Origin: Pseudomonadota bacterium | Lineage (GTDB): Bacteria > Pseudomonadota > Gammaproteobacteria > Burkholderiales > Burkholderiaceae_C | Direction of reading: 5' to 3' | DNA length: 62,158 nt | Assembly (NCBI GenBank): GCA_031119395.1 | Contig: JAVHYA010000025.1 | Span: 1 to 62,158 of the forward strand | Part shown: positions 1 to 62,158 of the stretch, one piece after another | Layout of the letters: each line of letters begins with the position of its first letter | Position numbering within the stretch: position 1 is the stretch's first letter | Made by a program: the position numbers and the translations under genes | Notes under the pieces: model-generated | What the model was told of the DNA's origin: nothing | Seen by the model: the letters and a program-made list of their open reading frames with translations, nothing else | Database searches by the model: none

Positions 1-35
1 CCTCCACCCACCTGCAAGGCAAAAAAACAAACACC

Positions 36-2153
36 CTACTTCGGCCTGACGGCATCCGCCGTCCCCTGAATGAACGCCTTGATCGCCTCGATGTCCTCCA
101 TCGACAGCTTGCCCGTGAAGTCCGGCATGCCCCGCGCCGTCGCCGGCCCCTTGAGCACGAACTTGTCCAGGTTCTCGATGAAGGCCGAGTTCATGTAGCC
201 CAGGTTCGGGATGTTGCCGCCGCGGTCCACGCCCGGCACGCCGTGGCAGAAGACGCAGTTGCCCACGTACAGGCCGGTGCCCCTCTCCACCTTGGCCGGG
301 TCGTACTTCACGCCCTGCACCAGCTTGTCCATGCGGTACTGCACGAAGTCGGGCATCCTGGCGGTGCCGCCTACCGCGAAGGTGTAGACCGTGCCCGGGC
401 CCTGGCGCTCGGTGGCACGCTGGGCCAGGCCGTAGACGCCGCCCCAGCCGACGGCCACGGACACGTACTGCTTGCCGTCGACCATGTACGTGGCGGGCGC
501 CGCGACCACGCCGGTGCCGGTGGGCGTCTCCCACAGCTTCTCGCCGTTCTTCGCGTTGTACGCGACCATGCGTCCGTCGGCCGTGCCCTGGAACACCAGG
601 TTGCCCGCGGTGGTGAGCGTGCCGCCGTTCCACGGCGACACATGCTCCACGCCCCAGGCTTCCTTCTGCGCCACCGGATCCCAGGCCACCAGCCGGCCCA
701 TGGGTTTGCTCTTGGGTGGCTCCGCGTTGACGAACTTGGCGGTGTTCCAGCCCATGTCCGAGTGCGGACGCAGCGGCGCGCGCTCGTTGAACTTCCAGTC
801 CTTGTCGTCCATCAGGTTCAGCGGCACATGCTGCGCTGGCAGGTAGACCAGCCCGGTCTGCGGATTGAAGGACATCGGGTGCCAGTTGTGCGCACCGAAG
901 GGCCCGGGGATGGCGTCGTAGGGCTTGCTGACGTCGCGCGCAGCGGCGATCTCGATCGGCCGGCCCTTGCTGTCGTAGCCGCTGGCCCAGTTGACCTCGA
1001 CGAAGTTCTTGGCCGAGATGAACTGGCCGTTCGTGCGGTCGATGACGAAGAAGAAGCCGTTTTTCGGCGCGTGCAGGATCACCTTGCGCGCCTTGCCGCC
1101 GATCTTGACGTCGGCCAGGATCATCGGCTGCGTCGAGGTGTAGTCCCAGTTGTCGCCCGGCGTCTCCTGGTAGTGCCACTTGTACTTGCCGGTGTCGGGG
1201 TCGAGTGCGACGATCGACGCGAGGTACAGGTTGTCGCCGCCCTTGGGACTGCGCTTGCGGTGCGACCAGGGCGATCCGTTGCCGGTGCCGATGTACATGG
1301 TGTTGAGCTCGGGGTCGAAGGCCATGGTGTCCCACACCGTGCCGCCGCCACCGGCCTGCCACCACTTGCCCTCGGGGTCCCAGGTCTTCGCGGCCTTTTC
1401 CATCGACGCGTCCTCGAAGGGCTTGGACGGGTCGCCCGGCACGGTGAACCAGCGCCACTTCTGCTCACCCGTGGCCGCGTCGTAGGCCGTGATGTAGCCG
1501 CGCACGCCGTACTCTGCGCCGCCGTTGCCGATGATGACCTTGCCCTTGAACACGCGCGGCGCACCCGTGATGGTGTAGCTGCCGCTCTGGCCCTCGATGG
1601 TGTTCTTCTCCCAGACCTTCTGGCCGGTGGCGGCATCGAGCGCGATGAGGCGCCCGTCGTAGGCGCCCACGTACACCCGGCCCTGCCACAGCGCCACGCC
1701 GCGGTTGACGACGTCGCAGCAACCGCGGAAGCCCTTGGACTTGTCCACCTGCGGGTCGAAGGTCCAGATCTTCTGCCCGGTGCGCGCGTCGATCGCGTGC
1801 ACCACGCTCCACGAGGCGGTGACGTACATCACGCCGTCCACCACCAGCGGGGTGGCCTCCACGCCGCGCGTGGATTCGAGGTTGTACGACCAGACGAGGC
1901 CCAGCTGCTTCACGTTGCCGGTGTCGATCTGGGTGAGGCGGCTGTAGCGCGTCTCGGCGTAGTCCAGGCCGACGCTGGGCCAGTCCGGCGTCCTGGCGGC
2001 GTTGCCGCGGATGAAGTTGCCGTCGACCTTCTTCGCCGCGGCCGCCGCCCGGGCGGCCGCATCGCCCTGGGCATGTGCGTCGAGGGCGCCGCCGCCCACC
2101 CCGAGGACCATCCCCGCACCGAGCGCGAGGCCGGCGAGCCATTGAGCTTTCAT
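36..2153 (-). CDS. PQQ-dependent alcohol dehydrogenase with C-terminal cytochrome c domain
   Basis: Predicted periplasmic quinohaemoprotein that oxidises alcohols and passes electrons from PQQ to its own haem. 705 aa from the ATG at 2153, preceded by an AGGAGA ribosome site; an upstream in-frame extension lacks family similarity. Seen: signal peptide (about residues 1-32), beta-propeller repeats, the adjacent Cys-Cys pair of this family (FRGCCDVV), the catalytic Asp in GDNWDYT, and a CVFCH haem site near residue 633 with a later GMPDF that could supply the Met ligand. The residue two after the catalytic Asp is Thr, not the Asp of lanthanide-dependent DYD enzymes, so a calcium enzyme is more likely. 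No cytochrome or PQQ-synthesis gene is adjacent. A regulator diverges upstream. Confidence 0.93.
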   Translation of the reverse strand: MKAQWLAGLALGAGMVLGVGGGALDAHAQGDAAARAAAAAKKVDGNFIRGNAARTPDWPSVGLDYAETRYSRLTQIDTGNVKQLGLVWSYNLESTRGVEATPLVVDGVMYVTASWSVVHAIDARTGQKIWTFDPQVDKSKGFRGCCDVVNRGVALWQGRVYVGAYDGRLIALDAATGQKVWEKNTIEGQSGSYTITGAPRVFKGKVIIGNGGAEYGVRGYITAYDAATGEQKWRWFTVPGDPSKPFEDASMEKAAKTWDPEGKWWQAGGGGTVWDTMAFDPELNTMYIGTGNGSPWSHRKRSPKGGDNLYLASIVALDPDTGKYKWHYQETPGDNWDYTSTQPMILADVKIGGKARKVILHAPKNGFFFVIDRTNGQFISAKNFVEVNWASGYDSKGRPIEIAAARDVSKPYDAIPGPFGAHNWHPMSFNPQTGLVYLPAQHVPLNLMDDKDWKFNERAPLRPHSDMGWNTAKFVNAEPPKSKPMGRLVAWDPVAQKEAWGVEHVSPWNGGTLTTAGNLVFQGTADGRMVAYNAKNGEKLWETPTGTGVVAAPATYMVDGKQYVSVAVGWGGVYGLAQRATERQGPGTVYTFAVGGTARMPDFVQYRMDKLVQGVKYDPAKVERGTGLYVGNCVFCHGVPGVDRGGNIPNLGYMNSAFIENLDKFVLKGPATARGMPDFTGKLSMEDIEAIKAFIQGTADAVRPK

Positions 2154-2235
2154 CGCGATGTCTCCTGTCGTTGTGCGCCGAAGGATCGGCCGCAGGGCGC
2201 CGATGTTCACCTTCGGGATTTCCCCAGTGGGGGCC

Positions 2236-2252
2236 TGTTCCATTGCGGAACA
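2236..2252. promoter_or_regulatory. Palindrome between alcohol dehydrogenase and GAF-Fis regulator, likely operator
   Basis: TGTTCC-N5-GGAACA, a perfect inverted repeat in the 133-bp gap between the divergent dehydrogenase and regulator genes, about 35 bp before the regulator start. A second smaller inverted repeat (CCCC-AGT-GGGG, 2222-2232) lies next to it. I found no convincing sigma-54 -24/-12 element on either strand. A binding site for the adjacent regulator is an inference. Confidence 0.5.
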
Positions 2253-2286
2253 CATTCGGCGCACCCCCGGCGCCCGGAGCCCCACG

Positions 2287-3537
2287 ATGACCCACGCCCT
2301 GCGCAGCGGCGCCCATGCGCCTCGCCAACTGTTCGCCACCACGCCGGCCCAGCGCGTGGCGATGGCGCGCCAGCAGTTCTTCGAGGAAGGCCAGCGCCCC
2401 TCCGGCCTGGTGGGCGAGGCGGTCATCCAGTCGTGGATGCGCTGCCGCCGCACGCATGCCGACACACGCCACCCGCTGGCCTTCGATCCCGTCACGCCCA
2501 GCCGGCTGCATTCGGCGCTGGGCCGCAACCGCGAGTTGCTGCTCGCGGCACAGCCGGACCTGCAGGCGATGGAAGCCGCACTCGCCGGCACCGACTGCCG
2601 CGTGCTGCTGACCGACTGCGACGGCGTGATGCTGCACGTGACGCACCACCCCATGGCACCGCGGCAGCCCGTGCTGCACCGCACGGCCCGCGTGGGCGTG
2701 AACATCGCCGAACACGTGGTGGGCACCACGGCACCGGGCATCGTCGCCAGCACCGGACAGGCCTGCACGGTGAGCGGCGCGGAGCACTACTTCGACCTGC
2801 TGCACGAGGTGCACTGCGCCGCCGCACCGATCCGCGATGTGCACGGACGCCTGGCCGGCGTGCTGGACCTGTCGGTGGAAGGCCAGCGCTTCGGCTTCGA
2901 TGCGGGCTCGATGGTGGGCCTGTATGCCACGACCATCGAGAACCGCCTGCTGCAGGCCCAGTCCGGCGCACAGCTCATCCTGCGCTTCCAGGCCAGTCCT
3001 GCGCTGTTGGGCACGCCGCTGGAGGCGCTGGCTGGCATTGCGGCCGACGGCACGGTGGCCTGGCTCAACGATGCCGGTGCGCGCCTGATCGGCCGGCTGC
3101 CTGCCCAAGCCGGCGAACGCCGCGTGGACGAACTGCTGGGCCACGACCTGCCCAGCCTGCTGCGTCTGGGCCGCCGCGAGGCCGCACAGCCGATGCGGCT
3201 TGCCAGCGGACTGGGGGTGTGGATGCAGGCCCGCCTGCGAGCGGCCGACGGCATCGACTTCCGGCATGCGGTCGCCGGAACGCCGGTGCGAACGGCCGAC
3301 CGCGACGAGCGGCCGCACGGCAGCTGCACCCTCCCCGCCTGCGCCCCTGCGGCCGCGGTGAACGACGCCGCGCTCGCCGCAGCCCGACCGGCGGGCCAGA
3401 CCTTGCGCCAACAGGAGCAGATGCTCGTGCAGCAGACGCTGGCCGCGCACCATGGCAACGTTTCGCGCGCCGCACGCGCGCTCGGCGTGTCGCGCGGCAC
3501 GCTCTATCGCCGGCTGCGGGACGGCGACGACGCCTGA
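2287..3537 (+). CDS. GAF and Fis-type HTH transcriptional regulator lacking the AAA+ domain
   Basis: Resembles the sensory and DNA-binding ends of AcoR-type activators. Seen in 416 aa: an N-terminal region with QSWMRC, typical of AcoR sensor domains; a GAF-like stretch (about residues 110-225, with NIAEHVVGTTAPG and CAAAPIRDVHGRL); a PAS-like region; and a C-terminal Fis helix-turn-helix ending SRAARALGVSRGTLYRRL. Missing: the Walker A/B motifs and GAFTGA loop that contact sigma-54 RNA polymerase. It should therefore bind DNA but not open sigma-54 promoters, acting as a sigma-70 regulator or repressor. ATG 2287 is chosen because the upstream extension is not family-like. The divergent PQQ dehydrogenase is the likely target. 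Confidence 0.85.
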   Translation: MTHALRSGAHAPRQLFATTPAQRVAMARQQFFEEGQRPSGLVGEAVIQSWMRCRRTHADTRHPLAFDPVTPSRLHSALGRNRELLLAAQPDLQAMEAALAGTDCRVLLTDCDGVMLHVTHHPMAPRQPVLHRTARVGVNIAEHVVGTTAPGIVASTGQACTVSGAEHYFDLLHEVHCAAAPIRDVHGRLAGVLDLSVEGQRFGFDAGSMVGLYATTIENRLLQAQSGAQLILRFQASPALLGTPLEALAGIAADGTVAWLNDAGARLIGRLPAQAGERRVDELLGHDLPSLLRLGRREAAQPMRLASGLGVWMQARLRAADGIDFRHAVAGTPVRTADRDERPHGSCTLPACAPAAAVNDAALAAARPAGQTLRQQEQMLVQQTLAAHHGNVSRAARALGVSRGTLYRRLRDGDDA

Positions 3538-3618
3538 GCGTCCCGAGGACCGGCTGCGTCAGCCCCTGCGACGAAGCCGCGCAGCGCACGGACAGTTCGG
3601 GTTGGTTGAAGACGGGGC

Positions 3619-5991
3619 TCAGGTGGCCCGGGCAAAGGCGGCCGACAGCGTGCAGCCCTCGCCCGGTGATGTCCTGCCTTCGAAACGCGCGCCGTGACGG
3701 CCGAACACGGTGCGCGCGAACTCGAAGCCCAAGCCGTGCGAACGCGTGACGCCGTCGCCGTGTGCACCGCCGGGCAGTGCCTCGTCGACGCCGGCCAGCA
3801 TTCGCGCCAGCTTCGCCGGGTCCATGCCCGCGCCCTCGTCACGGACGGTGACCACCACCTCCTTCTCATCGGCAGCCAGACACAGGTGCACCGCGCCGCC
3901 CGGCGGGCTGTGCCCGATCGCGTTGAGCAGCAGGTTCACCAGGGCCCGCGCCACCAGGACGCCGTCGAGCATCGCCTCGGCCTCCTCGGCCGCTTCGTCG
4001 ATGCACAGCGACACCTCGACCTGTGCCTTGCGGGCACATGCCCACACCTGGTCGCGCGCGTCCAGCACCACGGTGGGCACGTGGGTCGCCGCAAGACGGT
4101 AGGTCCCCGACCACGCCTGCGAGACATCGAGGAACTCCTCGGCGAAGGACAACGTCCGCTCGGCCTCGCGCCGGATCGACTGCGCCAACTCCGCCGACAC
4201 GGAACGCCCCGCGTCGAGCTCCAGCAGGCCGAGGATCGTGACCTGCGGGCTGCGCAGATCGTGCGAGAGGAACCGGTTCCACTTCTCCCGTTGACGCTGC
4301 GCTTCGCGCTCGGCCGTGAGGTCCGCCAGCACGACGATGTACCCCGGCGGCGCCTCGTCCGACAACGTGGCCACGGGTGCGGCCAGCAACTGGAGGTACC
4401 GCCCCTGCTCGGTCAGGTAGTCGCCGACGAGCGGTACCAGCCAGCCGGGCAGGCGCGTGTCTGGCGATCGGGGTGTGTCGCCCGCTCGCAGTTGGCGCCG
4501 GCAGGAGGCCAGCAGGTCGACCAAGGGCACGCCACGCAGGGCCTGCGCGCCCGTGCCGTCCGCAACGCCGCTGCGGCCGAGGCTGCGCAGAGCGGCCGCA
4601 TTGCCGCCCACGATGGCGCCGCGGGGATCGCACAGCAGCACGCCGTGCGGCAATGCCTGGAGCGAGGACTCCGTCAGCGCCTGCAGGCGCAGCGTGCGCT
4701 GGATCGACCGGTCCAGCGCCTCGCAGGGCGCCGCGCTCGGTTCGGTGCGCGCAGCACTTTCGGCCACCTCGAAGATGCCGGCCGGCACGGCCTGCAGTTC
4801 CTGGGCCTTGGTGGCGAGAAAACGCAGTTCCTCCCGCAGGCCCAGCCAGCTCCAGAGCGCGTAGACCAACGCGAGCCCGACAACGGGCGTGGCCACCGGC
4901 AGCCACCAGCGCCAGCCGGCCAGTGCTGCGGCGCTCGTGGCCAGGCAACCCACCGCCACGGCCGCCACGAGCGGCAGGCCGGCGCCTGGCCGCCAGCGCA
5001 GCAGAGCGGCGGCGATGCCGAGGACACTGGCGATCCAGATCGCCATCGCGACGGGCGACAAGGCGTGGATGCTGCCCCCGTGCATCAACTGGTCGATGGC
5101 ATTCGCATGCACCTCGACGCCGGGCAGCAGTCCCGCACGCGCTGCGGCAGGCGCGAAGACGTGGTCGCCGAGACCGGGCGCGGTCGCGCCGACAAGAACC
5201 ACCTTTCCCCGCAGCCGTTCGCTCGGCAACTGGCCGCCCAGCACGTCGGCATAGGATGCGCGCGCATAGCTGCCTGCCGGCCCGGCATAGGACAGGCGCA
5301 GGAGCCCCGAATAGCGCCAGCCGGCCGGGTCGACGACGCCTTCCTCGCGGCCGTCGTCCCTGCCGCCCGCCACCAGCAAACCGACGTAGGGCTGCGGGCT
5401 GCCCTCCGGCCCGATGTGCATGTAGAGGCCGCGGGCGACGCCGTCGGCATCGAGCAGCAGCTCGCCGTGACCCACGCCCCGCGCATGCGCCTCGAGCACG
5501 GGCAGCGGCGTGGCGAAGCCGGGTGCCGACACTTGCGACGAAAGAATCTCCCGCTCGGCCATCATCGGCAGGAACACGGGCATGCGGCCCATCGCCCGAG
5601 CCAGCTCGGCGTCTTGGCGGGGGTCTTCGCTGGGCTCGGTGAGGAACATGTCGAGCAGGACCGATGCAGCCCCCGCATCGGCCAGCTTGGACAACAGGCG
5701 CGCATGGACACTGCGAGACCACGGCCAGCGACCCAGCGAGGCCAGGCTGCGCTCGTCGATGGCCACGATGACGATGTCGCCGGAGGCCGGGTGCGACGCC
5801 AACGGCAGCATGCGGTCGTAGGCCAGCATGTCGAGCTGCGTCAGCCCGGGCTTGAACGCCAGCCAGGCGAGGGCAGCCGGCAGCAGCACGAGCACCCCCA
5901 ACAGGCGCCCCAGCGCCCGCAAGCCGAGTCGGCGCCCGCTCACCTCAGCGCGAGGTGGCGTCGAAGCTGCCCCCGGCGAACGGCCGTCCAT
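3619..5991 (-). CDS. CHASE2-domain sensor histidine kinase
   Basis: Inner-membrane sensor kinase, 790 aa. Order: one N-terminal membrane segment (about 25-45); a CHASE2 extracytoplasmic sensor (about 50-330, with VIVAIDERSLASLGRWPWSR typical of the family); hydrophobic segments at about 335-410; a PAS-like region (about 440-555); HisKA with phospho-acceptor His577 in FLSHDLRSP; HATPase with N-box NLLLNAIGH and G-boxes DEGAGM and HGLGF. The ATG at 5991 overlaps fecR by 47 nt and has a GGAAG ribosome site; a GTG at 5943, just after the fecR stop, is possible but lacks one. Last gene of a response regulator, FecR, kinase operon. It probably phosphorylates the regulator encoded at 7216-7944. Confidence 0.93.
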   Translation of the reverse strand: MDGRSPGAASTPPRAEVSGRRLGLRALGRLLGVLVLLPAALAWLAFKPGLTQLDMLAYDRMLPLASHPASGDIVIVAIDERSLASLGRWPWSRSVHARLLSKLADAGAASVLLDMFLTEPSEDPRQDAELARAMGRMPVFLPMMAEREILSSQVSAPGFATPLPVLEAHARGVGHGELLLDADGVARGLYMHIGPEGSPQPYVGLLVAGGRDDGREEGVVDPAGWRYSGLLRLSYAGPAGSYARASYADVLGGQLPSERLRGKVVLVGATAPGLGDHVFAPAAARAGLLPGVEVHANAIDQLMHGGSIHALSPVAMAIWIASVLGIAAALLRWRPGAGLPLVAAVAVGCLATSAAALAGWRWWLPVATPVVGLALVYALWSWLGLREELRFLATKAQELQAVPAGIFEVAESAARTEPSAAPCEALDRSIQRTLRLQALTESSLQALPHGVLLCDPRGAIVGGNAAALRSLGRSGVADGTGAQALRGVPLVDLLASCRRQLRAGDTPRSPDTRLPGWLVPLVGDYLTEQGRYLQLLAAPVATLSDEAPPGYIVVLADLTAEREAQRQREKWNRFLSHDLRSPQVTILGLLELDAGRSVSAELAQSIRREAERTLSFAEEFLDVSQAWSGTYRLAATHVPTVVLDARDQVWACARKAQVEVSLCIDEAAEEAEAMLDGVLVARALVNLLLNAIGHSPPGGAVHLCLAADEKEVVVTVRDEGAGMDPAKLARMLAGVDEALPGGAHGDGVTRSHGLGFEFARTVFGRHGARFEGRTSPGEGCTLSAAFARAT

Positions 5992-7219
5992 AGCGCGCTT
6001 CTTCCACCGTTTCGCTGACCCGCCAGTAGTAGCGCCCGCCCACGGCGAACGGGCCCACGACCACTCCCGTCGCCTGCAGGTCGGGAAGGTCGCTGACCCG
6101 GGTCGCGAAGTCGGGGTCCCGCGCCAGTTCGAGCCGATAGTGGCGCGCCGACGAGGCGGCCCAGCGAATCTCCACTCGCCCGTCGGACATCATTCGCACG
6201 CCCCCCTGCGGCTCGGGCAGATAGACGGGCCGCGCGGCCGGCATGCCTTCCAGTTGGGCGCCATCCAGGGCTGCCACGCGCAGGTGGTAGAAGCCGCCCT
6301 CGAGTCCGTTGGGCAGGGTCAGTGTCGGCGCCACGCTGCTGAACTCCGCCACCGGCACCAGGAAGTGTTCGTCCTGGGCGACGCGCCACCGATAGCCCTG
6401 CGCGCCCGCCACGGCATCCACCTCGGCGATCTTCGGGAGCGCGCCTGACGACGTCGCGTCGGAAAAATGCGGCGCCGGCAGCAACGGCCTGGCCTCGGGG
6501 GCCGCGCCATCCGCGATGAAAACGCCCTGATGTGCCTGCAACAGCAGCGGGGCAGCCCCCGCCGCGTCCTTGCGCACCGCGACCTGGCCTTCGGTCACCT
6601 CTCCCGTCACCCCGCCGGGCCGATCGCTGACCCGAAAACGCGTCCCGCGCACGCCAAGCACGACCGAGCGGGCACGGATCTCGAAGCTCTCCCCCTCGCG
6701 TTGCTTGCGGACCTGCGATTCGATGCTGCCTTGGAGCAGTCGGAAACGGACCCCTCCCGGATTGACCTGTTCGATTTCGATCTCGCTCGCGGGCGGGATG
6801 ACCGACCGGCCTCCGTCCTGCAGGCCCAGCGTGACGAAGCCGTCCGGTGCCGTGGTGAGCACATCGCCGGCGCGGACCGCATCACCGCGCACCACCGATC
6901 GATCGGCGCTGCCAGCCCTGCGCAACGAGGCTGCGCCAGCAACCGCCAGCACCATCGCCTCGTCCGCACGCAGCAGGCGGCCGTCTGCCAGGTAAAGAAC
7001 CGTGCCGGGCCGCAGGTGGCGGGGCTCGGCCACGCCGTTGCGCTGCTGCAGTTCCGGCCAGCGGACGGGCTGCCCGTAGTGCCCGCCGGCGATGCCCCAC
7101 AGCGTGTCGCCGGGCCGCACCACATGGGCTTCCTCTGCGCCCGGTGCCGCGCCGGGAAGAGCGGCGAGCGCCAGCCACGCAAACAGCACCCGGAGCCGGA
7201 AGTCCCGAACGGATGTCAT
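5945..7219 (-). CDS. LysM and FecR domain periplasmic protein
   Basis: 424 aa. A signal peptide ends near AAPGAEEA. A LysM peptidoglycan-binding motif follows (HVVRPGDTLWGIAGGHYG, about residues 33-80), then a FecR domain (about 100-210, with the family core VLGVRGTRFRV), then fibronectin-like beta segments (SYWRVS-type repeats to the end). FecR domains in sigma/anti-sigma systems sense periplasmic events; no TonB receptor or ECF sigma gene is nearby, so here it more likely works with the CHASE2 kinase. It starts within the response-regulator stop (ATGA overlap) after a strong AGGAGGT site, so the two are translationally coupled. Anchoring to the wall through LysM is inferred. Confidence 0.88.
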   Translation of the reverse strand: MTSVRDFRLRVLFAWLALAALPGAAPGAEEAHVVRPGDTLWGIAGGHYGQPVRWPELQQRNGVAEPRHLRPGTVLYLADGRLLRADEAMVLAVAGAASLRRAGSADRSVVRGDAVRAGDVLTTAPDGFVTLGLQDGGRSVIPPASEIEIEQVNPGGVRFRLLQGSIESQVRKQREGESFEIRARSVVLGVRGTRFRVSDRPGGVTGEVTEGQVAVRKDAAGAAPLLLQAHQGVFIADGAAPEARPLLPAPHFSDATSSGALPKIAEVDAVAGAQGYRWRVAQDEHFLVPVAEFSSVAPTLTLPNGLEGGFYHLRVAALDGAQLEGMPAARPVYLPEPQGGVRMMSDGRVEIRWAASSARHYRLELARDPDFATRVSDLPDLQATGVVVGPFAVGGRYYWRVSETVEEARYGRPFAGGSFDATSR

Positions 7220-7944
7220 TCGGCGACCTCCTGCGCGATATCAAGGCAATAGCCCTGCCCATAGACGGCTCGCAGGCTCACGCCATGCCCGGCATCGAGC
7301 TGAAGCTTCCTGCGCAAGCGGTACATGTGGCTGTCCAGTGTGCGCGACGGCGCCTCCTCGGTTTCGTAGCCGGCGGCCTCGAGCAGGTGCGCCCGCGACA
7401 CGGTCTGCCCCAATCGATTGAAGAGCAGCTGCACGAGCTGGAACTCGCGAGCCGTGAGGACATGGGTCTCGGCCTGCGCGTCCGGTGCCGTCCGGTAGCT
7501 GATCGACCGTGCGCTCGCATCCAGTCTCCAAGGTCCGATGGACTGGTTGGCTCCGGCGGGACCTCCGCGGCTGCCGTGCACCAGCCGCCGCACGCGCGCG
7601 CGCAACTCCAGGGGTCGCAACGGCTTGATCACGTAGTCGTCCGCACCCGCCATCAGTGCTTCGGCCACATCCTGCTCCGCCCCTCGCGAACTCAGCATCA
7701 GCACCGGCACGCGGTTGGACTTCCAGGTGCGCAGCCAGCGAAGAAGCTCCAGGCCATCGAGCGAAGGAACCGACCAGTCGAAGATCAGGAGGTCGAACGA
7801 CTCTCGGCGCAACAGCCGCTGGAGTTGCGCGCCATCGTCGAAGACCTGGCAGTGCATCACGTCCCTGCCGCCCGACTGCTGACCGAGCGTACGCACCAGC
7901 AGTTCCTGCTGGACCGGCTCGTCTTCGAGGATGGCAATGCGCAT
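7216..7944 (-). CDS. OmpR/PhoB-type response regulator
   Basis: 242 aa, two domains. Receiver (1-120): acidic pair ED near residues 7-8, phospho-acceptor Asp in LLIFDWSVP, Thr/Ser position in MLSSRG, and the conserved Lys in DDYVIKPL. Winged helix (about 140-235): LTAREFQLVQLLF and RTLDSHMYRLRRKL, the OmpR recognition region, ending in VYGQGYCL. The ATG at 7944 is the first start in good register with the receiver fold; further upstream the frame is unlike any receiver. First gene of the minus-strand operon with fecR and the CHASE2 kinase. Its likely targets are its own promoter and that of the divergent adhesin gene 212 bp away. Confidence 0.93.
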   Translation of the reverse strand: MRIAILEDEPVQQELLVRTLGQQSGGRDVMHCQVFDDGAQLQRLLRRESFDLLIFDWSVPSLDGLELLRWLRTWKSNRVPVLMLSSRGAEQDVAEALMAGADDYVIKPLRPLELRARVRRLVHGSRGGPAGANQSIGPWRLDASARSISYRTAPDAQAETHVLTAREFQLVQLLFNRLGQTVSRAHLLEAAGYETEEAPSRTLDSHMYRLRRKLQLDAGHGVSLRAVYGQGYCLDIAQEVAE

Positions 7945-8156
7945 GGGGGACACGAAGAAAAAAACGGATTCTGGCGTCGATACGCCCCACCAAATCTGAC
8001 GAATGTTCACATGATCGGATAGGCGAAAGTATTCATCAAATATCACATCTGACGCAGATAAACGCGCTCGATTCTCGCGAAATGTGTCGTAGCGGATGCA
8101 ACGAAAGGCCTCACCGGCCAACATCCGCGCTCTCCACATTTCTCGACAAGACAGCT
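7945..8156. promoter_or_regulatory. AT-richer divergent control region between response regulator and adhesin
   Basis: 212 bp, visibly lower in GC than its flanks, that must hold both promoters. It contains the octamer ATCTGACG twice in direct orientation (7994-8001 and 8047-8054); the second copy is part of a palindrome ATCTG-ACG-CAGAT (8047-8059). Direct repeats of this size suit an OmpR-type regulator, but the 53-bp spacing is not a whole-turn tandem site. I cannot place -35/-10 boxes with confidence. Confidence 0.45.
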
Positions 8157-11000
8157 ATGAACAAGAGCTATCGCACGATTTGGAACGACACCCTCGGAGC
8201 CTGGGTAGCCGCTTCAGAAACTGCCAAGGCGCGCGGCAAACCGAGTCGCACATCCGCGACAGCGTCACAAGTTGCAATGACGGGCGGCCTGCTGCTCGCG
8301 TTGGCCGGTGCTGCTGCACCCGCCTGGGCTGATTTTTCCCAGAACGGCGCCGCCGGCGCCTCCTGCTCACGGCAGGGCAGCGGCCCTGGCACGGGCAGTT
8401 GGACCTGCCAGGTGCCCAACGGCAGCGGCGGTTTCGCGACAGTCAGTGGCGTACCTGACGACGGGTCCGGGACCCAGCCCAACTATGTCACCCTGGCCAA
8501 CTGGGTCGCGAGCAACCTTGGCGCCAATGCCATCGCGCTGGGTTCCCAGGGCACCAAGGCCAGCGGGGCCAACGCCATCGCCATCGGCAACAACGCCAAT
8601 GGCGCCGTCCCCAACGCGGTGGCCCTGGGCAGCGATACCAATGTGACCGTCGATGGTGGTGTGGCGCTGGGCAGTGGCTCGCTGGCCAGCGCCGACGCCA
8701 AGGCAGGCGCCAGTCCCTACATCCCCCCGGGTGCGGCCGCCGCTCAGATCAACGACATCAACGCCACCAAGGCCACCACCGGTGCGGTGAGCGTGGGCGG
8801 CAATGGCACCCTCCGCCAGATCACCAATCTGGCGGCCGGTTCGGCCGACAGCGATGCGGTGAACGTCAGCCAACTCAAGGCGGGTGCGGTTCACTACTAC
8901 AGCGTCCAAGACAGCGGATCCCCCCAAGGCAACTATGCCAACAACGGTGCAACGGGCCTGTCTTCGATCGCCGTCGGACCCAATGCAATTGCCGCGGGAC
9001 AAAGCTCCACGGGTCTCGGCACCTACGCAGCGGCCTACGGCGATTCGAGTATTGCGGTCGGGCAAGCGACGGCATCCGCAGCCGGGGCAGTGTCCATCGG
9101 CTTGAATTCCGCAGCCTCCATACAGAACAGCGTCTCGCTGGGGCACGACGCGGGCCTCAACGCAACAGCTGCCAGCGGCGATCGGCCTGCGGTCTACATC
9201 GGCAACGGAGCGGGGATGAGTGCCACGGGAGGTGGCAACATCGGCATCGGTCTGAACGCCTTGCAAGGCGCCGGCGGTACGGACAACGTCGGCATCGGTT
9301 TTCGGGCGGGCTGGAATTCAATCGGGGCCAACAATGTTGCGGTTGGCATTGGCGCAGGCCAGGGGGTGAATGCTGACAGCACCGTGAGCATCGGTGCCGG
9401 CGCCGTCGGGTCCAAGATCAATGCCATCGCCGTCGGCACCGGCGCCCAGGCCAACGGTTCCAGCAGCATCAGCATCGGCACGGGCAACGTGGTCAGCGGC
9501 AACCGCTCGGGCGCCATCGGCGACCCGACCTTCATCAATGCCGACGACAGTTACGCGATCGGCAACAACAACACCATCAACGCCAGCGCCAAGCAAAGCT
9601 TCGTGCTGGGCAACGGCGTGACAGTGAACAACGCCAACAACGTCGTGCTGGGCAACGCGAGTGCAGACAAGGCGGCGGCGAAGGTGACCAGCGCGTCGAT
9701 CCCCAGCGTCATCGCCACGCTGAACCCCGACGGCACCACGTCCTATTCGGCGGGTCCGCTGTTGACCTACGGCGGCTTCGCCGGCACGGCCTCGGGGGTG
9801 GTGAGCGTCGGCGCAGTGGGGGCAGAACGGCAGATCGTCAACGTCGCACCCGGTGCCATCACGGCCACCAGCACCGATGCCATCAACGGCAGCCAGCTGT
9901 ACTCGGTGGCCAGCCAGGTCAATGCGATCGGCGGCCAGATCGTGAACATCGTCAACAACGCCAACACGCACTTCTACAGCGTCAACGGCGGCACGAGCGC
10001 AGACGGCAACTACCTGAACAACGGCGCCACGGCCCAGGGCGCCATCGCCTCGGGCATCAACGCCTCGGCCAGCGCCACCAACTCGGTGGCCATGGGCACC
10101 AACGCCTCGGCCACCACCGCCAACAGCGCTGCCTTGGGTGCCAACAGCACCACCGGTGCGACGACCTCCACCACGGGCACCACCATCCGCGGCACCACCT
10201 ACACCTTCGCCGGCGGCACGTCCACCGGGGTGGTCAGCGTGGGCTCGGTGGGTGGCGAGCGCCAAGTCACGAACGTGGCGGCCGGGCAGCTCAATGCGAA
10301 CAGCACCGATGCCGTCAACGGCAGCCAGCTGTACGCCACCAACACCGCCATCAACAACCTGTCCATCCAGGTGGGCGCGGGCATCAACGTGACGACCGCG
10401 CAGACGGGCACGGGCATCGCCATCGGCACCAGTGTGGCCAACGTGGGGCCCGGCGGCACGGCCACCTACACGGCGGGCGACAACATGGTCCTGACGCAAA
10501 ACGGCACGAACACGACCTTCGCGGTGAGAAGCAACCCAAGCTTCACCACCGTGACGGTGGGCAACACCACGATCAACGACAACGGGGTGAGGATCACCAA
10601 CGGCCCGAGCATGACCATCAACGGCATCAACGCGGGCGGGCAGACGATCACCAACGTCGCGCCGGGCGTCAACGGCACCGATGCGGTCAATGTGAACCAG
10701 CTCAACGGCATGGCCGCCGCGAACAACGCACGCCTCAACGCGTTGGGCGACAAGATCAACAGCGTGGGCACGAAGGCCTATGCCGGCGTGGCCTCGGCCA
10801 TGGCCGTGCAGGCACCGGCGCTGTCGGTGCCGGGCAAGACGACGATGCGCATCGGCTATGGCTACTACCAGGGCGAGTCGGCAATGGGCGTGAGCTTCCG
10901 CCGCACCTCGGAGAACAACGCGTGGAGCCTGACCGGCGGGGCATCCGCCAGCCGTGGCGGCGTGGCGGCCACGGTGGGCGCCGAATGGGTCTTCAACTGA
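8157..11000 (+). CDS. Trimeric autotransporter adhesin (YadA/Hia type)
   Basis: Type Vc secreted surface adhesin, 947 aa. The N-terminus MNKSYRTIWNDTLGAWVAAS is an extended signal peptide region, followed by a hydrophobic core ending APAWA. The passenger has YadA-like head repeats (AIGNNA, SIAVG, NSVAMGTNASA), HYYSV/HFYSV motifs, and four neck motifs of the DAVN-x-SQL type at about residues 233, 571, 716 and 840. Residues about 870-947 form the four-strand YadA anchor (SAMAVQAP to VGAEWVFN). The repeats at 9780-9905 and 10225-10340 are similar at DNA level, so length may vary by recombination. First gene of a four-gene operon. The ATG at 8157 is fixed by the signal region; no clear ribosome site is visible. 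Confidence 0.96.
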   Translation: MNKSYRTIWNDTLGAWVAASETAKARGKPSRTSATASQVAMTGGLLLALAGAAAPAWADFSQNGAAGASCSRQGSGPGTGSWTCQVPNGSGGFATVSGVPDDGSGTQPNYVTLANWVASNLGANAIALGSQGTKASGANAIAIGNNANGAVPNAVALGSDTNVTVDGGVALGSGSLASADAKAGASPYIPPGAAAAQINDINATKATTGAVSVGGNGTLRQITNLAAGSADSDAVNVSQLKAGAVHYYSVQDSGSPQGNYANNGATGLSSIAVGPNAIAAGQSSTGLGTYAAAYGDSSIAVGQATASAAGAVSIGLNSAASIQNSVSLGHDAGLNATAASGDRPAVYIGNGAGMSATGGGNIGIGLNALQGAGGTDNVGIGFRAGWNSIGANNVAVGIGAGQGVNADSTVSIGAGAVGSKINAIAVGTGAQANGSSSISIGTGNVVSGNRSGAIGDPTFINADDSYAIGNNNTINASAKQSFVLGNGVTVNNANNVVLGNASADKAAAKVTSASIPSVIATLNPDGTTSYSAGPLLTYGGFAGTASGVVSVGAVGAERQIVNVAPGAITATSTDAINGSQLYSVASQVNAIGGQIVNIVNNANTHFYSVNGGTSADGNYLNNGATAQGAIASGINASASATNSVAMGTNASATTANSAALGANSTTGATTSTTGTTIRGTTYTFAGGTSTGVVSVGSVGGERQVTNVAAGQLNANSTDAVNGSQLYATNTAINNLSIQVGAGINVTTAQTGTGIAIGTSVANVGPGGTATYTAGDNMVLTQNGTNTTFAVRSNPSFTTVTVGNTTINDNGVRITNGPSMTINGINAGGQTITNVAPGVNGTDAVNVNQLNGMAAANNARLNALGDKINSVGTKAYAGVASAMAVQAPALSVPGKTTMRIGYGYYQGESAMGVSFRRTSENNAWSLTGGASASRGGVAATVGAEWVFN

Positions 11001-11019
11001 ATCCGGCAGGGAGCATCGC

Positions 11020-11901
11020 ATGAACAAGCATTTCGAACGGGGCGCGCGGGCAGGCATCGCCATCGCAGCACTCGCGGCACTCGCCGTCCTCGGCGGCTGT
11101 GCGTCGCCGGGGCAACCCATCACGCCGGAGGCGCAGGCGCGCGCCGTGGCCGCACGACCGGCGGCACCCACCGCCGAAGAGTGGCCCGATCCAGGCGCCG
11201 CCAAGTGGAAGCAGGGGACCTTCCCCAACCTCGACAACGTGCGCAAGATGGCGCCGGGCATGGGCAAGGACCAGGTGCGCGAACTGCTGGGCTGGCCACA
11301 TTTCAGCGAAGGCCTGTGGGGGGTGAAGGAGTGGAACTACATCTTCCATTTGCGCACCACCGGCAGCGAGTACAAGACCTGTCAGTACATGGTCCGCTAC
11401 GACGACACCCCGCTGGTGATCGGCGCATGGTGGAAGACGGTGGAGTGCTCGGCGCTGGCCAATCCGCCGGCCATCACGCCGATCATCCCCGCACAAACGA
11501 CGCTCATGCCGCCGCAGAAGGTGTCGCTCAGCGCCGATGGCCTGTTCCGCTTCGACGGCTCGAGGCCGGATGACCTGCTGCCCGAAGGACGTGAGCGCAT
11601 TGCGCGACTGGCATCGGAGATTCGGGCCAACTTCAAGGTGCTGCACTACATCACCGTGACGGGCCACACCGACCGCCTGGGCACCGACGCGTACAACCAG
11701 ACGCTCTCGCAAGCGCGCGCCGACACCGTGCGCGGCCTGCTGCTGGATTCGGGCCTGGACCGCGCGAAGGTGCGCGCTGTCGGCATGGGCAAGCGGCAGC
11801 CGCTGGTGACCGACTGCGAAGGCACGCGCGCCACGCCCGAGTTGGTCAAGTGCCTGCAGCCGAATCGCCGGGTGGAGATCGAGGTGGTCGGCGGCAATTG
11901 A
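11020..11901 (+). CDS. OmpA-family outer-membrane lipoprotein with BamE-like domain
   Basis: 293 aa. Signal peptide with lipobox LGGC (Cys near residue 27), then a SmpA/BamE-like segment (about 65-115, VRKMAPGMGKDQVRELLGWP) and a C-terminal OmpA peptidoglycan-binding domain (about 175-290, VTGHTDRLGTDAYNQTLS then PNRRVEIEV). Starts 19 nt after the adhesin stop with a GGCAGGGA site. Known families: BamE helps outer-membrane beta-barrel assembly and OmpA domains tether to peptidoglycan. Inference: it helps assemble or anchor the trimeric adhesin made just before it. Similar adhesin-OmpA pairs occur in Burkholderia. Confidence 0.9.
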   Translation: MNKHFERGARAGIAIAALAALAVLGGCASPGQPITPEAQARAVAARPAAPTAEEWPDPGAAKWKQGTFPNLDNVRKMAPGMGKDQVRELLGWPHFSEGLWGVKEWNYIFHLRTTGSEYKTCQYMVRYDDTPLVIGAWWKTVECSALANPPAITPIIPAQTTLMPPQKVSLSADGLFRFDGSRPDDLLPEGRERIARLASEIRANFKVLHYITVTGHTDRLGTDAYNQTLSQARADTVRGLLLDSGLDRAKVRAVGMGKRQPLVTDCEGTRATPELVKCLQPNRRVEIEVVGGN

Positions 11902-11910
11902 GAGGGCACC

Positions 11911-12309
11911 TTGTCGAGTTCGATTTTTGCCCTTGTGGAATCGGATGAGCTGCAGCGTCTGTGCTCGGCCGACGCGATCCAGGCCATCGGCTACGACTGC
12001 GTGCATTTCAAGACCCCGCGCGACTTGAGCCGTGCGCTCGAGCGCGGGGCCGGCTTCGACGCGGCGGGGATCGCCCTGCACCCGCGCACGCCGGACGAGC
12101 GGCGGGAGGTGCTGGACATCTGCCGCCAGGTCGCACGGGATGCCGAGCGCCCCGTGCTGTTCATGGCGCACGCCACCGAACTGGAAGTCCTCAAGCCATC
12201 GCTCAGGGAGTTCCTGGCACAGCCCGGCACCGACTTCATCTGCACCCCGATGCAGGATGAGGAACTGCGCTTGCGGCTCGATCTGCTGGCGCGCAAGAAA
12301 AGAGACTGA
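11911..12309 (+). CDS. Degenerate stand-alone receiver-like protein
   Basis: 132 aa with a TTG start at 11911, nine nt after the lipoprotein stop; no ATG gives the full fold. The pattern of strands and helices follows a CheY-like receiver: an acidic residue at ALVESDE, a third-strand region FDAAGIALHP, a fourth strand VLFMAHAT, and GTDFICTPMQDEELRLRLDLL, which matches the usual GADDYIxKPF...EL end. The phospho-acceptor Asp (third strand) and the conserved Lys (here Thr in ICTP) are both missing, so ordinary phosphorylation is not expected. Likely a pseudo-receiver that binds another component of the adhesin module. Family assignment is by eye. Confidence 0.7.
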   Translation: MSSSIFALVESDELQRLCSADAIQAIGYDCVHFKTPRDLSRALERGAGFDAAGIALHPRTPDERREVLDICRQVARDAERPVLFMAHATELEVLKPSLREFLAQPGTDFICTPMQDEELRLRLDLLARKKRD

Positions 12310-12341
12310 ACGGGCCGCCTGAGCGGCCGGAAAGGGAGTTG

Positions 12342-13097
12342 ATGCTGAGAGCCGCGCTTCTGGCGGCGGATCCGGCGCTGTGGTCGGCCGTGTCCGCCAG
12401 CGTCCTGCCCCACCCAGGGTGCCTGATCGACCTGCGCCTGCTGCGCGACACGCTGCCCAGGCGCGGCGCAGCGCTCGACTGCGACCTGCTGGTGGTCGAC
12501 CAGCGGCAGCCCGACCATGACTGGGTCTGGTCGCTGCGCGTGCCGCCGGGCGTGCCGACGCTGGTGATCGTCGACAAAGGCGCCCGGCCATCGGTGCGGC
12601 TGCCGATGTCCGCCCGGCGCGACCTGACCTTCATGCATGCGGACACGCCGTCGCTGTTGAACAAGGTCCGGCGCTTCGTCGGACTGCACCCCGCCCCTGC
12701 CAACTGGCGCACGCGATTCGGCAACTACGTGCTGCAAACGCCGGGCCGGACCGTCGAGATCGCCGGGCAAGGTGCGTTGCGCCTGTCCGATCACAAGTTC
12801 CGCTTCGTCCTGAGCCTGTTCGTGCATCGCCGCGTCCGCCTGCACTGGACGCTCCTGCATCGGCTTGCATGGGGCGAGCAAGGCGAGGCGCGCGCGACGG
12901 CGGTTGCGGCACACGCCGCGTGGGCCCACGAAGTGCTGGAATTCGATGGCCGCCACGGGTACGAACTGGTTTCCGGGGACGCGCACCATGAACTGCGCCG
13001 CCGCAACACCGTGCTGCGTGCCGATGCACCGGAGCCGCTGCCTCCACCCCGCCAGCGACACACCGACTTCGCCGACAGCACACCCGGCGCGCTGTAG
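12342..13097 (+). CDS. Degenerate response regulator with winged-helix-like C-terminus
   Basis: 251 aa from the ATG at 12342 (a TTG sits immediately before it), with GGGAG upstream. The N-terminal half resembles a worn receiver (LLVVDQRQPDHDW on the third strand; no clear acceptor Asp, Thr or Lys set). The C-terminal half resembles an OmpR-type wing: VEIAGQGALRLSDHKFRFVL corresponds to the usual LT-x-KEF-x-LL start, then WTLLHRLAWGE and an ending HGYELVSGD. Last gene of the adhesin operon, next to another receiver-like gene, 32 nt away across a small hairpin (12313-12328). DNA binding is plausible but not demonstrable. Confidence 0.6.
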   Translation: MLRAALLAADPALWSAVSASVLPHPGCLIDLRLLRDTLPRRGAALDCDLLVVDQRQPDHDWVWSLRVPPGVPTLVIVDKGARPSVRLPMSARRDLTFMHADTPSLLNKVRRFVGLHPAPANWRTRFGNYVLQTPGRTVEIAGQGALRLSDHKFRFVLSLFVHRRVRLHWTLLHRLAWGEQGEARATAVAAHAAWAHEVLEFDGRHGYELVSGDAHHELRRRNTVLRADAPEPLPPPRQRHTDFADSTPGAL

Positions 13098-13109
13098 GCC
13101 CGGCCGCCG

Positions 13110-13129
13110 GCCGCCATCACGATGGCGGC
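13110..13129 (+). terminator. Hairpin after the adhesin operon
   Basis: GCCGCCAT-CACG-ATGGCGGC, an eight-bp perfect stem with a four-nt loop, 12 nt after the stop of the last adhesin-operon gene. No T-run follows, so it may stabilise the 3' end or act weakly rather than as a full intrinsic terminator. Confidence 0.5.
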
Positions 13130-13149
13130 TCCCGGACACCCGGGCGATG

Positions 13150-13620
13150 GAAACGCTGGTCGAATCGCCCTGCTGGAACCGCTCGCCGCGGCGAGGCGGA
13201 TCGCCGAATGCATGGACCAGGTCCTGGTCGGGAAAGGCCATGACGTCGACGGCCAGGATGCCGGCGGCGGCGATGGCGTCATGGGCGGACGCGCCTTTGT
13301 GAATGCACACGAGCAGCGTGGGCGGATCGGCGGCCCTGCACGCCGGACATGTTGGACTGCTCGACCGTCATGCCGGGGTCCAGGCCGCCCAGGTCGATGC
13401 CCATGCTGCGGCTGATGTGCGCCGCCATGCCGTCGTAGCTCGCCCACCGGTCGATCTCCTCGGACTTGCGCCACGCCTCCTCCATGGTGCTGCCGACCGC
13501 GAACGAGAAGCCCTGGATGAACGTGAGGTCCTCGGCGCGCCGGCCGGCGTTCCGGCCGATGCGGCCTTGGCTCAGGAGGTCGGGCGTCGACAGGCGGCGT
13601 GCGAATCCGCCCGCCCAGGG
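13150..13620 (-). pseudogene. Remnant of FMN-dependent monooxygenase joined to a flavin reductase fragment
   Basis: About 470 bp. Reading the minus strand from the stop at 13621, one frame gives a piece of an NtaA/SnaA/DszA-type FMN monooxygenase (GRNAGRRAEDLTFIQGFSF, then EEIDRWASYDGMAAHISRSM and MGIDLGGLDPG). At about 13330 the similarity changes frame to DPPTLLVCIHKGASAHDAIA followed by AVDVMAF, a typical flavin reductase core. Neither piece has a start or end, so both genes are broken and joined by deletion. Such genes normally form two-component monooxygenases in which the reductase supplies FMNH2. This explains the otherwise geneless stretch 13098-13698. Confidence 0.75.
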
Positions 13621-13640
13621 TTAGCCCCCTCGCCCCGAAT

Positions 13641-13658
13641 TAGTCACGTTCGTTACGA
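13641..13658. promoter_or_regulatory. Imperfect palindromic operator before the E1 alpha/beta operon
   Basis: TAGTCACGTTCGTTACGA matches 15 of 18 positions of the perfect palindrome at 15708-15725 upstream of the MarR gene. It lies 40 bp before the E1 alpha start. The pair suggests one regulator, most simply the MarR protein encoded at 15820-16254, controls both units. Confidence 0.6.
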
Positions 13659-13698
13659 TTTTGCCCGGAACGCACGCTGCACGTGCGCTGGAGACAAG

Positions 13699-14718
13699 AT
13701 GCATTCCGCGCTTTCGGGGCCGCAGGCCCTGGATCTTTACCGCACGATGGTGCGCATTCGCGCCTTCGAGAACGCCGCCGAAGCCGCCAGCCAGGGCGGC
13801 GTCAGCGCCTATGGTCAGCAGGCGGCCGGCACCGCCAAGGTGCGCGGGCCGCTGCACCTGTCCACCGGGCAGGAGGCCGTGCCCGCCGGCGTCTGCGCGC
13901 ACCTGCACCCGGACGACTACCTCACGTCCACGCACCGCGGCCACGGCCACACGCTGGCCAAGGGCGCCGACCTCGGCCGCATGATGGCCGAGCTGTTCGG
14001 CAAGGCCACGGGCTTCAACGGCGGCAAGGGCGGCTCGATGCACATCGCCGACTTTTCGGTCGGCATGCTCGGCGCCAACGGCGTCGTCGCCGCGGGCCTG
14101 CCGATCGCCGTGGGTGCGGCACATGCCCAGAAGCTGCAGAAAAGGGCGGCGATCACCGCCTGCTTCTTCGGCGATGGCGCCATCAACCGCGGGCCCTTTC
14201 TCGAATCGCTGAACTGGGCGCGCGTGTATGCCCTGCCGGTGCTCTTCGTGTGCGAGGACAACCGCTGGAGCGCCACCACCGCCAGCGGCCCGATGACCGC
14301 GGGCGACGGCGCCTCCGCGCGCGCCGGGTCGATGGACATCCCCGCGACGCAGGTCGACGGCAACGACGTCTTCGCCGTGCATGAGGCCGCGCAGCGCCTG
14401 GTGGCCCAGGTGCGCGCCGGCGAAGGCCCACGCCTGCTGCACGCGCTCACCTACCGCGTGAAGGGCCACGTCTCGGTCGACCCGGCGGCCTACCGCGACC
14501 CGGCCGAACTGCAGGCCGCGCTGCAGACCGACCCGATCGCGCGGGCGCGCAACCGCCTGCTGGCCGGCGGCGTGGACGCGGCGGCGCTGGCCGCCGTCGA
14601 GAACGAAGCGCATGCCGAGGTCCACGCCGCGCTGGCCGCCGCCGACGCCGCGCCCTGGCCGCAGGCCGCCGACGCCTTCACCGACGTACAGACCCTCGGC
14701 GAGGGCCAGTGGAAATGA
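13699..14718 (+). CDS. Thiamine-diphosphate dehydrogenase E1 component, alpha subunit
   Basis: 339 aa, of the pyruvate/acetoin/2-oxoacid dehydrogenase E1 alpha family, which decarboxylates a 2-oxo substrate or cleaves acetoin on thiamine diphosphate. Seen: YGQQ and HLSTGQEAVPAGV near the N-terminus, STHRGHGHTLAKG, GKGGSMH, and the thiamine diphosphate/Mg motif GDGAINRG with the later CEDN. Start ATG 13699 places the first helix (QALDLYRTMVRIRAFE) correctly. It overlaps the beta-subunit gene by ATGA. No E2 or E3 gene follows, so partner enzymes must come from elsewhere. Family members with these features are often annotated AcoA-like; the substrate cannot be read from sequence. Confidence 0.9.
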   Translation: MHSALSGPQALDLYRTMVRIRAFENAAEAASQGGVSAYGQQAAGTAKVRGPLHLSTGQEAVPAGVCAHLHPDDYLTSTHRGHGHTLAKGADLGRMMAELFGKATGFNGGKGGSMHIADFSVGMLGANGVVAAGLPIAVGAAHAQKLQKRAAITACFFGDGAINRGPFLESLNWARVYALPVLFVCEDNRWSATTASGPMTAGDGASARAGSMDIPATQVDGNDVFAVHEAAQRLVAQVRAGEGPRLLHALTYRVKGHVSVDPAAYRDPAELQAALQTDPIARARNRLLAGGVDAAALAAVENEAHAEVHAALAAADAAPWPQAADAFTDVQTLGEGQWK

Positions 14719-15674
14719 ACGAACAGACGACATACGCCGACGCCGCCGTGCGCGCGGTCGCGCACGAGATGGACGCCGACCCGCGCGTGGTGGTGCTCGG
14801 CGAGGACGTCGGCCGCGGCGGCATCTTCGGCCAGTACAGGGGCCTGCAGCCGCGCTTCGGCAGCGACCGCATCATCGACACGCCGATCAGCGAGGCGGCG
14901 ATCATGGGCGCGGGCGTGGGCATGGCGCTCGCCGGCCTGAAGCCCGTGGTCGAGATGCGTGTGGTCGACTTCGCGCTGTGCGGCATGGACGAGCTGGTCA
15001 ACCAGGCCGCGAAGAACCGCTTCATGTTCGGCGGCCAGGGGCGCGTGCCGCTGGTGGCGCGCATGCCGGGCGGCATCTGGGACGCATCGGCCGCGCAGCA
15101 CTCGCAGTCGCTCGAAGCCTGGTTCGCCCACCTGCCGGGCGTGGTGGTGGTGTGCCCGTCCACGCCGCAGGACAACTTCAGCCTGCTGCGTGCGGCCATC
15201 GCCTGCGAGGACCCGGTGGTCTACATCGAGCACAAGGCGCTGTGGGGTACGACCGGGCCGGTGGACGAATCGCTCATCGTGCCGCTCGGGCGCGCGGCGC
15301 GCCTGCGCAGCGGCGATGCGCTCACGATGGTGAGCTGGAGCCGGCAGGTGCAGGTGTGCGCCGCGGCTTGCGAAACGCTGGCCAGCGAGGGCATCGCGGT
15401 CGACCTGATCGACCTGCGCACGCTCTGGCCCTGGGACCGCGAGGCCGTGCTCGACAGCTGCGGCCGCACCGGCCGGCTGCTGGTGGTGCACGAGGCGGTG
15501 CAGGCCGCGGGCTTCGGCGCCGAGGTCGCGGCCACCGCGGCCGAGGCCACGGGCTGCCGCGTCGCGCGCCTTGGCGCGCCGCGCATCCCGGTGGGCTACG
15601 CGCCGGTGCTGGAAGCGCAATCCCGCGTCACGGCCGAGGCGGTCGCTGCAGCGGCGCGCCGGCTCGCGGGCTGA
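14715..15674 (+). CDS. Thiamine-diphosphate dehydrogenase E1 component, beta subunit
   Basis: 319 aa, E1 beta of the AcoB/PdhB family, completing the alpha2beta2 E1. Seen: VVVLGEDVGRGGIFGQYRGL, the TPISEAAIMGAGVGMAL stretch holding the catalytic Glu, RMPGG, HLPGVVVVCPSTPQD, and a transketolase C-terminal domain with VDLIDLRTLWPWD and VVHEAV. The ATG at 14715 lies within the alpha-subunit stop; a GTG at 14709 is in frame but has no advantage. It ends 145 bp before the MarR gene, with the perfect palindrome in between. No lipoyl E2 or E3 is encoded nearby. Confidence 0.91.
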   Translation: MNEQTTYADAAVRAVAHEMDADPRVVVLGEDVGRGGIFGQYRGLQPRFGSDRIIDTPISEAAIMGAGVGMALAGLKPVVEMRVVDFALCGMDELVNQAAKNRFMFGGQGRVPLVARMPGGIWDASAAQHSQSLEAWFAHLPGVVVVCPSTPQDNFSLLRAAIACEDPVVYIEHKALWGTTGPVDESLIVPLGRAARLRSGDALTMVSWSRQVQVCAAACETLASEGIAVDLIDLRTLWPWDREAVLDSCGRTGRLLVVHEAVQAAGFGAEVAATAAEATGCRVARLGAPRIPVGYAPVLEAQSRVTAEAVAAAARRLAG

Positions 15675-15707
15675 GCGGAGCGCGCGAGATCCACCTCAAG
15701 AAGAAGA

Positions 15708-15725
15708 TCGTCACGATCGTGACGA
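15708..15725. promoter_or_regulatory. Perfect 18-bp palindrome upstream of MarR gene
   Basis: TCGTCACGATCGTGACGA is its own reverse complement. It lies 33 bp after the E1 beta stop and 95 bp before the MarR start. A 15/18 copy sits before the E1 alpha gene. Size and symmetry suit a dimeric winged-helix (MarR) regulator; autoregulation plus control of the E1 operon is the simplest reading. Confidence 0.65.
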
Positions 15726-15819
15726 ATTTGGCGCCAGTGCCCGTCTGGCGGGCGCTGGCGGCCGATTGCACTTGGGCGATTTCGCTTTCCTTCGGCGCAC
15801 GGCATGCCCACAATGGCGC

Positions 15820-16254
15820 ATGGACCCGCTCTTCTTCAAGCTCGCACGTGTGGTCAACCTCACGGCCAGGCCGTTCCAGGAATCGATCGGCCGGCAGCAC
15901 CAGCTGACGCTGAACGAATGGCGGGTGCTGTCGCTGCTCGGCGCCGAGCCGGGCCTCACGGCAACGCAGGTCGCCGAGCTGACGGGCCTGGACAAGATGA
16001 GCGCGAGCCGCGCCATCGCGGGCCTGTCGCGCCGGCGCCGGCTGCAGCGCCACGACGACCCGGCCGACCAGCGGCGCAGCCGGCTCTACCTGACGAGCGC
16101 GGGCAGGACGCTGTGCAACACGGTGGGTGCACTGGCCCAGGCGCGCGAGGCGGCGCTGTTCGCCAAGGTCAAGCCGGCCGACCTGAGCCGGCTCGACGGC
16201 ATCCTCGACACCCTGCTGGCCAGCGTGGCCGCCGACGCCCAGGCCGGCGGCTGA
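15820..16254 (+). CDS. MarR-family transcriptional regulator
   Basis: 144 aa. Winged helix-turn-helix: LTLNEWRVLSLL, LTATQVAELTGLDKMSASRA (recognition helix), then the wing RRLQRHDDPADQRRSRLYLT, with dimerising helices at both ends. The start at 15820 gives the normal family length; upstream frame is not family-like. Upstream lies an 18-bp perfect palindrome, repeated imperfectly before the E1 genes, so it probably represses or derepresses both. Its stop lies in a palindrome shared with the convergent aldo/keto reductase stop. Confidence 0.92.
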   Translation: MDPLFFKLARVVNLTARPFQESIGRQHQLTLNEWRVLSLLGAEPGLTATQVAELTGLDKMSASRAIAGLSRRRRLQRHDDPADQRRSRLYLTSAGRTLCNTVGALAQAREAALFAKVKPADLSRLDGILDTLLASVAADAQAGG

Positions 16255-16265
16255 AGGCCTTCAGC
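16250..16265. other. Palindrome carrying the stop codons of two convergent genes
   Basis: GCTGAAGGCCTTCAGC reads the same on both strands and holds the TGA of the MarR gene (plus) and the TGA of the aldo/keto reductase gene (minus), six nt apart. It could form a short cruciform or hairpin in either transcript; there is no T-run. Confidence 0.6.
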
Positions 16266-17316
16266 GGCCCGGCGCCGCGGCGGCGATCTGCGCGCGCCGG
16301 GCATCACCCTGGCGCGACAGCATCCAGCCCGGGTACTCGGACGGCAACGCGCTCACGGCATCGAGCGTCTGCAGGTCCTGCGCGCTCAGGCGCACCTGCG
16401 TGGCGGCGATGTTGTCCTCGAGCTGATCGATGCGCTTGGCACCCACGATCACCGAGGTCACCACCGGCTGGTGCAGCAGCCAGGCCAGTGCGATCTGCGC
16501 CACCGACACGCCCTGGGCCTCGGCGATGCCGCGCATGGCGTCGACGCAATCCCACGCGCGGTCCTTGTTCACGGGCGGGAAGTCGAAGGCGGTGCGGCGG
16601 CTGCCGGCTTCGGCCTGCTGCGCGCGGCCGTACTTGCCGCTGAGCAGGCCGCCGGCCAGCGGGCTCCACACCATCAGGCCGACGCCTTCGCTGCGCATCA
16701 TCGGCACCAGCTCGCGCTCCAGGTCGCGGCCGGCGATGGTGTAGTAGGCCTGCAGCGACTGGAAGCGCGCGAGGCCCAGCCGCTCCGAGGTGCCCAGCGC
16801 CTTCGCGATCTGCCAGGCGGCCCAGTTGGACACGCCGATGTAGCGCACGTGGCCGTGCCGCACCAGCGTGTCCAGCGCGTCCAGCGTCTCCTCGACCGGC
16901 GTGGCCGGGTCGAAGCCGTGCACCTGGTAGAGGTCGATGTGGTCGAGCTGCAGGCGCTTCAGGCTGGCCTTGCATGCCTCCAGGACGTGGTAGCGCGAGA
17001 GGCCGCGCGAGTTGGGCCCCTTGGTGCCCGTCTCGCCCAGCACCTTGGTGGCGACGACGACGTTCTCGCGCGGCACCTTCAGGTTCTTCAGCGCCTGGCC
17101 GGTGATGACCTCGGAGTTGCCGTCGGCGTATACGTTGGCCGTGTCGATGAAGTTGATGCCGGCCTCGAGCGCACGGCCCACCAGGCCGTCGGCCTCGGCC
17201 TGGTCGAGCCGGCCGATCTGGCCCCAGATGCCGGCGTCGCCGCCGCCGAAGGTCATGGTGCCGAGGCACAGCTCGGAAACGAAGAGGCCGGTGCGGCCCA
17301 GGGGGATGTAGCGCAT
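16261..17316 (-). CDS. Aldo/keto reductase
   Basis: 351 aa NADPH-dependent aldo/keto reductase. The tetrad is visible: Asp and Tyr in FIDTANVYADG, Lys in VVVATKV, His in YQVHGFD; the cofactor region includes GVSNWAAWQ, WSPLAGGLLSGKYG and VIVGAKRIDQLEDN. The N-terminus MRYIPLGRTGLFVSELCLG is typical, and an AGGAG site precedes the ATG at 17316. Lies 128 bp downstream of, and in the same direction as, an SDR gene, probably one unit controlled by the divergent LysR gene. Substrate unknown. Confidence 0.93.
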   Translation of the reverse strand: MRYIPLGRTGLFVSELCLGTMTFGGGDAGIWGQIGRLDQAEADGLVGRALEAGINFIDTANVYADGNSEVITGQALKNLKVPRENVVVATKVLGETGTKGPNSRGLSRYHVLEACKASLKRLQLDHIDLYQVHGFDPATPVEETLDALDTLVRHGHVRYIGVSNWAAWQIAKALGTSERLGLARFQSLQAYYTIAGRDLERELVPMMRSEGVGLMVWSPLAGGLLSGKYGRAQQAEAGSRRTAFDFPPVNKDRAWDCVDAMRGIAEAQGVSVAQIALAWLLHQPVVTSVIVGAKRIDQLEDNIAATQVRLSAQDLQTLDAVSALPSEYPGWMLSRQGDARRAQIAAAAPGR

Positions 17317-17444
17317 GCGATGAAGCTCCTTGCAGCCGTCGACAGGGACGACGACGGGCGTGCAGGGTGCATCAGCCGCGCATCCCGTGTCGCGCGCGCG
17401 GGTATGGCCGCAGCTGGAGCTGGCTCCAGCTGCAGGACATGCAT

Positions 17445-18221
17445 TCAGGCCGCGAAGCCGCCGTCGATGTTCAGGCTGGCGCCCGTCACGAAGCCGCCTT
17501 CGGGCCCGACCAGGTAGGCCACCATGCCCGCGATGTCGTCGGTGTGGCCGTAGTGCGGCAGCGCCATGAACGAACGCACGCCCTCGGCCATCTCGCCGTC
17601 GGCCGGGTTCATCTCGGTGTCGATCGGCCCGGGCTGCACGTTGTTGATGGTGATGCCGCGCGGGCCGAGGTCGCGCGCCATGCCCTGCACCAGGCCCTTG
17701 AGCGCGGCCTTGCTCATCGCATACGCGCTGCCGCCGGCAAAGGGCATGCGGTCGGCATTCGTGCTGCCGATGTTGACGATGCGGCCCCCCGTGCCCATGT
17801 GGCGGGCCGCGGCCTGTGCGCCGACGTACACGGCGCGCACGTTCACGGCCAGGGTGCGGTCCAGGTCCTCGAGCGAGAAGGTGTCGACGCTGCCCAGGCG
17901 CAGCACGCCGGCGTTGTTGACGAGGATGTCGAGGCGGCCGAACTCGCGCGCCGCCTCGTCGATGCCGGCCTGCAGCGCGGCGGCGTCGGCGCTGTCGATG
18001 CGCAAGGCGCGGGCGCGCCCGCCCTCGGCCTGGATGTCGCGCACCAGCGCGTCGGCCTGCGCCTGCGCGGCGCTGTAGCTGAAGGCGACGGCCGCGCCGT
18101 CGCGCGCGAGCCGACGCACGATGGCGGCGCCGATGCCGCGCGAGCCGCCGGTGACGAAGGCGGCCTGGCCGGCCAGCGGCCGGGCGGAGGTGGATGAAGC
18201 GGAAGAGGAAGCGGTGGTCAT
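17445..18221 (-). CDS. Short-chain dehydrogenase/reductase (SDR)
   Basis: 258 aa classical SDR. Seen: cofactor motif TGGSRGIG, structural NNAG, the Ser-Tyr-Lys set (IGSTN, then YAMSK), and PGPIDTEMNP after strand six; it ends with a standard GASLNIDGGFAA. The ATG at 18221 follows an AAGGA site; the longer frame upstream is not conserved in type. Divergent from a LysR gene 134 bp away across a perfect palindrome, and followed by an aldo/keto reductase. Likely an NAD(P)H-dependent oxidoreductase; substrate not readable. Confidence 0.92.
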   Translation of the reverse strand: MTTASSSASSTSARPLAGQAAFVTGGSRGIGAAIVRRLARDGAAVAFSYSAAQAQADALVRDIQAEGGRARALRIDSADAAALQAGIDEAAREFGRLDILVNNAGVLRLGSVDTFSLEDLDRTLAVNVRAVYVGAQAAARHMGTGGRIVNIGSTNADRMPFAGGSAYAMSKAALKGLVQGMARDLGPRGITINNVQPGPIDTEMNPADGEMAEGVRSFMALPHYGHTDDIAGMVAYLVGPEGGFVTGASLNIDGGFAA

Positions 18222-18326
18222 GGCGAAGTCCTTTGGCTCTTGGGCGGTCGATGCGGTGTGCACCGGCCAGGACGCCAGTGTGGAGACAGGCGAACACCTG
18301 CGGTAGCCGCCGAAAGGCCCCATCAA

Positions 18327-18345
18327 TTTCAACCGTGGGTTGAAA
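18327..18345. promoter_or_regulatory. Perfect palindrome in the SDR-LysR divergent region
   Basis: TTTCAACC-GTG-GGTTGAAA, eight-bp perfect arms, ending 10 bp before the LysR start codon and about 105 bp from the SDR start. LysR proteins bind dyads of this size; the position suggests autorepression of the regulator and activation of the SDR/reductase unit. Confidence 0.6.
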
Positions 18346-18355
18346 ATCACCGGCC

Positions 18356-19282
18356 ATGGAGCCGCTCAGCCACCTCGAATCCTTTGTCCGCAGCGCCGAG
18401 GGCGGCAGCTTTTCCGAAGCCGCCCGCCGCCTGGGCCTGACGCCGGCGGCGGTGAGCAAGAACGTCGCTCGGCTGGAGGCTCGGCTCGGCGTGCGCCTCT
18501 TCCAGCGCAGCACGCGGCGCCTGACGCTGACCGAAACCGGCGAGCGCTTCCTGCAGCAGGTGGCGGGCGGCCTCGCGACGCTGCAGGACGCCGTGGACGA
18601 CGCGGCCCGGCACGACGGCCAGCCTGCGGGCACGCTCAAGCTCAGTCTCGGACTGGGCTTCGGCCGCGAGCATGTGCTGCCGCTGCTGGCCGACTTCCTC
18701 GCCCGCTACCCGGCCATCGTGCCCGACTGGCACTTCGACAACCGGGCGGCGGACCTGGTGGGCGAAGGCTTCGACGCGGCGATCGGCGGCGGCTTCGAGC
18801 TGTCGGCGGGGCTGGTGGCGCGCGCGCTGGCGCCGATCCACGTGGTGCCCGTCGCGGCGCCGCGCTACCTGGCCGGTCGCGCGATGCCGCAACACCCGGC
18901 CGAGCTCGCGGCGCTGGACGGCCTGCTGCGCCGCTCCACGCCCACCGGCCGCGTGCGGGCCTGGACCTTGCGGCATGCGACGCAGGGCGAAGTGACCGTG
19001 GAGGGCCCGCGCCCGCGTGCCATCTTCAACGACCCCGAGGCGATCGCCGAAGCGGCGCGCCTGGGCCTGGGCGCGGCCCTGCTGCCGATGCCCTTCGTCG
19101 CCGCCTCGCTCGCCCGCGGCGAGCTCGTGCGGCTGCTGCCGGGCTGGTACCAGGAGGTGGGCAGCGTGTACCTCTACTACCCGAGCCGCACGCTGCTGCC
19201 GGCGAAGACGCGCGTGTTCGTGGACTTCGTGCTGGAGCGATTCAGGACCGCCGACTTCGCCCGGCGCATGCGCGCCGATTGA
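18356..19282 (+). CDS. LysR-family transcriptional regulator
   Basis: 308 aa. The N-terminal helix-turn-helix is clear (HLESFVRSAEGGSFSEAARR, LTPAAVSKNVARLEARLGVRLF, TLTETG). The effector domain follows from about residue 90 (GTLKLSLGLGFGREHVLPLL) to the end. Divergent from the SDR/aldo-keto reductase pair, which it probably controls. The C-terminus is convergent with the broken cupin gene. Confidence 0.93.
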   Translation: MEPLSHLESFVRSAEGGSFSEAARRLGLTPAAVSKNVARLEARLGVRLFQRSTRRLTLTETGERFLQQVAGGLATLQDAVDDAARHDGQPAGTLKLSLGLGFGREHVLPLLADFLARYPAIVPDWHFDNRAADLVGEGFDAAIGGGFELSAGLVARALAPIHVVPVAAPRYLAGRAMPQHPAELAALDGLLRRSTPTGRVRAWTLRHATQGEVTVEGPRPRAIFNDPEAIAEAARLGLGAALLPMPFVAASLARGELVRLLPGWYQEVGSVYLYYPSRTLLPAKTRVFVDFVLERFRTADFARRMRAD

Positions 19283-19706
19283 GCGGCGCGGCTGCTGCTG
19301 CGCGATCACGTCGACGAAGACCAGCGGCACCCTGCCGGTGTTCGTGAGCCCGTGCGACTCGCCCTGGCGCACGATGGTCACGTCGCCGGCCTTCACCGGC
19401 ACGTCCTCGCCGTCCTTGTCCTTGAAGGTACCGGTGCCCGAGGCGATGACGTGGGTGTGCTCGTCGGTCGTGTGCCTGTGGCAGCCGATGGAATCACCCG
19501 GCTGCAGCGTGAGCCGGCTGATCTCGTCGATGGCCTGGCCCTTCGTGGCCTTGTCGCGCGTGAAGGCGTATTCATCGGCGAGCGTGGCCTTGCCACCGCC
19601 GTCGTCCTTCTTGCGCGCCTGGACGAGGCCTTCCTTGGGATAGACCTCGGCACGCGGTGGCGACGAGGACGAGGGCCAAGCCGAGGCTGTTGTGTGTGGC
19701 ACGCAT
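19283..19706 (-). pseudogene. Frameshifted secreted cupin-domain protein
   Basis: Two frames together give one protein. From the ATG at 19706: signal peptide [18 protein letters not shown]. One base off begins [15 protein letters not shown], leading to a cupin barrel with GDSIGCHRHTTDEHTHVIAS (metal-binding His/Glu) and KAGDVTIVRQGESH. A single extra T near 19658 separates the exported leader from the barrel. The barrel frame then finds no stop at the usual place and runs on opposite the LysR gene to 18347, so the 3' end is also uncertain (19283 is approximate). It is either a real pseudogene or a sequencing error. Confidence 0.65.
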
Positions 19707-19785
19707 GCCAGGGCCTGCGGCAACCCCGACGGCCCCGGGGTTTCCACCCGCGGCGGATCGTCGCCGGGCCGCTACAAACGACGCC

Positions 19786-20169
19786 ATGCCGATGTGCCTG
19801 CGCGTCGTCGACTCGATCACCGAACTGCGCGCCACCGATGCCGGCTGCGTGGCGGTGAGCGGATCGCATGGCGGGCTGAGTTCGGCGCGCTACGCGCTCG
19901 TGGCGCGGCCGGCGCTCAGCGTGTTCAACGACGCGGGCGTGGGCCGCGACGCCGCCGGTGTCGCCGCGCTGGACTTCCTGCAGGCGCACGCGCTGGCGGC
20001 CTGCGCGGTGGCCCACGACAGCGCGCGCATCGGCGAAGCACGCAGCACGCTCGACGAGGGCGTGCTGAGCCACGTCAACCCGGCCGCGGCCGCACTGGGT
20101 CTGCAGACCGGGCAGCCGCTGCGCGAGGCGCTGGCATTCCTGTCCGTGAATCCCGAGGAGACCTCCTGA
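19786..20169 (+). CDS. Conserved hypothetical protein upstream of Bug protein
   Basis: 127 aa from the ATG at 19786 ([11 protein letters not shown]). Alanine-rich, with the patches [44 protein letters not shown] and [14 protein letters not shown]. No signal peptide or membrane segment is visible. I do not recognise a characterised family. Its TGA shares one base with the ATG of the Bug solute-binding gene, so they are probably co-translated, and it may act on the ligand that Bug binds. Confidence 0.7.
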
Positions 20170-21176
20170 TGACTTTCAAGCCGAATCGGCGCGCTGCGCT
20201 TGCTGCATCTGCGGCAGCCGCTCTCTTTTTGATAGCAAACACGGCGAGTGCCGACACGTGGCCGAGCAAGCCGGTGAAGATCGTCGTGCCCTTCGCGCCC
20301 GGCGGCACCACCGACATCCTGGCGCGCGCGGTGGCGCCCGAGCTGTCGAAGGCCTTCGGCCAGCAGTTCATCGTCGACAACCGCGCCGGCGCCGGCGGCA
20401 ACATCGGCGCCGAGCTGGTGGCCAAGGCGCCCAACGACGGCTACACCCTGCTCATGGGCACGGTGGGCACGCACGGCATCAACCGCGCGCTGTACAAGTC
20501 GCTGCCCTTCGACCCGATCAAGGACTTCGTGCCCATCACGCTGGTGGCGGCCGTGCCGAACGTGATGGAGATGAATGCCGAGAAGGCCAAGCAACTGGGC
20601 ATCGCCAACGTGCAGGACTTCGTGAAGTACCTCAAGGCGCACCCGAACAAGCTCAACATGGCCTCCAGCGGCAGCGGCACCTCGATCCATCTCGCGGGCG
20701 AGTTGTTCAAGAGCATGACCGGCACGCAGATGACGCACGTGCCCTACAAGGGCTCCGGCCCGGCGCTCATGGACATGGTGGCCGGCAACGCCGACGTGAT
20801 GTTCGACAACCTGCCCTCGTCGATGCAGCAGATCAAGGGCGGCAAGCTGGTGGCGCTGGCGGTGACCAGTTCGCAGCGTTCGTCCGCGCTGCCCGACGTG
20901 CCCACGGTCGAGGAAGCCGGCGGCCCCGCGCTCAAGGGCTACGAGGCGAGCTCGTGGTTCGGCCTGCTCGCCCCTGCGGGGACGTCACCCGAGATCGTGA
21001 ACAAGGTCCAGCAGGCGGTGGCCAAGTCGCTGGGCACGCCGGAAGTCAAGGAGAAGATGCAGGCCCAGGGCGCCATCCCCAGCGGCAACACGCCGGCGCA
21101 GTTCACCAAGCTCATCGCCGACGAGCACGTGAAGTGGGCCAAGGTGGTCAAGGATTCGGGCGCGACGGTCGACTGA
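20169..21176 (+). CDS. Bug-family (TctC) periplasmic solute-binding protein
   Basis: 335 aa, tripartite tricarboxylate transporter receptor type. A signal peptide ends near ASADTW; then [53 protein letters not shown] and [14 protein letters not shown], all standard for the family. These proteins bind carboxylates or related ligands; no TctA/TctB membrane genes are adjacent, as is common for Bug orphans. Part of the signal peptide (20225-20252) is encoded by a sequence matching one end of the dispersed GATAGC repeat. An intrinsic terminator follows. Confidence 0.94.
20225..20252 (+). repeat. Partial copy of dispersed GATAGC repeat inside Bug signal peptide
   Basis: TTTTTGATAGCAAAC with the following CGGCGAGTGC matches the TTTTTGATAGCA end of the copy at 53221 and the GATAGCAAAC end of the copy at 25494. 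The stem half is missing. It lies in frame and codes for LFLIANTAS of the leader peptide. Confidence 0.45.
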
Positions 21177-21192
21177 GTTCGTGTCCTCCAAG

Positions 21193-21236
21193 ACAAAGGC
21201 CGCGCTCCGATGGGCGCGGCCTTTGTTCTTTCTTCC
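21193..21236 (+). terminator. Intrinsic terminator after Bug gene
   Basis: A 13-bp perfect stem (ACAAAGGCCGCGC with its complement, 21193-21205 and 21214-21226), an eight-nt loop, then TCTTTCTT. Lies 16 nt after the Bug stop. A separate CCCCC-TTGA-GGGGG hairpin at 21307-21320 is a weaker structure. Confidence 0.88.
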
Positions 21237-21364
21237 GATGGTGTCGCGTCAGCGGCGCCGGACCGGGAGACACCGCGCAACCGGCTTGGCCGGGCCGCCG
21301 GTGCCGCCCCCTTGAGGGGGAATGGGATGGCCACGCGCAATGAGGCCATCCAAATGGCGCGCAG

Positions 21365-21691
21365 TCAGGTATTCCAGACGATGTCCTTCTGCTCGCCGAG
21401 GGACTCCTTGAGCATGTGCAGCAGCGGCGTGGCGCGCTGGTGCAGGCCCACGTGCTGCGCCTCGGCCTCGGCATCGTGGTCCTCGGCGGCATGTGCGTCA
21501 TGGTTGTGCCTGGCGCTGTGCGCTTCGAGCGCCACGGCCGCCTCCAGCGCCGAGATCGCGCCGGGCATCTGGTCGACGGTGATGACGCCGGCCGAGCCGG
21601 CCGTCTTGCCGATGATGTCCAGCAACTGCCGTGCATTGGTTTCCAGCATGACGACGTCGGCGCTGGCCTGGGATTTGAAGCGATAGAGCAT
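21365..21691 (-). CDS. DUF1840 family protein
   Basis: 108 aa. Begins MLYRFKSQASADVVMLETNA, which I recognise as DUF1840, a small betaproteobacterial family of unknown function; includes PGAISALEAAVALE, a His-rich acidic middle (HNHDAHAAEDHDAEAEAQH) and the end GEQKDIVWNT. Ribosome site AAAGGGG. Starts 15 nt after the cyclopropane synthase stop, so probably co-transcribed. Confidence 0.85.
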   Translation of the reverse strand: MLYRFKSQASADVVMLETNARQLLDIIGKTAGSAGVITVDQMPGAISALEAAVALEAHSARHNHDAHAAEDHDAEAEAQHVGLHQRATPLLHMLKESLGEQKDIVWNT

Positions 21692-21706
21692 GGGCGATCC
21701 CCTTTC

Positions 21707-22969
21707 TTACTTGTAGATGTAATCGCGGGCGAAAGGGTACACCGACTGCGCCCCGCGCATCGAGTGGGACGACACCGCACCATCGGGTCGGGCCGACAGC
21801 ATCTGGTGCAGCGCGATCCAGCCCTGTTCGAAGCTCATCGCCGAACCGGCCAGGTACAGCCGGTACGCGCGCAGGATGCGCTCGCCCTTCTCGGGGCCGG
21901 CCGTGCGCACCAGCACGGCCCGCGCCTCGTCCAGCCGCGCCTCCAGCGCATCGGACCAGGCCCACAGCGTGCGTGCGTAGTGCGGGCGCAGGTTCTCGGT
22001 GTCGACCATCTCCAGGCCGGCCGCCGCCGTGTCGGTGAGGATGCGCGTGACGTGCAGGATCTCGCCACCGGGGAAGATGTACTTCTCGATGAAGTCGCCC
22101 ATGCCGGCGCCCATCTGCTTGTGGTCCAGGTGGCCCGAGGTGATCCCGTGCTGGAGCGTGAGGCCGCCCGGCCGCAGCAGCGCATGAACGTCGCGGAAAT
22201 ACTCGCCCATGTTGGCGCTGCCCACGTGCTCGAACATGCCGATCGACGAGATCTTGTCGAAGGGCTGGTCGGCCTTGAGCTCGCGGTAGTCCATGAGCCT
22301 GACGCGCACCCGACCAGCGAGGCCTTTTTCTTCGATCAGCCGCGTGACGTGCGCGTGCTGGTTCTTCGACAGCGTGATGCCGGTCGCATCCACCCCGTAG
22401 TGCTCGGCCGCCCACAGCAGCAGGCCGCCCCAGCCGGAGCCGATGTCCAGGTAGCGCTCGCCGGGCTGCAGCATGAGCTTCCTGCAGATGTGGTCGAGCT
22501 TGGCGTCCTGCGCGCCCGCCAGGTCGAGCTCGGGCGTGCGGAAGTAGGCGCAGGAATACACGCGCCGCGGGTCGAGCCACAGGGCGTAGAAATCGTCCGA
22601 GACGTCGTAATGGAACTGGATCTGCTCGGCGTCCTTGCGCTGGGTGTGCGTGCCGCGCGACTTGGCGTTGTGCAGCAGCCGCGTCCACCAGCCGCTGTTG
22701 CTCTCGATGGGCTTGCCCGGCACCAGCGCGGCCGCCAGGGCCATCAGGTCGCGCATCGTGCCCTCGATGCCGACGCGGCCCTCGACGTAGTCCTCGCCGA
22801 CGCCGCCCACCTGCTGTTGCGCCAGCTTGGCGAGCGACGTCCAGGACGAGAAGCTCAGCCGCACGCGCGCACCGGGCTGGTCGATGCGCGCGCCGTCAGG
22901 CAGCTGAAGTGAAACGGGAACCGGAAGCGAGGCGAGTTGGGATTCGATCTTGGGGACCAGGCTCAACAT
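21707..22969 (-). CDS. cfa: Cyclopropane-fatty-acyl-phospholipid synthase
   Basis: 420 aa SAM-dependent enzyme that methylenates double bonds of membrane phospholipid acyl chains. Seen: an N-terminal lipid-binding region, HYDVSDDFYALWLDP, SCAYF, SAM motif YLDIGSGWGGL, GITLSKNQ, SIGMFEHVG, and the C-terminal FIEKYIFPGGE and RPHYARTLWAW. Full length for the family. The ATG at 22969 is well placed; upstream 169 bp separates it from the divergent aminobenzoyl-CoA monooxygenase gene. Followed by DUF1840. Confidence 0.95.
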   Translation of the reverse strand: MLSLVPKIESQLASLPVPVSLQLPDGARIDQPGARVRLSFSSWTSLAKLAQQQVGGVGEDYVEGRVGIEGTMRDLMALAAALVPGKPIESNSGWWTRLLHNAKSRGTHTQRKDAEQIQFHYDVSDDFYALWLDPRRVYSCAYFRTPELDLAGAQDAKLDHICRKLMLQPGERYLDIGSGWGGLLLWAAEHYGVDATGITLSKNQHAHVTRLIEEKGLAGRVRVRLMDYRELKADQPFDKISSIGMFEHVGSANMGEYFRDVHALLRPGGLTLQHGITSGHLDHKQMGAGMGDFIEKYIFPGGEILHVTRILTDTAAAGLEMVDTENLRPHYARTLWAWSDALEARLDEARAVLVRTAGPEKGERILRAYRLYLAGSAMSFEQGWIALHQMLSARPDGAVSSHSMRGAQSVYPFARDYIYK

Positions 22970-23102
22970 GGCAATGAATTTTCACAACGGCATCGGCACG
23001 TTGCAAATGTTGGCACAAGCCGAGCGACTTTGCAGGAACAGCGCTCGCCTGCCCGCCTGCCGGAGCCACGCCCGGTCGCGCGACGCCCACGGGGCCGCCC
23101 CA

Positions 23103-23133
23103 TTGACAGCCAATACTTGAAGCTTAAACTATT
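23103..23133 (+). promoter_or_regulatory. Promoter with overlapping palindromic operator, 2-aminobenzoate operon
   Basis: TTGACA (23103-23108), 16-bp spacer, TAAACT (23125-23130). A 22-bp near-palindrome centred on AAGCTT covers 23112-23133, with only two mismatched pairs (AATA-C-TT-G on the left, A-AA-C-TATT on the right). It covers the spacer and -10 box, so a bound regulator would block polymerase. The operon's own MarR protein (25606-26115) is the obvious candidate. Confidence 0.65.
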
Positions 23134-23138
23134 CATCC

Positions 23139-25559
23139 ATGAACAGCCCGACCTCTGCCATGAAACGCGTGCTCTGCATCGGCGGCGGGCCCGCCGGCCT
23201 GTACTTCGCCCTGTTGATGAAGGCGCGCCAACCCGCGCTGGAGATCACGGTGGTGGAGCGCAACCGTCCCTTCGACACCTTCGGCTGGGGCGTGGTGCTG
23301 TCGGACCAGACGCTGGACAACCTGCGCGAGGCCGATCCGCCGAGTGCGGCCGAGATCGGCCGCGACTTCCATCACTGGGACGACATCGAGGTCTTCTTCA
23401 AGGGCCGCAGCGTGCGCTCGGGCGGCCACGGCTTCTCGGGCATCGGCCGCAAGCGGCTGCTCAACATCCTGCAGGAACGCTGCCTGGCCCTGGGTGTGAA
23501 ACTCGTCTTCGAGCGCGACGTGACCGACGACCAGGCACTGGCACGCGAGTACGGCGCCGACCTGGTGATTGCCAGCGACGGCCTGAACAGCCGCATCCGC
23601 CAGCGCTATGCCGAGGCCTTCCAGCCCGACATCGACACCCGCCTGTGCCGCTTCGTGTGGCTGGGCACGAAGAAGCGCTTCGACGCCTTCACCTTCGCCT
23701 TCGAGAAGACCGAGCACGGCTGGTTCCAGGCGCATGCCTACCAGTTCGATGCCGACACCTCCACCTTCATCGTCGAGACGCCGGAGGACGTGTGGCGCGC
23801 GCACGGCCTCGACCGCATGGAGCAGCCCGAGGCCGTGGCCTTCTGCGAGAAGCTCTTCGCGAAGTACCTCGATGGCCATGCGCTGATCAGCAACGCGGCG
23901 CACCTGCGCGGCTCGGCGATCTGGATCCGCTTCCCGCGCGTGGTGTGTGGCCGCTGGACCCACCGCATCGACGTCGACGGCCGGGCGGTGCCGGTGGTGC
24001 TGATGGGCGACGCGGCCCACACGGCGCACTTCTCCATCGGCTCGGGCACCAAGCTCGCCCTCGAGGACGCGATCGACCTCGCGCGCGAGTTCGACCGCGA
24101 CGAAGCGCTGGACGAGGTGCTGCAGGCCTACGAGGCGCGCCGCAGCGTGGAGGTGCTCAAGATCCAGAACGCCGCGCGCAACAGCACCGAGTGGTTCGAG
24201 AACGTGCAGCGCTACAGCGGCATGGAGATCGAGCAGTTCGCGTACTCGCTGCTCACGCGCAGCCAGCGCATCAGCCACGAGAACCTCCGCCTGCGCGACG
24301 CGGCCTGGCTCGGCCAGTACGAGTCCTGGCTGAACGCGCAGGGGCCCTCCCCCTTCCAGGGAGGGAGTGGGCGCATGCCCGCCGCAGGGAGCGCCGGCAG
24401 GCGGCTGCCGATGCTGATGCCCTTGAAGGTGCGCGAGCTGACGCTGAAGAACCGCATCGTCGTCTCACCCATGGCCACCTACAGCGCCATCGACGGCGTG
24501 CCGCAGGACTTCCACCTCGTGCACCTGGGTGCCCGTGCGCTGGGCGGCGCCGCCCTGGTCTTCGTCGAGATGACGAGCCCGACGCCCGAGGGCCGCATCA
24601 CGCCCGGCTGCCCGGGGCTCTACAACGACGCGCAGGCTTCGGCGTTCCGGCGCATCGTCGACTTCGTCCACACCCAGACCAGCGCATGCATCGGCCTGCA
24701 GCTGGGGCACAGCGGCCCCAAGGGCTCGACGCGCGTGGGCTGGGAGGGCACCGACGAGCCGCTGCCCGAGGGCAACTGGCCGTTGCTGGCCGCCAGCGCC
24801 CTCGCCTACGGCGAGCACAACCAGGTGCCCACGGCCATCGGCCGCGCGCAGATGGACTCGTTGCGCGACCAGTTCGTCGCCTCCACGCGCCGCGCGGCCG
24901 AGCTGGGCTTCGACTGGCTCGAACTGCACTGCGCGCACGGCTACCTGCTGGCGTCCTTCCTGAGTCCGCTGACCAACCAGCGCACCGACGAATTCGGCGG
25001 CAGCCTGGAGAACCGCTGCCGCTACCCGCTCGAGGTGTTCACCGCCATGCGCGCCGCCTGGCCGGCCGGGCGGCCCATGAGCGTGCGCATCTCGGCGCAC
25101 GACTGGGCGCCGGGCGGCAACACGCCCGACGACGCGGTGACGATGGCGCGCCTGTTCAAGGACGCGGGCTGCGACTTCATCGACGTCTCCTCCGGCCAGA
25201 CCACGCGCGATGCACGGCCGGTGTACGGCCGCATGTATCAGACGCCTTTTGCCGACCGCATCCGCAACGAGGTCGCCATCGGCGCCATCGCCGTGGGCGC
25301 CATCACCGACGCCGACCAGGCCAACAGCATCATCGCCGCCGGCCGCGCCGACCTGTGCGCCGTGGCGCGGCCGCACCTCGCGGACCCCGCCTGGACGCTG
25401 CACCAGGCGGCACAGCTGGAGAGCCGCGACGTCGACTGGCCGGTGCAGTACCTGGCGGGACGCGACCAGATGTACCGTGAGATTTCCAAGCAGAAAGTGG
25501 CTGCAGCGCCCGCCGGTGGTGCGCAGGCAGCTACTGGAAAGATAGCAAACGAGGAGTAG
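23139..25559 (+). CDS. 2-aminobenzoyl-CoA monooxygenase/reductase (ACMR type)
   Basis: 806 aa fusion. Residues about 8-400 form an FAD monooxygenase of the salicylate/salicylyl-CoA hydroxylase type ([36 protein letters not shown]). Residues about 425-785 form an old-yellow-enzyme flavin reductase ([40 protein letters not shown]). This architecture is known for 2-aminobenzoyl-CoA monooxygenase/reductase, which hydroxylates and dearomatises the CoA-activated ring; single-domain salicylyl-CoA 5-hydroxylase is the alternative. The following aryl-CoA ligase and beta-oxidation genes fit. An internal ATG at 23160 (MKRVLCIGG) may be the true start. The interdomain linker holds a hairpin element and the last about 20 residues come from a dispersed repeat. 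Confidence 0.87.
24345..24365. repeat. Short hairpin element encoding the interdomain linker
   Basis: CCCTCCC-CCTTCCA-GGGAGGG, a seven-bp perfect stem, lies exactly between the monooxygenase and reductase domains and is translated as part of [18 protein letters not shown]. The composition differs from both domains. It looks like a small intergenic-type palindrome that entered the coding frame. Confidence 0.5.
25494..25550 (-). repeat. Dispersed GATAGC repeat forming the 3' end of the ACMR gene
   Basis: On the minus strand it reads TTTGCTATC then AGTAGCTGC and CGGCGGGCGCTGCAGCC, matching in order the copies at 60790 and 53221. Here it encodes most of the last 20 residues ([18 protein letters not shown]) of the monooxygenase/reductase. 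Confidence 0.6.
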
Positions 25560-25605
25560 CAACCGCCATGCGAACCCTGTCCCTTTTCCGTGGAGCGCGC
25601 CGCTG

Positions 25606-26115
25606 ATGGACCTCGAAGCCCGCGCCCACAGCGAACACCCCGAGGCGCTGCGCCTGTGGCTGCGCCTGCTGACCTGCACGCAGCTGATCGAGAAGCAGGT
25701 GCGCGGCGCCCTGCGCGAGCGCTTCGACACGACGCTGCCGCGCTTCGATCTGATGTCGCAGCTCGAGCGCGCGCCCGAGGGCATGAAGATGAGCGAGCTC
25801 TCGCGCCGCATGATGGTGACCGGCGGCAACGTCACCGGCATCACCGACCAGCTCGTGACCGAGGGCCTGGTCGAGCGCGTCGACGTCGAGGGCGACCGCC
25901 GCGCCTGGCGCGTGCGGCTCACCGCCCGGGGCCGCAAGGCCTTCCAGGAAATGGCGCAGCAGCACGAGGGCTGGATCGTCGACGCCTTCGCCGCATTGAG
26001 CGAGCGCGAGATCGCCCAGCTCCACAAGCTGCTCGGCAAGGTCAAGGCCGATGTCCAGCGTCGACAGCAACCCGCATCCACCCCCGGCCAGCAGGCCACC
26101 CCGGAGACCGCATGA
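25606..26115 (+). CDS. MarR-family regulator of the 2-aminobenzoate operon
   Basis: 169 aa. MarR fold: [20 protein letters not shown], then [18 protein letters not shown] (recognition helix), wing [15 protein letters not shown]. Located inside the operon it probably controls: 47 nt after ACMR and overlapping the crotonase gene by ATGA. Likely binds the palindrome over the promoter at 23103-23133 and releases it when an aryl-CoA or aminobenzoyl ligand is present (inference from related aryl-CoA-responsive MarR proteins). Confidence 0.92.
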
Positions 26116-26966
26116 AGCACTACATCGGCGCAGGCAATCCCATGCGCGCGCAGTTCGAGGCCAAGGCGCCCTACGTGGCCAGGCATTTCGCCTGGCATTT
26201 CGAAGACGGCGTGGGCACCGTCACGCTCAACCGGCCCGAGCGCAAGAACCCGCTGACCTTCGACTCGTACGCGGAGCTGCGCGACCTGTTCCGCGCCCTG
26301 GTCTACGCCACCGACGTCAAGGCGATCGTGGTCACCGGCGCGGGCGGCAACTTCTGCTCCGGCGGCGATGTGCACGAGATCATCGGCCCGCTCACCCAGA
26401 TGCGCATGCCCGAGCTGCTGGAGTTCACGCGCATGACGGGCGACCTGGTGAAGGCCATTCGCCAGTGCCCGCAGCCGATCGTCGGCGCGATCGACGGCGT
26501 GTGTGCCGGAGCGGGCGCGATGATCGCCCTCGCCTGCGACCTGCGCTACGGCACGCCGGCGACGAAGACCGCCTTCCTCTTCACCCGCGTGGGCCTCGCG
26601 GGCGCCGACATGGGCGCCTGCGCGCTGCTGCCGCGCGTGATCGGCCAGGGCCGGGCATCGGAGCTGCTCTTCACCGGCCGCGCCATGAAGGCCGACGAAG
26701 GCCTGGCCTGGGGCTTCTTCAATGCGCTGCACGAGAGCGGCGCACTGCTCGAGGCCGCCACGGCGATGGCGCGCGAGCTGGCACGCGGCCCGACCTTCGC
26801 GCACGGCATGACCAAGACCATGCTGTCGCAGGAATGGGCCATGACCATCGAGCAGGCCATCGAGGCCGAAGCCCAGGCGCAGGCCATCTGCATGCAGACC
26901 GAGGACTTCCGTCGCGCCTACGAGGCCTTCTCGGCCAAGCGACAGCCCGAGTTCGGCGGCGACTGA
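26112..26966 (+). CDS. Crotonase (enoyl-CoA hydratase/isomerase) family protein
   Basis: 284 aa. Crotonase core: [18 protein letters not shown], oxyanion-hole segments [16 protein letters not shown] and [17 protein letters not shown], and [18 protein letters not shown]. By eye the two Glu of true enoyl-CoA hydratases are absent (Met and Arg at those places), whereas the Asp in GADMGA aligns with a catalytic Asp of dienoyl-CoA isomerase-like members. It may therefore be an isomerase or hydrolase working on the dearomatised CoA ester. Overlaps the MarR gene by ATGA. Confidence 0.9.
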
Positions 26967-27034
26967 GCCATGCACGCCGCACCGCGCCGTCCCCACACCC
27001 TGCGCACCGCCACCTGCCGCACGGAGGTTTTCCG

Positions 27035-28239
<1,205 letters not shown>

Positions 28240-28243
<4 letters not shown>

Positions 28244-29886
28244 GCCATCCGAGCGCACAGACCGACCGCTTCGTGCACGACCGGCTGCCGCCGCCGGAGC
28301 AGTTGCCGATCTTCCGCTACGACCTGCCGGAACTGCAGCTGCCCGACCAGCTCAACCTGGTGGAAGAGCTGCTGGACAAGGCAGTGAGCGCGAAGGGCTG
28401 GGGCGAGCGGCCGATGCTGCGCGAGGCAGGCCGCACCTGGACCTACCGCGACGCCGCGGCCGAGGTCAGCCGCATCGCGCAGGTGCTGACCGGCGACCTG
28501 GGCCTGGTGCCGGGCAACCGCGTGCTGCTGCGCGGGGGCAACTCGGCGTCGATGGCGCTGGCCTGGCTGGCGGTGGTGAAGGCCGGGCTGATCGCGGTCG
28601 CGACGATGCCGCTGCTGCGTGCCAAGGAACTGGGCGACATCATCGAGAAGTCGCAGCCCACCGTCGCGCTGTGCGACGCGCGGCTGCTGGACGAGCTGCT
28701 GGCCGCCCAGAAGGCGCACCCGGTGCTGTCGCGCGTCGTCGCCTTCCATGCGCCCGACGCGGCCGATTCGCTCGAGGCGATGGCGCGGGGCAAGCCCGAC
28801 CACGTGCCGGCCTGCCCCACCGCGGCCGACGACATCGCGCTGCTGGCCTTCACCTCGGGCACCACGGGCAAGCCCAAGGCGCCCGTGACGACGCACCGCG
28901 ACGTGCTGGCCATGTGCCAGACCTGGCCGCGCCACATCCTCAAGGCCACGCCCGACGACATCGTCATCGGGTCGCCGCCGCTGGCCTTCACCTTCGGGCT
29001 GGGCGGGCTGCTGATCTTCCCGATGTGGGCCGGTGCCTCGGTGTACTTCCACGACCGGGGCTACACGCCCGAGTCGATGGTGCAGGCGATTCGCGAGGTG
29101 GGGGCCACGATCAGCTACACGGCGCCGACCTTCTACCGCCAGATGGCGCCGATCGCGCAACGGCTGGGCCTGCCCAGCCTGCGCATCAGCGTGAGTGCCG
29201 GCGAGGCGCTGCCCGATGCCACGCGGCAGCTGTGGAAGGAGGCGACCGGCATCGAGATGCTCGACGGCATCGGCGGCACGGAGGTCTTCCACATCTACAT
29301 CTCGGCCGCCGGCGACGAGGTCCGGCGCGGCGCGGTCGGCAAGGCCGTGCCGGGCTTCACTGCGCGGGTGGTCGACGACGCGGGCCGCGAGGTGCCGCAC
29401 GGCACGGTCGGCAAGCTCGCGATCATCGGGCCGGTCGGCTGCCGCTACCTCGACGATCCGCGGCAGGCGAATTACGTGAAGAACGGCTGGAACTACCCCG
29501 GCGACGCCTTCGTGCAGGACGCCGACGGCTACTTCTTCTACCAGTCGCGTGCCGACGACATGATCATCAGCGCGGGCTACAACATCGGCGGCCCCGAGGT
29601 CGAGGATGCGCTGCTGCAGCACCCCGCCGTGGCCGAATGCGCCGTCGTCGGCAAGCCGGACGACGAGCGCGGGATGGTGGTGAAGGCCTTCTGCGTGCTC
29701 AGGCCCGGGCAGCTGGGCGACGAGACGCTGGTCAAGGCGCTCCAGGACCACGTCAAGGCCACCATCGCCCCTTACAAGTACCCACGGGAGGTGGCCTTCG
29801 TGGCGGCGCTCCCGCGCACCGAGACGGGCAAGCTGCAGCGCTTCAAGCTGCGCCAGCTCGGCGACACACCGACGACAACACCATGA
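28240..29886 (+). CDS. Aryl-CoA ligase, probably 2-aminobenzoate-CoA ligase
   Basis: 548 aa of the benzoate-CoA ligase branch of adenylate-forming enzymes; makes the aryl-CoA from acid, ATP and CoA, the first pathway step. Seen: the phosphate loop [71 protein letters not shown] and the catalytic Lys near [14 protein letters not shown]. The N-terminus [19 protein letters not shown] is shared with benzoate and 2-aminobenzoate ligases. Specificity for 2-aminobenzoate is inferred from the adjacent ACMR gene. ATGA overlaps on both sides. Confidence 0.88.
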
Positions 29887-30281
29887 TGAACCGACTTCTC
29901 CAACCGCCCGGCTGGGCAACCCCCAAGGGCTACGCCAACGGCGTGGCCGCCCGCGGCACGATGATCTTCGTCGGCGGCCAGATCGGCTGGAACGCCGAAC
30001 AGCAGTTCGAGAGCGACGACTTCATCGCCCAGACCGCGCAGGCCCTGCGCAACATCGCCGCGGTGCTGAAGGAAGGCGGCGCCGCCCCGGAGCACATGGT
30101 GCGCATGACCTGGTACGTGACGGACCGCGACGAGTACGTGCGGCGCCTGTCGGAACTGGGGCCGGTGTATCGCGAGGTGATGGGGCGCAACTTCCCGGCC
30201 ATGACCTGCGTGCAGGTGGCTGCGCTGGTCGAGACCCGCGCCAAGATCGAGATCGAGGTGACGGCAGTCGTGCCCGACTGA
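29883..30281 (+). CDS. Rid-family (YjgF/UK114) protein, atypical
   Basis: 132 aa, the trimeric Rid fold: GTMIFVGGQIGWNAEQQ, QTAQALRNIAAVLKEGGA, MTWYVTDRDEYVRR and CVQVAALVETRAKIEIEVTAV. RidA enzymes hydrolyse enamines/imines using an Arg that comes just before SCVEV; here the place reads NFPAMTCVQV, so that Arg appears replaced by Met. It is therefore a Rid relative of uncertain activity. As last gene of the aminobenzoate operon it could act on the enamine product of ACMR or its hydrolysis products. Confidence 0.88.
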   Translation: MMNRLLQPPGWATPKGYANGVAARGTMIFVGGQIGWNAEQQFESDDFIAQTAQALRNIAAVLKEGGAAPEHMVRMTWYVTDRDEYVRRLSELGPVYREVMGRNFPAMTCVQVAALVETRAKIEIEVTAVVPD

Positions 30282-30400
30282 CGACGCCGCTGCGGCGGGC
30301 CGCAAGGCGCGCGCGAGCGCGCCCGCCCGGCCCTGACGCCCCTCGCACCGGCGGGCCCACCACAGCCCGATAAAGCGTGAGATCTGGAAGTGCCCGGACA

Positions 30401-30429
30401 AAAGAAAAGGCCCTCTTTCGAGGGCCTTT
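30401..30429 (-). terminator. Intrinsic terminator at the end of the ribosomal operon and tRNA
   Basis: AAAGGCCCT-CTTTCG-AGGGCCTTT (30406-30429), a nine-bp perfect stem. Read on the minus strand the stem is followed by a T-rich run (TTCTTTTG), so it ends minus-strand transcripts that come through rplQ and tRNA-fMet. The plus-strand side has no T-run and offers little termination for the Rid gene. The rest of 30282-30443 holds nothing else I recognise. Confidence 0.85.
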
Positions 30430-30443
30430 GAACTTCTGGAATT

Positions 30444-30520
<77 letters not shown>

Positions 30521-30539
30521 TCAGAAGAGAAAGTATAGC

Positions 30540-30938
30540 TTATTCTGCGTCGCTCTGCTCGTCGGCGGCGTCAGAAATTTCAGGACGGTCCACCAGTTCG
30601 ACGAGGGCCATGGGCGCGTTGTCGCCGACGCGGAAGCCCATCTTCAGGATGCGGGTGTAGCCGCCCGGACGCGTCTGGTAACGCGGGCCGAGTTCGTTGA
30701 AGAGCTTCACGACGCTGTCGCGGTCGCGCAGGCGGTCGAAGGCCAGGCGCTTGTTGGCGACGGTGGGGTTCTTGGCCAGCGTGATCATCGGTTCGACGAC
30801 GCGGCGCAGTTCCTTGGCCTTGGGGACCGTGGTCTTGATGGCCTCGTGCTCGATGAGCGAGTTCATCATGTTGCGCAGCATCGCCAGGCGGTGCGAGCTG
30901 GTGCGGTTGAGTTTGCGGAGTCCGAGTCCGTGACGCAT
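30540..30938 (-). CDS. rplQ: 50S ribosomal protein L17
   Basis: 132 aa. Begins [20 protein letters not shown], the L17 signature; contains [16 protein letters not shown] and ends with a short acidic tail typical of betaproteobacteria. L17 binds 23S rRNA near the exit tunnel. Last protein gene of the alpha operon, 57 nt after rpoA. Confidence 0.98.
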
Positions 30939-30995
30939 GGTGATTCCTTTGACTTTGTTGTCAGGGCAGCCGTATCAGGTACTGCCCCGTGCGGT

Positions 30996-31985
30996 TTAAC
31001 GCTTGTCGAGGCCGGCCGGCGGCCAGCTTTCGAGCTTCATGCCCAAGGTGAGGCCGCGCGAGGCGAGCACTTCCTTGATTTCGTTGAGCGACTTGCGGCC
31101 CAGGTTCGGGGTCTTCAGCAGCTCGTTCTCGGTGCGCTGGATCAGGTCACCGATGTAGTAGATGTTCTCGGCCTTCAGGCAGTTGGCCGAACGCACGGTG
31201 AGCTCCAGCTCGTCCACGGGACGCAGCAGGATCGGATCGAACTGCTGGGCGCTGCGCGGCGCGGGCGCGTCGAACGCGGCGAGTTCGCCACCCTCGAGCT
31301 GCGCGAACACGGCGAGCTGTTCAACCAGGATCTTGGCCGAGGCGCGCACCGCGTCCTCGGCGGTGATCGCACCGTTGGTCTCGATCTCGACCAGCAGCTT
31401 GTCCAGGTCGGTGCGCTGCTCGACGCGGGCGCTCTCGACGGTGTAGCTCACGCGCTTGACGGGCGAGAACGAGGCATCGAGGACGATGCGGCCGATCGAC
31501 TTGGTCGGCTCGTCGGCGTAGCGACGCATCGTGCCGGGCACGTAGCCGCGGCCCTTCTCGACCTTGATCTGCATGTCCAGCTTGCCGCCTTGCGACAGGT
31601 GGGCGATGACGTGCTCGGGGTTGATGATCTCGACGTCGTGCGGCGTCTGGATGTCGGCGGCCGTGACCGGGCCTTCACCGTCCTTGCGCAGCGACAGCGT
31701 CACTTCGTCGCGGTTGTGCAGCTTGAACACCACGCCCTTGAGGTTGAGCAGGATGTTGACGACGTCTTCCTGCACCCCGTCGATGGAGGAGTACTCGTGC
31801 AGAACGCCGGCGATGGTCACTTCGGTGGCTGCATAGCCGACCATCGACGACAGCAGCACGCGGCGCAGCGCGTTGCCGAGCGTGTGGCCGTAGCCGCGCT
31901 CGAAAGGCTCGAGCGTCACCTTGGCCTTGTTGGTGGCCAGTTGCTCGACCTGGATGGTCTTGGGTTTCAGCAGGGTGGTTTGCAT
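30996..31985 (-). CDS. rpoA: DNA-directed RNA polymerase alpha subunit
   Basis: 329 aa, normal length. The N-terminal assembly domain includes [20 protein letters not shown]; a linker near residues 235-250 leads to the C-terminal domain with [17 protein letters not shown], which carries the Arg and Asn that contact UP-element DNA, and [16 protein letters not shown]. Alpha nucleates core assembly and receives activators. It follows rpsD after 137 nt; that gap contains a CCCTGGA-TGCC-TCCAGGG hairpin (32044-32061). Confidence 0.99.
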
Positions 31986-32122
31986 GCAGACTTCCTCTCA
32001 ATACCCCCGGCTCGTTACACCGGTAAGGCTGGTGAAGCGCCCGCCCTGGATGCCTCCAGGGGGGAACAAAAACTTCAAGGACGAAGCAGCGCAGCCGCCT
32101 CGTTTTCTCCTCATGTGCTCGC

Positions 32123-32746
32123 TTAGCGCGAGTACAGTTCCACGATCAGCGATTCGTTGATGTCCGCGCCGAATTCGTCGCGGTCCGGCACCTTCTTGAA
32201 GGTGCCTTCGGCCTTGTCGATGTTGACTTCGACCCAGGCCGGGATGCCGACCTGCTGCGCCAGCTGCAGGGCCTCGACGATGCGGTTCTGCTTCTTCGAC
32301 TTGTCGCGCACGGCCACGACGTCGCCGGTCTTGACCATGTACGACGGGATGTTGACCGACTGGCCGTTCACCGTGATCGCCTTGTGCGACACCAGCTGGC
32401 GCGCTTCGGCACGGGTCGAGCCGAAGCCCATGCGGTAGACGACGTTGTCCAGGCGCGATTCGAGGATGAACAGCAGGTTGGCGCCGGTGTTGCCACGGCG
32501 GCGATCGGCTTCTTCGAAGTAGCGGCGGAACTGCTTCTCGAGCACGCCGTACATGCGCTTGACCTTCTGCTTCTCGCGCAGCTGCAGGCCGAAGTCGGAG
32601 GTACGCTGGCCCGAGGTGCGGCCGTGCTGGCCGGGCTTGGAATCGAACTTGGCCTTGTCCGCGATCGAGCGGCGGGCGCTCTTCAGGAACAGGTCGGTGC
32701 CTTCACGGCGGGAAAGTTTGGCCTTGGGGCCGAGGTAACGTGCCAC
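32123..32746 (-). CDS. rpsD: 30S ribosomal protein S4
   Basis: 207 aa. Starts [20 protein letters not shown], with an S4 RNA-binding domain near residues 95-160 ([20 protein letters not shown]). No zinc cysteines in the N-terminus (C-minus form). S4 nucleates 30S assembly and in enterobacteria represses the alpha operon; a 131-nt gap before it (32747-32877) includes a GCCATC/GATGGC inverted repeat that could be structural. Confidence 0.98.
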
Positions 32747-32877
32747 GGTGTTTTCCTTGGTGTCATCTGCCGCAGTCGCCTGCGGGAGCCATCAGTCGTT
32801 CGGTCGATGGCGGTGGGCTTGGATAAAAGCAAAATGCGCAGCCACCCGAAGGCGGACTGCGCCAGTCGCCGACGCCT

Positions 32878-33282
32878 TTAGATGCGGCGGCGCTTCTGCG
32901 GACGGCAGCCGTTGTGCGGCACGGGCGTCACGTCGGAAATGGACGTGATGCGGATGCCGAGCGCGGCCAGCGCGCGCACCGACGACTCGCGACCCGGGCC
33001 GGGGCCCTTGATCTCGACGTCGAGGTTCTTGATGCCTTGTTCCACCGCAGCACGGCCGGCGACTTCCGACGCCACCTGGGCGGCGAAGGGGGTCGACTTG
33101 CGCGAGCCCTTGAAGCCCTGGCCGCCCGACGACGCCCACGACAGGGCGTTGCCCTGGCGGTCGGTGATCGTGATGATGGTGTTGTTGAACGAGGCGTGCA
33201 CGTGCGCGATCCCGTCCGCAACGTTCTTGCGGACCTTCTTGCGAACGCGTTGTGCAGCGTTGTTGGCAGGAGCTTTGGCCAT
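32878..33282 (-). CDS. rpsK: 30S ribosomal protein S11
   Basis: 134 aa. Contains [20 protein letters not shown], the platform-protein core [16 protein letters not shown], and the usual end [15 protein letters not shown]. Part of the alpha operon, 12 nt after rpsM. Confidence 0.98.
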
Positions 33283-33294
33283 GCGGTTCTCTCT

Positions 33295-33660
33295 TTACTT
33301 CTTCAGGGCCTGAGCGGCCTTGCGCGGACCCTTGCGGGTGCGGGCGTTGGTGCGCGTGCGCTGGCCGCGCATCGGCAGGCCGCGGCGATGACGGAAGCCG
33401 CGATAGCAGCCGATGTCCATCAAGCGCTTGATGTTCATCGTCGTCTCGCGACGCAGGTCGCCTTCGATCGTGAACTGGGCGATCTGGTCGCGGATCTTCT
33501 CGAGGTCGGCGTCGGTCAGGTCCTTGACCTTCTTCGCGTAGTCGATGCCGCAGGCTTCGCAGATCTTGCGAGCGCGGGTGCGGCCGATGCCAAAGATCGC
33601 CGTCAGGCCGATCTCGGCGTGCTTGTGCGGCGGAATGTTGATGCCAGCGATACGTGCCAT
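33295..33660 (-). CDS. rpsM: 30S ribosomal protein S13
   Basis: 121 aa. [20 protein letters not shown], helix-hairpin region ICEACGIDY, and the basic C-terminus with [20 protein letters not shown] that reaches tRNA in the ribosome. First gene of the alpha operon in the usual sense, 22 nt after rpmJ. Confidence 0.98.
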
Positions 33661-33682
33661 GTGCGTCCTCTAGAACTCTCGA

Positions 33683-33796
33683 TCAACCCTGGCGCTGCTT
33701 GTGGCGCGGGTCGGTGCAGATCACGCGCACAACACCCTTGCGGCGGATGATCTTGCAATTGCGGCAGATGGTTTTGACCGAAGCCGAAACTCTCAT
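33683..33796 (-). CDS. rpmJ: 50S ribosomal protein L36
   Basis: 37 aa: [20 protein letters not shown] then [15 protein letters not shown]. The Cys-Cys-Cys-His zinc set (C11, C14, C27, H32) is intact, so this is the zinc-binding form. ATG at 33796. The 117 nt between it and secY hold no gene, so infA, found here in some related genera, is not in this place. Confidence 0.97.
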
Positions 33797-33913
33797 TTGA
33801 TTTCTCCTGAAACTCTCTCTTGGCGACCTACTTCGCCCGAAACACATGTTGCGCCCGGGCCGAACCACAGGGCGTCGATTCAATGCTGACCTGTCGCTCA
33901 GCGTCCCGCGGAA

Positions 33914-35245
33914 CTAACCGTTCAAGGACGTCTTGAAATTCGCCTTCTTGAGCAACGACTCGTACTGCTGCGACATCAGGTAGTTCTGCACCTGGGCCAT
34001 GAAGTCCATGGTGACGACCACGATGATCATCAGCGACGTGCCGCCGAAATAGAACGGCACGTTGTACTTCAGGATCAGGAACTCGGGCAGCAGGCAGACG
34101 AAGGTGATGTACACCGCGCCGGCCAGCGTGAGCCGAACCAGGATCTTGTCGATGTAGCGGGCCGTCTGGTCGCCGGGACGGATCCCGGGGATGAACGCAC
34201 CGCTCTTCTTCAGGTTGTCGGCAGTCTCGCGGCTGTTGAACACGAGCGCCGTGTAGAAGAAGCAGAAGAACACGATCGCACCCGCGTACAGCAGGGTGTA
34301 GATCGGCTGGCCCGGCGCCAGCGCACCGGCGATGTCCTTGAGCCAGCGCATGCTGTCGCCCGAGCTGAACCAGCCCACGATCGTGGCCGGCAGCAGGATG
34401 ATCGACGACGCGAAGATCGGCGGAATCACCCCGGCCATGTTCAGCTTGAGCGGCAGGTGCGAAGCCTGGCCGCCGTACACCTTGTTGCCCACCTGGCGCC
34501 GCGCATAGTTCACGAGGATCTTGCGTTGGCCACGTTCGACGAACACCACGAACCAGGTCACCAGCGCCACGACCACCACGATGAACAGCGCCACGATCAC
34601 GTTCATCGCGCCGGTCCGCACCAGTTCGAGCAGGCCACCGATGGCGGTGGGCAGGCCCGCGGCAATGCCCGCGAAGATGATGATCGAAATGCCGTTGCCC
34701 AGACCGCGTTCGGTGATCTGCTCGCCCAGCCACATCAGGAACATCGAGCCGGCCGTGAGGCTGACCATGGCCGTGATGCGGAAGCCGAAGCCCGGCGACA
34801 CCACCAGACCGGGCGACGATTCGAGCGCCACTGCGATGCTGAAGGACTGGAACAGCGCCAGGCCCAGTGCGCCGTAACGCGTGTACTGGGTGATCTTGCG
34901 ACGTCCGGCTTCGCCTTCCTTCTTGAGCTGCTCGAACTGCGGCAGCACGTAGGTCATGAGCTGGATGATGATCGACGCCGAGATGTACGGCATGATCCCC
35001 AACGCGAACACGGTGAAGCGCGACAGCGCGCCGCCCGAGAACATGTTGAACAGGCTCAGGATCCCGCCCTGCTGACCCTGGAACAGCTGCGCGAGCTGGT
35101 CCGGGTTGATGCCGGGCACGGGAATGTGTGCGCCGATGCGGTAGACCACGAGCGCGAGCAGCAAGAAGACGAGCCGGCGACGCAGGTCGCCGAACTTGCC
35201 GGTCTTGGCCAGCCCTTGCTGCTTGGTCAGCGCGTTGGTTGCCAC
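33914..35245 (-). CDS. secY: Preprotein translocase subunit SecY
   Basis: 443 aa with ten predicted membrane segments, forming the protein-conducting channel with SecE/SecG. Seen: [20 protein letters not shown] at segment one, the plug region [35 protein letters not shown], and the SecA-facing loops around [19 protein letters not shown]. Last gene of the spc operon, 35 nt after rplO. Confidence 0.99.
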
Positions 35246-35280
35246 GTTCAGGTGCTTCCTATGACGTTGCTGTCAGCCGC

Positions 35281-35712
35281 TCAGGCCACGCTGCCGCCGG
35301 CCGCCTCGATGGCAGCCTTGGCACCTGCGGTGGCACCGATGCCGGTCAGCTTGACCGACTTGGTCAGCTCGCCCGACTTCACGACCTTCACGACCTTGGC
35401 CAGCTGGCCGACCAGGCCGGCTTGCTTCAGCGCGAGCACGTCGACTTCGGCCAGGCCCAGCTTTTCCAGCGAGGCCAGCGTCACTTCGGCGTTGTACTTC
35501 AGCGACTGCGACTTGAAGCCACGCTTGGGCAGGCGGCGCTGCAGCGGCATCTGGCCGCCTTCGAAGCCCACCTTGTGGAAGCCACCGGCGCGCGACTTCT
35601 GACCCTTGTGACCGCGACCTGCGGTCTTGCCCAGGCCGGAGCCGATGCCGCGACCGACGCGGCGCTTGGCGTGCTTGGCGCCCGCTGCGGGCTTGATGCC
35701 ATTGAGTTCCAT
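35281..35712 (-). CDS. rplO: 50S ribosomal protein L15
   Basis: 143 aa. [20 protein letters not shown] with the Gly/Lys/Arg-rich extended N-terminus ([20 protein letters not shown]) followed by the globular L18e/L15 domain. One nt after the rpmD stop. Confidence 0.98.
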
Positions 35713-35713
35713 G

Positions 35714-35899
35714 TCAGAGCACCTTCACCAGATAGGCGATCTTGTTGATCATGCCGCGCACGGCGGGCGTGTCCTGCAGCTCGCTCACGCTGTTGAGCTT
35801 GCGCAGGCCCAGGCCACGCACGGTGGCGCGGTGCGACTGCTTCGTGCCGATGGGGCTGCGAACCAGTTGGACCTTGACGGTCTGTTGTTGCGTCGTCAT
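35714..35899 (-). CDS. rpmD: 50S ribosomal protein L30
   Basis: 61 aa. [20 protein letters not shown] then [20 protein letters not shown], the complete short bacterial L30. Tightly packed between rpsE and rplO. Confidence 0.97.
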
Positions 35900-35913
35900 A
35901 GCGTTTCTCGCAA

Positions 35914-36432
35914 TCAGGCGAAGATCTCTTCGACCGTGAGACCGCGCTTGGCCGCCACTTCGGCGGGCGTGGTCGAGTTCTTGAGCGCGTCGAGCGTGGC
36001 GCGAACCATGTTGTACGGGTTCGACGAACCATGGCTCTTGGCCACGATGTCGGTGATGCCCATCACTTCGAACACGGCACGCATCGGGCCGCCGGCGATG
36101 ATGCCGGTGCCCTTGGGGGCCGGCGACATCATCACGGTGGAGGCGCCGTGGTGGCCCGTCACCTGGTGGTGCAGGGTCCCGTTCTTGATCGACACCTTCA
36201 TGAGGTTGCGACGCGCCTCTTCCATGGCCTTCTGCACGGCGGCGGGCACTTCCTTGGACTTGCCCTTGCCCATGCCGACGCGGCCATCGCCGTCACCGAC
36301 CACGGTCAGTGCTGCGAAACCCAGGATCCGACCACCCTTCACCACCTTGGTGACGCGGTTGATCGAGATCATCTTCTCGCGCAGACCGTCCTCGGGACCT
36401 TCGTTCTGCGTTCTTGCCTGAATCTTTGCCAT
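35914..36432 (-). CDS. rpsE: 30S ribosomal protein S5
   Basis: 172 aa. The N-terminal dsRBD-like part has [20 protein letters not shown] and [20 protein letters not shown]; the C-terminal part has [19 protein letters not shown]. Residues in the first loop affect decoding accuracy and spectinomycin binding in the family. Between rplR and rpmD. Confidence 0.98.
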
Positions 36433-36457
36433 CTTGAATTCCTGAACTCAGCTGCGC

Positions 36458-36826
36458 TTAGAACTGCAGACCGGCTTCGCGGGCCGCTTCGGCGAGGGCC
36501 TTCACACGGCCGTGGTAGGCGAAGCCTGCACGGTCGAAAGCCACCTTCTCGACACCGGCCGCCTTGGCCTTTTCGGCGATGCGCTTGCCGATGATCTGCG
36601 CGGCGGCGGCGTTGCCACCCTTGCCGGCACCACCGAGCGAGCTGCGCACTTCGGCTTCCGCGGTGGAGGCCGAGGCCAGCACCTGGGTGCCGTCGCCGGA
36701 AACGACGGCGGCGTAGATGTGCAGGTTGGTGCGGTTCACCATCAGACGCGCGACGCCTTGCGTGGCAATGCGAATGCGGGTCTGGCGGGCACGGCGCAGC
36801 CGCTGTTCCTTCTTGGTCAACATCAT
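36458..36826 (-). CDS. rplR: 50S ribosomal protein L18
   Basis: 122 aa. Begins with two Met codons ([20 protein letters not shown]), so the start may be 36826 or 36823. Contains [20 protein letters not shown] and [20 protein letters not shown], the 5S-rRNA-binding core. Ends 25 nt before the rpsE start. Confidence 0.98.
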
Positions 36827-36834
36827 GCTGCCCC

Positions 36835-37368
36835 TTACTTCTTCTTGGTCTCTTTGATCACGATCTTCTCGTCCGAATAACGGATCCCCTTGCCCTTGTA
36901 GGGCTCGGGCGGACGAATCGCACGGATCTCAGCGGCCACCTGGCCGACGCGCTGGCGGTCGGCACCCTTGATGACGATTTCGGTCGGGGCCGGCGTGGCC
37001 ACCGTGATGCCCGCAGGCATGTCCTTGTTGACCGGGTGCGAGAAGCCGACCGACAGGTTCAGCTTGGCGCCCTGGGCCTGGGCCTTGAAGCCCACGCCGA
37101 CGAGGTTGAGCTTCTTCTCGAAGCCCTTGCTCACGCCGACGACCATGTTGTTGACCAGCTGGCGCACCGTGCCGCTCATCGCGTTGGCTTCACGCGATTC
37201 ATCGGCCGGCTCGAAGCTCAGCTTGCCATCCTTGTTCGACACCTTGACCAACGCGTTGGCAGGGATCGACAGCTGACCACCCGCGCCCTTGACGCTGATC
37301 TGGTTTTCCTGGATCGACACATCCACGCCTTGCGGGATGGCGACCGGCATTTTTCCGACTCGGGACAT
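36835..37368 (-). CDS. rplF: 50S ribosomal protein L6
   Basis: 177 aa. [20 protein letters not shown], two repeated L6 domains, and the C-terminal signature [15 protein letters not shown]. Lies between rpsH and rplR with short gaps. Confidence 0.98.
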
Positions 37369-37385
37369 TGTTCAGTTACCTCCGG

Positions 37386-37781
37386 TCAGGCGACGTAGCA
37401 CAGCACTTCGCCGCCGACGCCATCGGCGCGCGCCTTGCGGTCGGTCATCACGCCCTTGGGGGTGGTGACGATCGCCACACCCAGGCCGTTCTGGACCTGG
37501 GGGATGGCGCTCGAACCCTTGTAGACACGCAGGCCGGGGCGGCTCACGCGCTCGATGCGCTCGATCACCGGGCGGCCGGCGTAGTACTTCAGCGAGATCT
37601 CGAGGTTGCTCTTGCCGGCTTCGGTCTTGACCTGGAAGCCATCGATGTAGCCCTCGTCCTTCAGCACCTGGGCGATCGCGATCTTCACCTTGGAAGACGG
37701 GACCGACACGGTGGGCTTCGCGACCATCTGCGCATTGCGGATGCGCGTCAGCAGGTCGGCGATGGGATCACTCATGCTCAT
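37386..37781 (-). CDS. rpsH: 30S ribosomal protein S8
   Basis: 131 aa. [20 protein letters not shown] at the start and [20 protein letters not shown] near the end, the rRNA-binding S8 signature. In E. coli S8 represses the spc operon through its own mRNA at rplE; whether that holds here cannot be read. The N-terminal Met-Ser-Met leaves a start choice of two codons. Confidence 0.98.
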
Positions 37782-37802
37782 GTTTCTTGCTCCTGCCTGC
37801 GC

Positions 37803-38108
37803 TTACCAGCTGGCCTTGGTGACACCGGGGATGTCACCGGCGAAGGCCAGTTCACGGATCTTGGCGCGGGCCAGACCGAACTGACGGAAGGTGCCGCGCG
37901 GACGGCCAGTGATTTCGCAGCGGTTGCGCTGGCGGGTCGGGTTCGCGTTGCGCGGCAGCTTCTGCAGCGCCAGGCGTGCAGCGGCACGCTCTTCGTCGCT
38001 CTTCTTCGCGTCGCCGGCGATCGCCTTCAGCTCTTCGTGCTTCTTGGCGTACTTGGCGACCAGTTTTTCTCGCTTGAGCTCGCGCTCGATCAAAGCTACT
38101 TTAGCCAC
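37803..38108 (-). CDS. rpsN: 30S ribosomal protein S14 (zinc-free long form)
   Basis: 101 aa, the long form without the CxxC pairs of zinc S14. [20 protein letters not shown], then the signature [19 protein letters not shown] and the usual end PGVTKASW. Between rplE and rpsH. Confidence 0.98.
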
Positions 38109-38117
38109 AAGTCCACC

Positions 38118-38663
38118 TCAGTTCTTGAACGGGAAACGGAAACCGGCGAGAAGCGCCTTGGCTTCTTCGTCCGACTTGGCCGTCGTCGTGATGCTGATAT
38201 TGAGGCCGCGCAGGGCATCAACCTTGTCGTACTCGATCTCGGGGAAGATGATCTGTTCCTTGACCCCGATGTTGTAGTTGCCGCGGCCGTCGAACGCGCG
38301 GCCGGAGATGCCACGGAAGTCGCGCACGCGGGGCAGAGCCACGGTGACGAAGCGATCCAGGAATTCGTACATCTTCACGCCACGCAGCGTGACCATGCAG
38401 CCGATGGCCTGGCCTTCGCGGATCTTGAAGCCGGCGATGGCCTTCTTGGCCTTCGTCACGACGGGCTTCTGGCCGGCGATCTTGGTCAGGTCGGCGACGG
38501 CGTTGTCCATCACCTTCTTGTCGGCCACGGCCTCGCTCACGCCCATGTTCAGCGTGATCTTGGTCAGGCGCGGGACCTGCATCGGCGACTTGTAGCCGAA
38601 CTTCTCGGTCAGGTCCTTCGCGATCTTCTCGCGGTAGTGTTGTTGCAGTCGTGCCATGGTCAT
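38118..38663 (-). CDS. rplE: 50S ribosomal protein L5
   Basis: 181 aa. [43 protein letters not shown] and [20 protein letters not shown] are L5 hallmarks (5S rRNA contact). Two starts are possible: the ATG at 38663, overlapping the rplX stop with a well-spaced AAGG site, or the ATG at 38657. Confidence 0.98.
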
Positions 38664-38977
38664 GCCACCTTGATTTCTTCGCCGCTGGACTTGAAGACGC
38701 GCACGCGCTTGCCGTCCACGAGCTTGATGCCCACGCGGTCGGCCTTGCCGGTCGCCGCGTTGAAGATCGCCACGTTGGATTGGTGGATCGGCATGGCCTT
38801 CTCGACGATGCCGCCGGTCGTGCCCTTCATCGGGTTCGGCTTGGTGTGCTTCTTGACCAGATTGATGCCGTCGATGACGACATGCGAGTCGTCGGCGCGC
38901 AGCGACACGGTGCCGCGCTTGCCCTTGTCGCGGCCGGCCAACACGATGACCTGGTCGCCCTTGCGAATCTTGTTCAT
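38660..38977 (-). CDS. rplX: 50S ribosomal protein L24
   Basis: 105 aa. [20 protein letters not shown] is the KOW motif; then [15 protein letters not shown] and [19 protein letters not shown]. Initiates 50S assembly. ATGA overlap with rplE, 10 nt after rplN. Confidence 0.98.
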
Positions 38978-38987
38978 GGCGTTGTCC

Positions 38988-39356
38988 TTAGAGAACTTCG
39001 GGAGCCAGCGAGACGATCTTCATGAACTTCTCGGTACGCAGTTCACGCGTCACGGGTCCGAAGATGCGGGTGCCGATCGGCTCCAGCTTGGCGTTGAGCA
39101 GCACGGCGGCATTGCCGTCGAACTTGACGAGCGAGCCGTCACCGCGACGGATGCCCTTGGCGGTGCGCACGACCACGGCGTTGTAGATCTCGCCCTTCTT
39201 GACGCGACCACGCGGCGCGGCTTCCTTGACGCTGACCTTGATCACGTCGCCGACGCTGGCGTAGCGACGCTTGGAGCCACCGAGCACCTTGATGCACAGG
39301 ACGGATTTCGCGCCCGTGTTGTCGGCCACTTCGAGCCGGGATTCAGTCTGGATCAT
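38988..39356 (-). CDS. rplN: 50S ribosomal protein L14
   Basis: 122 aa from the ATG at 39356: [20 protein letters not shown], then [20 protein letters not shown] and the end [11 protein letters not shown]. First gene of the spc operon here. The gene usually before it in proteobacteria (rpsQ of the S10 operon) is absent; a promoter and an unrelated plus-strand gene lie upstream instead. Confidence 0.98.
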
Positions 39357-39506
39357 TGCTAGTAGTTCCCAACTTGTACCGTTGCGCCTTGCAGAGCCTG
39401 CAGGAGCGACACCGGTCAGTCTTGGGCCCGTCGTCGGAGCGCCGAAACCACATCGGCACGCCTTCGTCTGGGCGGAAGTCCTCGCTTTTTGAAAGCGAAG
39501 CCCGCG

Positions 39507-39535
39507 ATTGTGGCATCCGATGCGCGCCTTGTCAA
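39507..39535 (-). promoter_or_regulatory. Sigma-70 promoter of the spc/alpha ribosomal operon
   Basis: Minus strand: TTGACA (39535-39530), exactly 17 bp, CACAAT (39512-39507), about 150 nt before rplN. The expected start is near 39500, and the first part of the leader could form TCGCTTT-TTG-AAAGCGA (39498-39482). The rest of 39357-39670 (314 bp between rplN and the phytase-like gene) shows no gene or further signal I can name. Confidence 0.8.
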
Positions 39536-39670
39536 ACGCCCAAGACGCTGTTTTTTGGCAATGCAGCAAATCAACCACCCGGCGGGCCGTCGCCGGAGGT
39601 CGGGGCCACGGCGGCGGCGGGTCGCCGTGCCAGGCCGGCCGCTCGACCGGGCCGCCTAGACTCCACGGCC

Positions 39671-40843
39671 ATGAGTCCGTCAGCCACGCCGACCACCGAC
39701 GCCACCCGGCGCGCCCTGTTGCAGGGCCTGGGCGCGCTCGCGCTGGTGGGCTGCGGCCCGCGCCGGCCACCGGCCGCGCCGGGCGGCGGCGCGCTGGAAC
39801 GCATCGCCGAGGCCCGCTGGGCGCACGGGCTGGACGTGGGCGGCACGCCGGCCGGCGGACTTTCGGGCATCGACTACGACATCCGGCGGGGTGAGTACCT
39901 GCTCCTGAGCGACGACCGGTCGGACAAGGCGCCGGCCCGCTACTACGCCGCCCGCTGGGACCGCCCCACCGAGGGCTCGGCACCCGTGCCCCTGCGCATG
40001 CAGCCGCTGCTGCGGGCCGACGGCAGCCCGTGGCCGCCGCGCGCGCTGGCGCTTGCCGGGGTGCCGGTCCCCGACCCCGAGGCGCTGCGCCTGCGGCCCG
40101 ACACCGACACCCTGCTGTGGACCAGCGAGGGCGACGTGCCGCGCGGTTTCGGCCCCGCGCTGTATGAAAGCAGCCGCGACGGGCGCCTGCTGCGGACCTT
40201 CCGGCTGCCGGTGATGTTCGACGCCGACCCGGCCGGCCGCCGCGGCCCGCGCGACAACCTGAGCTTCGAGGGCCTGGCGCTCACGCCCGACGCCCGCCAG
40301 GCCTGGGTCGCGATGGAGAACGCCCTGATCGAGGACGGCCCCAGTCCCACGCTCGACACACCCGGCGGCCCCTGCCGCTTCACCTGCGTCGACCTCGCCC
40401 GCGGCACGGCGGTGCGACAGATCGCCTACGTGCCCGACGCCATCCCGCTGCGGCCGCTGGTGCCCGGCACCTATGCCGACAACGGGGTGAGCGAGATCCT
40501 CATGCTGGACGCCCATCGCCTGCTGGTGCTCGAACGCGCCTACGCGGCCGGCCGCGGCAATTCGCTGCGCCTGTATGCGATCGACACGCGGGAGGCGAGC
40601 GACACCCTGGGCGTCGACGCGCTGCGCCCCGGCAACCACCGCCCCGCTCCCAAGACCCTGGTCGCCGACTTCGCCACGCTGGGCCTGGCGCGCCTGGACA
40701 ACAGCGAGGGCATGTGCTGGGGCCCGCCCCTGCCGAAGGACCCCGAGGGGCGCCGCCTGCTGGTGGTGGTGAGCGACGACAACTTCAACCCGCTGCAGAT
40801 CACCCAGTTTGCCGCCTTCGCCTTCAAGGACCTGACCGCATGA
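39671..40843 (+). CDS. Phytase-like esterase domain exported protein
   Basis: 390 aa. Leader with a possible lipobox ([13 protein letters not shown], Cys near residue 26) followed by a beta-propeller of the family called esterase-like activity of phytase: [59 protein letters not shown] and the end [20 protein letters not shown]. The Asp/Glu-rich strands fit calcium binding. Overlaps proC by ATGA, but no metabolic link is evident. Substrate unknown. Confidence 0.85.
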
Positions 40844-41676
40844 CCGCTTCCTTCGACTCCCTTCCGCCCGTCGCCTTCGTCGGCGGCGGCAACATGGCCA
40901 GCGCCATCCTCGGCGGCCTGCGCAAGGCGGGCCTGCCGGCCGGGCACTTCGAGGTGGTCGAGCCCTGGGCCGAGGCCCGCGAGCGCCTGGCGCGCGACTT
41001 CGGCATCGCGGCCAGCGCCGAGGCCGGCCCGGCGCTGGCGCGCTGCGGGCTGGTCGTGTGGGCCGTGAAGCCGCAGGCCTTCGCCGAAGCCACGGCACCC
41101 GTGCGCCCCTTCACCGGCCAGGCGCTGCACCTGAGCGTGGCGGCAGGCATTCCGTCGCAGAGCATCGCCACCTGGGTGGGCACCGAGCGCATCGTGCGCG
41201 CGATGCCCAACACGCCGGCCTTGGTCGGCCAGGGCATGACGGGCCTGTTCGCGCGCGCGGCGGTCGACGCAGCGGGTCGCGGCCAGGTGGAGCAACTGCT
41301 CGCGCCCACCGGCCAACTGCTGTGGGTCGAGCCCGAGAGTGCCCTCGACGCCGTGACGGCCCTGTCGGGCTCGGGGCCGGCCTACGTCTTCTTCTTCCTC
41401 GAGGCGATGGCTGCGGCCGGTGTCGAGATGGGCTTGACGCCCGAGCAGGCCCACCGGCTGGCCGTGGGCACCTTCACCGGCGCCTCGGCGCTGGCAGCCG
41501 CCTCGACCGAACCGCCGGCCGTGCTGCGCGAACGCGTCACCTCCAAGGGCGGCACCACGCACGCGGCGATCACCTCCATGCAGGCGGCGGGCGTGCAGGA
41601 GCAGATCCGGGCCGCGATCCACGCCGCGCAGCGCCGCGCCGGCGAACTGGCGGCCGAATTCGGCCGCGCCGCCTGA
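40840..41676 (+). CDS. proC: Pyrroline-5-carboxylate reductase
   Basis: 278 aa, the last step of proline synthesis, NAD(P)H-dependent. Seen: VAFVGGGNMASAILGGL dinucleotide motif, VWAVKPQ, SVAAGIPS, RAMPNTPALVGQGMTG, ALSGSGPAYVFFFLEAM and the family signature VTSKGGTTHAAI. Normal length. Translationally coupled to the preceding phytase-like gene. Confidence 0.97.
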   Translation: MTASFDSLPPVAFVGGGNMASAILGGLRKAGLPAGHFEVVEPWAEARERLARDFGIAASAEAGPALARCGLVVWAVKPQAFAEATAPVRPFTGQALHLSVAAGIPSQSIATWVGTERIVRAMPNTPALVGQGMTGLFARAAVDAAGRGQVEQLLAPTGQLLWVEPESALDAVTALSGSGPAYVFFFLEAMAAAGVEMGLTPEQAHRLAVGTFTGASALAAASTEPPAVLRERVTSKGGTTHAAITSMQAAGVQEQIRAAIHAAQRRAGELAAEFGRAA

Positions 41677-41689
41677 TCCGGGTTGCTCA

Positions 41690-41745
41690 CTTTTCAGGAG
41701 CACTTGACGCCCGCCTGACGGGCGCTATGGCTGATTTTCTTTATA
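41690..41745. repeat. Dispersed GATAGC-type repeat between proC and ubiA
   Basis: Contains the conserved stem CGCCCG-CCTGA-CGGGCG (41708-41724). Its reverse complement shares the 14-mer CCCGTCAGGCGGGC with the copy at 53221. T-rich flanks, as in the other copies. It lies 14 nt after the proC stop. Confidence 0.65.
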
Positions 41746-41750
41746 AGATT

Positions 41751-41770
41751 TGCTAAGGCTGGTCTTAGCA
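41751..41770. terminator. Hairpin between convergent proC and ubiA
   Basis: TGCTAAG-GCTGGT-CTTAGCA, a perfect seven-bp stem in the gap between convergent genes, 12 nt from the ubiA stop. There is no strong T-run on either side; it could give weak bidirectional termination. Confidence 0.45.
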
Positions 41771-41781
41771 GATGGGGCCAT

Positions 41782-42669
41782 TCAGCGCAGCAGCGCGTCC
41801 GCCGCCACCCCCGCGAACACCGCGAAGCCGACCCAGTGGTTGAGCCGGAAGGCGGTGAAACAGCCCTCGCGCGTGCGCTGGCGGATCAGCGTCCAGTGCC
41901 ACAGCGCCTGCGCCGCCGCCGCCGCGAGCCCGGCGTAGAACAGCGGCCCCAGCCCCAGCCGCGCACCCGCCCAGCCCCACATCGCGATGAAGAGCGCATA
42001 GCTCGCCATCACCGCGGCGACGTCGAAGCGGCCGAAGGTGATGGCCGAGGTCTTCATGCCGATCCGCAGGTCGTCGTCGCGGTCGACCATGGCGTACTCG
42101 GTGTCGTAGGCCAGCACCCAGAACAGGTTGCCGGCCAGCAGCCACCACGCCAGCCACGGCACCTCGCCCGTCACGGCCGAGAAGGCCATCGGGATGCCGA
42201 AGCTGAAGGCCACGCCCAGCACCGCCTGCGGCACCGAGACGATGCGCTTGGCATAGGGGTACACCAGCGCCACGGCCAGCGCCGCGAAGGACCAGAGGAT
42301 GGTGGGGCGGTTGGTGGTGAGCACCAGACCGAAAGCGGCCAGCGCCAGCACGGCGCCGAGCGCCAGCGCCTCCTTCACCGACACCTCGCCGGTGGTCACG
42401 GGACGCCTGGCGGTGCGCTTGACGTGACGGTCGAAGTCGCGATCGGCCACATCGTTCACGCAGCAGCCCGCGCTGCGCATGAGGATCGTGCCCAGCACGA
42501 AGACGACCAGCAGGTGCCAGCCCGGAAAGCCCCTGGCCGCGAACCACAGGGCGCTCAGCGAGGGCCACAGCAGCAGCAGCCAGCCGGCGGGCCGGTTCCA
42601 GCGGATCAGGTCCAGGTAGACGGCAAACCGCCCGCGCGGGGCGGGCGGCTGGAGCGCGTCGGTGCTCAC
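41782..42669 (-). CDS. ubiA: 4-hydroxybenzoate polyprenyltransferase
   Basis: 295 aa integral membrane prenyltransferase of ubiquinone synthesis, attaching the polyprenyl chain to 4-hydroxybenzoate. Seen: [20 protein letters not shown], first Asp-rich motif [19 protein letters not shown], second [20 protein letters not shown], and eight to nine membrane helices. The best start is the GTG at 42669 ([11 protein letters not shown]), with GAGGA upstream inside the dps end; only seven nt separate it from the dps stop. Confidence 0.95.
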
Positions 42670-42676
42670 CGCGGCG

Positions 42677-43282
42677 TCATTCCTCGAGCAGCGAGCGCAG
42701 CATCCACGCGGTCTGGTCGTGCACCGTGCAGCGCGCGGTGAGCATGTCCGCCGTCGGGTCGTCGCCGGCTTCCTCGGCCACCGGGATGAACTCGCGCGCG
42801 ATGCGCGACACGGTCTCGTGGCCCTTGACCAGGATGCGCACCATCTCCATGGCCTTGGGCGGCTGCTGGGGCACGTCGGGCACGGTGGCGATCTTGCTGA
42901 ACTCGGCATACGAGCCCGGCGCGTAGTGGCCCAGGGCGCGGATGCGCTCGGCGATCACGTCGGTGGCATTCCACAGCTCGGTGTACTGCGCCATGAACAT
43001 GGCATGCAGCGAGTTGAAGTGCGGACCGGTGACGTTCCAGTGGAAGTTGTGCGTGGTGAGGTACAGCGTGTACGTGTCGGCCAGCACGCGCGAGAGGCCC
43101 TCGGCGATGGCGGCACGGTCCTGGCGGTCGATGCCGATGTTGATGATCGGCGCGCTGCGGCTTCCCGATTCGGGCGCCACGCGCTCGCCGCCCTTGGCGG
43201 GCACCGTGCCCTTGCCGGCAGCCGGCGCATCGGCGATCGCGGTCTTGCTGTTCTTCTTGATGTCCTTGGGGTTCTTCGCCAT
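42677..43282 (-). CDS. dps: Dps-family DNA-binding ferritin-like protein
   Basis: 201 aa, with a Lys-rich N-terminal extension ([15 protein letters not shown], about 45 residues) that could bind DNA. The ferroxidase interface is visible: [19 protein letters not shown] with His and Asp/Glu positions and [20 protein letters not shown]. Dps 12-mers oxidise and store iron and protect DNA from peroxide. Located directly downstream of oxyR, which fits peroxide control. AGAGGAA site before the ATG at 43282. Confidence 0.95.
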
Positions 43283-43317
43283 GTCGGTTCCTCTTGCGGT
43301 TCGATCGGAAAGTCTTG

Positions 43318-43360
43318 ACTCTAGGAGCGGGGCTGCCGCTTCGCAACAGCCGGACTCTAT
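43318..43360 (-). promoter_or_regulatory. dps promoter with partial OxyR site
   Basis: Minus strand: TTGCGA (43346-43341), 17-bp spacer, TAGAGT (43323-43318), 36 nt before dps. Just upstream lies ATAG-N7-CTGT (43360-43346), seven of eight positions of an OxyR half-operator; the second half is not recognisable. Confidence 0.5.
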
Positions 43361-43422
43361 CGCAGCGATGCGCCCTGCCGATGACGCGGCACGTAGGTAA
43401 GTGCCGCAACTTGCCGGCGCCC

Positions 43423-44400
43423 TCAGGAGAGGCGTTTGACCCCCGGCAGCTCGCAGGCATAGATCGCGTTGCGCAAGGCGGCGATCGCCTCGTAGCGCGT
43501 GAAGCTGCGGCGCCAGGCCAGCACCACGCGACGCGTCGGCGGCTCGCCGCCCTGGCCGTCGCGAATGGGGATGTAGCGCACGATGGGCTCGAGCTCCTTG
43601 CCGCGTCCCTTGCCCTTGCCTTCGCGCGGCTTGAGCGCATCCGCCGGCACCGACAGGCGCGGCACCAGCGTCACGCCCATGCCCGCGGCCACCATGTGCT
43701 TGATGGTCTCGAGCGACGAGCCCTCGAAGCTCTTGCGGATGCCTTCGGCGTTGCTGGAGAAGCGCGCGAACTCGGGGCACACCTCCAGCACGTGGTCGCG
43801 AAAGCAATGGCCCGTGCCCAGCAGCAGCATGGTCTCGTTCTTGAGCTCGTCGGAGGTGAGCGATTCGCGCTCGGCCAGCGGATGCGAGGCCGGCACCGCC
43901 GCCAGGAAGGGCTCGTCGTACAGCGCCGCGATCGCGAGCCCCGTGTCGGGAAAGGGCTCGGCCATGATGGCGCAGTCGATCTCGCCCGAGCGCAGCATCT
44001 CCAGCAGCCGGGCGGTGAAGTTCTCCTGCAGCATCAGCGGCATCTGCGGCGTGCGCGCGATGTTCTGGCGCACCAGGTCGGGCAGCAGGTAGGGGCCGAT
44101 GGTGTAGATCACGCCCAGGTTCAGCGGACCGGCCAGCGGGTCCTTGCCCCGCTTGGCGATCTCCTTGATGCTGGCCGCCTGGTCGAGCACCGTCTGCGCC
44201 TGCTGCACGATCTGCTCGCCCAGCGGCGTGACGGCCACCTCGCCGGCGCTGCGCTCGAAGAGCTTGACCTCCAGCTCGTCCTCCAGCTTCTTGATCGCCA
44301 CCGAGAGGGTGGGCTGCGAGACGTAGCAGGCCTCGGCCGCCTTGCCGAAATGGCGCTCGCGCGCGACCGCCACGATGTATTTGAGTTCGGTCAGGGTCAT
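43423..44400 (-). CDS. oxyR: Hydrogen-peroxide-sensing LysR-type regulator OxyR
   Basis: 325 aa from the ATG at 44400 (MTLTELKYIVAVARERHFGK); a TTG 12 nt upstream is possible. LysR helix-turn-helix AAEACYVSQPTLSVAIKKLE. The two redox cysteines occur in GHCFRDHVLEVC, nine residues apart as in E. coli OxyR, so a reversible disulfide switch is expected. A short region with a CATAAT box (44416-44411) abuts the start. Upstream of dps and ubiA on the same strand. Confidence 0.95.
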   Translation of the reverse strand: MTLTELKYIVAVARERHFGKAAEACYVSQPTLSVAIKKLEDELEVKLFERSAGEVAVTPLGEQIVQQAQTVLDQAASIKEIAKRGKDPLAGPLNLGVIYTIGPYLLPDLVRQNIARTPQMPLMLQENFTARLLEMLRSGEIDCAIMAEPFPDTGLAIAALYDEPFLAAVPASHPLAERESLTSDELKNETMLLLGTGHCFRDHVLEVCPEFARFSSNAEGIRKSFEGSSLETIKHMVAAGMGVTLVPRLSVPADALKPREGKGKGRGKELEPIVRYIPIRDGQGGEPPTRRVVLAWRRSFTRYEAIAALRNAIYACELPGVKRLS

Positions 44401-44486
44401 AGCTTGCGTCAATTATGCGACGGGCTCCGATGCGCCGAGACGGGCGGGCGCAGAATCCGCGGGTCTTCCGCGTCCCGGCCCCGACC

Positions 44487-45119
44487 ATGACCCTCGCCGC
44501 CTATCTGCTCTTCCTGCCCGCCTGCTTCGCCATCAACATGGCCTTCGGCCCCAACAACCTGCTGTCGGTGACCAACGGCGCGCGCTACGGCATCGGGCCG
44601 GCGGTGGCCGCGGCGGGCGGGCGGCTCGTGGCCTTCGCGATCATGATCGTCATCGCCGGCGTGGGCATGGGCGCGCTGCTGGCCGCGTCGGCCCTGGCCT
44701 TCAGCGTCGTGAAGTGGGCCGGCGTGGCCTACCTGGTGTGGCTGGGCATCAAGCTGCTGCGCGCGCCGGCACCGCCGATGGCCTCCGAGGACGCGGGCGG
44801 CGCGCACGACGTGCCGGCCCTGCGCGCACTGGCACGGCAGGAGTTCGGCGTCGCGATCGGCAACCCGAAGGCGATCCTGGTGTTCACCGCCTTCTTCCCG
44901 CAGTTCGTGGTGGCCGATGCCTATGCCCTGAGCTACCTGCAGCTGGGCGTCACTTTCCTCGTGCTGGAGGTGGTGGCCATCGCGCTCTACGCGCTGCTCG
45001 GCGCGCGCGTGCGGCGCCTGGCGCGCGGCGGGCCGGCCATGCGCTGGTTCAACCGCGCGAGCGGCGCCATGATGATCGGCTTCGGGCTGCTGCTGGCGAC
45101 GGTGCGGCGCCCCACCTGA
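44487..45119 (+). CDS. LysE/RhtB-family amino-acid exporter
   Basis: 210 aa, about six membrane helices. The N-terminus MTLAAYLLFLPACFAINMAFGPNNLL carries the Gly-Pro motif of LysE-type exporters, then TNGARYGIGPAVAAAGGRL and IGNPKAILVFTAFFPQF. Exports amino acids or similar metabolites; substrate not readable. Divergent from oxyR. ATG 44487 is preferred over the upstream frame, which has an Arg-rich non-family leader. Confidence 0.9.
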   Translation: MTLAAYLLFLPACFAINMAFGPNNLLSVTNGARYGIGPAVAAAGGRLVAFAIMIVIAGVGMGALLAASALAFSVVKWAGVAYLVWLGIKLLRAPAPPMASEDAGGAHDVPALRALARQEFGVAIGNPKAILVFTAFFPQFVVADAYALSYLQLGVTFLVLEVVAIALYALLGARVRRLARGGPAMRWFNRASGAMMIGFGLLLATVRRPT

Positions 45120-45133
45120 GCCGTGCTTCCAGC

Positions 45134-45198
45134 GATTTTGCTATCGAATTCATAGCTATCGGCGCTTGCCCCGTGGGCGCCGCAGGCCGATTTGGCTT
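45134..45198 (+). repeat. Dispersed GATAGC-type repeat between lysE-like gene and recG
   Basis: TTTTGCTATCGAATTCATAG, then CTATCGGCGCTTGCCC and GGGCGCCGCAGGCCGATTTG, in the same order as the copies at 60790 and 53221. It fills most of the gap between the two convergent genes. Confidence 0.65.
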
Positions 45199-45206
45199 GA
45201 GAAACC

Positions 45207-47312
45207 TCAGGCTTTCAGGTACTCGGCCTTGGTGCCCAGCCAGCGGTCCACGTGCTGGCGCGCGAGCTCGGGGTGCCGGTCGAGCAGGCGCGGCGCGAGT
45301 TCGCGCGCCCAGTCGAGCAGCAGCAGGTCGGTGCTGAGGTCGGCGAAGCGCAGCAGCGGCGCGCCCGACTGCCGCGCGCCGAGGAATTCGCCCGGCCCGC
45401 GAATCTCCAGGTCGCGCCGCGCGATCTCGAAGCCATCGCCCGTTTCCACCATCGCCTTGAGCCGCGCGCGCGCCGCCTCGCCCACGCGGCCGCTGTCGCC
45501 GGTGGCATAGAGCAGCACGCAGGCCGAGGCCGCCGCGCCGCGGCCCACGCGGCCGCGCAGCTGGTGCAGCTGCGAGAGGCCGAAGCGCTCGGCATGCTCG
45601 ATCACCATCAGCGAGGCGTTCGGCACGTCGACGCCGACTTCGATCACCGTGGTGCTGACCAGCACGTGCAGCGTGCCGGCGGTGAAGTCGGCCATCACCG
45701 CCTGCTTCTCGGCCGTGGGCATGCGCGAGTGCAGCAGGCCCACGCGAACCGCGTCGCCCAGATGCTCCGCCAACTCGTCGCGCGTCGCCGTCGCATTGCG
45801 CAGATCGACCGCCTCGCTCTCCTCGATCAAGGGGCACACCCAGTACACCTGGCGCCCCTGCGCGAGCTGGCCGCGGATGCGCTCGATCACCTCGTCGCGC
45901 CGGTGCTCGGCCACCAGCTTGGTGACCACCGGCGTGCGGCCCGGCGGCAGTTCGTCGAGGGTGGAGACGTCGAGGTCGGCGTAGTAGCTCATCGCCAGCG
46001 TGCGCGGGATGGGCGTGGCGCTCATCATGAGCAGGTGCGGCTCCAGCTCGCCCTCCGCCTTGCCGCGCAACGCCAGCCGCTGCGCCACGCCGAAGCGATG
46101 CTGCTCGTCCACGATGGCGAGGGCCAGCCGCCTGAAGCGCACCTTCTCCGAGATCACGGCATGCGTGCCCACGACCAGCGCCGCCTCGCCGCTCTCGACG
46201 ATGGCCTCCATCGCCTCGCGCTCCTTCTTCTTCTGGCTGCCGGTGAGCCAGGCCACGCGCAGCCCGCGCGCCGCCAGCAGCGGATCGAGCCAGCCGACCA
46301 GCTTGCCGAAATGCTGCGAGGCGAGGATTTCGGTCGGCGCCATCAGCGCGCACTGGAAGCCCGCATCGATGCAGCGCGCCGCAGCCAGCGCTGCCACCAG
46401 CGTCTTGCCCGAACCCACGTCGCCCTGCAGAAGGCGGTGCATGGGCTGCGTGCGCGCCAGGTCGATGGCGATCTCGCGGTCGGCGCGCTGCTGGGCGCCC
46501 GTGGGCTGGAAAGGCAGCACGCCGAGCAGCTGCGCGTGCAGCGAGCCGGCGTCGACGGGTGCACGCAGCGCCGGTGCCCGCTGGGCCGCCCGCTCGCGGC
46601 GCGCCTGCAGCTGCGACAGCTGCTGCGCCAGCAGCTCCTCGGCCTTGAGCCGCTGCCAGGCCGGGTGGCTGTGGTCCTCCAGCGTCGCGACCGCCACGTC
46701 GGGTGCCGGGTAGTGCAAAAAGGAGAGCGCCTCGCGCAGGCCCCATGCGCCTTGCGGCATCATGGGGTTCGGAACGATGGCGTGCAGCGGCGCCCGCGCC
46801 AGGCCGGCCTGCACGGCGCGTCGCAAGATCGGTTGCGCAAGTCCCGCGATCGTCGAGTAGATGGGCGTCAGCGCCAGCGGCAGCGGCGTGCCGGCCGCCT
46901 TCACCGTGGGATGCATGATCGTCCGGCCCACGAAACCACCTTTGACCTCCCCCCTCACCCGCACCCTGGCCCCGGGCGCGAGCTGCTTCTGCTGCGAGGG
47001 GTAGAAGTTGAAGAAGCGCAGCTGCACCGTGTCGCTGCCGTCGTCGAGCGTGGCGATGAGCTGCCGGCGCGGGCGGAACACGACCTCGCACTCCGTGACC
47101 ACACCTTCGACCTGCACCGTGTCGCCGTCGCGCGTGTCGACCAGACGCACCACGCGCGTCTCGTCCTCGTAGCGCATGGGCAGGTAGAGCGCGAAATCGA
47201 TGTCGCGCACCAGGCCCAGCTTCTTGAGCGCGCGCTGCACCTGGCTCTCGCCGCTGCCGGGCGCACGCGAGGGCGCGTCGGCGGCAGGGGCGGCAGCGGA
47301 TTTGGCGGGCAT
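45207..47312 (-). CDS. recG: ATP-dependent DNA helicase RecG
   Basis: 701 aa. N-terminal wedge/OB domain (about 25-200), Walker [13 protein letters not shown]-type Walker B ([13 protein letters not shown]), [20 protein letters not shown] and helicase C-terminal motifs with [14 protein letters not shown] and QLRGRVGRG. Acts on stalled forks and Holliday junctions. The ATG at 47312 gives the expected start ([10 protein letters not shown]), 90 bp from divergent queA. Confidence 0.96.
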
Positions 47313-47402
47313 GGGAGAATTCTGCCCTTTGCTTCGACGCCCCCGCCCTCTGCGGCGCGGCAAGTCAACTCCTTGGAACGGGTCCGTCCGGCCCTCAAGC
47401 GC

Positions 47403-50931
<3,529 letters not shown>

Positions 50932-50992
50932 CGCATCCGCCGGTGCAAGGCACCCCCGCGGCGCCCGCCGAAGTGCGGGGCAGCGCGTGCGT

Positions 50993-51361
50993 TCAGCGCG
51001 CCGTGCCGGGCGCCTTGACCGGCAGCGGCGTGCTGTAGGGCTCGATGCGCAGCAGCTCGCTCTTGAAGATCGCCACCTGGCGCAAGGGCGCCTGCACCAG
51101 GGCGCCGCTCACGTCCTTCTGCGACGTGTATTGCCAGAGCGTGAGCTGGCCCTTGTCGGCCAGCGCGGCCGCCAGGCGCTGCACGTCGGGCCCGTCGCCG
51201 CCGAACTGCGCGGCGTCGGCGCCGACGACGATGTCATCGCGAGGAGAAACGATCTTGAAGAGCTTCACGGTGGCGACGCCCTGCGCCGGCGCCGCGAGCG
51301 CCCAGGCGCCGGCGGACACCAGCAGCAGCTGCGACACGACTCGGCGGGAGAAGGCGGGCAT
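50993..51361 (-). CDS. Exported hypothetical protein
   Basis: 122 aa from the ATG at 51361. Signal peptide (SRRVVSQLLLVSAGAWALAA, cleavage near APAQG). The mature part of about 95 residues has VKLFKIVSPRDDIVVGADAA, LAAALADKGQLTLWQYTSQK and QVAIFKSELLRIEPY. I do not recognise a family; it is likely periplasmic. Convergent with tgt. Confidence 0.75.
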   Translation of the reverse strand: MPAFSRRVVSQLLLVSAGAWALAAPAQGVATVKLFKIVSPRDDIVVGADAAQFGGDGPDVQRLAAALADKGQLTLWQYTSQKDVSGALVQAPLRQVAIFKSELLRIEPYSTPLPVKAPGTAR

Positions 51362-51470
51362 GGCGGGGATCCTGTTCGAAGAGCGCCGAGCGTAGCGGCG
51401 GCGCGCCGGCGCGCCCAGAGGCCGGAAGTCATACGCCACGACGATCGGCCGACACGCGGGCATCCCCCAA

Positions 51471-51510
51471 AGGAAAAGGCGCCGGCCTGCGCGGTGCAGG
51501 GCCGGCGCCT
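51471..51510 (-). terminator. Intrinsic terminator after the DUF3597 gene
   Basis: An 11-bp perfect stem AGGCGCCGGCC / GGCCGGCGCCT (51477-51487 and 51500-51510); on the minus strand it is followed by TTTTCCTTT. Lies 20 nt after the DUF3597 stop. Confidence 0.82.
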
Positions 51511-51530
51511 CGGGCGCAGGTAGTGGACGG

Positions 51531-51911
51531 TCAGTCGCGCAGTTCGGGCGGCAGCGTGCCGCCGTTGGCGGCGATGCGGCTCATCACCTGCTTGTGCAGG
51601 CCGATGTTCCACTCGGCCGAGCCCGGCTCGCCGTTGCTGTAGAGGATTTCGTTGGCCAGTTCCTTGCGCGCGGCCAGGCTGCTGTCCAGGCCGAGCAGCT
51701 TGAGCAGGTCGACGATCGAGGTGCGCCAGTTCAGGGCGGCGGCGCCGGGCATGGCGTCGAGGATGGCGGGCACGTCGCCCAGCGGGATGGACGGCGGCGG
51801 TGCGGCCACGGCCGGGGCGCCGGCCGGTGCGGGCGCGGGCGGTGCGGCTTGCACCTCGGCGGCGTTGGCCGACGGGAAAATCTTGGAAAAAATCTTGCCG
51901 AAAAAGCTCAT
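51531..51911 (-). CDS. DUF3597 family protein
   Basis: 126 aa. Begins MSFFGKIFSKIFPSANAAEV, a Pro/Ala-rich linker follows, then the conserved LNWRTSIVDLLKLLGLDSSL and ARKELANEILYSNGEPGSAE with a C-terminal MNxxLHK-type helix. This matches DUF3597, function unknown, often stress-related by context. GAGGA precedes the ATG; a strong terminator follows. Confidence 0.88.
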   Translation of the reverse strand: MSFFGKIFSKIFPSANAAEVQAAPPAPAPAGAPAVAAPPPSIPLGDVPAILDAMPGAAALNWRTSIVDLLKLLGLDSSLAARKELANEILYSNGEPGSAEWNIGLHKQVMSRIAANGGTLPPELRD

Positions 51912-52103
51912 GGATGGGTCCTCGAGGTCGGTTGGTTCTGCGGGGCCGGCCAAGACGTAAGTGATCGCCGGCTGCGCGCCGGATGCAGCGCAGTCCGAGG
52001 TTCTAACACTTTGCGGCGACCATCCGGCCAAAGATCGGGGCCGAGCGTGCGGAATGCCCCGCCTGGCGCGCAAAACGCGCCCGGCGCCTACGCGTCGAGC
52101 CTC

Positions 52104-53192
52104 TCAGGCCGGCGCGACAGGCCCCGGGGCCACCGAAGCCGCGGAGGACGCCGGGGCCGCATGCGCCGACGTGCCGCAGCCATGGCAGAAGCGCGAGAAG
52201 GCACTCTTGCGCGTCTCGCACACACGGCAATGGTCGAACAGGCCGATGCCGCAGTGCGGGCAGAAATCGATCGTCGTGTTCTTCAGGTCGACCGGCCGCT
52301 CGCAGCCCGGGCACACCCCCTTGGCCAGCCGCGCCAGCGCGGTGTCGTAGCTGAGCTCTTCGCGGCGCACCTGGTCGGGCTGGGCCTCGGCCAGCTTCTG
52401 CCGCGCGAGGTAGCGGTTGAGCGCCACGATGGCGTAGCGCCCCACCAGCACGGTGACGACGATGCCCACCGCGTAGCGCACGTACCCGCCGTAGCTGGGC
52501 AGGTAGGGCACGAGCTCGACGAAGAAGGCGAAGAGCGCGAAGAAGATGAAGCCCCAGACGAAGGGCCACCAGGTGCTCTTGCGCTTCTTCGCGAACAGCC
52601 AGCCCGCCACGAGCAGCAGCGGCAGCGTGAGCGCGAGGCGGTAGCCGAACACGCGCAGTTCCACGCGGCGCTGCTCGGCGACCAGGCCCTGCGTCGCCGC
52701 CTCCTCCAGCAGGTTCAGCTTGTGCTGCTCGCTCTCCTGCGCCTGCTGCGCATCGAGCAGTTGCTGGCGCTGCTGCCCCAGCGCCTTCTGCGCGGCGTCT
52801 TCGGCGGCCTTCAACGCGTCGAGCTGGCGCGTGCGAGCGGTGAGCTCGGTGTCCTGGTCCGGCGCCTGCGTGGCGCGTCGCGTGGCGATCCAGTTCGAGA
52901 AGGTCTCGCGCGCATTGCGGCTGGCCTGCTCGGCGGCGTCGAGCCGCAACTGGGCCTGCTCGAGCGCGCGGCGGGCGGCGACCTCCTTGTCGCCAGCCTC
53001 GCGCACCGCAGCGCGCAGTGGCTCGGCGCTGCCGGGCGGCATGAAGTCGTCGAGTTGCAGCGGGCGTTCGACACGCGGCAGGTCACCGACCACCGTGCCG
53101 CCCAGGCCGATCAGGAAGCTCGCGAACACCACCGCCACCAGCCACAGGCCGCGACGGAACCATTTCTCGGAAAGGCGCAGGGATTTGCTCAT
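52104..53192 (-). CDS. Membrane protein with coiled coil and C-terminal zinc ribbons
   Basis: 362 aa. A membrane helix at about 15-38; a periplasmic coiled coil rich in Ala/Gln/Glu (about 65-170); two or three membrane helices (about 180-265); and a cytoplasmic C-terminus with four CxxC knuckles (CPGCERP, FCPHCGIG, CRVCETR, FCHGCGT), i.e. two zinc ribbons. I do not know a characterised homologue; serine-endoprotease-like annotations would be unsupported. A dispersed repeat lies just upstream. Confidence 0.8.
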   Translation of the reverse strand: MSKSLRLSEKWFRRGLWLVAVVFASFLIGLGGTVVGDLPRVERPLQLDDFMPPGSAEPLRAAVREAGDKEVAARRALEQAQLRLDAAEQASRNARETFSNWIATRRATQAPDQDTELTARTRQLDALKAAEDAAQKALGQQRQQLLDAQQAQESEQHKLNLLEEAATQGLVAEQRRVELRVFGYRLALTLPLLLVAGWLFAKKRKSTWWPFVWGFIFFALFAFFVELVPYLPSYGGYVRYAVGIVVTVLVGRYAIVALNRYLARQKLAEAQPDQVRREELSYDTALARLAKGVCPGCERPVDLKNTTIDFCPHCGIGLFDHCRVCETRKSAFSRFCHGCGTSAHAAPASSAASVAPGPVAPA

Positions 53193-53220
53193 GGCGACTC
53201 ACTCCTCGGTGTTTTGCTCA

Positions 53221-53275
53221 TTTTTTGATAGCAGCTCGCACCCGTCAGGCGGGCGCTGCAGCCCGATTTGCCTCA
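53221..53275 (+). repeat. Dispersed GATAGC repeat, best-preserved copy
   Basis: TTTTTTGATAGCAGCTCGCA, then CCCGTCAGGCGGGCGCTGCA and GCCCGATTTGCCT. It has both the GATAGC end and the CCCG/CGGG stem, so it links the other copies. It lies between the DUF2145 gene end (53273) and the start of the zinc-ribbon membrane protein, and reaches the DUF2145 stop codon. Confidence 0.7.
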
Positions 53276-54172
53276 GATCTTCAAACGCACCACCGGGGCG
53301 CCCAAGCCGGCGCGCGGCAGCCAGTCGAAGACCGAGTCGACCGTCACGGTCTCGATGCGGTCCGAGAAGCGCTTCTCGTTCGGGTGGTCGTCGAATGCCA
53401 CGTTGGCCGAGCCCACCCGGCCGCCCAGCCGCGTCAACGGACCGAGGCGCAGCGTGGTCGGCTCGTAGCCCTTGAACTGCAACCAGGCCTGCGCCTGTGG
53501 GCGGCTGCGGATGGTCGCCGGTTCCATGGCGGCGGCCAGCGTTTCGATGGCCCACTGGTTCGACTGCTGGTACTTCTGGCCCCAGGCGTAGCTCACCAGG
53601 CTGTAGGCGGGCGTGTGCAGCCGGGCCAGCGTGTCGGCCAGGCGCGGACCCGGCGCCGACAGCAGGCCCAGCAGTTGCTGCTGTACCTGCGGCGAGGGGA
53701 TTTCCCATGCCGCCTCGTAGCGCCACAGGTCGTCGAGGAAGAACTCGCCCAGTCCCTGCCGGTAGATGGCGGCCTCCGCCGTGCCGCAGCGGTTGAGCTT
53801 GTGGACCACGCGCCAGGGCCCCTCGGCACTCTTGTAGGCCAGGCCCAGGTGCGAGTAGCGCAGGCCGTACTTGCTCAGGTCCTGCCCGGCACGGGCCAGC
53901 ACGGCCACGCGGGCGCCGCTGGCATCCAGCGCCTGCGCGGTGCGTTCGGCCAGCTGCATGCCCCTGGCGATCACGGCCGGGGTCGGCTTGACGGATTCGC
54001 AGGAGCGGCCGGCATGCGCATGCACGGGAAAGAGGAACAACCCTGCCAGCACCACCAGCACGACGAGCACGGCCGCCTGGAGCAACCCGCGCACGAAGCG
54101 CTGCAGACGCGACTCGCTGGCCTGCGCTTCCTCGTCGTAGGGGCCGAAGTTGGTGCGGGGATCGTCTTTCAC
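53273..54172 (-). CDS. DUF2145 family protein
   Basis: 299 aa from the GTG at 54172. A membrane/leader segment at about 30-52 (VLVVLVVLAGLFLFPVHAHA), then ASGARVAVLARAGQDLSKYG, LRYSHLGLAYKSAEGPWRVV, HKLNRCGTAEAAIYRQGLGE and YQQSNQWAIETLAAAMEP, which match DUF2145. The conserved RYSH and N-rich motifs hint at an enzyme fold related to NlpC/P60 peptidases, but this is weak. GTGA overlap with the upstream gene shows coupling. Confidence 0.82.
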   Translation of the reverse strand: MKDDPRTNFGPYDEEAQASESRLQRFVRGLLQAAVLVVLVVLAGLFLFPVHAHAGRSCESVKPTPAVIARGMQLAERTAQALDASGARVAVLARAGQDLSKYGLRYSHLGLAYKSAEGPWRVVHKLNRCGTAEAAIYRQGLGEFFLDDLWRYEAAWEIPSPQVQQQLLGLLSAPGPRLADTLARLHTPAYSLVSYAWGQKYQQSNQWAIETLAAAMEPATIRSRPQAQAWLQFKGYEPTTLRLGPLTRLGGRVGSANVAFDDHPNEKRFSDRIETVTVDSVFDWLPRAGLGAPVVRLKI

Positions 54173-54636
54173 AGCAGCCTCTCGTTGTACAGCAGCGCCT
54201 GGCCGATGGCGTTGGGAATGAAGGCCAGCACCTCGCCGGCCGCCGACAGCACGATGCCGCTGCCGATGACGCCGAGCTCGACCGAACTGCCCACGGCCAT
54301 CGAGGCGCGCCGGCTGCCGCGGTCCAGCACCTTGATGCTGGCGCGGGCGCCGTCCGAGGCGCGCTCGAGCAGGTAGACGGTGCCGTCGGCCAGCACTTCG
54401 ACGGCGACCACGCTGAGCGCAGCGCCGCCGACGGAGAGCGCGGCAGGCACCGCCACCACGGCGGTGGATGCCGCTCCCGCCACCGAGGCGGTGCCGACGA
54501 CCGACGCCACCGGCAGCAGCGACAGGGCCGCCGACGCCTCGCTCTGGGCGCGGGCGGGCGCGGCCGCCCCGAGGCCGGCCAGTGCGGCGCAAGCCGCCAG
54601 GCCCAGGGCGGCGAAGGAAGAACGCAGGGATGTCAT
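54169..54636 (-). CDS. Exported hypothetical protein coupled to DUF2145
   Basis: 155 aa from the ATG at 54636 with a GGAGAG site. Signal peptide ends near APARAQ. The mature part is Ala/Val/Ser/Gly-rich: LSLLPVASVVGTASVAGAAS, then ADGTVYLLERASDGARASIK and GSSVELGVIGSGIVLSAAGE. I know no family name. The stop overlaps the DUF2145 start, so the two probably act together in the envelope. Confidence 0.78.
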   Translation of the reverse strand: MTSLRSSFAALGLAACAALAGLGAAAPARAQSEASAALSLLPVASVVGTASVAGAASTAVVAVPAALSVGGAALSVVAVEVLADGTVYLLERASDGARASIKVLDRGSRRASMAVGSSVELGVIGSGIVLSAAGEVLAFIPNAIGQALLYNERLL

Positions 54637-54670
54637 GGTCGACTCTCCAGGGGAAGGTGTCGGATCGGCG

Positions 54671-55153
54671 TCACTCGGCAGCGACTGCGGCGTCGGCACG
54701 CGCTTCGCGTCGGCCCTGCAGCCGGGCCTCGGCCAGGTCGGCCTCGTGGCGGTCGCGCAGCGTCTTGGCCAGCGTGAAGGCCGAGCTGATCAGGAACAGC
54801 CAGCTCACGCCCAGGTAGGCCTTGTAGGCATCGTTGATCTCCATGCGCACCAGGCCCCAGCCCGTCAGGCCCATGGCGGTGAAGAAGCCGCCCCAGACCA
54901 CCAGCTTCCACATCGGGGTGTCGCCGGCCAGCGCGGGGCGCTGGCTGTCGCGCACGAACTTGGCCAGCACGAAGGCGGCCGACAGGCAGAACACGTACCC
55001 CATCACCATGAAGGCGCGCTCCAGGTTCTGGCCCGGCAGCCAGCTCAGGCCGGTGGCGCACAGGAACACCGCGAGGCCGAAGGACGCCCAGACCTGGACG
55101 GTCCATGCCCGGGTGTCGCGCGGGATCGGGAGGTTCGAAGGGGTGGGATGCAT
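54671..55153 (-). CDS. YiaA/YiaB family inner-membrane protein
   Basis: 160 aa with four hydrophobic helices arranged as two YiaAB-type pairs: WTVQVWASFGLAVFLCATGL, ERAFMVMGYVFCLSAAFVLA, WKLVVWGGFFTAMGLTGWGL and YLGVSWLFLISSAFTLAKTL. The tail is charged and Arg/Ala-rich. Function unknown. Followed 34 nt later by the exported hypothetical and DUF2145 genes, probably one unit. Confidence 0.85.
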   Translation of the reverse strand: MHPTPSNLPIPRDTRAWTVQVWASFGLAVFLCATGLSWLPGQNLERAFMVMGYVFCLSAAFVLAKFVRDSQRPALAGDTPMWKLVVWGGFFTAMGLTGWGLVRMEINDAYKAYLGVSWLFLISSAFTLAKTLRDRHEADLAEARLQGRREARADAAVAAE

Positions 55154-55220
55154 GGTGTGCCTCGCGGCGGTAGTGAAGGTGCGCGGATCATGGATTCCTC
55201 CCGCGCCACGCAGCCTCATG

Positions 55221-55272
55221 AGACTGCACCAGTCTGCCGAATCGAGGCGCCAAGTATCTTCAGAAGATACTT
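55221..55272. promoter_or_regulatory. Two adjacent palindromes between PAP2 and YiaA-like genes
   Basis: AGACTG-CAC-CAGTCT (55221-55235) and AAGTATCTTC-A-GAAGATACTT (55252-55272). The second, with ten-bp perfect arms, contains the PAP2 stop codon. A T-run lies only on the plus-strand side, where no gene points, so a terminator for PAP2 is not obvious; an operator for the YiaA unit is possible. Confidence 0.45.
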
Positions 55273-55919
55273 TTTACCGTCCGCATGCGCGGCAACGGGT
55301 GCGTGCCGGCATGCAGGTCCACGCGGGTGTAGGGCCGCTCGAGGCCGGCGACACGCGCTGCCGCTCGCTCCAGCAGCCCGTGCGTGGGCGCACGGTGCCC
55401 GGGGGGCAGCAGGACCATGGGCACCGCGAGGCTGGCGGCGACCCACCAGGCCGGCAACAGCGGATGCGGCCGGGTGTGCTGCAGCTTCAGGAACAGCCCG
55501 CTCGCGGCGACGCCGAGCAGGAAGCCGGCGATCACCTCCGACACGCTGTGCGCATCGATGGCCAGGCGCGACACGCCGATGGCCGCGCCCAGCAGCCAGC
55601 CTGCGCAGGCACCGGCAACGCGCAGGCGATGGCCGCCGCGCGAGGCCAGCAGCCACAGCGCCACCGGCCAGAAGCAGGACGACAACGCGGTGTGGCCACT
55701 GAAGCCGGTGAAGTCGAACTCCTTGTCGCCCAGGCCCCAGCCCATGAAGGCGAGCTTGGACAGCATGACGATGCCGCCGCACGCGCCGAAGCACAGGGCC
55801 CACAGCCCCGCCGAGTACCAGGTGCGCCGCGAGGAGGCCAGCCAGAGGAAGACGAAGGCGGCGGCCGGCAGCAGCAGGCCGCTGTCGCCCAGCCAAGTGA
55901 AGGTGTGCCAGTCAAGCAT
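55260..55919 (-). CDS. PAP2-family membrane phosphatase
   Basis: 219 aa, about five to six membrane helices. PAP2 motifs: KLAFMGWG region, FSGHTALSSCFWP (SGH motif with catalytic His), and SRLAIDAHSVSEVIAGFLLG (SR-x6-H motif). Likely a lipid-phosphate phosphatase, for example on phosphatidic acid or undecaprenyl-PP. The stop codon sits in a 21-bp palindrome. Confidence 0.88.
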   Translation of the reverse strand: MLDWHTFTWLGDSGLLLPAAAFVFLWLASSRRTWYSAGLWALCFGACGGIVMLSKLAFMGWGLGDKEFDFTGFSGHTALSSCFWPVALWLLASRGGHRLRVAGACAGWLLGAAIGVSRLAIDAHSVSEVIAGFLLGVAASGLFLKLQHTRPHPLLPAWWVAASLAVPMVLLPPGHRAPTHGLLERAAARVAGLERPYTRVDLHAGTHPLPRMRTVKSIF

Positions 55920-55987
55920 GCGCGCGCTTCCATCCCGCGCGGCGGCGCGCGCTGCGACGTGGGCAGGGTCGCGGCGTCAAGGCGCGG

Positions 55988-57934
55988 TCAGGCGGCCAGC
56001 AGGCCGCTCACGCGCTGGCGCAGGGCTTCGGGCTGCACCTCCACAGGCGGCACGGCCGCACCCACGTTGAGGCCGACCCGGCTGAACAGGCCCCGGCGGA
56101 ACGGGCGCACCATGGCGACGCTCTCGCCGCGGCGCTGCTCGATGCGGCTGAAGAAGGAGCCCCAGAGGTTGGTCAGTGCCATCGGAATCACCGGCGCTTC
56201 GATGCCCTCGGCACGGGCGAGTTCCATGATCTTCATGACGCCGCCCTTGAAGGGCTGCAACTGGCCGTCGCGCGTGATCGCGCCTTCGGGAAAGATCGCC
56301 AGCAGGTCGCCCTCGCGCAGCACCTTCACGGCCTCGGCGAAGGCGCGCTCGTAGGCGGCCGCGTCTTCCTTCTGCGGCGCGATGGGAATCGCCTTGGCGA
56401 GGCGGAACATCCAGCCCAGCACCGGCACCTTGAAGATGCGGTGGTCCATGATGAAGCGGATGGGGCGCGGGCTGGCCGCCATCAGCAGCACCGCGTCGAT
56501 GAAGCTCACGTGGTTGCACACCAGGACGGCCGGGCCGTCGGTGGGGATGTGCTCGTCGCCCTTGACGTCGAAGCGGTAGACGAAGCGCGACAGCACCCAC
56601 GCGACGAAACGCAGCAGGTACTCCGGCACCAGCATGAAGATGTAGAACGCGACCACCGCATTGGCGATGCCGGTGAACAGGAAGATCTGCGGGATGCTGA
56701 AGCCCGCACCCAGCAGCGCGCCGGCGATGGCCGAACTGCCGATCATGAACAGCGCGTTGAGGATGTTGTTGGCCGCGATGATGCGCGCGCGGTGCGTGGG
56801 CTGGCTGCGCAGCTGGATGAGCGCGTACATGGGCACGCTGTAGAGCCCCGCGAAGAGCGACAGCAGCGCCAGGTCGGCCATGACGCGCCAGTGCGCGGGC
56901 TGCGAGACGAAGGCCGCGGCACCCATCTCGGCCGAAGGCGGCAGCCCGCGCGAGGCGAAGTACAGGTCGATCGCGAACACGCTCATGCCGATGGCGCCCA
57001 GCGGCACCAGGCCGATCTCGACCTGGCGGCGCGAGAGCGTCTCGCACAGCAGCGAGCCGACGCCGATGCCCACCGAGAAGACCACCAGCAGCAACGACGC
57101 CACCTGCTCGTTGCCGTGCAGCACCTCCTTGGCGAAGGCCGGGAAGTTGCTCAGGAACACGGCACCGAAGAACCACATCCACGAGATGCCCAGCAGCGAG
57201 CGGAAGACGACGATGTTGCCGTGCGCGAGCTTCAGGTTGTTCCAGGTCTCGCTGACGGGGTTCCAGTTGATCTTCAGCGCCGGGTCGGTGGCAGAGGTGT
57301 CGGGAATCGCCTGTGCCACCGCGCGTCCGGCAAGCGCCAGCAGCACGCAGCCGACGGCCACCGTTGCATGCCCCACACCCGGCAGCGCCACCAGCAGCCC
57401 ACCCGCCACCTGACCGAGCAGGATGGCGACGAAGGTGCCCATCTCGACCATGCCATTGCCGCCCGTGAGCTCGCGCGCATCGAGCACCTGCGGCAGGTAG
57501 GCGAACTTCACCGGGCCGAAGAGCGTGGAATGCAGCCCCATGAGGAACACGCAGGCCAGCAGCACCGGCACGTGGGCGCTGACGAACCCCCAGGCCGCGA
57601 GCGCCATGATCGCGATCTCGAGGTTCTTCACCAGCCGGATGATCCGCGTCTTGTTGTACTTGTCGGTCAGCTGACCCGCGGTGGCCGAGAAGAGCAGGAA
57701 GGGCAGGATGAACAGCGCACCGATCACCAGCCCCGCCATGGCGGGCTGCATCCAGGCCACCTGCAGCTGGTAGGTCACCATCACGGTGAAGGCGAACTTG
57801 AAGAGGTTGTCGTTGGCGGCGCCCGCGAACTGCGTCCAGAAGAAGGGCGCGAAGCGGCGCTGGCCCAGCAGCGCGAACTGGTTGGCGTGCGCATTCGCAC
57901 CCGGGTGCGTGGGGTTGCTGGCGGTGGTGCTCAT
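55988..57934 (-). CDS. LplT-like MFS transporter fused to 1-acylglycerol-phosphate acyltransferase
   Basis: 648 aa. The N-terminal about 420 residues form an MFS transporter (QRRFAPFFWTQFAGAANDNL, the LplT-type start; FSATAGQLTDKYNKTRIIRL). The C-terminal about 200 residues form a PlsC-type acyltransferase with NHVSFIDAVLL (H-x4-D), FPEGAITRDGQLQPFKGGVM and PVIPMAL. The closest known logic is lysophospholipid uptake and reacylation (LplT plus Aas); the acyl-ACP/CoA synthetase domain of Aas is absent. Start ATG 57934 with GAGGG upstream. Confidence 0.93.
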   Translation of the reverse strand: MSTTASNPTHPGANAHANQFALLGQRRFAPFFWTQFAGAANDNLFKFAFTVMVTYQLQVAWMQPAMAGLVIGALFILPFLLFSATAGQLTDKYNKTRIIRLVKNLEIAIMALAAWGFVSAHVPVLLACVFLMGLHSTLFGPVKFAYLPQVLDARELTGGNGMVEMGTFVAILLGQVAGGLLVALPGVGHATVAVGCVLLALAGRAVAQAIPDTSATDPALKINWNPVSETWNNLKLAHGNIVVFRSLLGISWMWFFGAVFLSNFPAFAKEVLHGNEQVASLLLVVFSVGIGVGSLLCETLSRRQVEIGLVPLGAIGMSVFAIDLYFASRGLPPSAEMGAAAFVSQPAHWRVMADLALLSLFAGLYSVPMYALIQLRSQPTHRARIIAANNILNALFMIGSSAIAGALLGAGFSIPQIFLFTGIANAVVAFYIFMLVPEYLLRFVAWVLSRFVYRFDVKGDEHIPTDGPAVLVCNHVSFIDAVLLMAASPRPIRFIMDHRIFKVPVLGWMFRLAKAIPIAPQKEDAAAYERAFAEAVKVLREGDLLAIFPEGAITRDGQLQPFKGGVMKIMELARAEGIEAPVIPMALTNLWGSFFSRIEQRRGESVAMVRPFRRGLFSRVGLNVGAAVPPVEVQPEALRQRVSGLLAA

Positions 57935-57994
57935 GGAGGGTCCCTCGGCGTCGACCGGCGGCACCTGCGTGCCGCAGCTTCTTCTTGGATGGCC

Positions 57995-58819
57995 TCAGGC
58001 AGTTGCCGCAGCCGCGCCCGGATTGTGCCGCAGCGCCCTGGCGCCGACGCGCTGCAACGCCGCCAGCACCGGCAGTGCCGCGAGCGCCGCGACGCCGTGC
58101 TTGAGCGTGTGGCCCGACACCAGGTGGCCGGTGGCTTCATACACCCACGCGTCGCCGGCCTCGAGCAGCTTGGCCGCCGCGTAGATGGCGACGACCCAGC
58201 CCAGGCGCAGGCCGATCGCACCCGTCACCTTCGGCGTGAGTGCCAGGCCGAGCACCAGCGCCATGCCGCCGAACTGCAGCGCGCCCCACGGCAGGAGGTT
58301 GTCGGCTTCGGCCGCGCACGCCACGGCGACGAGGCCGCCCGCCAGCGTGCACCAGGCCAGCGCCCAGCCGGCGCGCTGCGACACCCGTTCGCAGGCCGCC
58401 AGGCCGACCACGCCCGCGAACGCCACGGTCATGCCGGCCCGGTCGGCGGCCAGCCGCATCGCGTCGGGCTGCAGGTGGTAGAAGGCCGAGCCCGCCGCAG
58501 TGACGAGCAGGCCGGCGAAGAACAGCCAGGCGCAGTCGAGCGTGCTGCCCGGCGGCTCGGCGCCGCCGGCGTGGGCGTGGACTGCAGCGTCGAAGCGCCG
58601 CAGCTGCCACAGGCCCCAGAGCCCGAAGGCGGCGAAGGGCAGGTTGCTCAGCACGTCCATGGCGTTGGCCATGCCGTGCCAGGGGCGCTGGTCGGCGAAG
58701 GTGCCGAGGGCCAGCGCCCCTGCGGGCACGACCGGCGCCAGCACGGCAATCAACAGCAGCACGAGCACGGTCGCGAACAGCGCGCATTCACGGCGGCTCA
58801 GGGGAGCGGAAGCGGTCAT
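57995..58819 (-). CDS. Multi-pass membrane protein, CREST/ceramidase-like
   Basis: 274 aa with about eight hydrophobic helices. Conserved-looking polar residues in membrane context: LSNLPFAAFG, SAFYHLQPDAMRLAADRAGM (Ser, His and Asp placed as in alkaline ceramidase-like CREST proteins) and SGHTLKHGVAALAALP (His pair). These suggest a zinc-dependent membrane hydrolase, but I cannot confirm a family. Divergent from an XRE regulator 132 bp away. Confidence 0.72.
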   Translation of the reverse strand: MTASAPLSRRECALFATVLVLLLIAVLAPVVPAGALALGTFADQRPWHGMANAMDVLSNLPFAAFGLWGLWQLRRFDAAVHAHAGGAEPPGSTLDCAWLFFAGLLVTAAGSAFYHLQPDAMRLAADRAGMTVAFAGVVGLAACERVSQRAGWALAWCTLAGGLVAVACAAEADNLLPWGALQFGGMALVLGLALTPKVTGAIGLRLGWVVAIYAAAKLLEAGDAWVYEATGHLVSGHTLKHGVAALAALPVLAALQRVGARALRHNPGAAAATA

Positions 58820-58894
58820 GGGCAGAACTCCAAATGGGCGAAGGACGAAGAGGGTTCGGCCGCAATGTAGGGAGCCTTCGCCGGGTGTAGCATC

Positions 58895-58941
58895 GGAAAT
58901 CGATACGGCACCCGCCCGTGACATTCTGGGTATCGAATTCC
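58895..58941. promoter_or_regulatory. Wide inverted repeat upstream of XRE gene
   Basis: GGAAATCGATAC (58895-58906) and GTATCGAATTCC (58930-58941) are inverted copies with 11 of 12 positions matching, 35 bp centre to centre, ending 10 bp before the XRE start codon. The placement suggests autoregulation by two dimers, perhaps also acting on the divergent membrane-protein gene. Confidence 0.5.
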
Positions 58942-58951
58942 TGTACTGACC

Positions 58952-59728
58952 ATGAGCACCACCGTCGACCTCGTCCAGGCCGTGAAGAACGAACTCAAGA
59001 CCGCCCGCATGACCTACGCGGATCTGGCGCGCGCGCTGGGCATGGCGGAATCGAGCGTCAAACGCATGCTGGCCAAGGGCGACATGCCGCTGTCGCGCGT
59101 GGATGCGATCTGCCGCGCGCTGAAGATCGACTTCGCCGAACTCGCGCGCCGCGTGGCCGATGCGCAGCCGCTGCTCAAGGAGCTGTCGCACGAGCAGGAG
59201 AAGGCGGTGGTGAAGGACAAGAAGCTGCTGCTCGTGGCGATCAGCGTGCTGAGCCAGTGGACGCTGGAGCAGATCGTGGGCGCCTACCGCATCAGCGAGG
59301 CCGAGTGCATCGGCTTCCTGGCGCAGCTCGACCGCATCGGCATCATCGAGCTGCGGCCGATGAACCGCTACCGGCTGAAGCTGGCCAAGACCTTCCGCTG
59401 GCGCGCCAACGGGCCGGTGATGGAGTTCTTCCGCGACCACGTGGTGCTCGACTACTACCGCGGCGGCTTCGACGGGCCGGCCGAAGGGCTGCTGCTGGTG
59501 CACGGCACGATCAGCAAGGCCTTGGCGCCGGCCTTCCTGGAGCGGCTGCAGCGCGTGGCGGCCGATTTCGCGCAGCAGCACCAGACCGACCAGCGGCTGC
59601 CGCCGGAGCACCTGGAGGGCTACACCCTGCTGCTGGGCATGCGCAACTGGGAGTTCGAGGCCTTCACCCAGCTACGGCGCGGCGAGATCACGGCACGGGG
59701 CTCGCGCACGCCGGTGCGGCCCCGTTAG
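58952..59728 (+). CDS. XRE-family helix-turn-helix regulator
   Basis: 258 aa. Residues 8-65 are a Cro/C1-type helix-turn-helix (MTYADLARALGMAESSVKRM, then PLSRVDAICRALKIDFAELA). The remaining about 190 residues have no recognised domain: winged-helix-like WTLEQIVGAYRISEAECIGF and LDRIGIIELRPMNRYRLKLA, then RWRANGPVMEFFRDHVVLDY. Likely a DNA-binding regulator with a ligand or dimer domain. The target is unknown; an inverted repeat precedes it. Confidence 0.87.
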   Translation: MSTTVDLVQAVKNELKTARMTYADLARALGMAESSVKRMLAKGDMPLSRVDAICRALKIDFAELARRVADAQPLLKELSHEQEKAVVKDKKLLLVAISVLSQWTLEQIVGAYRISEAECIGFLAQLDRIGIIELRPMNRYRLKLAKTFRWRANGPVMEFFRDHVVLDYYRGGFDGPAEGLLLVHGTISKALAPAFLERLQRVAADFAQQHQTDQRLPPEHLEGYTLLLGMRNWEFEAFTQLRRGEITARGSRTPVRPR

Positions 59729-59769
59729 GCCATCGCGCGGGGTGCCTCGCCGGGCCGGCGACGATCGCC

Positions 59770-59980
59770 GGTTGCAGGAGCGCGGGCGCCACCACGACGG
59801 CGCCCCACCGAAGGCGCAAACGCCCATCAACGCTCAGGTGGACCGCCCCGGGTCCGACAACTGCCCCGCCACATCGCCGTCTGGAGAGACACCGCGCACG
59901 CGGTGCACCGAAGGAGCAAGTGCCGCAACCGTTGCCGGCGCGAAACTCTCAGGGTCCAAGGACAGGGGGAGCGGCAACCC
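59770..59980 (+). ncRNA. Tandem glycine riboswitch (first copy, upstream of dead dadA)
   Basis: Two glycine aptamers in series. First: TTGCAGGAGCG, CACCGAAGGCGCAAACGCCC, CGCTCAGGT (59772-59864). Second: CTGGAGAGAC, GCACCGAAGGAGCAAG, CTCTCAGGGTCC, GGACAGGGGGAGC (59880-59975). Fits the known cooperative double-aptamer class. The gene after it is a wreck. Upstream, where the second copy has TACAAT, this copy has GACGAT (59760-59765), so its promoter may also be lost. Nothing else is visible in 59729-59769. Confidence 0.9.
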
Positions 59981-60029
59981 ATGGGACAGTCGAAGCCGGC
60001 ACCACCACCCCGGGTGCCGCGCGCCGCCA

Positions 60030-60506
60030 ACGCGCTCGGCCGCGAGGGCAGCTTCCGCGACTCGGCATGCCTCCACCTTTGTCGCCGAACTCGTCTTCCT
60101 GTGCCGGGCCGCCGGGGTGCGCTTCCTTGCGCGCCACACGGTGGCGGCCCTGCGACGCACGCGGGGCCGCGGCTCTCACGTCGATGCGGTGGACGCGCAG
60201 GGCGAGCCCGTCGCGCTGGAGGCCGATGCCTTCGTGCTGGCCCTGGGGCCGGCCAGCATGCGCCACGCGCGCGACGCGGGGATCGAGCTGCCCCCTGCGC
60301 TTCGTGCGCGAATACCGCCTGGGCATCCCGACGCTCCCCGGGGCGCCGCTGCGGCAGCACGCGCTGCAGCGCGGCGGCAGCGCCTCGACGATCGACCTCG
60401 CAGGCCCGTGGGCCCCGCAAGCCGCCCGTTTCCTGGCCTTGCGTCGATCGCGCACATCGCCACCGGCCTTCGGCCCGAAACCGCCTTGGCGTTCACCGGC
60501 CTGTGA
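60030..60506 (+). pseudogene. Decayed D-amino-acid dehydrogenase (dadA-like) fragment
   Basis: Pieces of the same protein family as the intact gene at 60857. One frame has EGSFRDSA; a shifted frame continues STFVAELVFLCRAAGVRFLA and ALEADAFVLALGPASM, parallel to ANRFTRELAKRAEAAGVQF and LSADAFVLAMGSFSPM. The end IAHIATGLRPETALAFTGL (stop at 60506) parallels IARIVTGLAPEVDFAFQGV. The N-terminal half and parts of the middle are deleted and frames are shifted. Confidence 0.82.
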
Positions 60507-60512
60507 AAGTGC

Positions 60513-60542
60513 TTGGTGGCAGCGCGGCGCGCCTCCTACAAT
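60513..60542 (+). promoter_or_regulatory. Probable promoter of second riboswitch-dadA unit
   Basis: TTGGTG (60513-60518), 18-bp spacer, TACAAT (60537-60542), just before the first aptamer of the second riboswitch. It begins six bp after the pseudogene stop. Confidence 0.55.
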
Positions 60543-60548
60543 CGCGCC

Positions 60549-60770
60549 CTTGCAGGAGAACGGGCGACGCCACCGGCGGCACCCTACCGAAGGCGCAAAC
60601 TCCCATAAACGCTCAGGTCTGCCCGATGCACGCGATGCACGGGCCCGTACTGCAAGCCATCGTCAGAGCCGTCTGGAGAGCCATCCCACCGAGGGATGCA
60701 CCGAAGGAGCAAGCCCGTTGCAGGTGCAGCGGGTGAATCTCTCAGGTACCGAGGACAGGGGGAGCGGCAA
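60549..60770 (+). ncRNA. Tandem glycine riboswitch (second copy, controlling dadA)
   Basis: First aptamer: TTGCAGGAGAACGGGCG, CTACCGAAGGCGCAAACTCC, CGCTCAGGT (60550-60654). Second: CTGGAGAGCC, GCACCGAAGGAGCAAGCCC, CTCTCAGGTACC, GGACAGGGGGAGC (60672-60767). Both aptamers keep the conserved cores. It lies in the leader of the intact D-amino-acid dehydrogenase gene, so glycine probably controls that gene; this class usually turns genes on. Confidence 0.92.
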
Positions 60771-60853
60771 CTTGAACCGTCGGTTCGGGTTGCTATCTTT
60801 TCAATAGCTGCTCCCGCCCGCCGTTCAAGCGCTGCAACCTCAAAAGGTTCAAG
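60771..60853 (+). promoter_or_regulatory. Putative riboswitch expression platform
   Basis: CTTGAACC (60771-60778) can pair with GGTTCAAG (60846-60853), which overlaps the AAAAGG ribosome site four nt before the dadA ATG. The same GAACC can instead pair locally with GGTTC (60782-60786). These exclusive pairings could hide or free the ribosome site. A dispersed repeat lies between them. Confidence 0.5.
60790..60842 (+). repeat. Dispersed GATAGC-type repeat in the dadA leader
   Basis: TTGCTATCTTTTCAATAGCT, then GCTCCCGCCCGCC and CAAGCGCTGCAACC, in the same order as the copies at 25494 (reversed) and 45134. It sits between the riboswitch and the start codon, inside the arms of an eight-bp inverted repeat. 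Confidence 0.65.
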
Positions 60854-60856
60854 AAA

Positions 60857-62158
60857 ATGCGCGTGATCGTCCTCGGCGCCGGCCTGCTCGGCACCTCCTC
60901 CGCCTACTTCCTTTCCCAACTCGGCCACGACGTGACCGTGGTCGACCGCCAGGCCACGCCGGGCGCCGAGACCAGCTTCGCCAACGGCGGGCAGATCTCG
61001 GTGAGCCATGCCGAGCCCTGGGCCAACCCCAGCGCGCCGCTGAAGGTGCTGCAGTGGCTGGGCAAGGAAGATGCGCCCCTGCTCTTCCGGCTGCGGCCCG
61101 ACCTGCGCCAGTGGCTGTGGGGCCTCGCGTTCCTGCGCGAATGCACGCCGGCGCGCACGCGCCACAACATCGAGCAGATCGTGCGCCTGGGCACCTACAG
61201 CCGCGACACGCTGCAGCAGCTGCGCCGCGACACGGGCATCGACTACGACCAGCGCACGCAGGGCATCCTGCACTTCTACACGACGCAGAAGGAGTTCGAC
61301 GCCGCCCTCGCCCCGGCCGAGCAGATGCGCCAGCTCGGCTGCGAGCGCCGCGTGATCTCGGCCGACGAGGCCGTGGCACTCGAACCGGCGCTGGCGCACA
61401 TCCGCCCGCAACTGGCCGGAGCCACCTACACGGCGGAAGACGAGTCGGGCGACGCCAACCGCTTCACGCGCGAATTGGCCAAGCGCGCCGAGGCGGCGGG
61501 CGTGCAGTTCCGGATGGGCCACACGATCACCGCGCTGCGCGAGGTGGGCGGGCGCATCGACCATGTCGAGGTGACCGACACCGAGGGCCGCTTCCAGCGC
61601 CTGTCGGCCGACGCCTTCGTGCTGGCGATGGGGTCGTTCAGCCCGATGCTGGCGGCGCCGCTGGGCGTGCGGCTGCCGATCTACCCGGCCAAGGGCTACT
61701 CGGTGACGATGCCGGTGAAGGACGCGTCGATGGCGCACCAGGTCTCGCTGACGGACGACGAGTTCAAGCTGGTGTTCTCGCGCCTCACGGGACCGAACGG
61801 CGACCGCCTTCGCATCGCAGGCACGGCCGAGCTCAACGGCTACGACCGCGACCTCAATGCGGTGCGCTGCGAGGCGATCGTGCGTCGTGTGGAGCAGCTC
61901 TTTCCCGGCGCGGGCGACACCACGCAGGCGCAGTTCTGGACCGGGCTGCGACCGGCGACGCCGAGCAACGTGCCGATCATCGGCCGCAGCAAGGTGCCGA
62001 ACCTGTTCCTCAACACGGGCCATGGCACGCTGGGCTGGACGCACGCCTGCGGTTCGGGCAAGTCGATCGCGCGCATCGTGACGGGGCTGGCGCCGGAGGT
62101 GGACTTCGCGTTCCAAGGCGTGGTGAAGGGCTCGGCGGGGGTCGTGCGGCCGGTGGCG
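60857..62158 (+). CDS. dadA: D-amino-acid dehydrogenase (DadA family), cut by window end
   Basis: 434 codons without a stop, near the usual full length. FAD-dependent, membrane-associated oxidation of D-amino acids (or glycine-like substrates) to oxo acids and ammonia. Seen: VIVLGAGLLGTSSAYFLSQL (dinucleotide fold), VVDRQATPGAETSFANGGQI, DESGDANRFTRELAKRAEAA, YPAKGYSVTMPV, GLRPATPSNVPIIGRSK and NTGHGTLGWTHACGSGK. A riboswitch that binds glycine lies in its leader, so glycine is a likely substrate or signal. ATG 60857 follows AAAAGG. Confidence 0.93.
   Translation, partial: MRVIVLGAGLLGTSSAYFLSQLGHDVTVVDRQATPGAETSFANGGQISVSHAEPWANPSAPLKVLQWLGKEDAPLLFRLRPDLRQWLWGLAFLRECTPARTRHNIEQIVRLGTYSRDTLQQLRRDTGIDYDQRTQGILHFYTTQKEFDAALAPAEQMRQLGCERRVISADEAVALEPALAHIRPQLAGATYTAEDESGDANRFTRELAKRAEAAGVQFRMGHTITALREVGGRIDHVEVTDTEGRFQRLSADAFVLAMGSFSPMLAAPLGVRLPIYPAKGYSVTMPVKDASMAHQVSLTDDEFKLVFSRLTGPNGDRLRIAGTAELNGYDRDLNAVRCEAIVRRVEQLFPGAGDTTQAQFWTGLRPATPSNVPIIGRSKVPNLFLNTGHGTLGWTHACGSGKSIARIVTGLAPEVDFAFQGVVKGSAGVVRPVA

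Follow-up and report, generated by a model that had tools for sequence, protein, structure and literature searches.

An old glycine riboswitch–dadA array in which the first gene has been lost and its riboswitch is probably eroding

Organization of the locus

The window, that is, the whole stretch of 62,158 nt analyzed here, corresponds to a complete contig, one of 167 in the 5.14-Mb draft genome G000. At its 3′ end, an HTH gene is followed by two successive units, each made of a tandem glycine riboswitch and a dadA-type gene or its remnant (Table 1). The first and second riboswitches are referred to as R1 and R2, and the gene behind each as dadA1 and dadA2. The stop codon of the HTH gene lies 36 nt upstream of the R1 match.

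Table 1. Features of the two-unit array in the window, with the evidence for each.
Feature	Position	Strand	Evidence
HTH gene, Cro/C1-type HTH domain, 258 aa	58952..59728	+	PF13443 E = 4.6e-11
Segment immediately 5′ of R1	59755..59765	+	Alignment with G010
R1 aptamer 1	59765..59855	+	RF00504 23.0 bits, below gathering score; CCGAAGG present
R1 aptamer 2	59871..59975	+	RF00504 51.3 bits
Predicted R1 platform hairpin	59971..60020	+	Minimum-energy fold, prediction only
dadA1 pseudogene remnant	60023..60506	+	Alignment to G010 dadA1; 4 deletions, 1-nt insertion, no start codon
Promoter-like site of R2: TTGGTG, 18 nt, TACAAT	60513..60542	+	Read from sequence
R2 aptamer 1	60543..60642	+	RF00504 29.2 bits, below gathering score
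R2 aptamer 2	60663..60768	+	RF00504 56.9 bits
Predicted R2 platform	60766..60815	+	13-pair stem then ATCTTTTC (60766-60794 and tail); GCTGCTCCC (60807-60815)
dadA2, D-amino acid dehydrogenase-type FAD oxidoreductase	60857..62158	+	NF001933 500.3 bits; PF01266 E = 1.4e-74

Four glycine aptamers forming two double riboswitches in about 1 kb had been proposed in an earlier sequence-only reading, and the RF00504 covariance model matches all four as two tandem elements on the plus strand. Against the RF00504 gathering cut-off of 32 bits, both elements score through their second aptamers, and both first aptamers fall below it. Taken alone, aptamer 1 of R1 (E = 0.07) is not significant in a whole-genome search. 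A weak RF00504 score says little by itself, since at E ≤ 10 matches also occur in 8 of 14 control genomes (two above the cut-off). This aptamer was accepted because it lies 15 nt upstream of the strong aptamer 2, keeps the CCGAAGG core and has low-scoring counterparts in genus-mates, where the first aptamers of the dadA elements reach 22.5–35.9 bits. CCGAAGG is present in two copies in R1 and two in R2, and the two elements are 72% identical over 251 aligned positions; glycine is the presumed ligand of both. With two aptamers, a short linker, CCGAAGG in both aptamers and a position in front of a metabolic gene, R1 and R2 resemble the tandem glycine riboswitch of RF00504. They differ from its usual form in that two complete tandem elements stand in about 1 kb, each having once served its own DadA-type paralogue. 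The same genome carries a further tandem pair (contig C103, L002, 6317-6543), with both aptamers above the cut-off (55.4 and 50.0 bits); the gene just downstream of it, recognized from its translation alone, is presumably gcvT-like.

The second riboswitch had been expected to lead into an intact dadA, and the reading frame behind it is indeed open: it runs for 434 codons from 60857 to where the contig ends, with its stop outside the window, against 435 codons in the G010 homologue. Its product passes the NF001933 cut-off for D-amino acid dehydrogenase (500.3 versus 383 bits), and its substrate is presumably an amino acid. Elsewhere in the window, Rfam family Bcj11 gives a match of 85.9 bits at 57119-57240 on the minus strand, wholly within a 658-aa open reading frame that is also on that strand (55988-57964); this RNA family may therefore reflect protein-coding conservation.

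State of the first unit within the genus

Fourteen other genomes of the genus were compared, with one genome per species. One of them, G010, holds the whole array in the order HTH gene, R1, dadA1 (417 codons), R2 and dadA2, and shows what the window has lost; its dadA1 matches exactly the one in JAFEEH010000091.1 (MAG ‘Proteobacteria bacterium isolate SZAS AMP-61’). Relative to G010, dadA1 of the window carries deletions of 140, 425, 60 and 181 nt and a 1-nt insertion at about 60291. The 140-nt deletion falls directly after the R1 hairpin and includes the start codon. With these disabling lesions against a whole orthologue, dadA1 of the window is a pseudogene.

The proposal that the first gene is decayed and dadA-like agrees with the protein comparisons, in which the remnant is 69% identical to G010 dadA1 over 102 residues (E = 4e-34) and 45% identical to dadA2 of the window over 75 residues. 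Its PF01266 match (E = 2.5e-5, 24.4 bits, over 60069-60290) stays below the cut-off of 27.9 bits, and three cuts of the remnant gave 24.4 bits, 25.9 bits and no match. The retained pieces differ from G010 by about 14% substitutions (65 of 471 positions). A search for dadA1 in the 15 genomes of the genus found it whole only in G010 and as a fragment only in the window, all other matches being at most 40% identical; within G000, no whole dadA1 was found elsewhere, the other matches being only 40% and 32% identical. The whole dadA1 product of G010 is a DAO-family protein (PF01266 E = 3.8e-39) and not a standard DadA by NF001933, where it scores 172.5 bits under the curated cut-off of 383; two Variovorax dadA1 proteins score 230.2 and 214.6 bits against the same model.

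Codons that change the amino acid are more frequent between window and G010 in the remnant (27 of 57) than in dadA2 (14 of 77; p = 0.0005). This excess was dropped as evidence for decay or against misassembly, as whole dadA1 also evolves fast. Likewise, the remnant's dN/dS against G010 (0.31) adds nothing to the lesions, because whole Variovorax dadA1 pairs give values on both sides of it.

In ten other genus-mates a dadA2-type gene is present without unit 1. Nine of these show the order HTH gene, one riboswitch and dadA2, with 352–524 nt between the genes, and the tenth, G001, gave no HTH match next to dadA2. The HTH gene beside dadA2 is 98–99% identical in four genus-mates and 81–83% in six. 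A single aptamer pair is present in each of G002, G003 and G014.

Constraint on the first riboswitch

Between the window and G010, R1 differs at 17 of 198 positions and R2 at 6 of 216 (p = 0.016). The end branches of the tree for R1 are 0.16 (window) and 0 (G010), and those for R2 are 0.037 and 0.007, respectively. The covariance scores follow: R1 has 23.0 and 51.3 bits in the window against 35.9 and 59.1 bits in G010, aptamer 1 being down by 12.9 bits, and the R2 scores are close (29.2 and 56.9 against 32.6 and 56.7 bits). When R1 elements from outside the genus are used to polarize the 17 differences, six are assigned to the window, three to G010 and eight are undecided.

The earlier claim of intact RNA cores is borne out by the CCGAAGG motif but needs qualifying for the wider set of conserved columns, defined as the 110 shared by 90% or more of 62 other elements: window and G010 differ there at 4 of 109 columns in R1 and at 0 of 110 in R2. 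Departures from these 110 columns number eight in R1 of the window and four in R1 of G010, all four of them shared, and R2 has none in either genome. The eight departures are not unique: between five and eight are seen in each of five R1 elements whose gene is whole (L049, 8; L048, L053 and L063, 6 each; L113, 5).

The R1 differences nevertheless avoid conserved columns (4 of 109, versus 13 of 89 elsewhere; p = 0.009). Because conserved columns have changed less, R1 was under constraint for a large part of the period since its lineage and that of G010 separated, and some constraint may persist. The overall rate of change in R1 is not clearly different from that of the dadA1 remnant (65 of 471; p = 0.07) or of dadA2 third positions (58 of 434; p = 0.11), and the onset of relaxation is therefore not placed. 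R1 was thus constrained until recently and is now probably relaxing, and it looks like a leftover that is starting to erode.

Predicted platforms and switching

The predicted R1 hairpin is formed by pairing of GCGGCA, located at the 3′ end of the aptamer region, with UGCCGC further downstream, as is also predicted in G010. The hairpin ends 2 nt before the first deletion and has no T-run; no start site stands behind it, that site having been removed by the deletion. Upstream of R1, 10 nt of G010 are absent from the window at 59754/59755, and the −10-like GACAAT of G010 reads GACGAT in the window (59760-59765).

No promoter-like site for R1 or R2 was found in the window at the scan threshold. 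The R2 site of G010, TTGGCG-18-TACAAT, passes the scan, whereas the TTGGTG version of the window does not. Before R1 of G010, no promoter-like site was found at that threshold either, so that the promoter argument against R1 is weak. In the terminator scan, neither the segment immediately after R1 nor the rest of the interval up to R2 gave a terminator-like site. Taken as a free glycine-binding RNA, as had been suggested earlier, the orphan R1 finds no support in these scans, which gave neither a promoter-like site for it nor a terminator-like site directly behind it. R1 may well have lost its transcription.

For R2, the terminator scan reported the 13-pair stem followed by ATCTTTTC; this is no more than chance gives, with one site found and 0.8 expected. 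In the predicted folds of both the window and G010, GCTGCTCCC pairs with the 3′ end of the R2 aptamer-2 region. Since this competing fold uses a strand of the aptamer-2 basal helix, R2 is proposed to be an ON switch, in which glycine binding would release dadA2. The ON switch is only a proposal, given that the minimum-energy R2 fold differs in three genus-mates (L038, L042 and L045).

Some of these features would also suit an R1 that still acts, whether as a glycine sensor in the tail of read-through RNA from the HTH gene, together with R2 in series on a long transcript reaching dadA2, or as a small RNA of its own. R1 starts 36 nt downstream of the HTH stop codon, the scan gave no terminator-like site between it and R2, the hairpin predicted as its platform is preserved up to 2 nt short of the first deletion, and its conserved columns have changed less than the others. 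Against such a function, R1 has changed faster than R2 and differs at four conserved columns, its aptamer 1 has lost score, 10 nt upstream of it are deleted, and ten other genus-mates keep R2 and dadA2 without any unit 1. We consider continued activity of R1 unlikely, and a little less likely again that R1 outlived its gene by taking a new role, whether glycine sensing within the HTH mRNA tail, serial switching with R2 on read-through RNA or action as a free glycine-binding RNA.

Age and distribution of the array

A scan of named genomes with G010 dadA1, from which 79 distinct loci were retained, places a dadA1-type gene in 25 of them, G010 counted. In 18 of these 25 loci dadA2 follows, namely in G010 and in 17 named Variovorax loci. 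In all 17 Variovorax arrays, one copy of the strict aptamer motif precedes dadA1 and two copies precede dadA2. A quick tree of 49 proteins, covering 19 of the 25 dadA1 loci, separates the 19 dadA1 proteins from 30 dadA2-type proteins with an SH-aLRT of 100, the G010 branch being long (1.33). Nine Variovorax pairs, hand-picked as close pairs, give dN/dS values of 0.09–0.36 for dadA1 and 0.03–0.10 for dadA2. As judged from these ratios, dadA1 is under purifying selection where it is whole and evolves faster than dadA2. The Variovorax distribution, the gene tree and the dN/dS values together indicate that the array is old and that dadA1 is a real gene elsewhere. Because the array stands in the same place, after the same HTH gene, in Variovorax and in the genus of the window, it is taken as ancestral in the genus, with losses. 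Among the matches listed in a family survey with G010 R1 (399 genomes, 148 matching), which scored two candidates per genome and is not a count of arrays, the window and G010 alone had two complete elements inside a 2-kb span.

These results bear on the first proposal for the locus, a tandem duplication of a riboswitch–gene unit caught in decay. Two tandem units are present, the first dead and the second alive; what does not stand is a recent duplication of one riboswitch–dadA unit with one copy decaying. The head-to-tail order of the units and the resemblance of their riboswitches would fit a recent event, and in the second-aptamer half a grouping of all R1 elements meets weak rejection (p-AU 0.031), which hints at some exchange between units, although about 100 columns are too few for a decision. 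The dadA1 and dadA2 proteins are, however, only about 40% identical and fall into the two separate groups of the tree, and the array recurs in the 17 named Variovorax loci. R1 of the window is 89% identical to R1 of G010 and 72% identical to the neighbouring R2. In the first-aptamer half the 25 R1 elements group together (support 90/93, not decisive), and in the whole-riboswitch tree both R1 elements of the window's genus join 22 of 23 other R1 elements (90/76, not decisive), with L048 outside. A recent duplication is accordingly very improbable, and the sequences point to an old array.

Further observations concern other features of the dadA1 loci. In Variovorax sp. J22P168 (L067:3030-5233), the reverse case is seen, with dadA1 following the HTH gene and lacking a glycine aptamer motif upstream. 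Unit 1 is preceded by a palindrome, GAAACCGGTT(T/C)C, located 306–330 nt before dadA1, in 17 of 25 dadA1 loci (L049-L056, L059-L062, L064-L066, L076 and L113); it was not found in G010. In many loci it stands just upstream of a TAAAAT-like hexamer and looks like a repressor operator. The 19 dadA1 proteins (including L035:4199-5452) lack the ETSFANGGQ motif of dadA2 in their first 75 residues; their first 40 residues are near those of dadA2, and divergence is sharp after about residue 40.

Core loss in first aptamers outside the genus

CCGAAGG occurs twice in all 29 R2 elements and in all 12 single elements sampled from loci with only dadA2. Among 25 R1 elements, it occurs twice in two (window and G010), once in 22 and not at all in one (L063). 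None of the 23 unit-1 first aptamers counted from the 24 dadA1 loci outside the genus (L048-L066, L068, L070, L076 and L113; L067, having no aptamer motif before dadA1, was left out) keeps CCGAAGG, which is replaced by CCGTTGG, CCGATGG, CCGCAGG, CCGTCGG and others. Given these varied forms, loss of the first core in unit 1 looks repeated or drifting. According to Crum et al. (2019; PMC6944388), singleton glycine riboswitches arise by context-dependent decay of one aptamer, and the core loss in unit 1 agrees with that model at the sequence level. In that source's terms, 22 of the 23 unit-1 elements outside the genus resemble a type-2 singleton with a ghost aptamer in keeping one core, in the second position; R1 of the window and of G010 are unlike it and keep both cores. 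R1 of the window was ruled out as such a singleton because CCGAAGG is present in both aptamers. Another candidate, in which the first core of R1 in G010 and the window was regained from R2 by conversion, is not favoured, since the R1 first-aptamer halves group together.

Interpretation and significance

The locus is best read, with good confidence, as an old R1–dadA1–R2–dadA2 array in which dadA1 has been lost by deletion, R1 is eroding and R2 still works. Each DadA-type oxidoreductase gene would once have been under its own glycine riboswitch. Deletions in the lineage of the window would then have removed the start codon of dadA1 together with the adjoining upstream stretch and the greater part of the gene, leaving R1 with no gene to control and now eroding. 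R2 would still act on dadA2: bound glycine would hold the aptamer-2 basal helix, making its 3′ strand unavailable to the downstream long hairpin or terminator, so that with glycine dadA2 would be made and its amino-acid substrate oxidized. An assembly error is the least probable account, for although the contig belongs to a draft of 167 contigs, with one genome per species, and G010 is likewise a draft, assembled from a metagenome, the combination of four separate deletions, one inserted nucleotide, a deletion upstream and about 14% substitutions in the retained dadA1 pieces is unlike the product of a single misjoin.

A riboswitch in front of a decayed gene is already known. At BP3410 of Bordetella pertussis, a Mn riboswitch precedes a gene inactivated by a losable 30-bp duplication and still responds (PMC8546581). 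The window resembles that case in the persistence of the riboswitch before a decayed gene and differs from it in that most of dadA1 is gone and R1 has begun to change. Tandem and serial riboswitches have been reviewed (PMC9481103). Full-text literature searches for ‘glycine riboswitch’ with Variovorax or D-amino acid dehydrogenase returned no paper, and papers pairing the term with dadA or FAD-dependent oxidoreductase concern other subjects, as judged by their titles.

The locus captures the point at which a riboswitch becomes parted from its gene. As the whole unit is present in one genus-mate, G010, and missing from others, it becomes possible to trace what happens to an orphan riboswitch. 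The Variovorax arrays bear on the passage from tandem to singleton glycine riboswitches, since in the same genomes the unit-2 elements keep both cores and the unit-1 elements are without the first.
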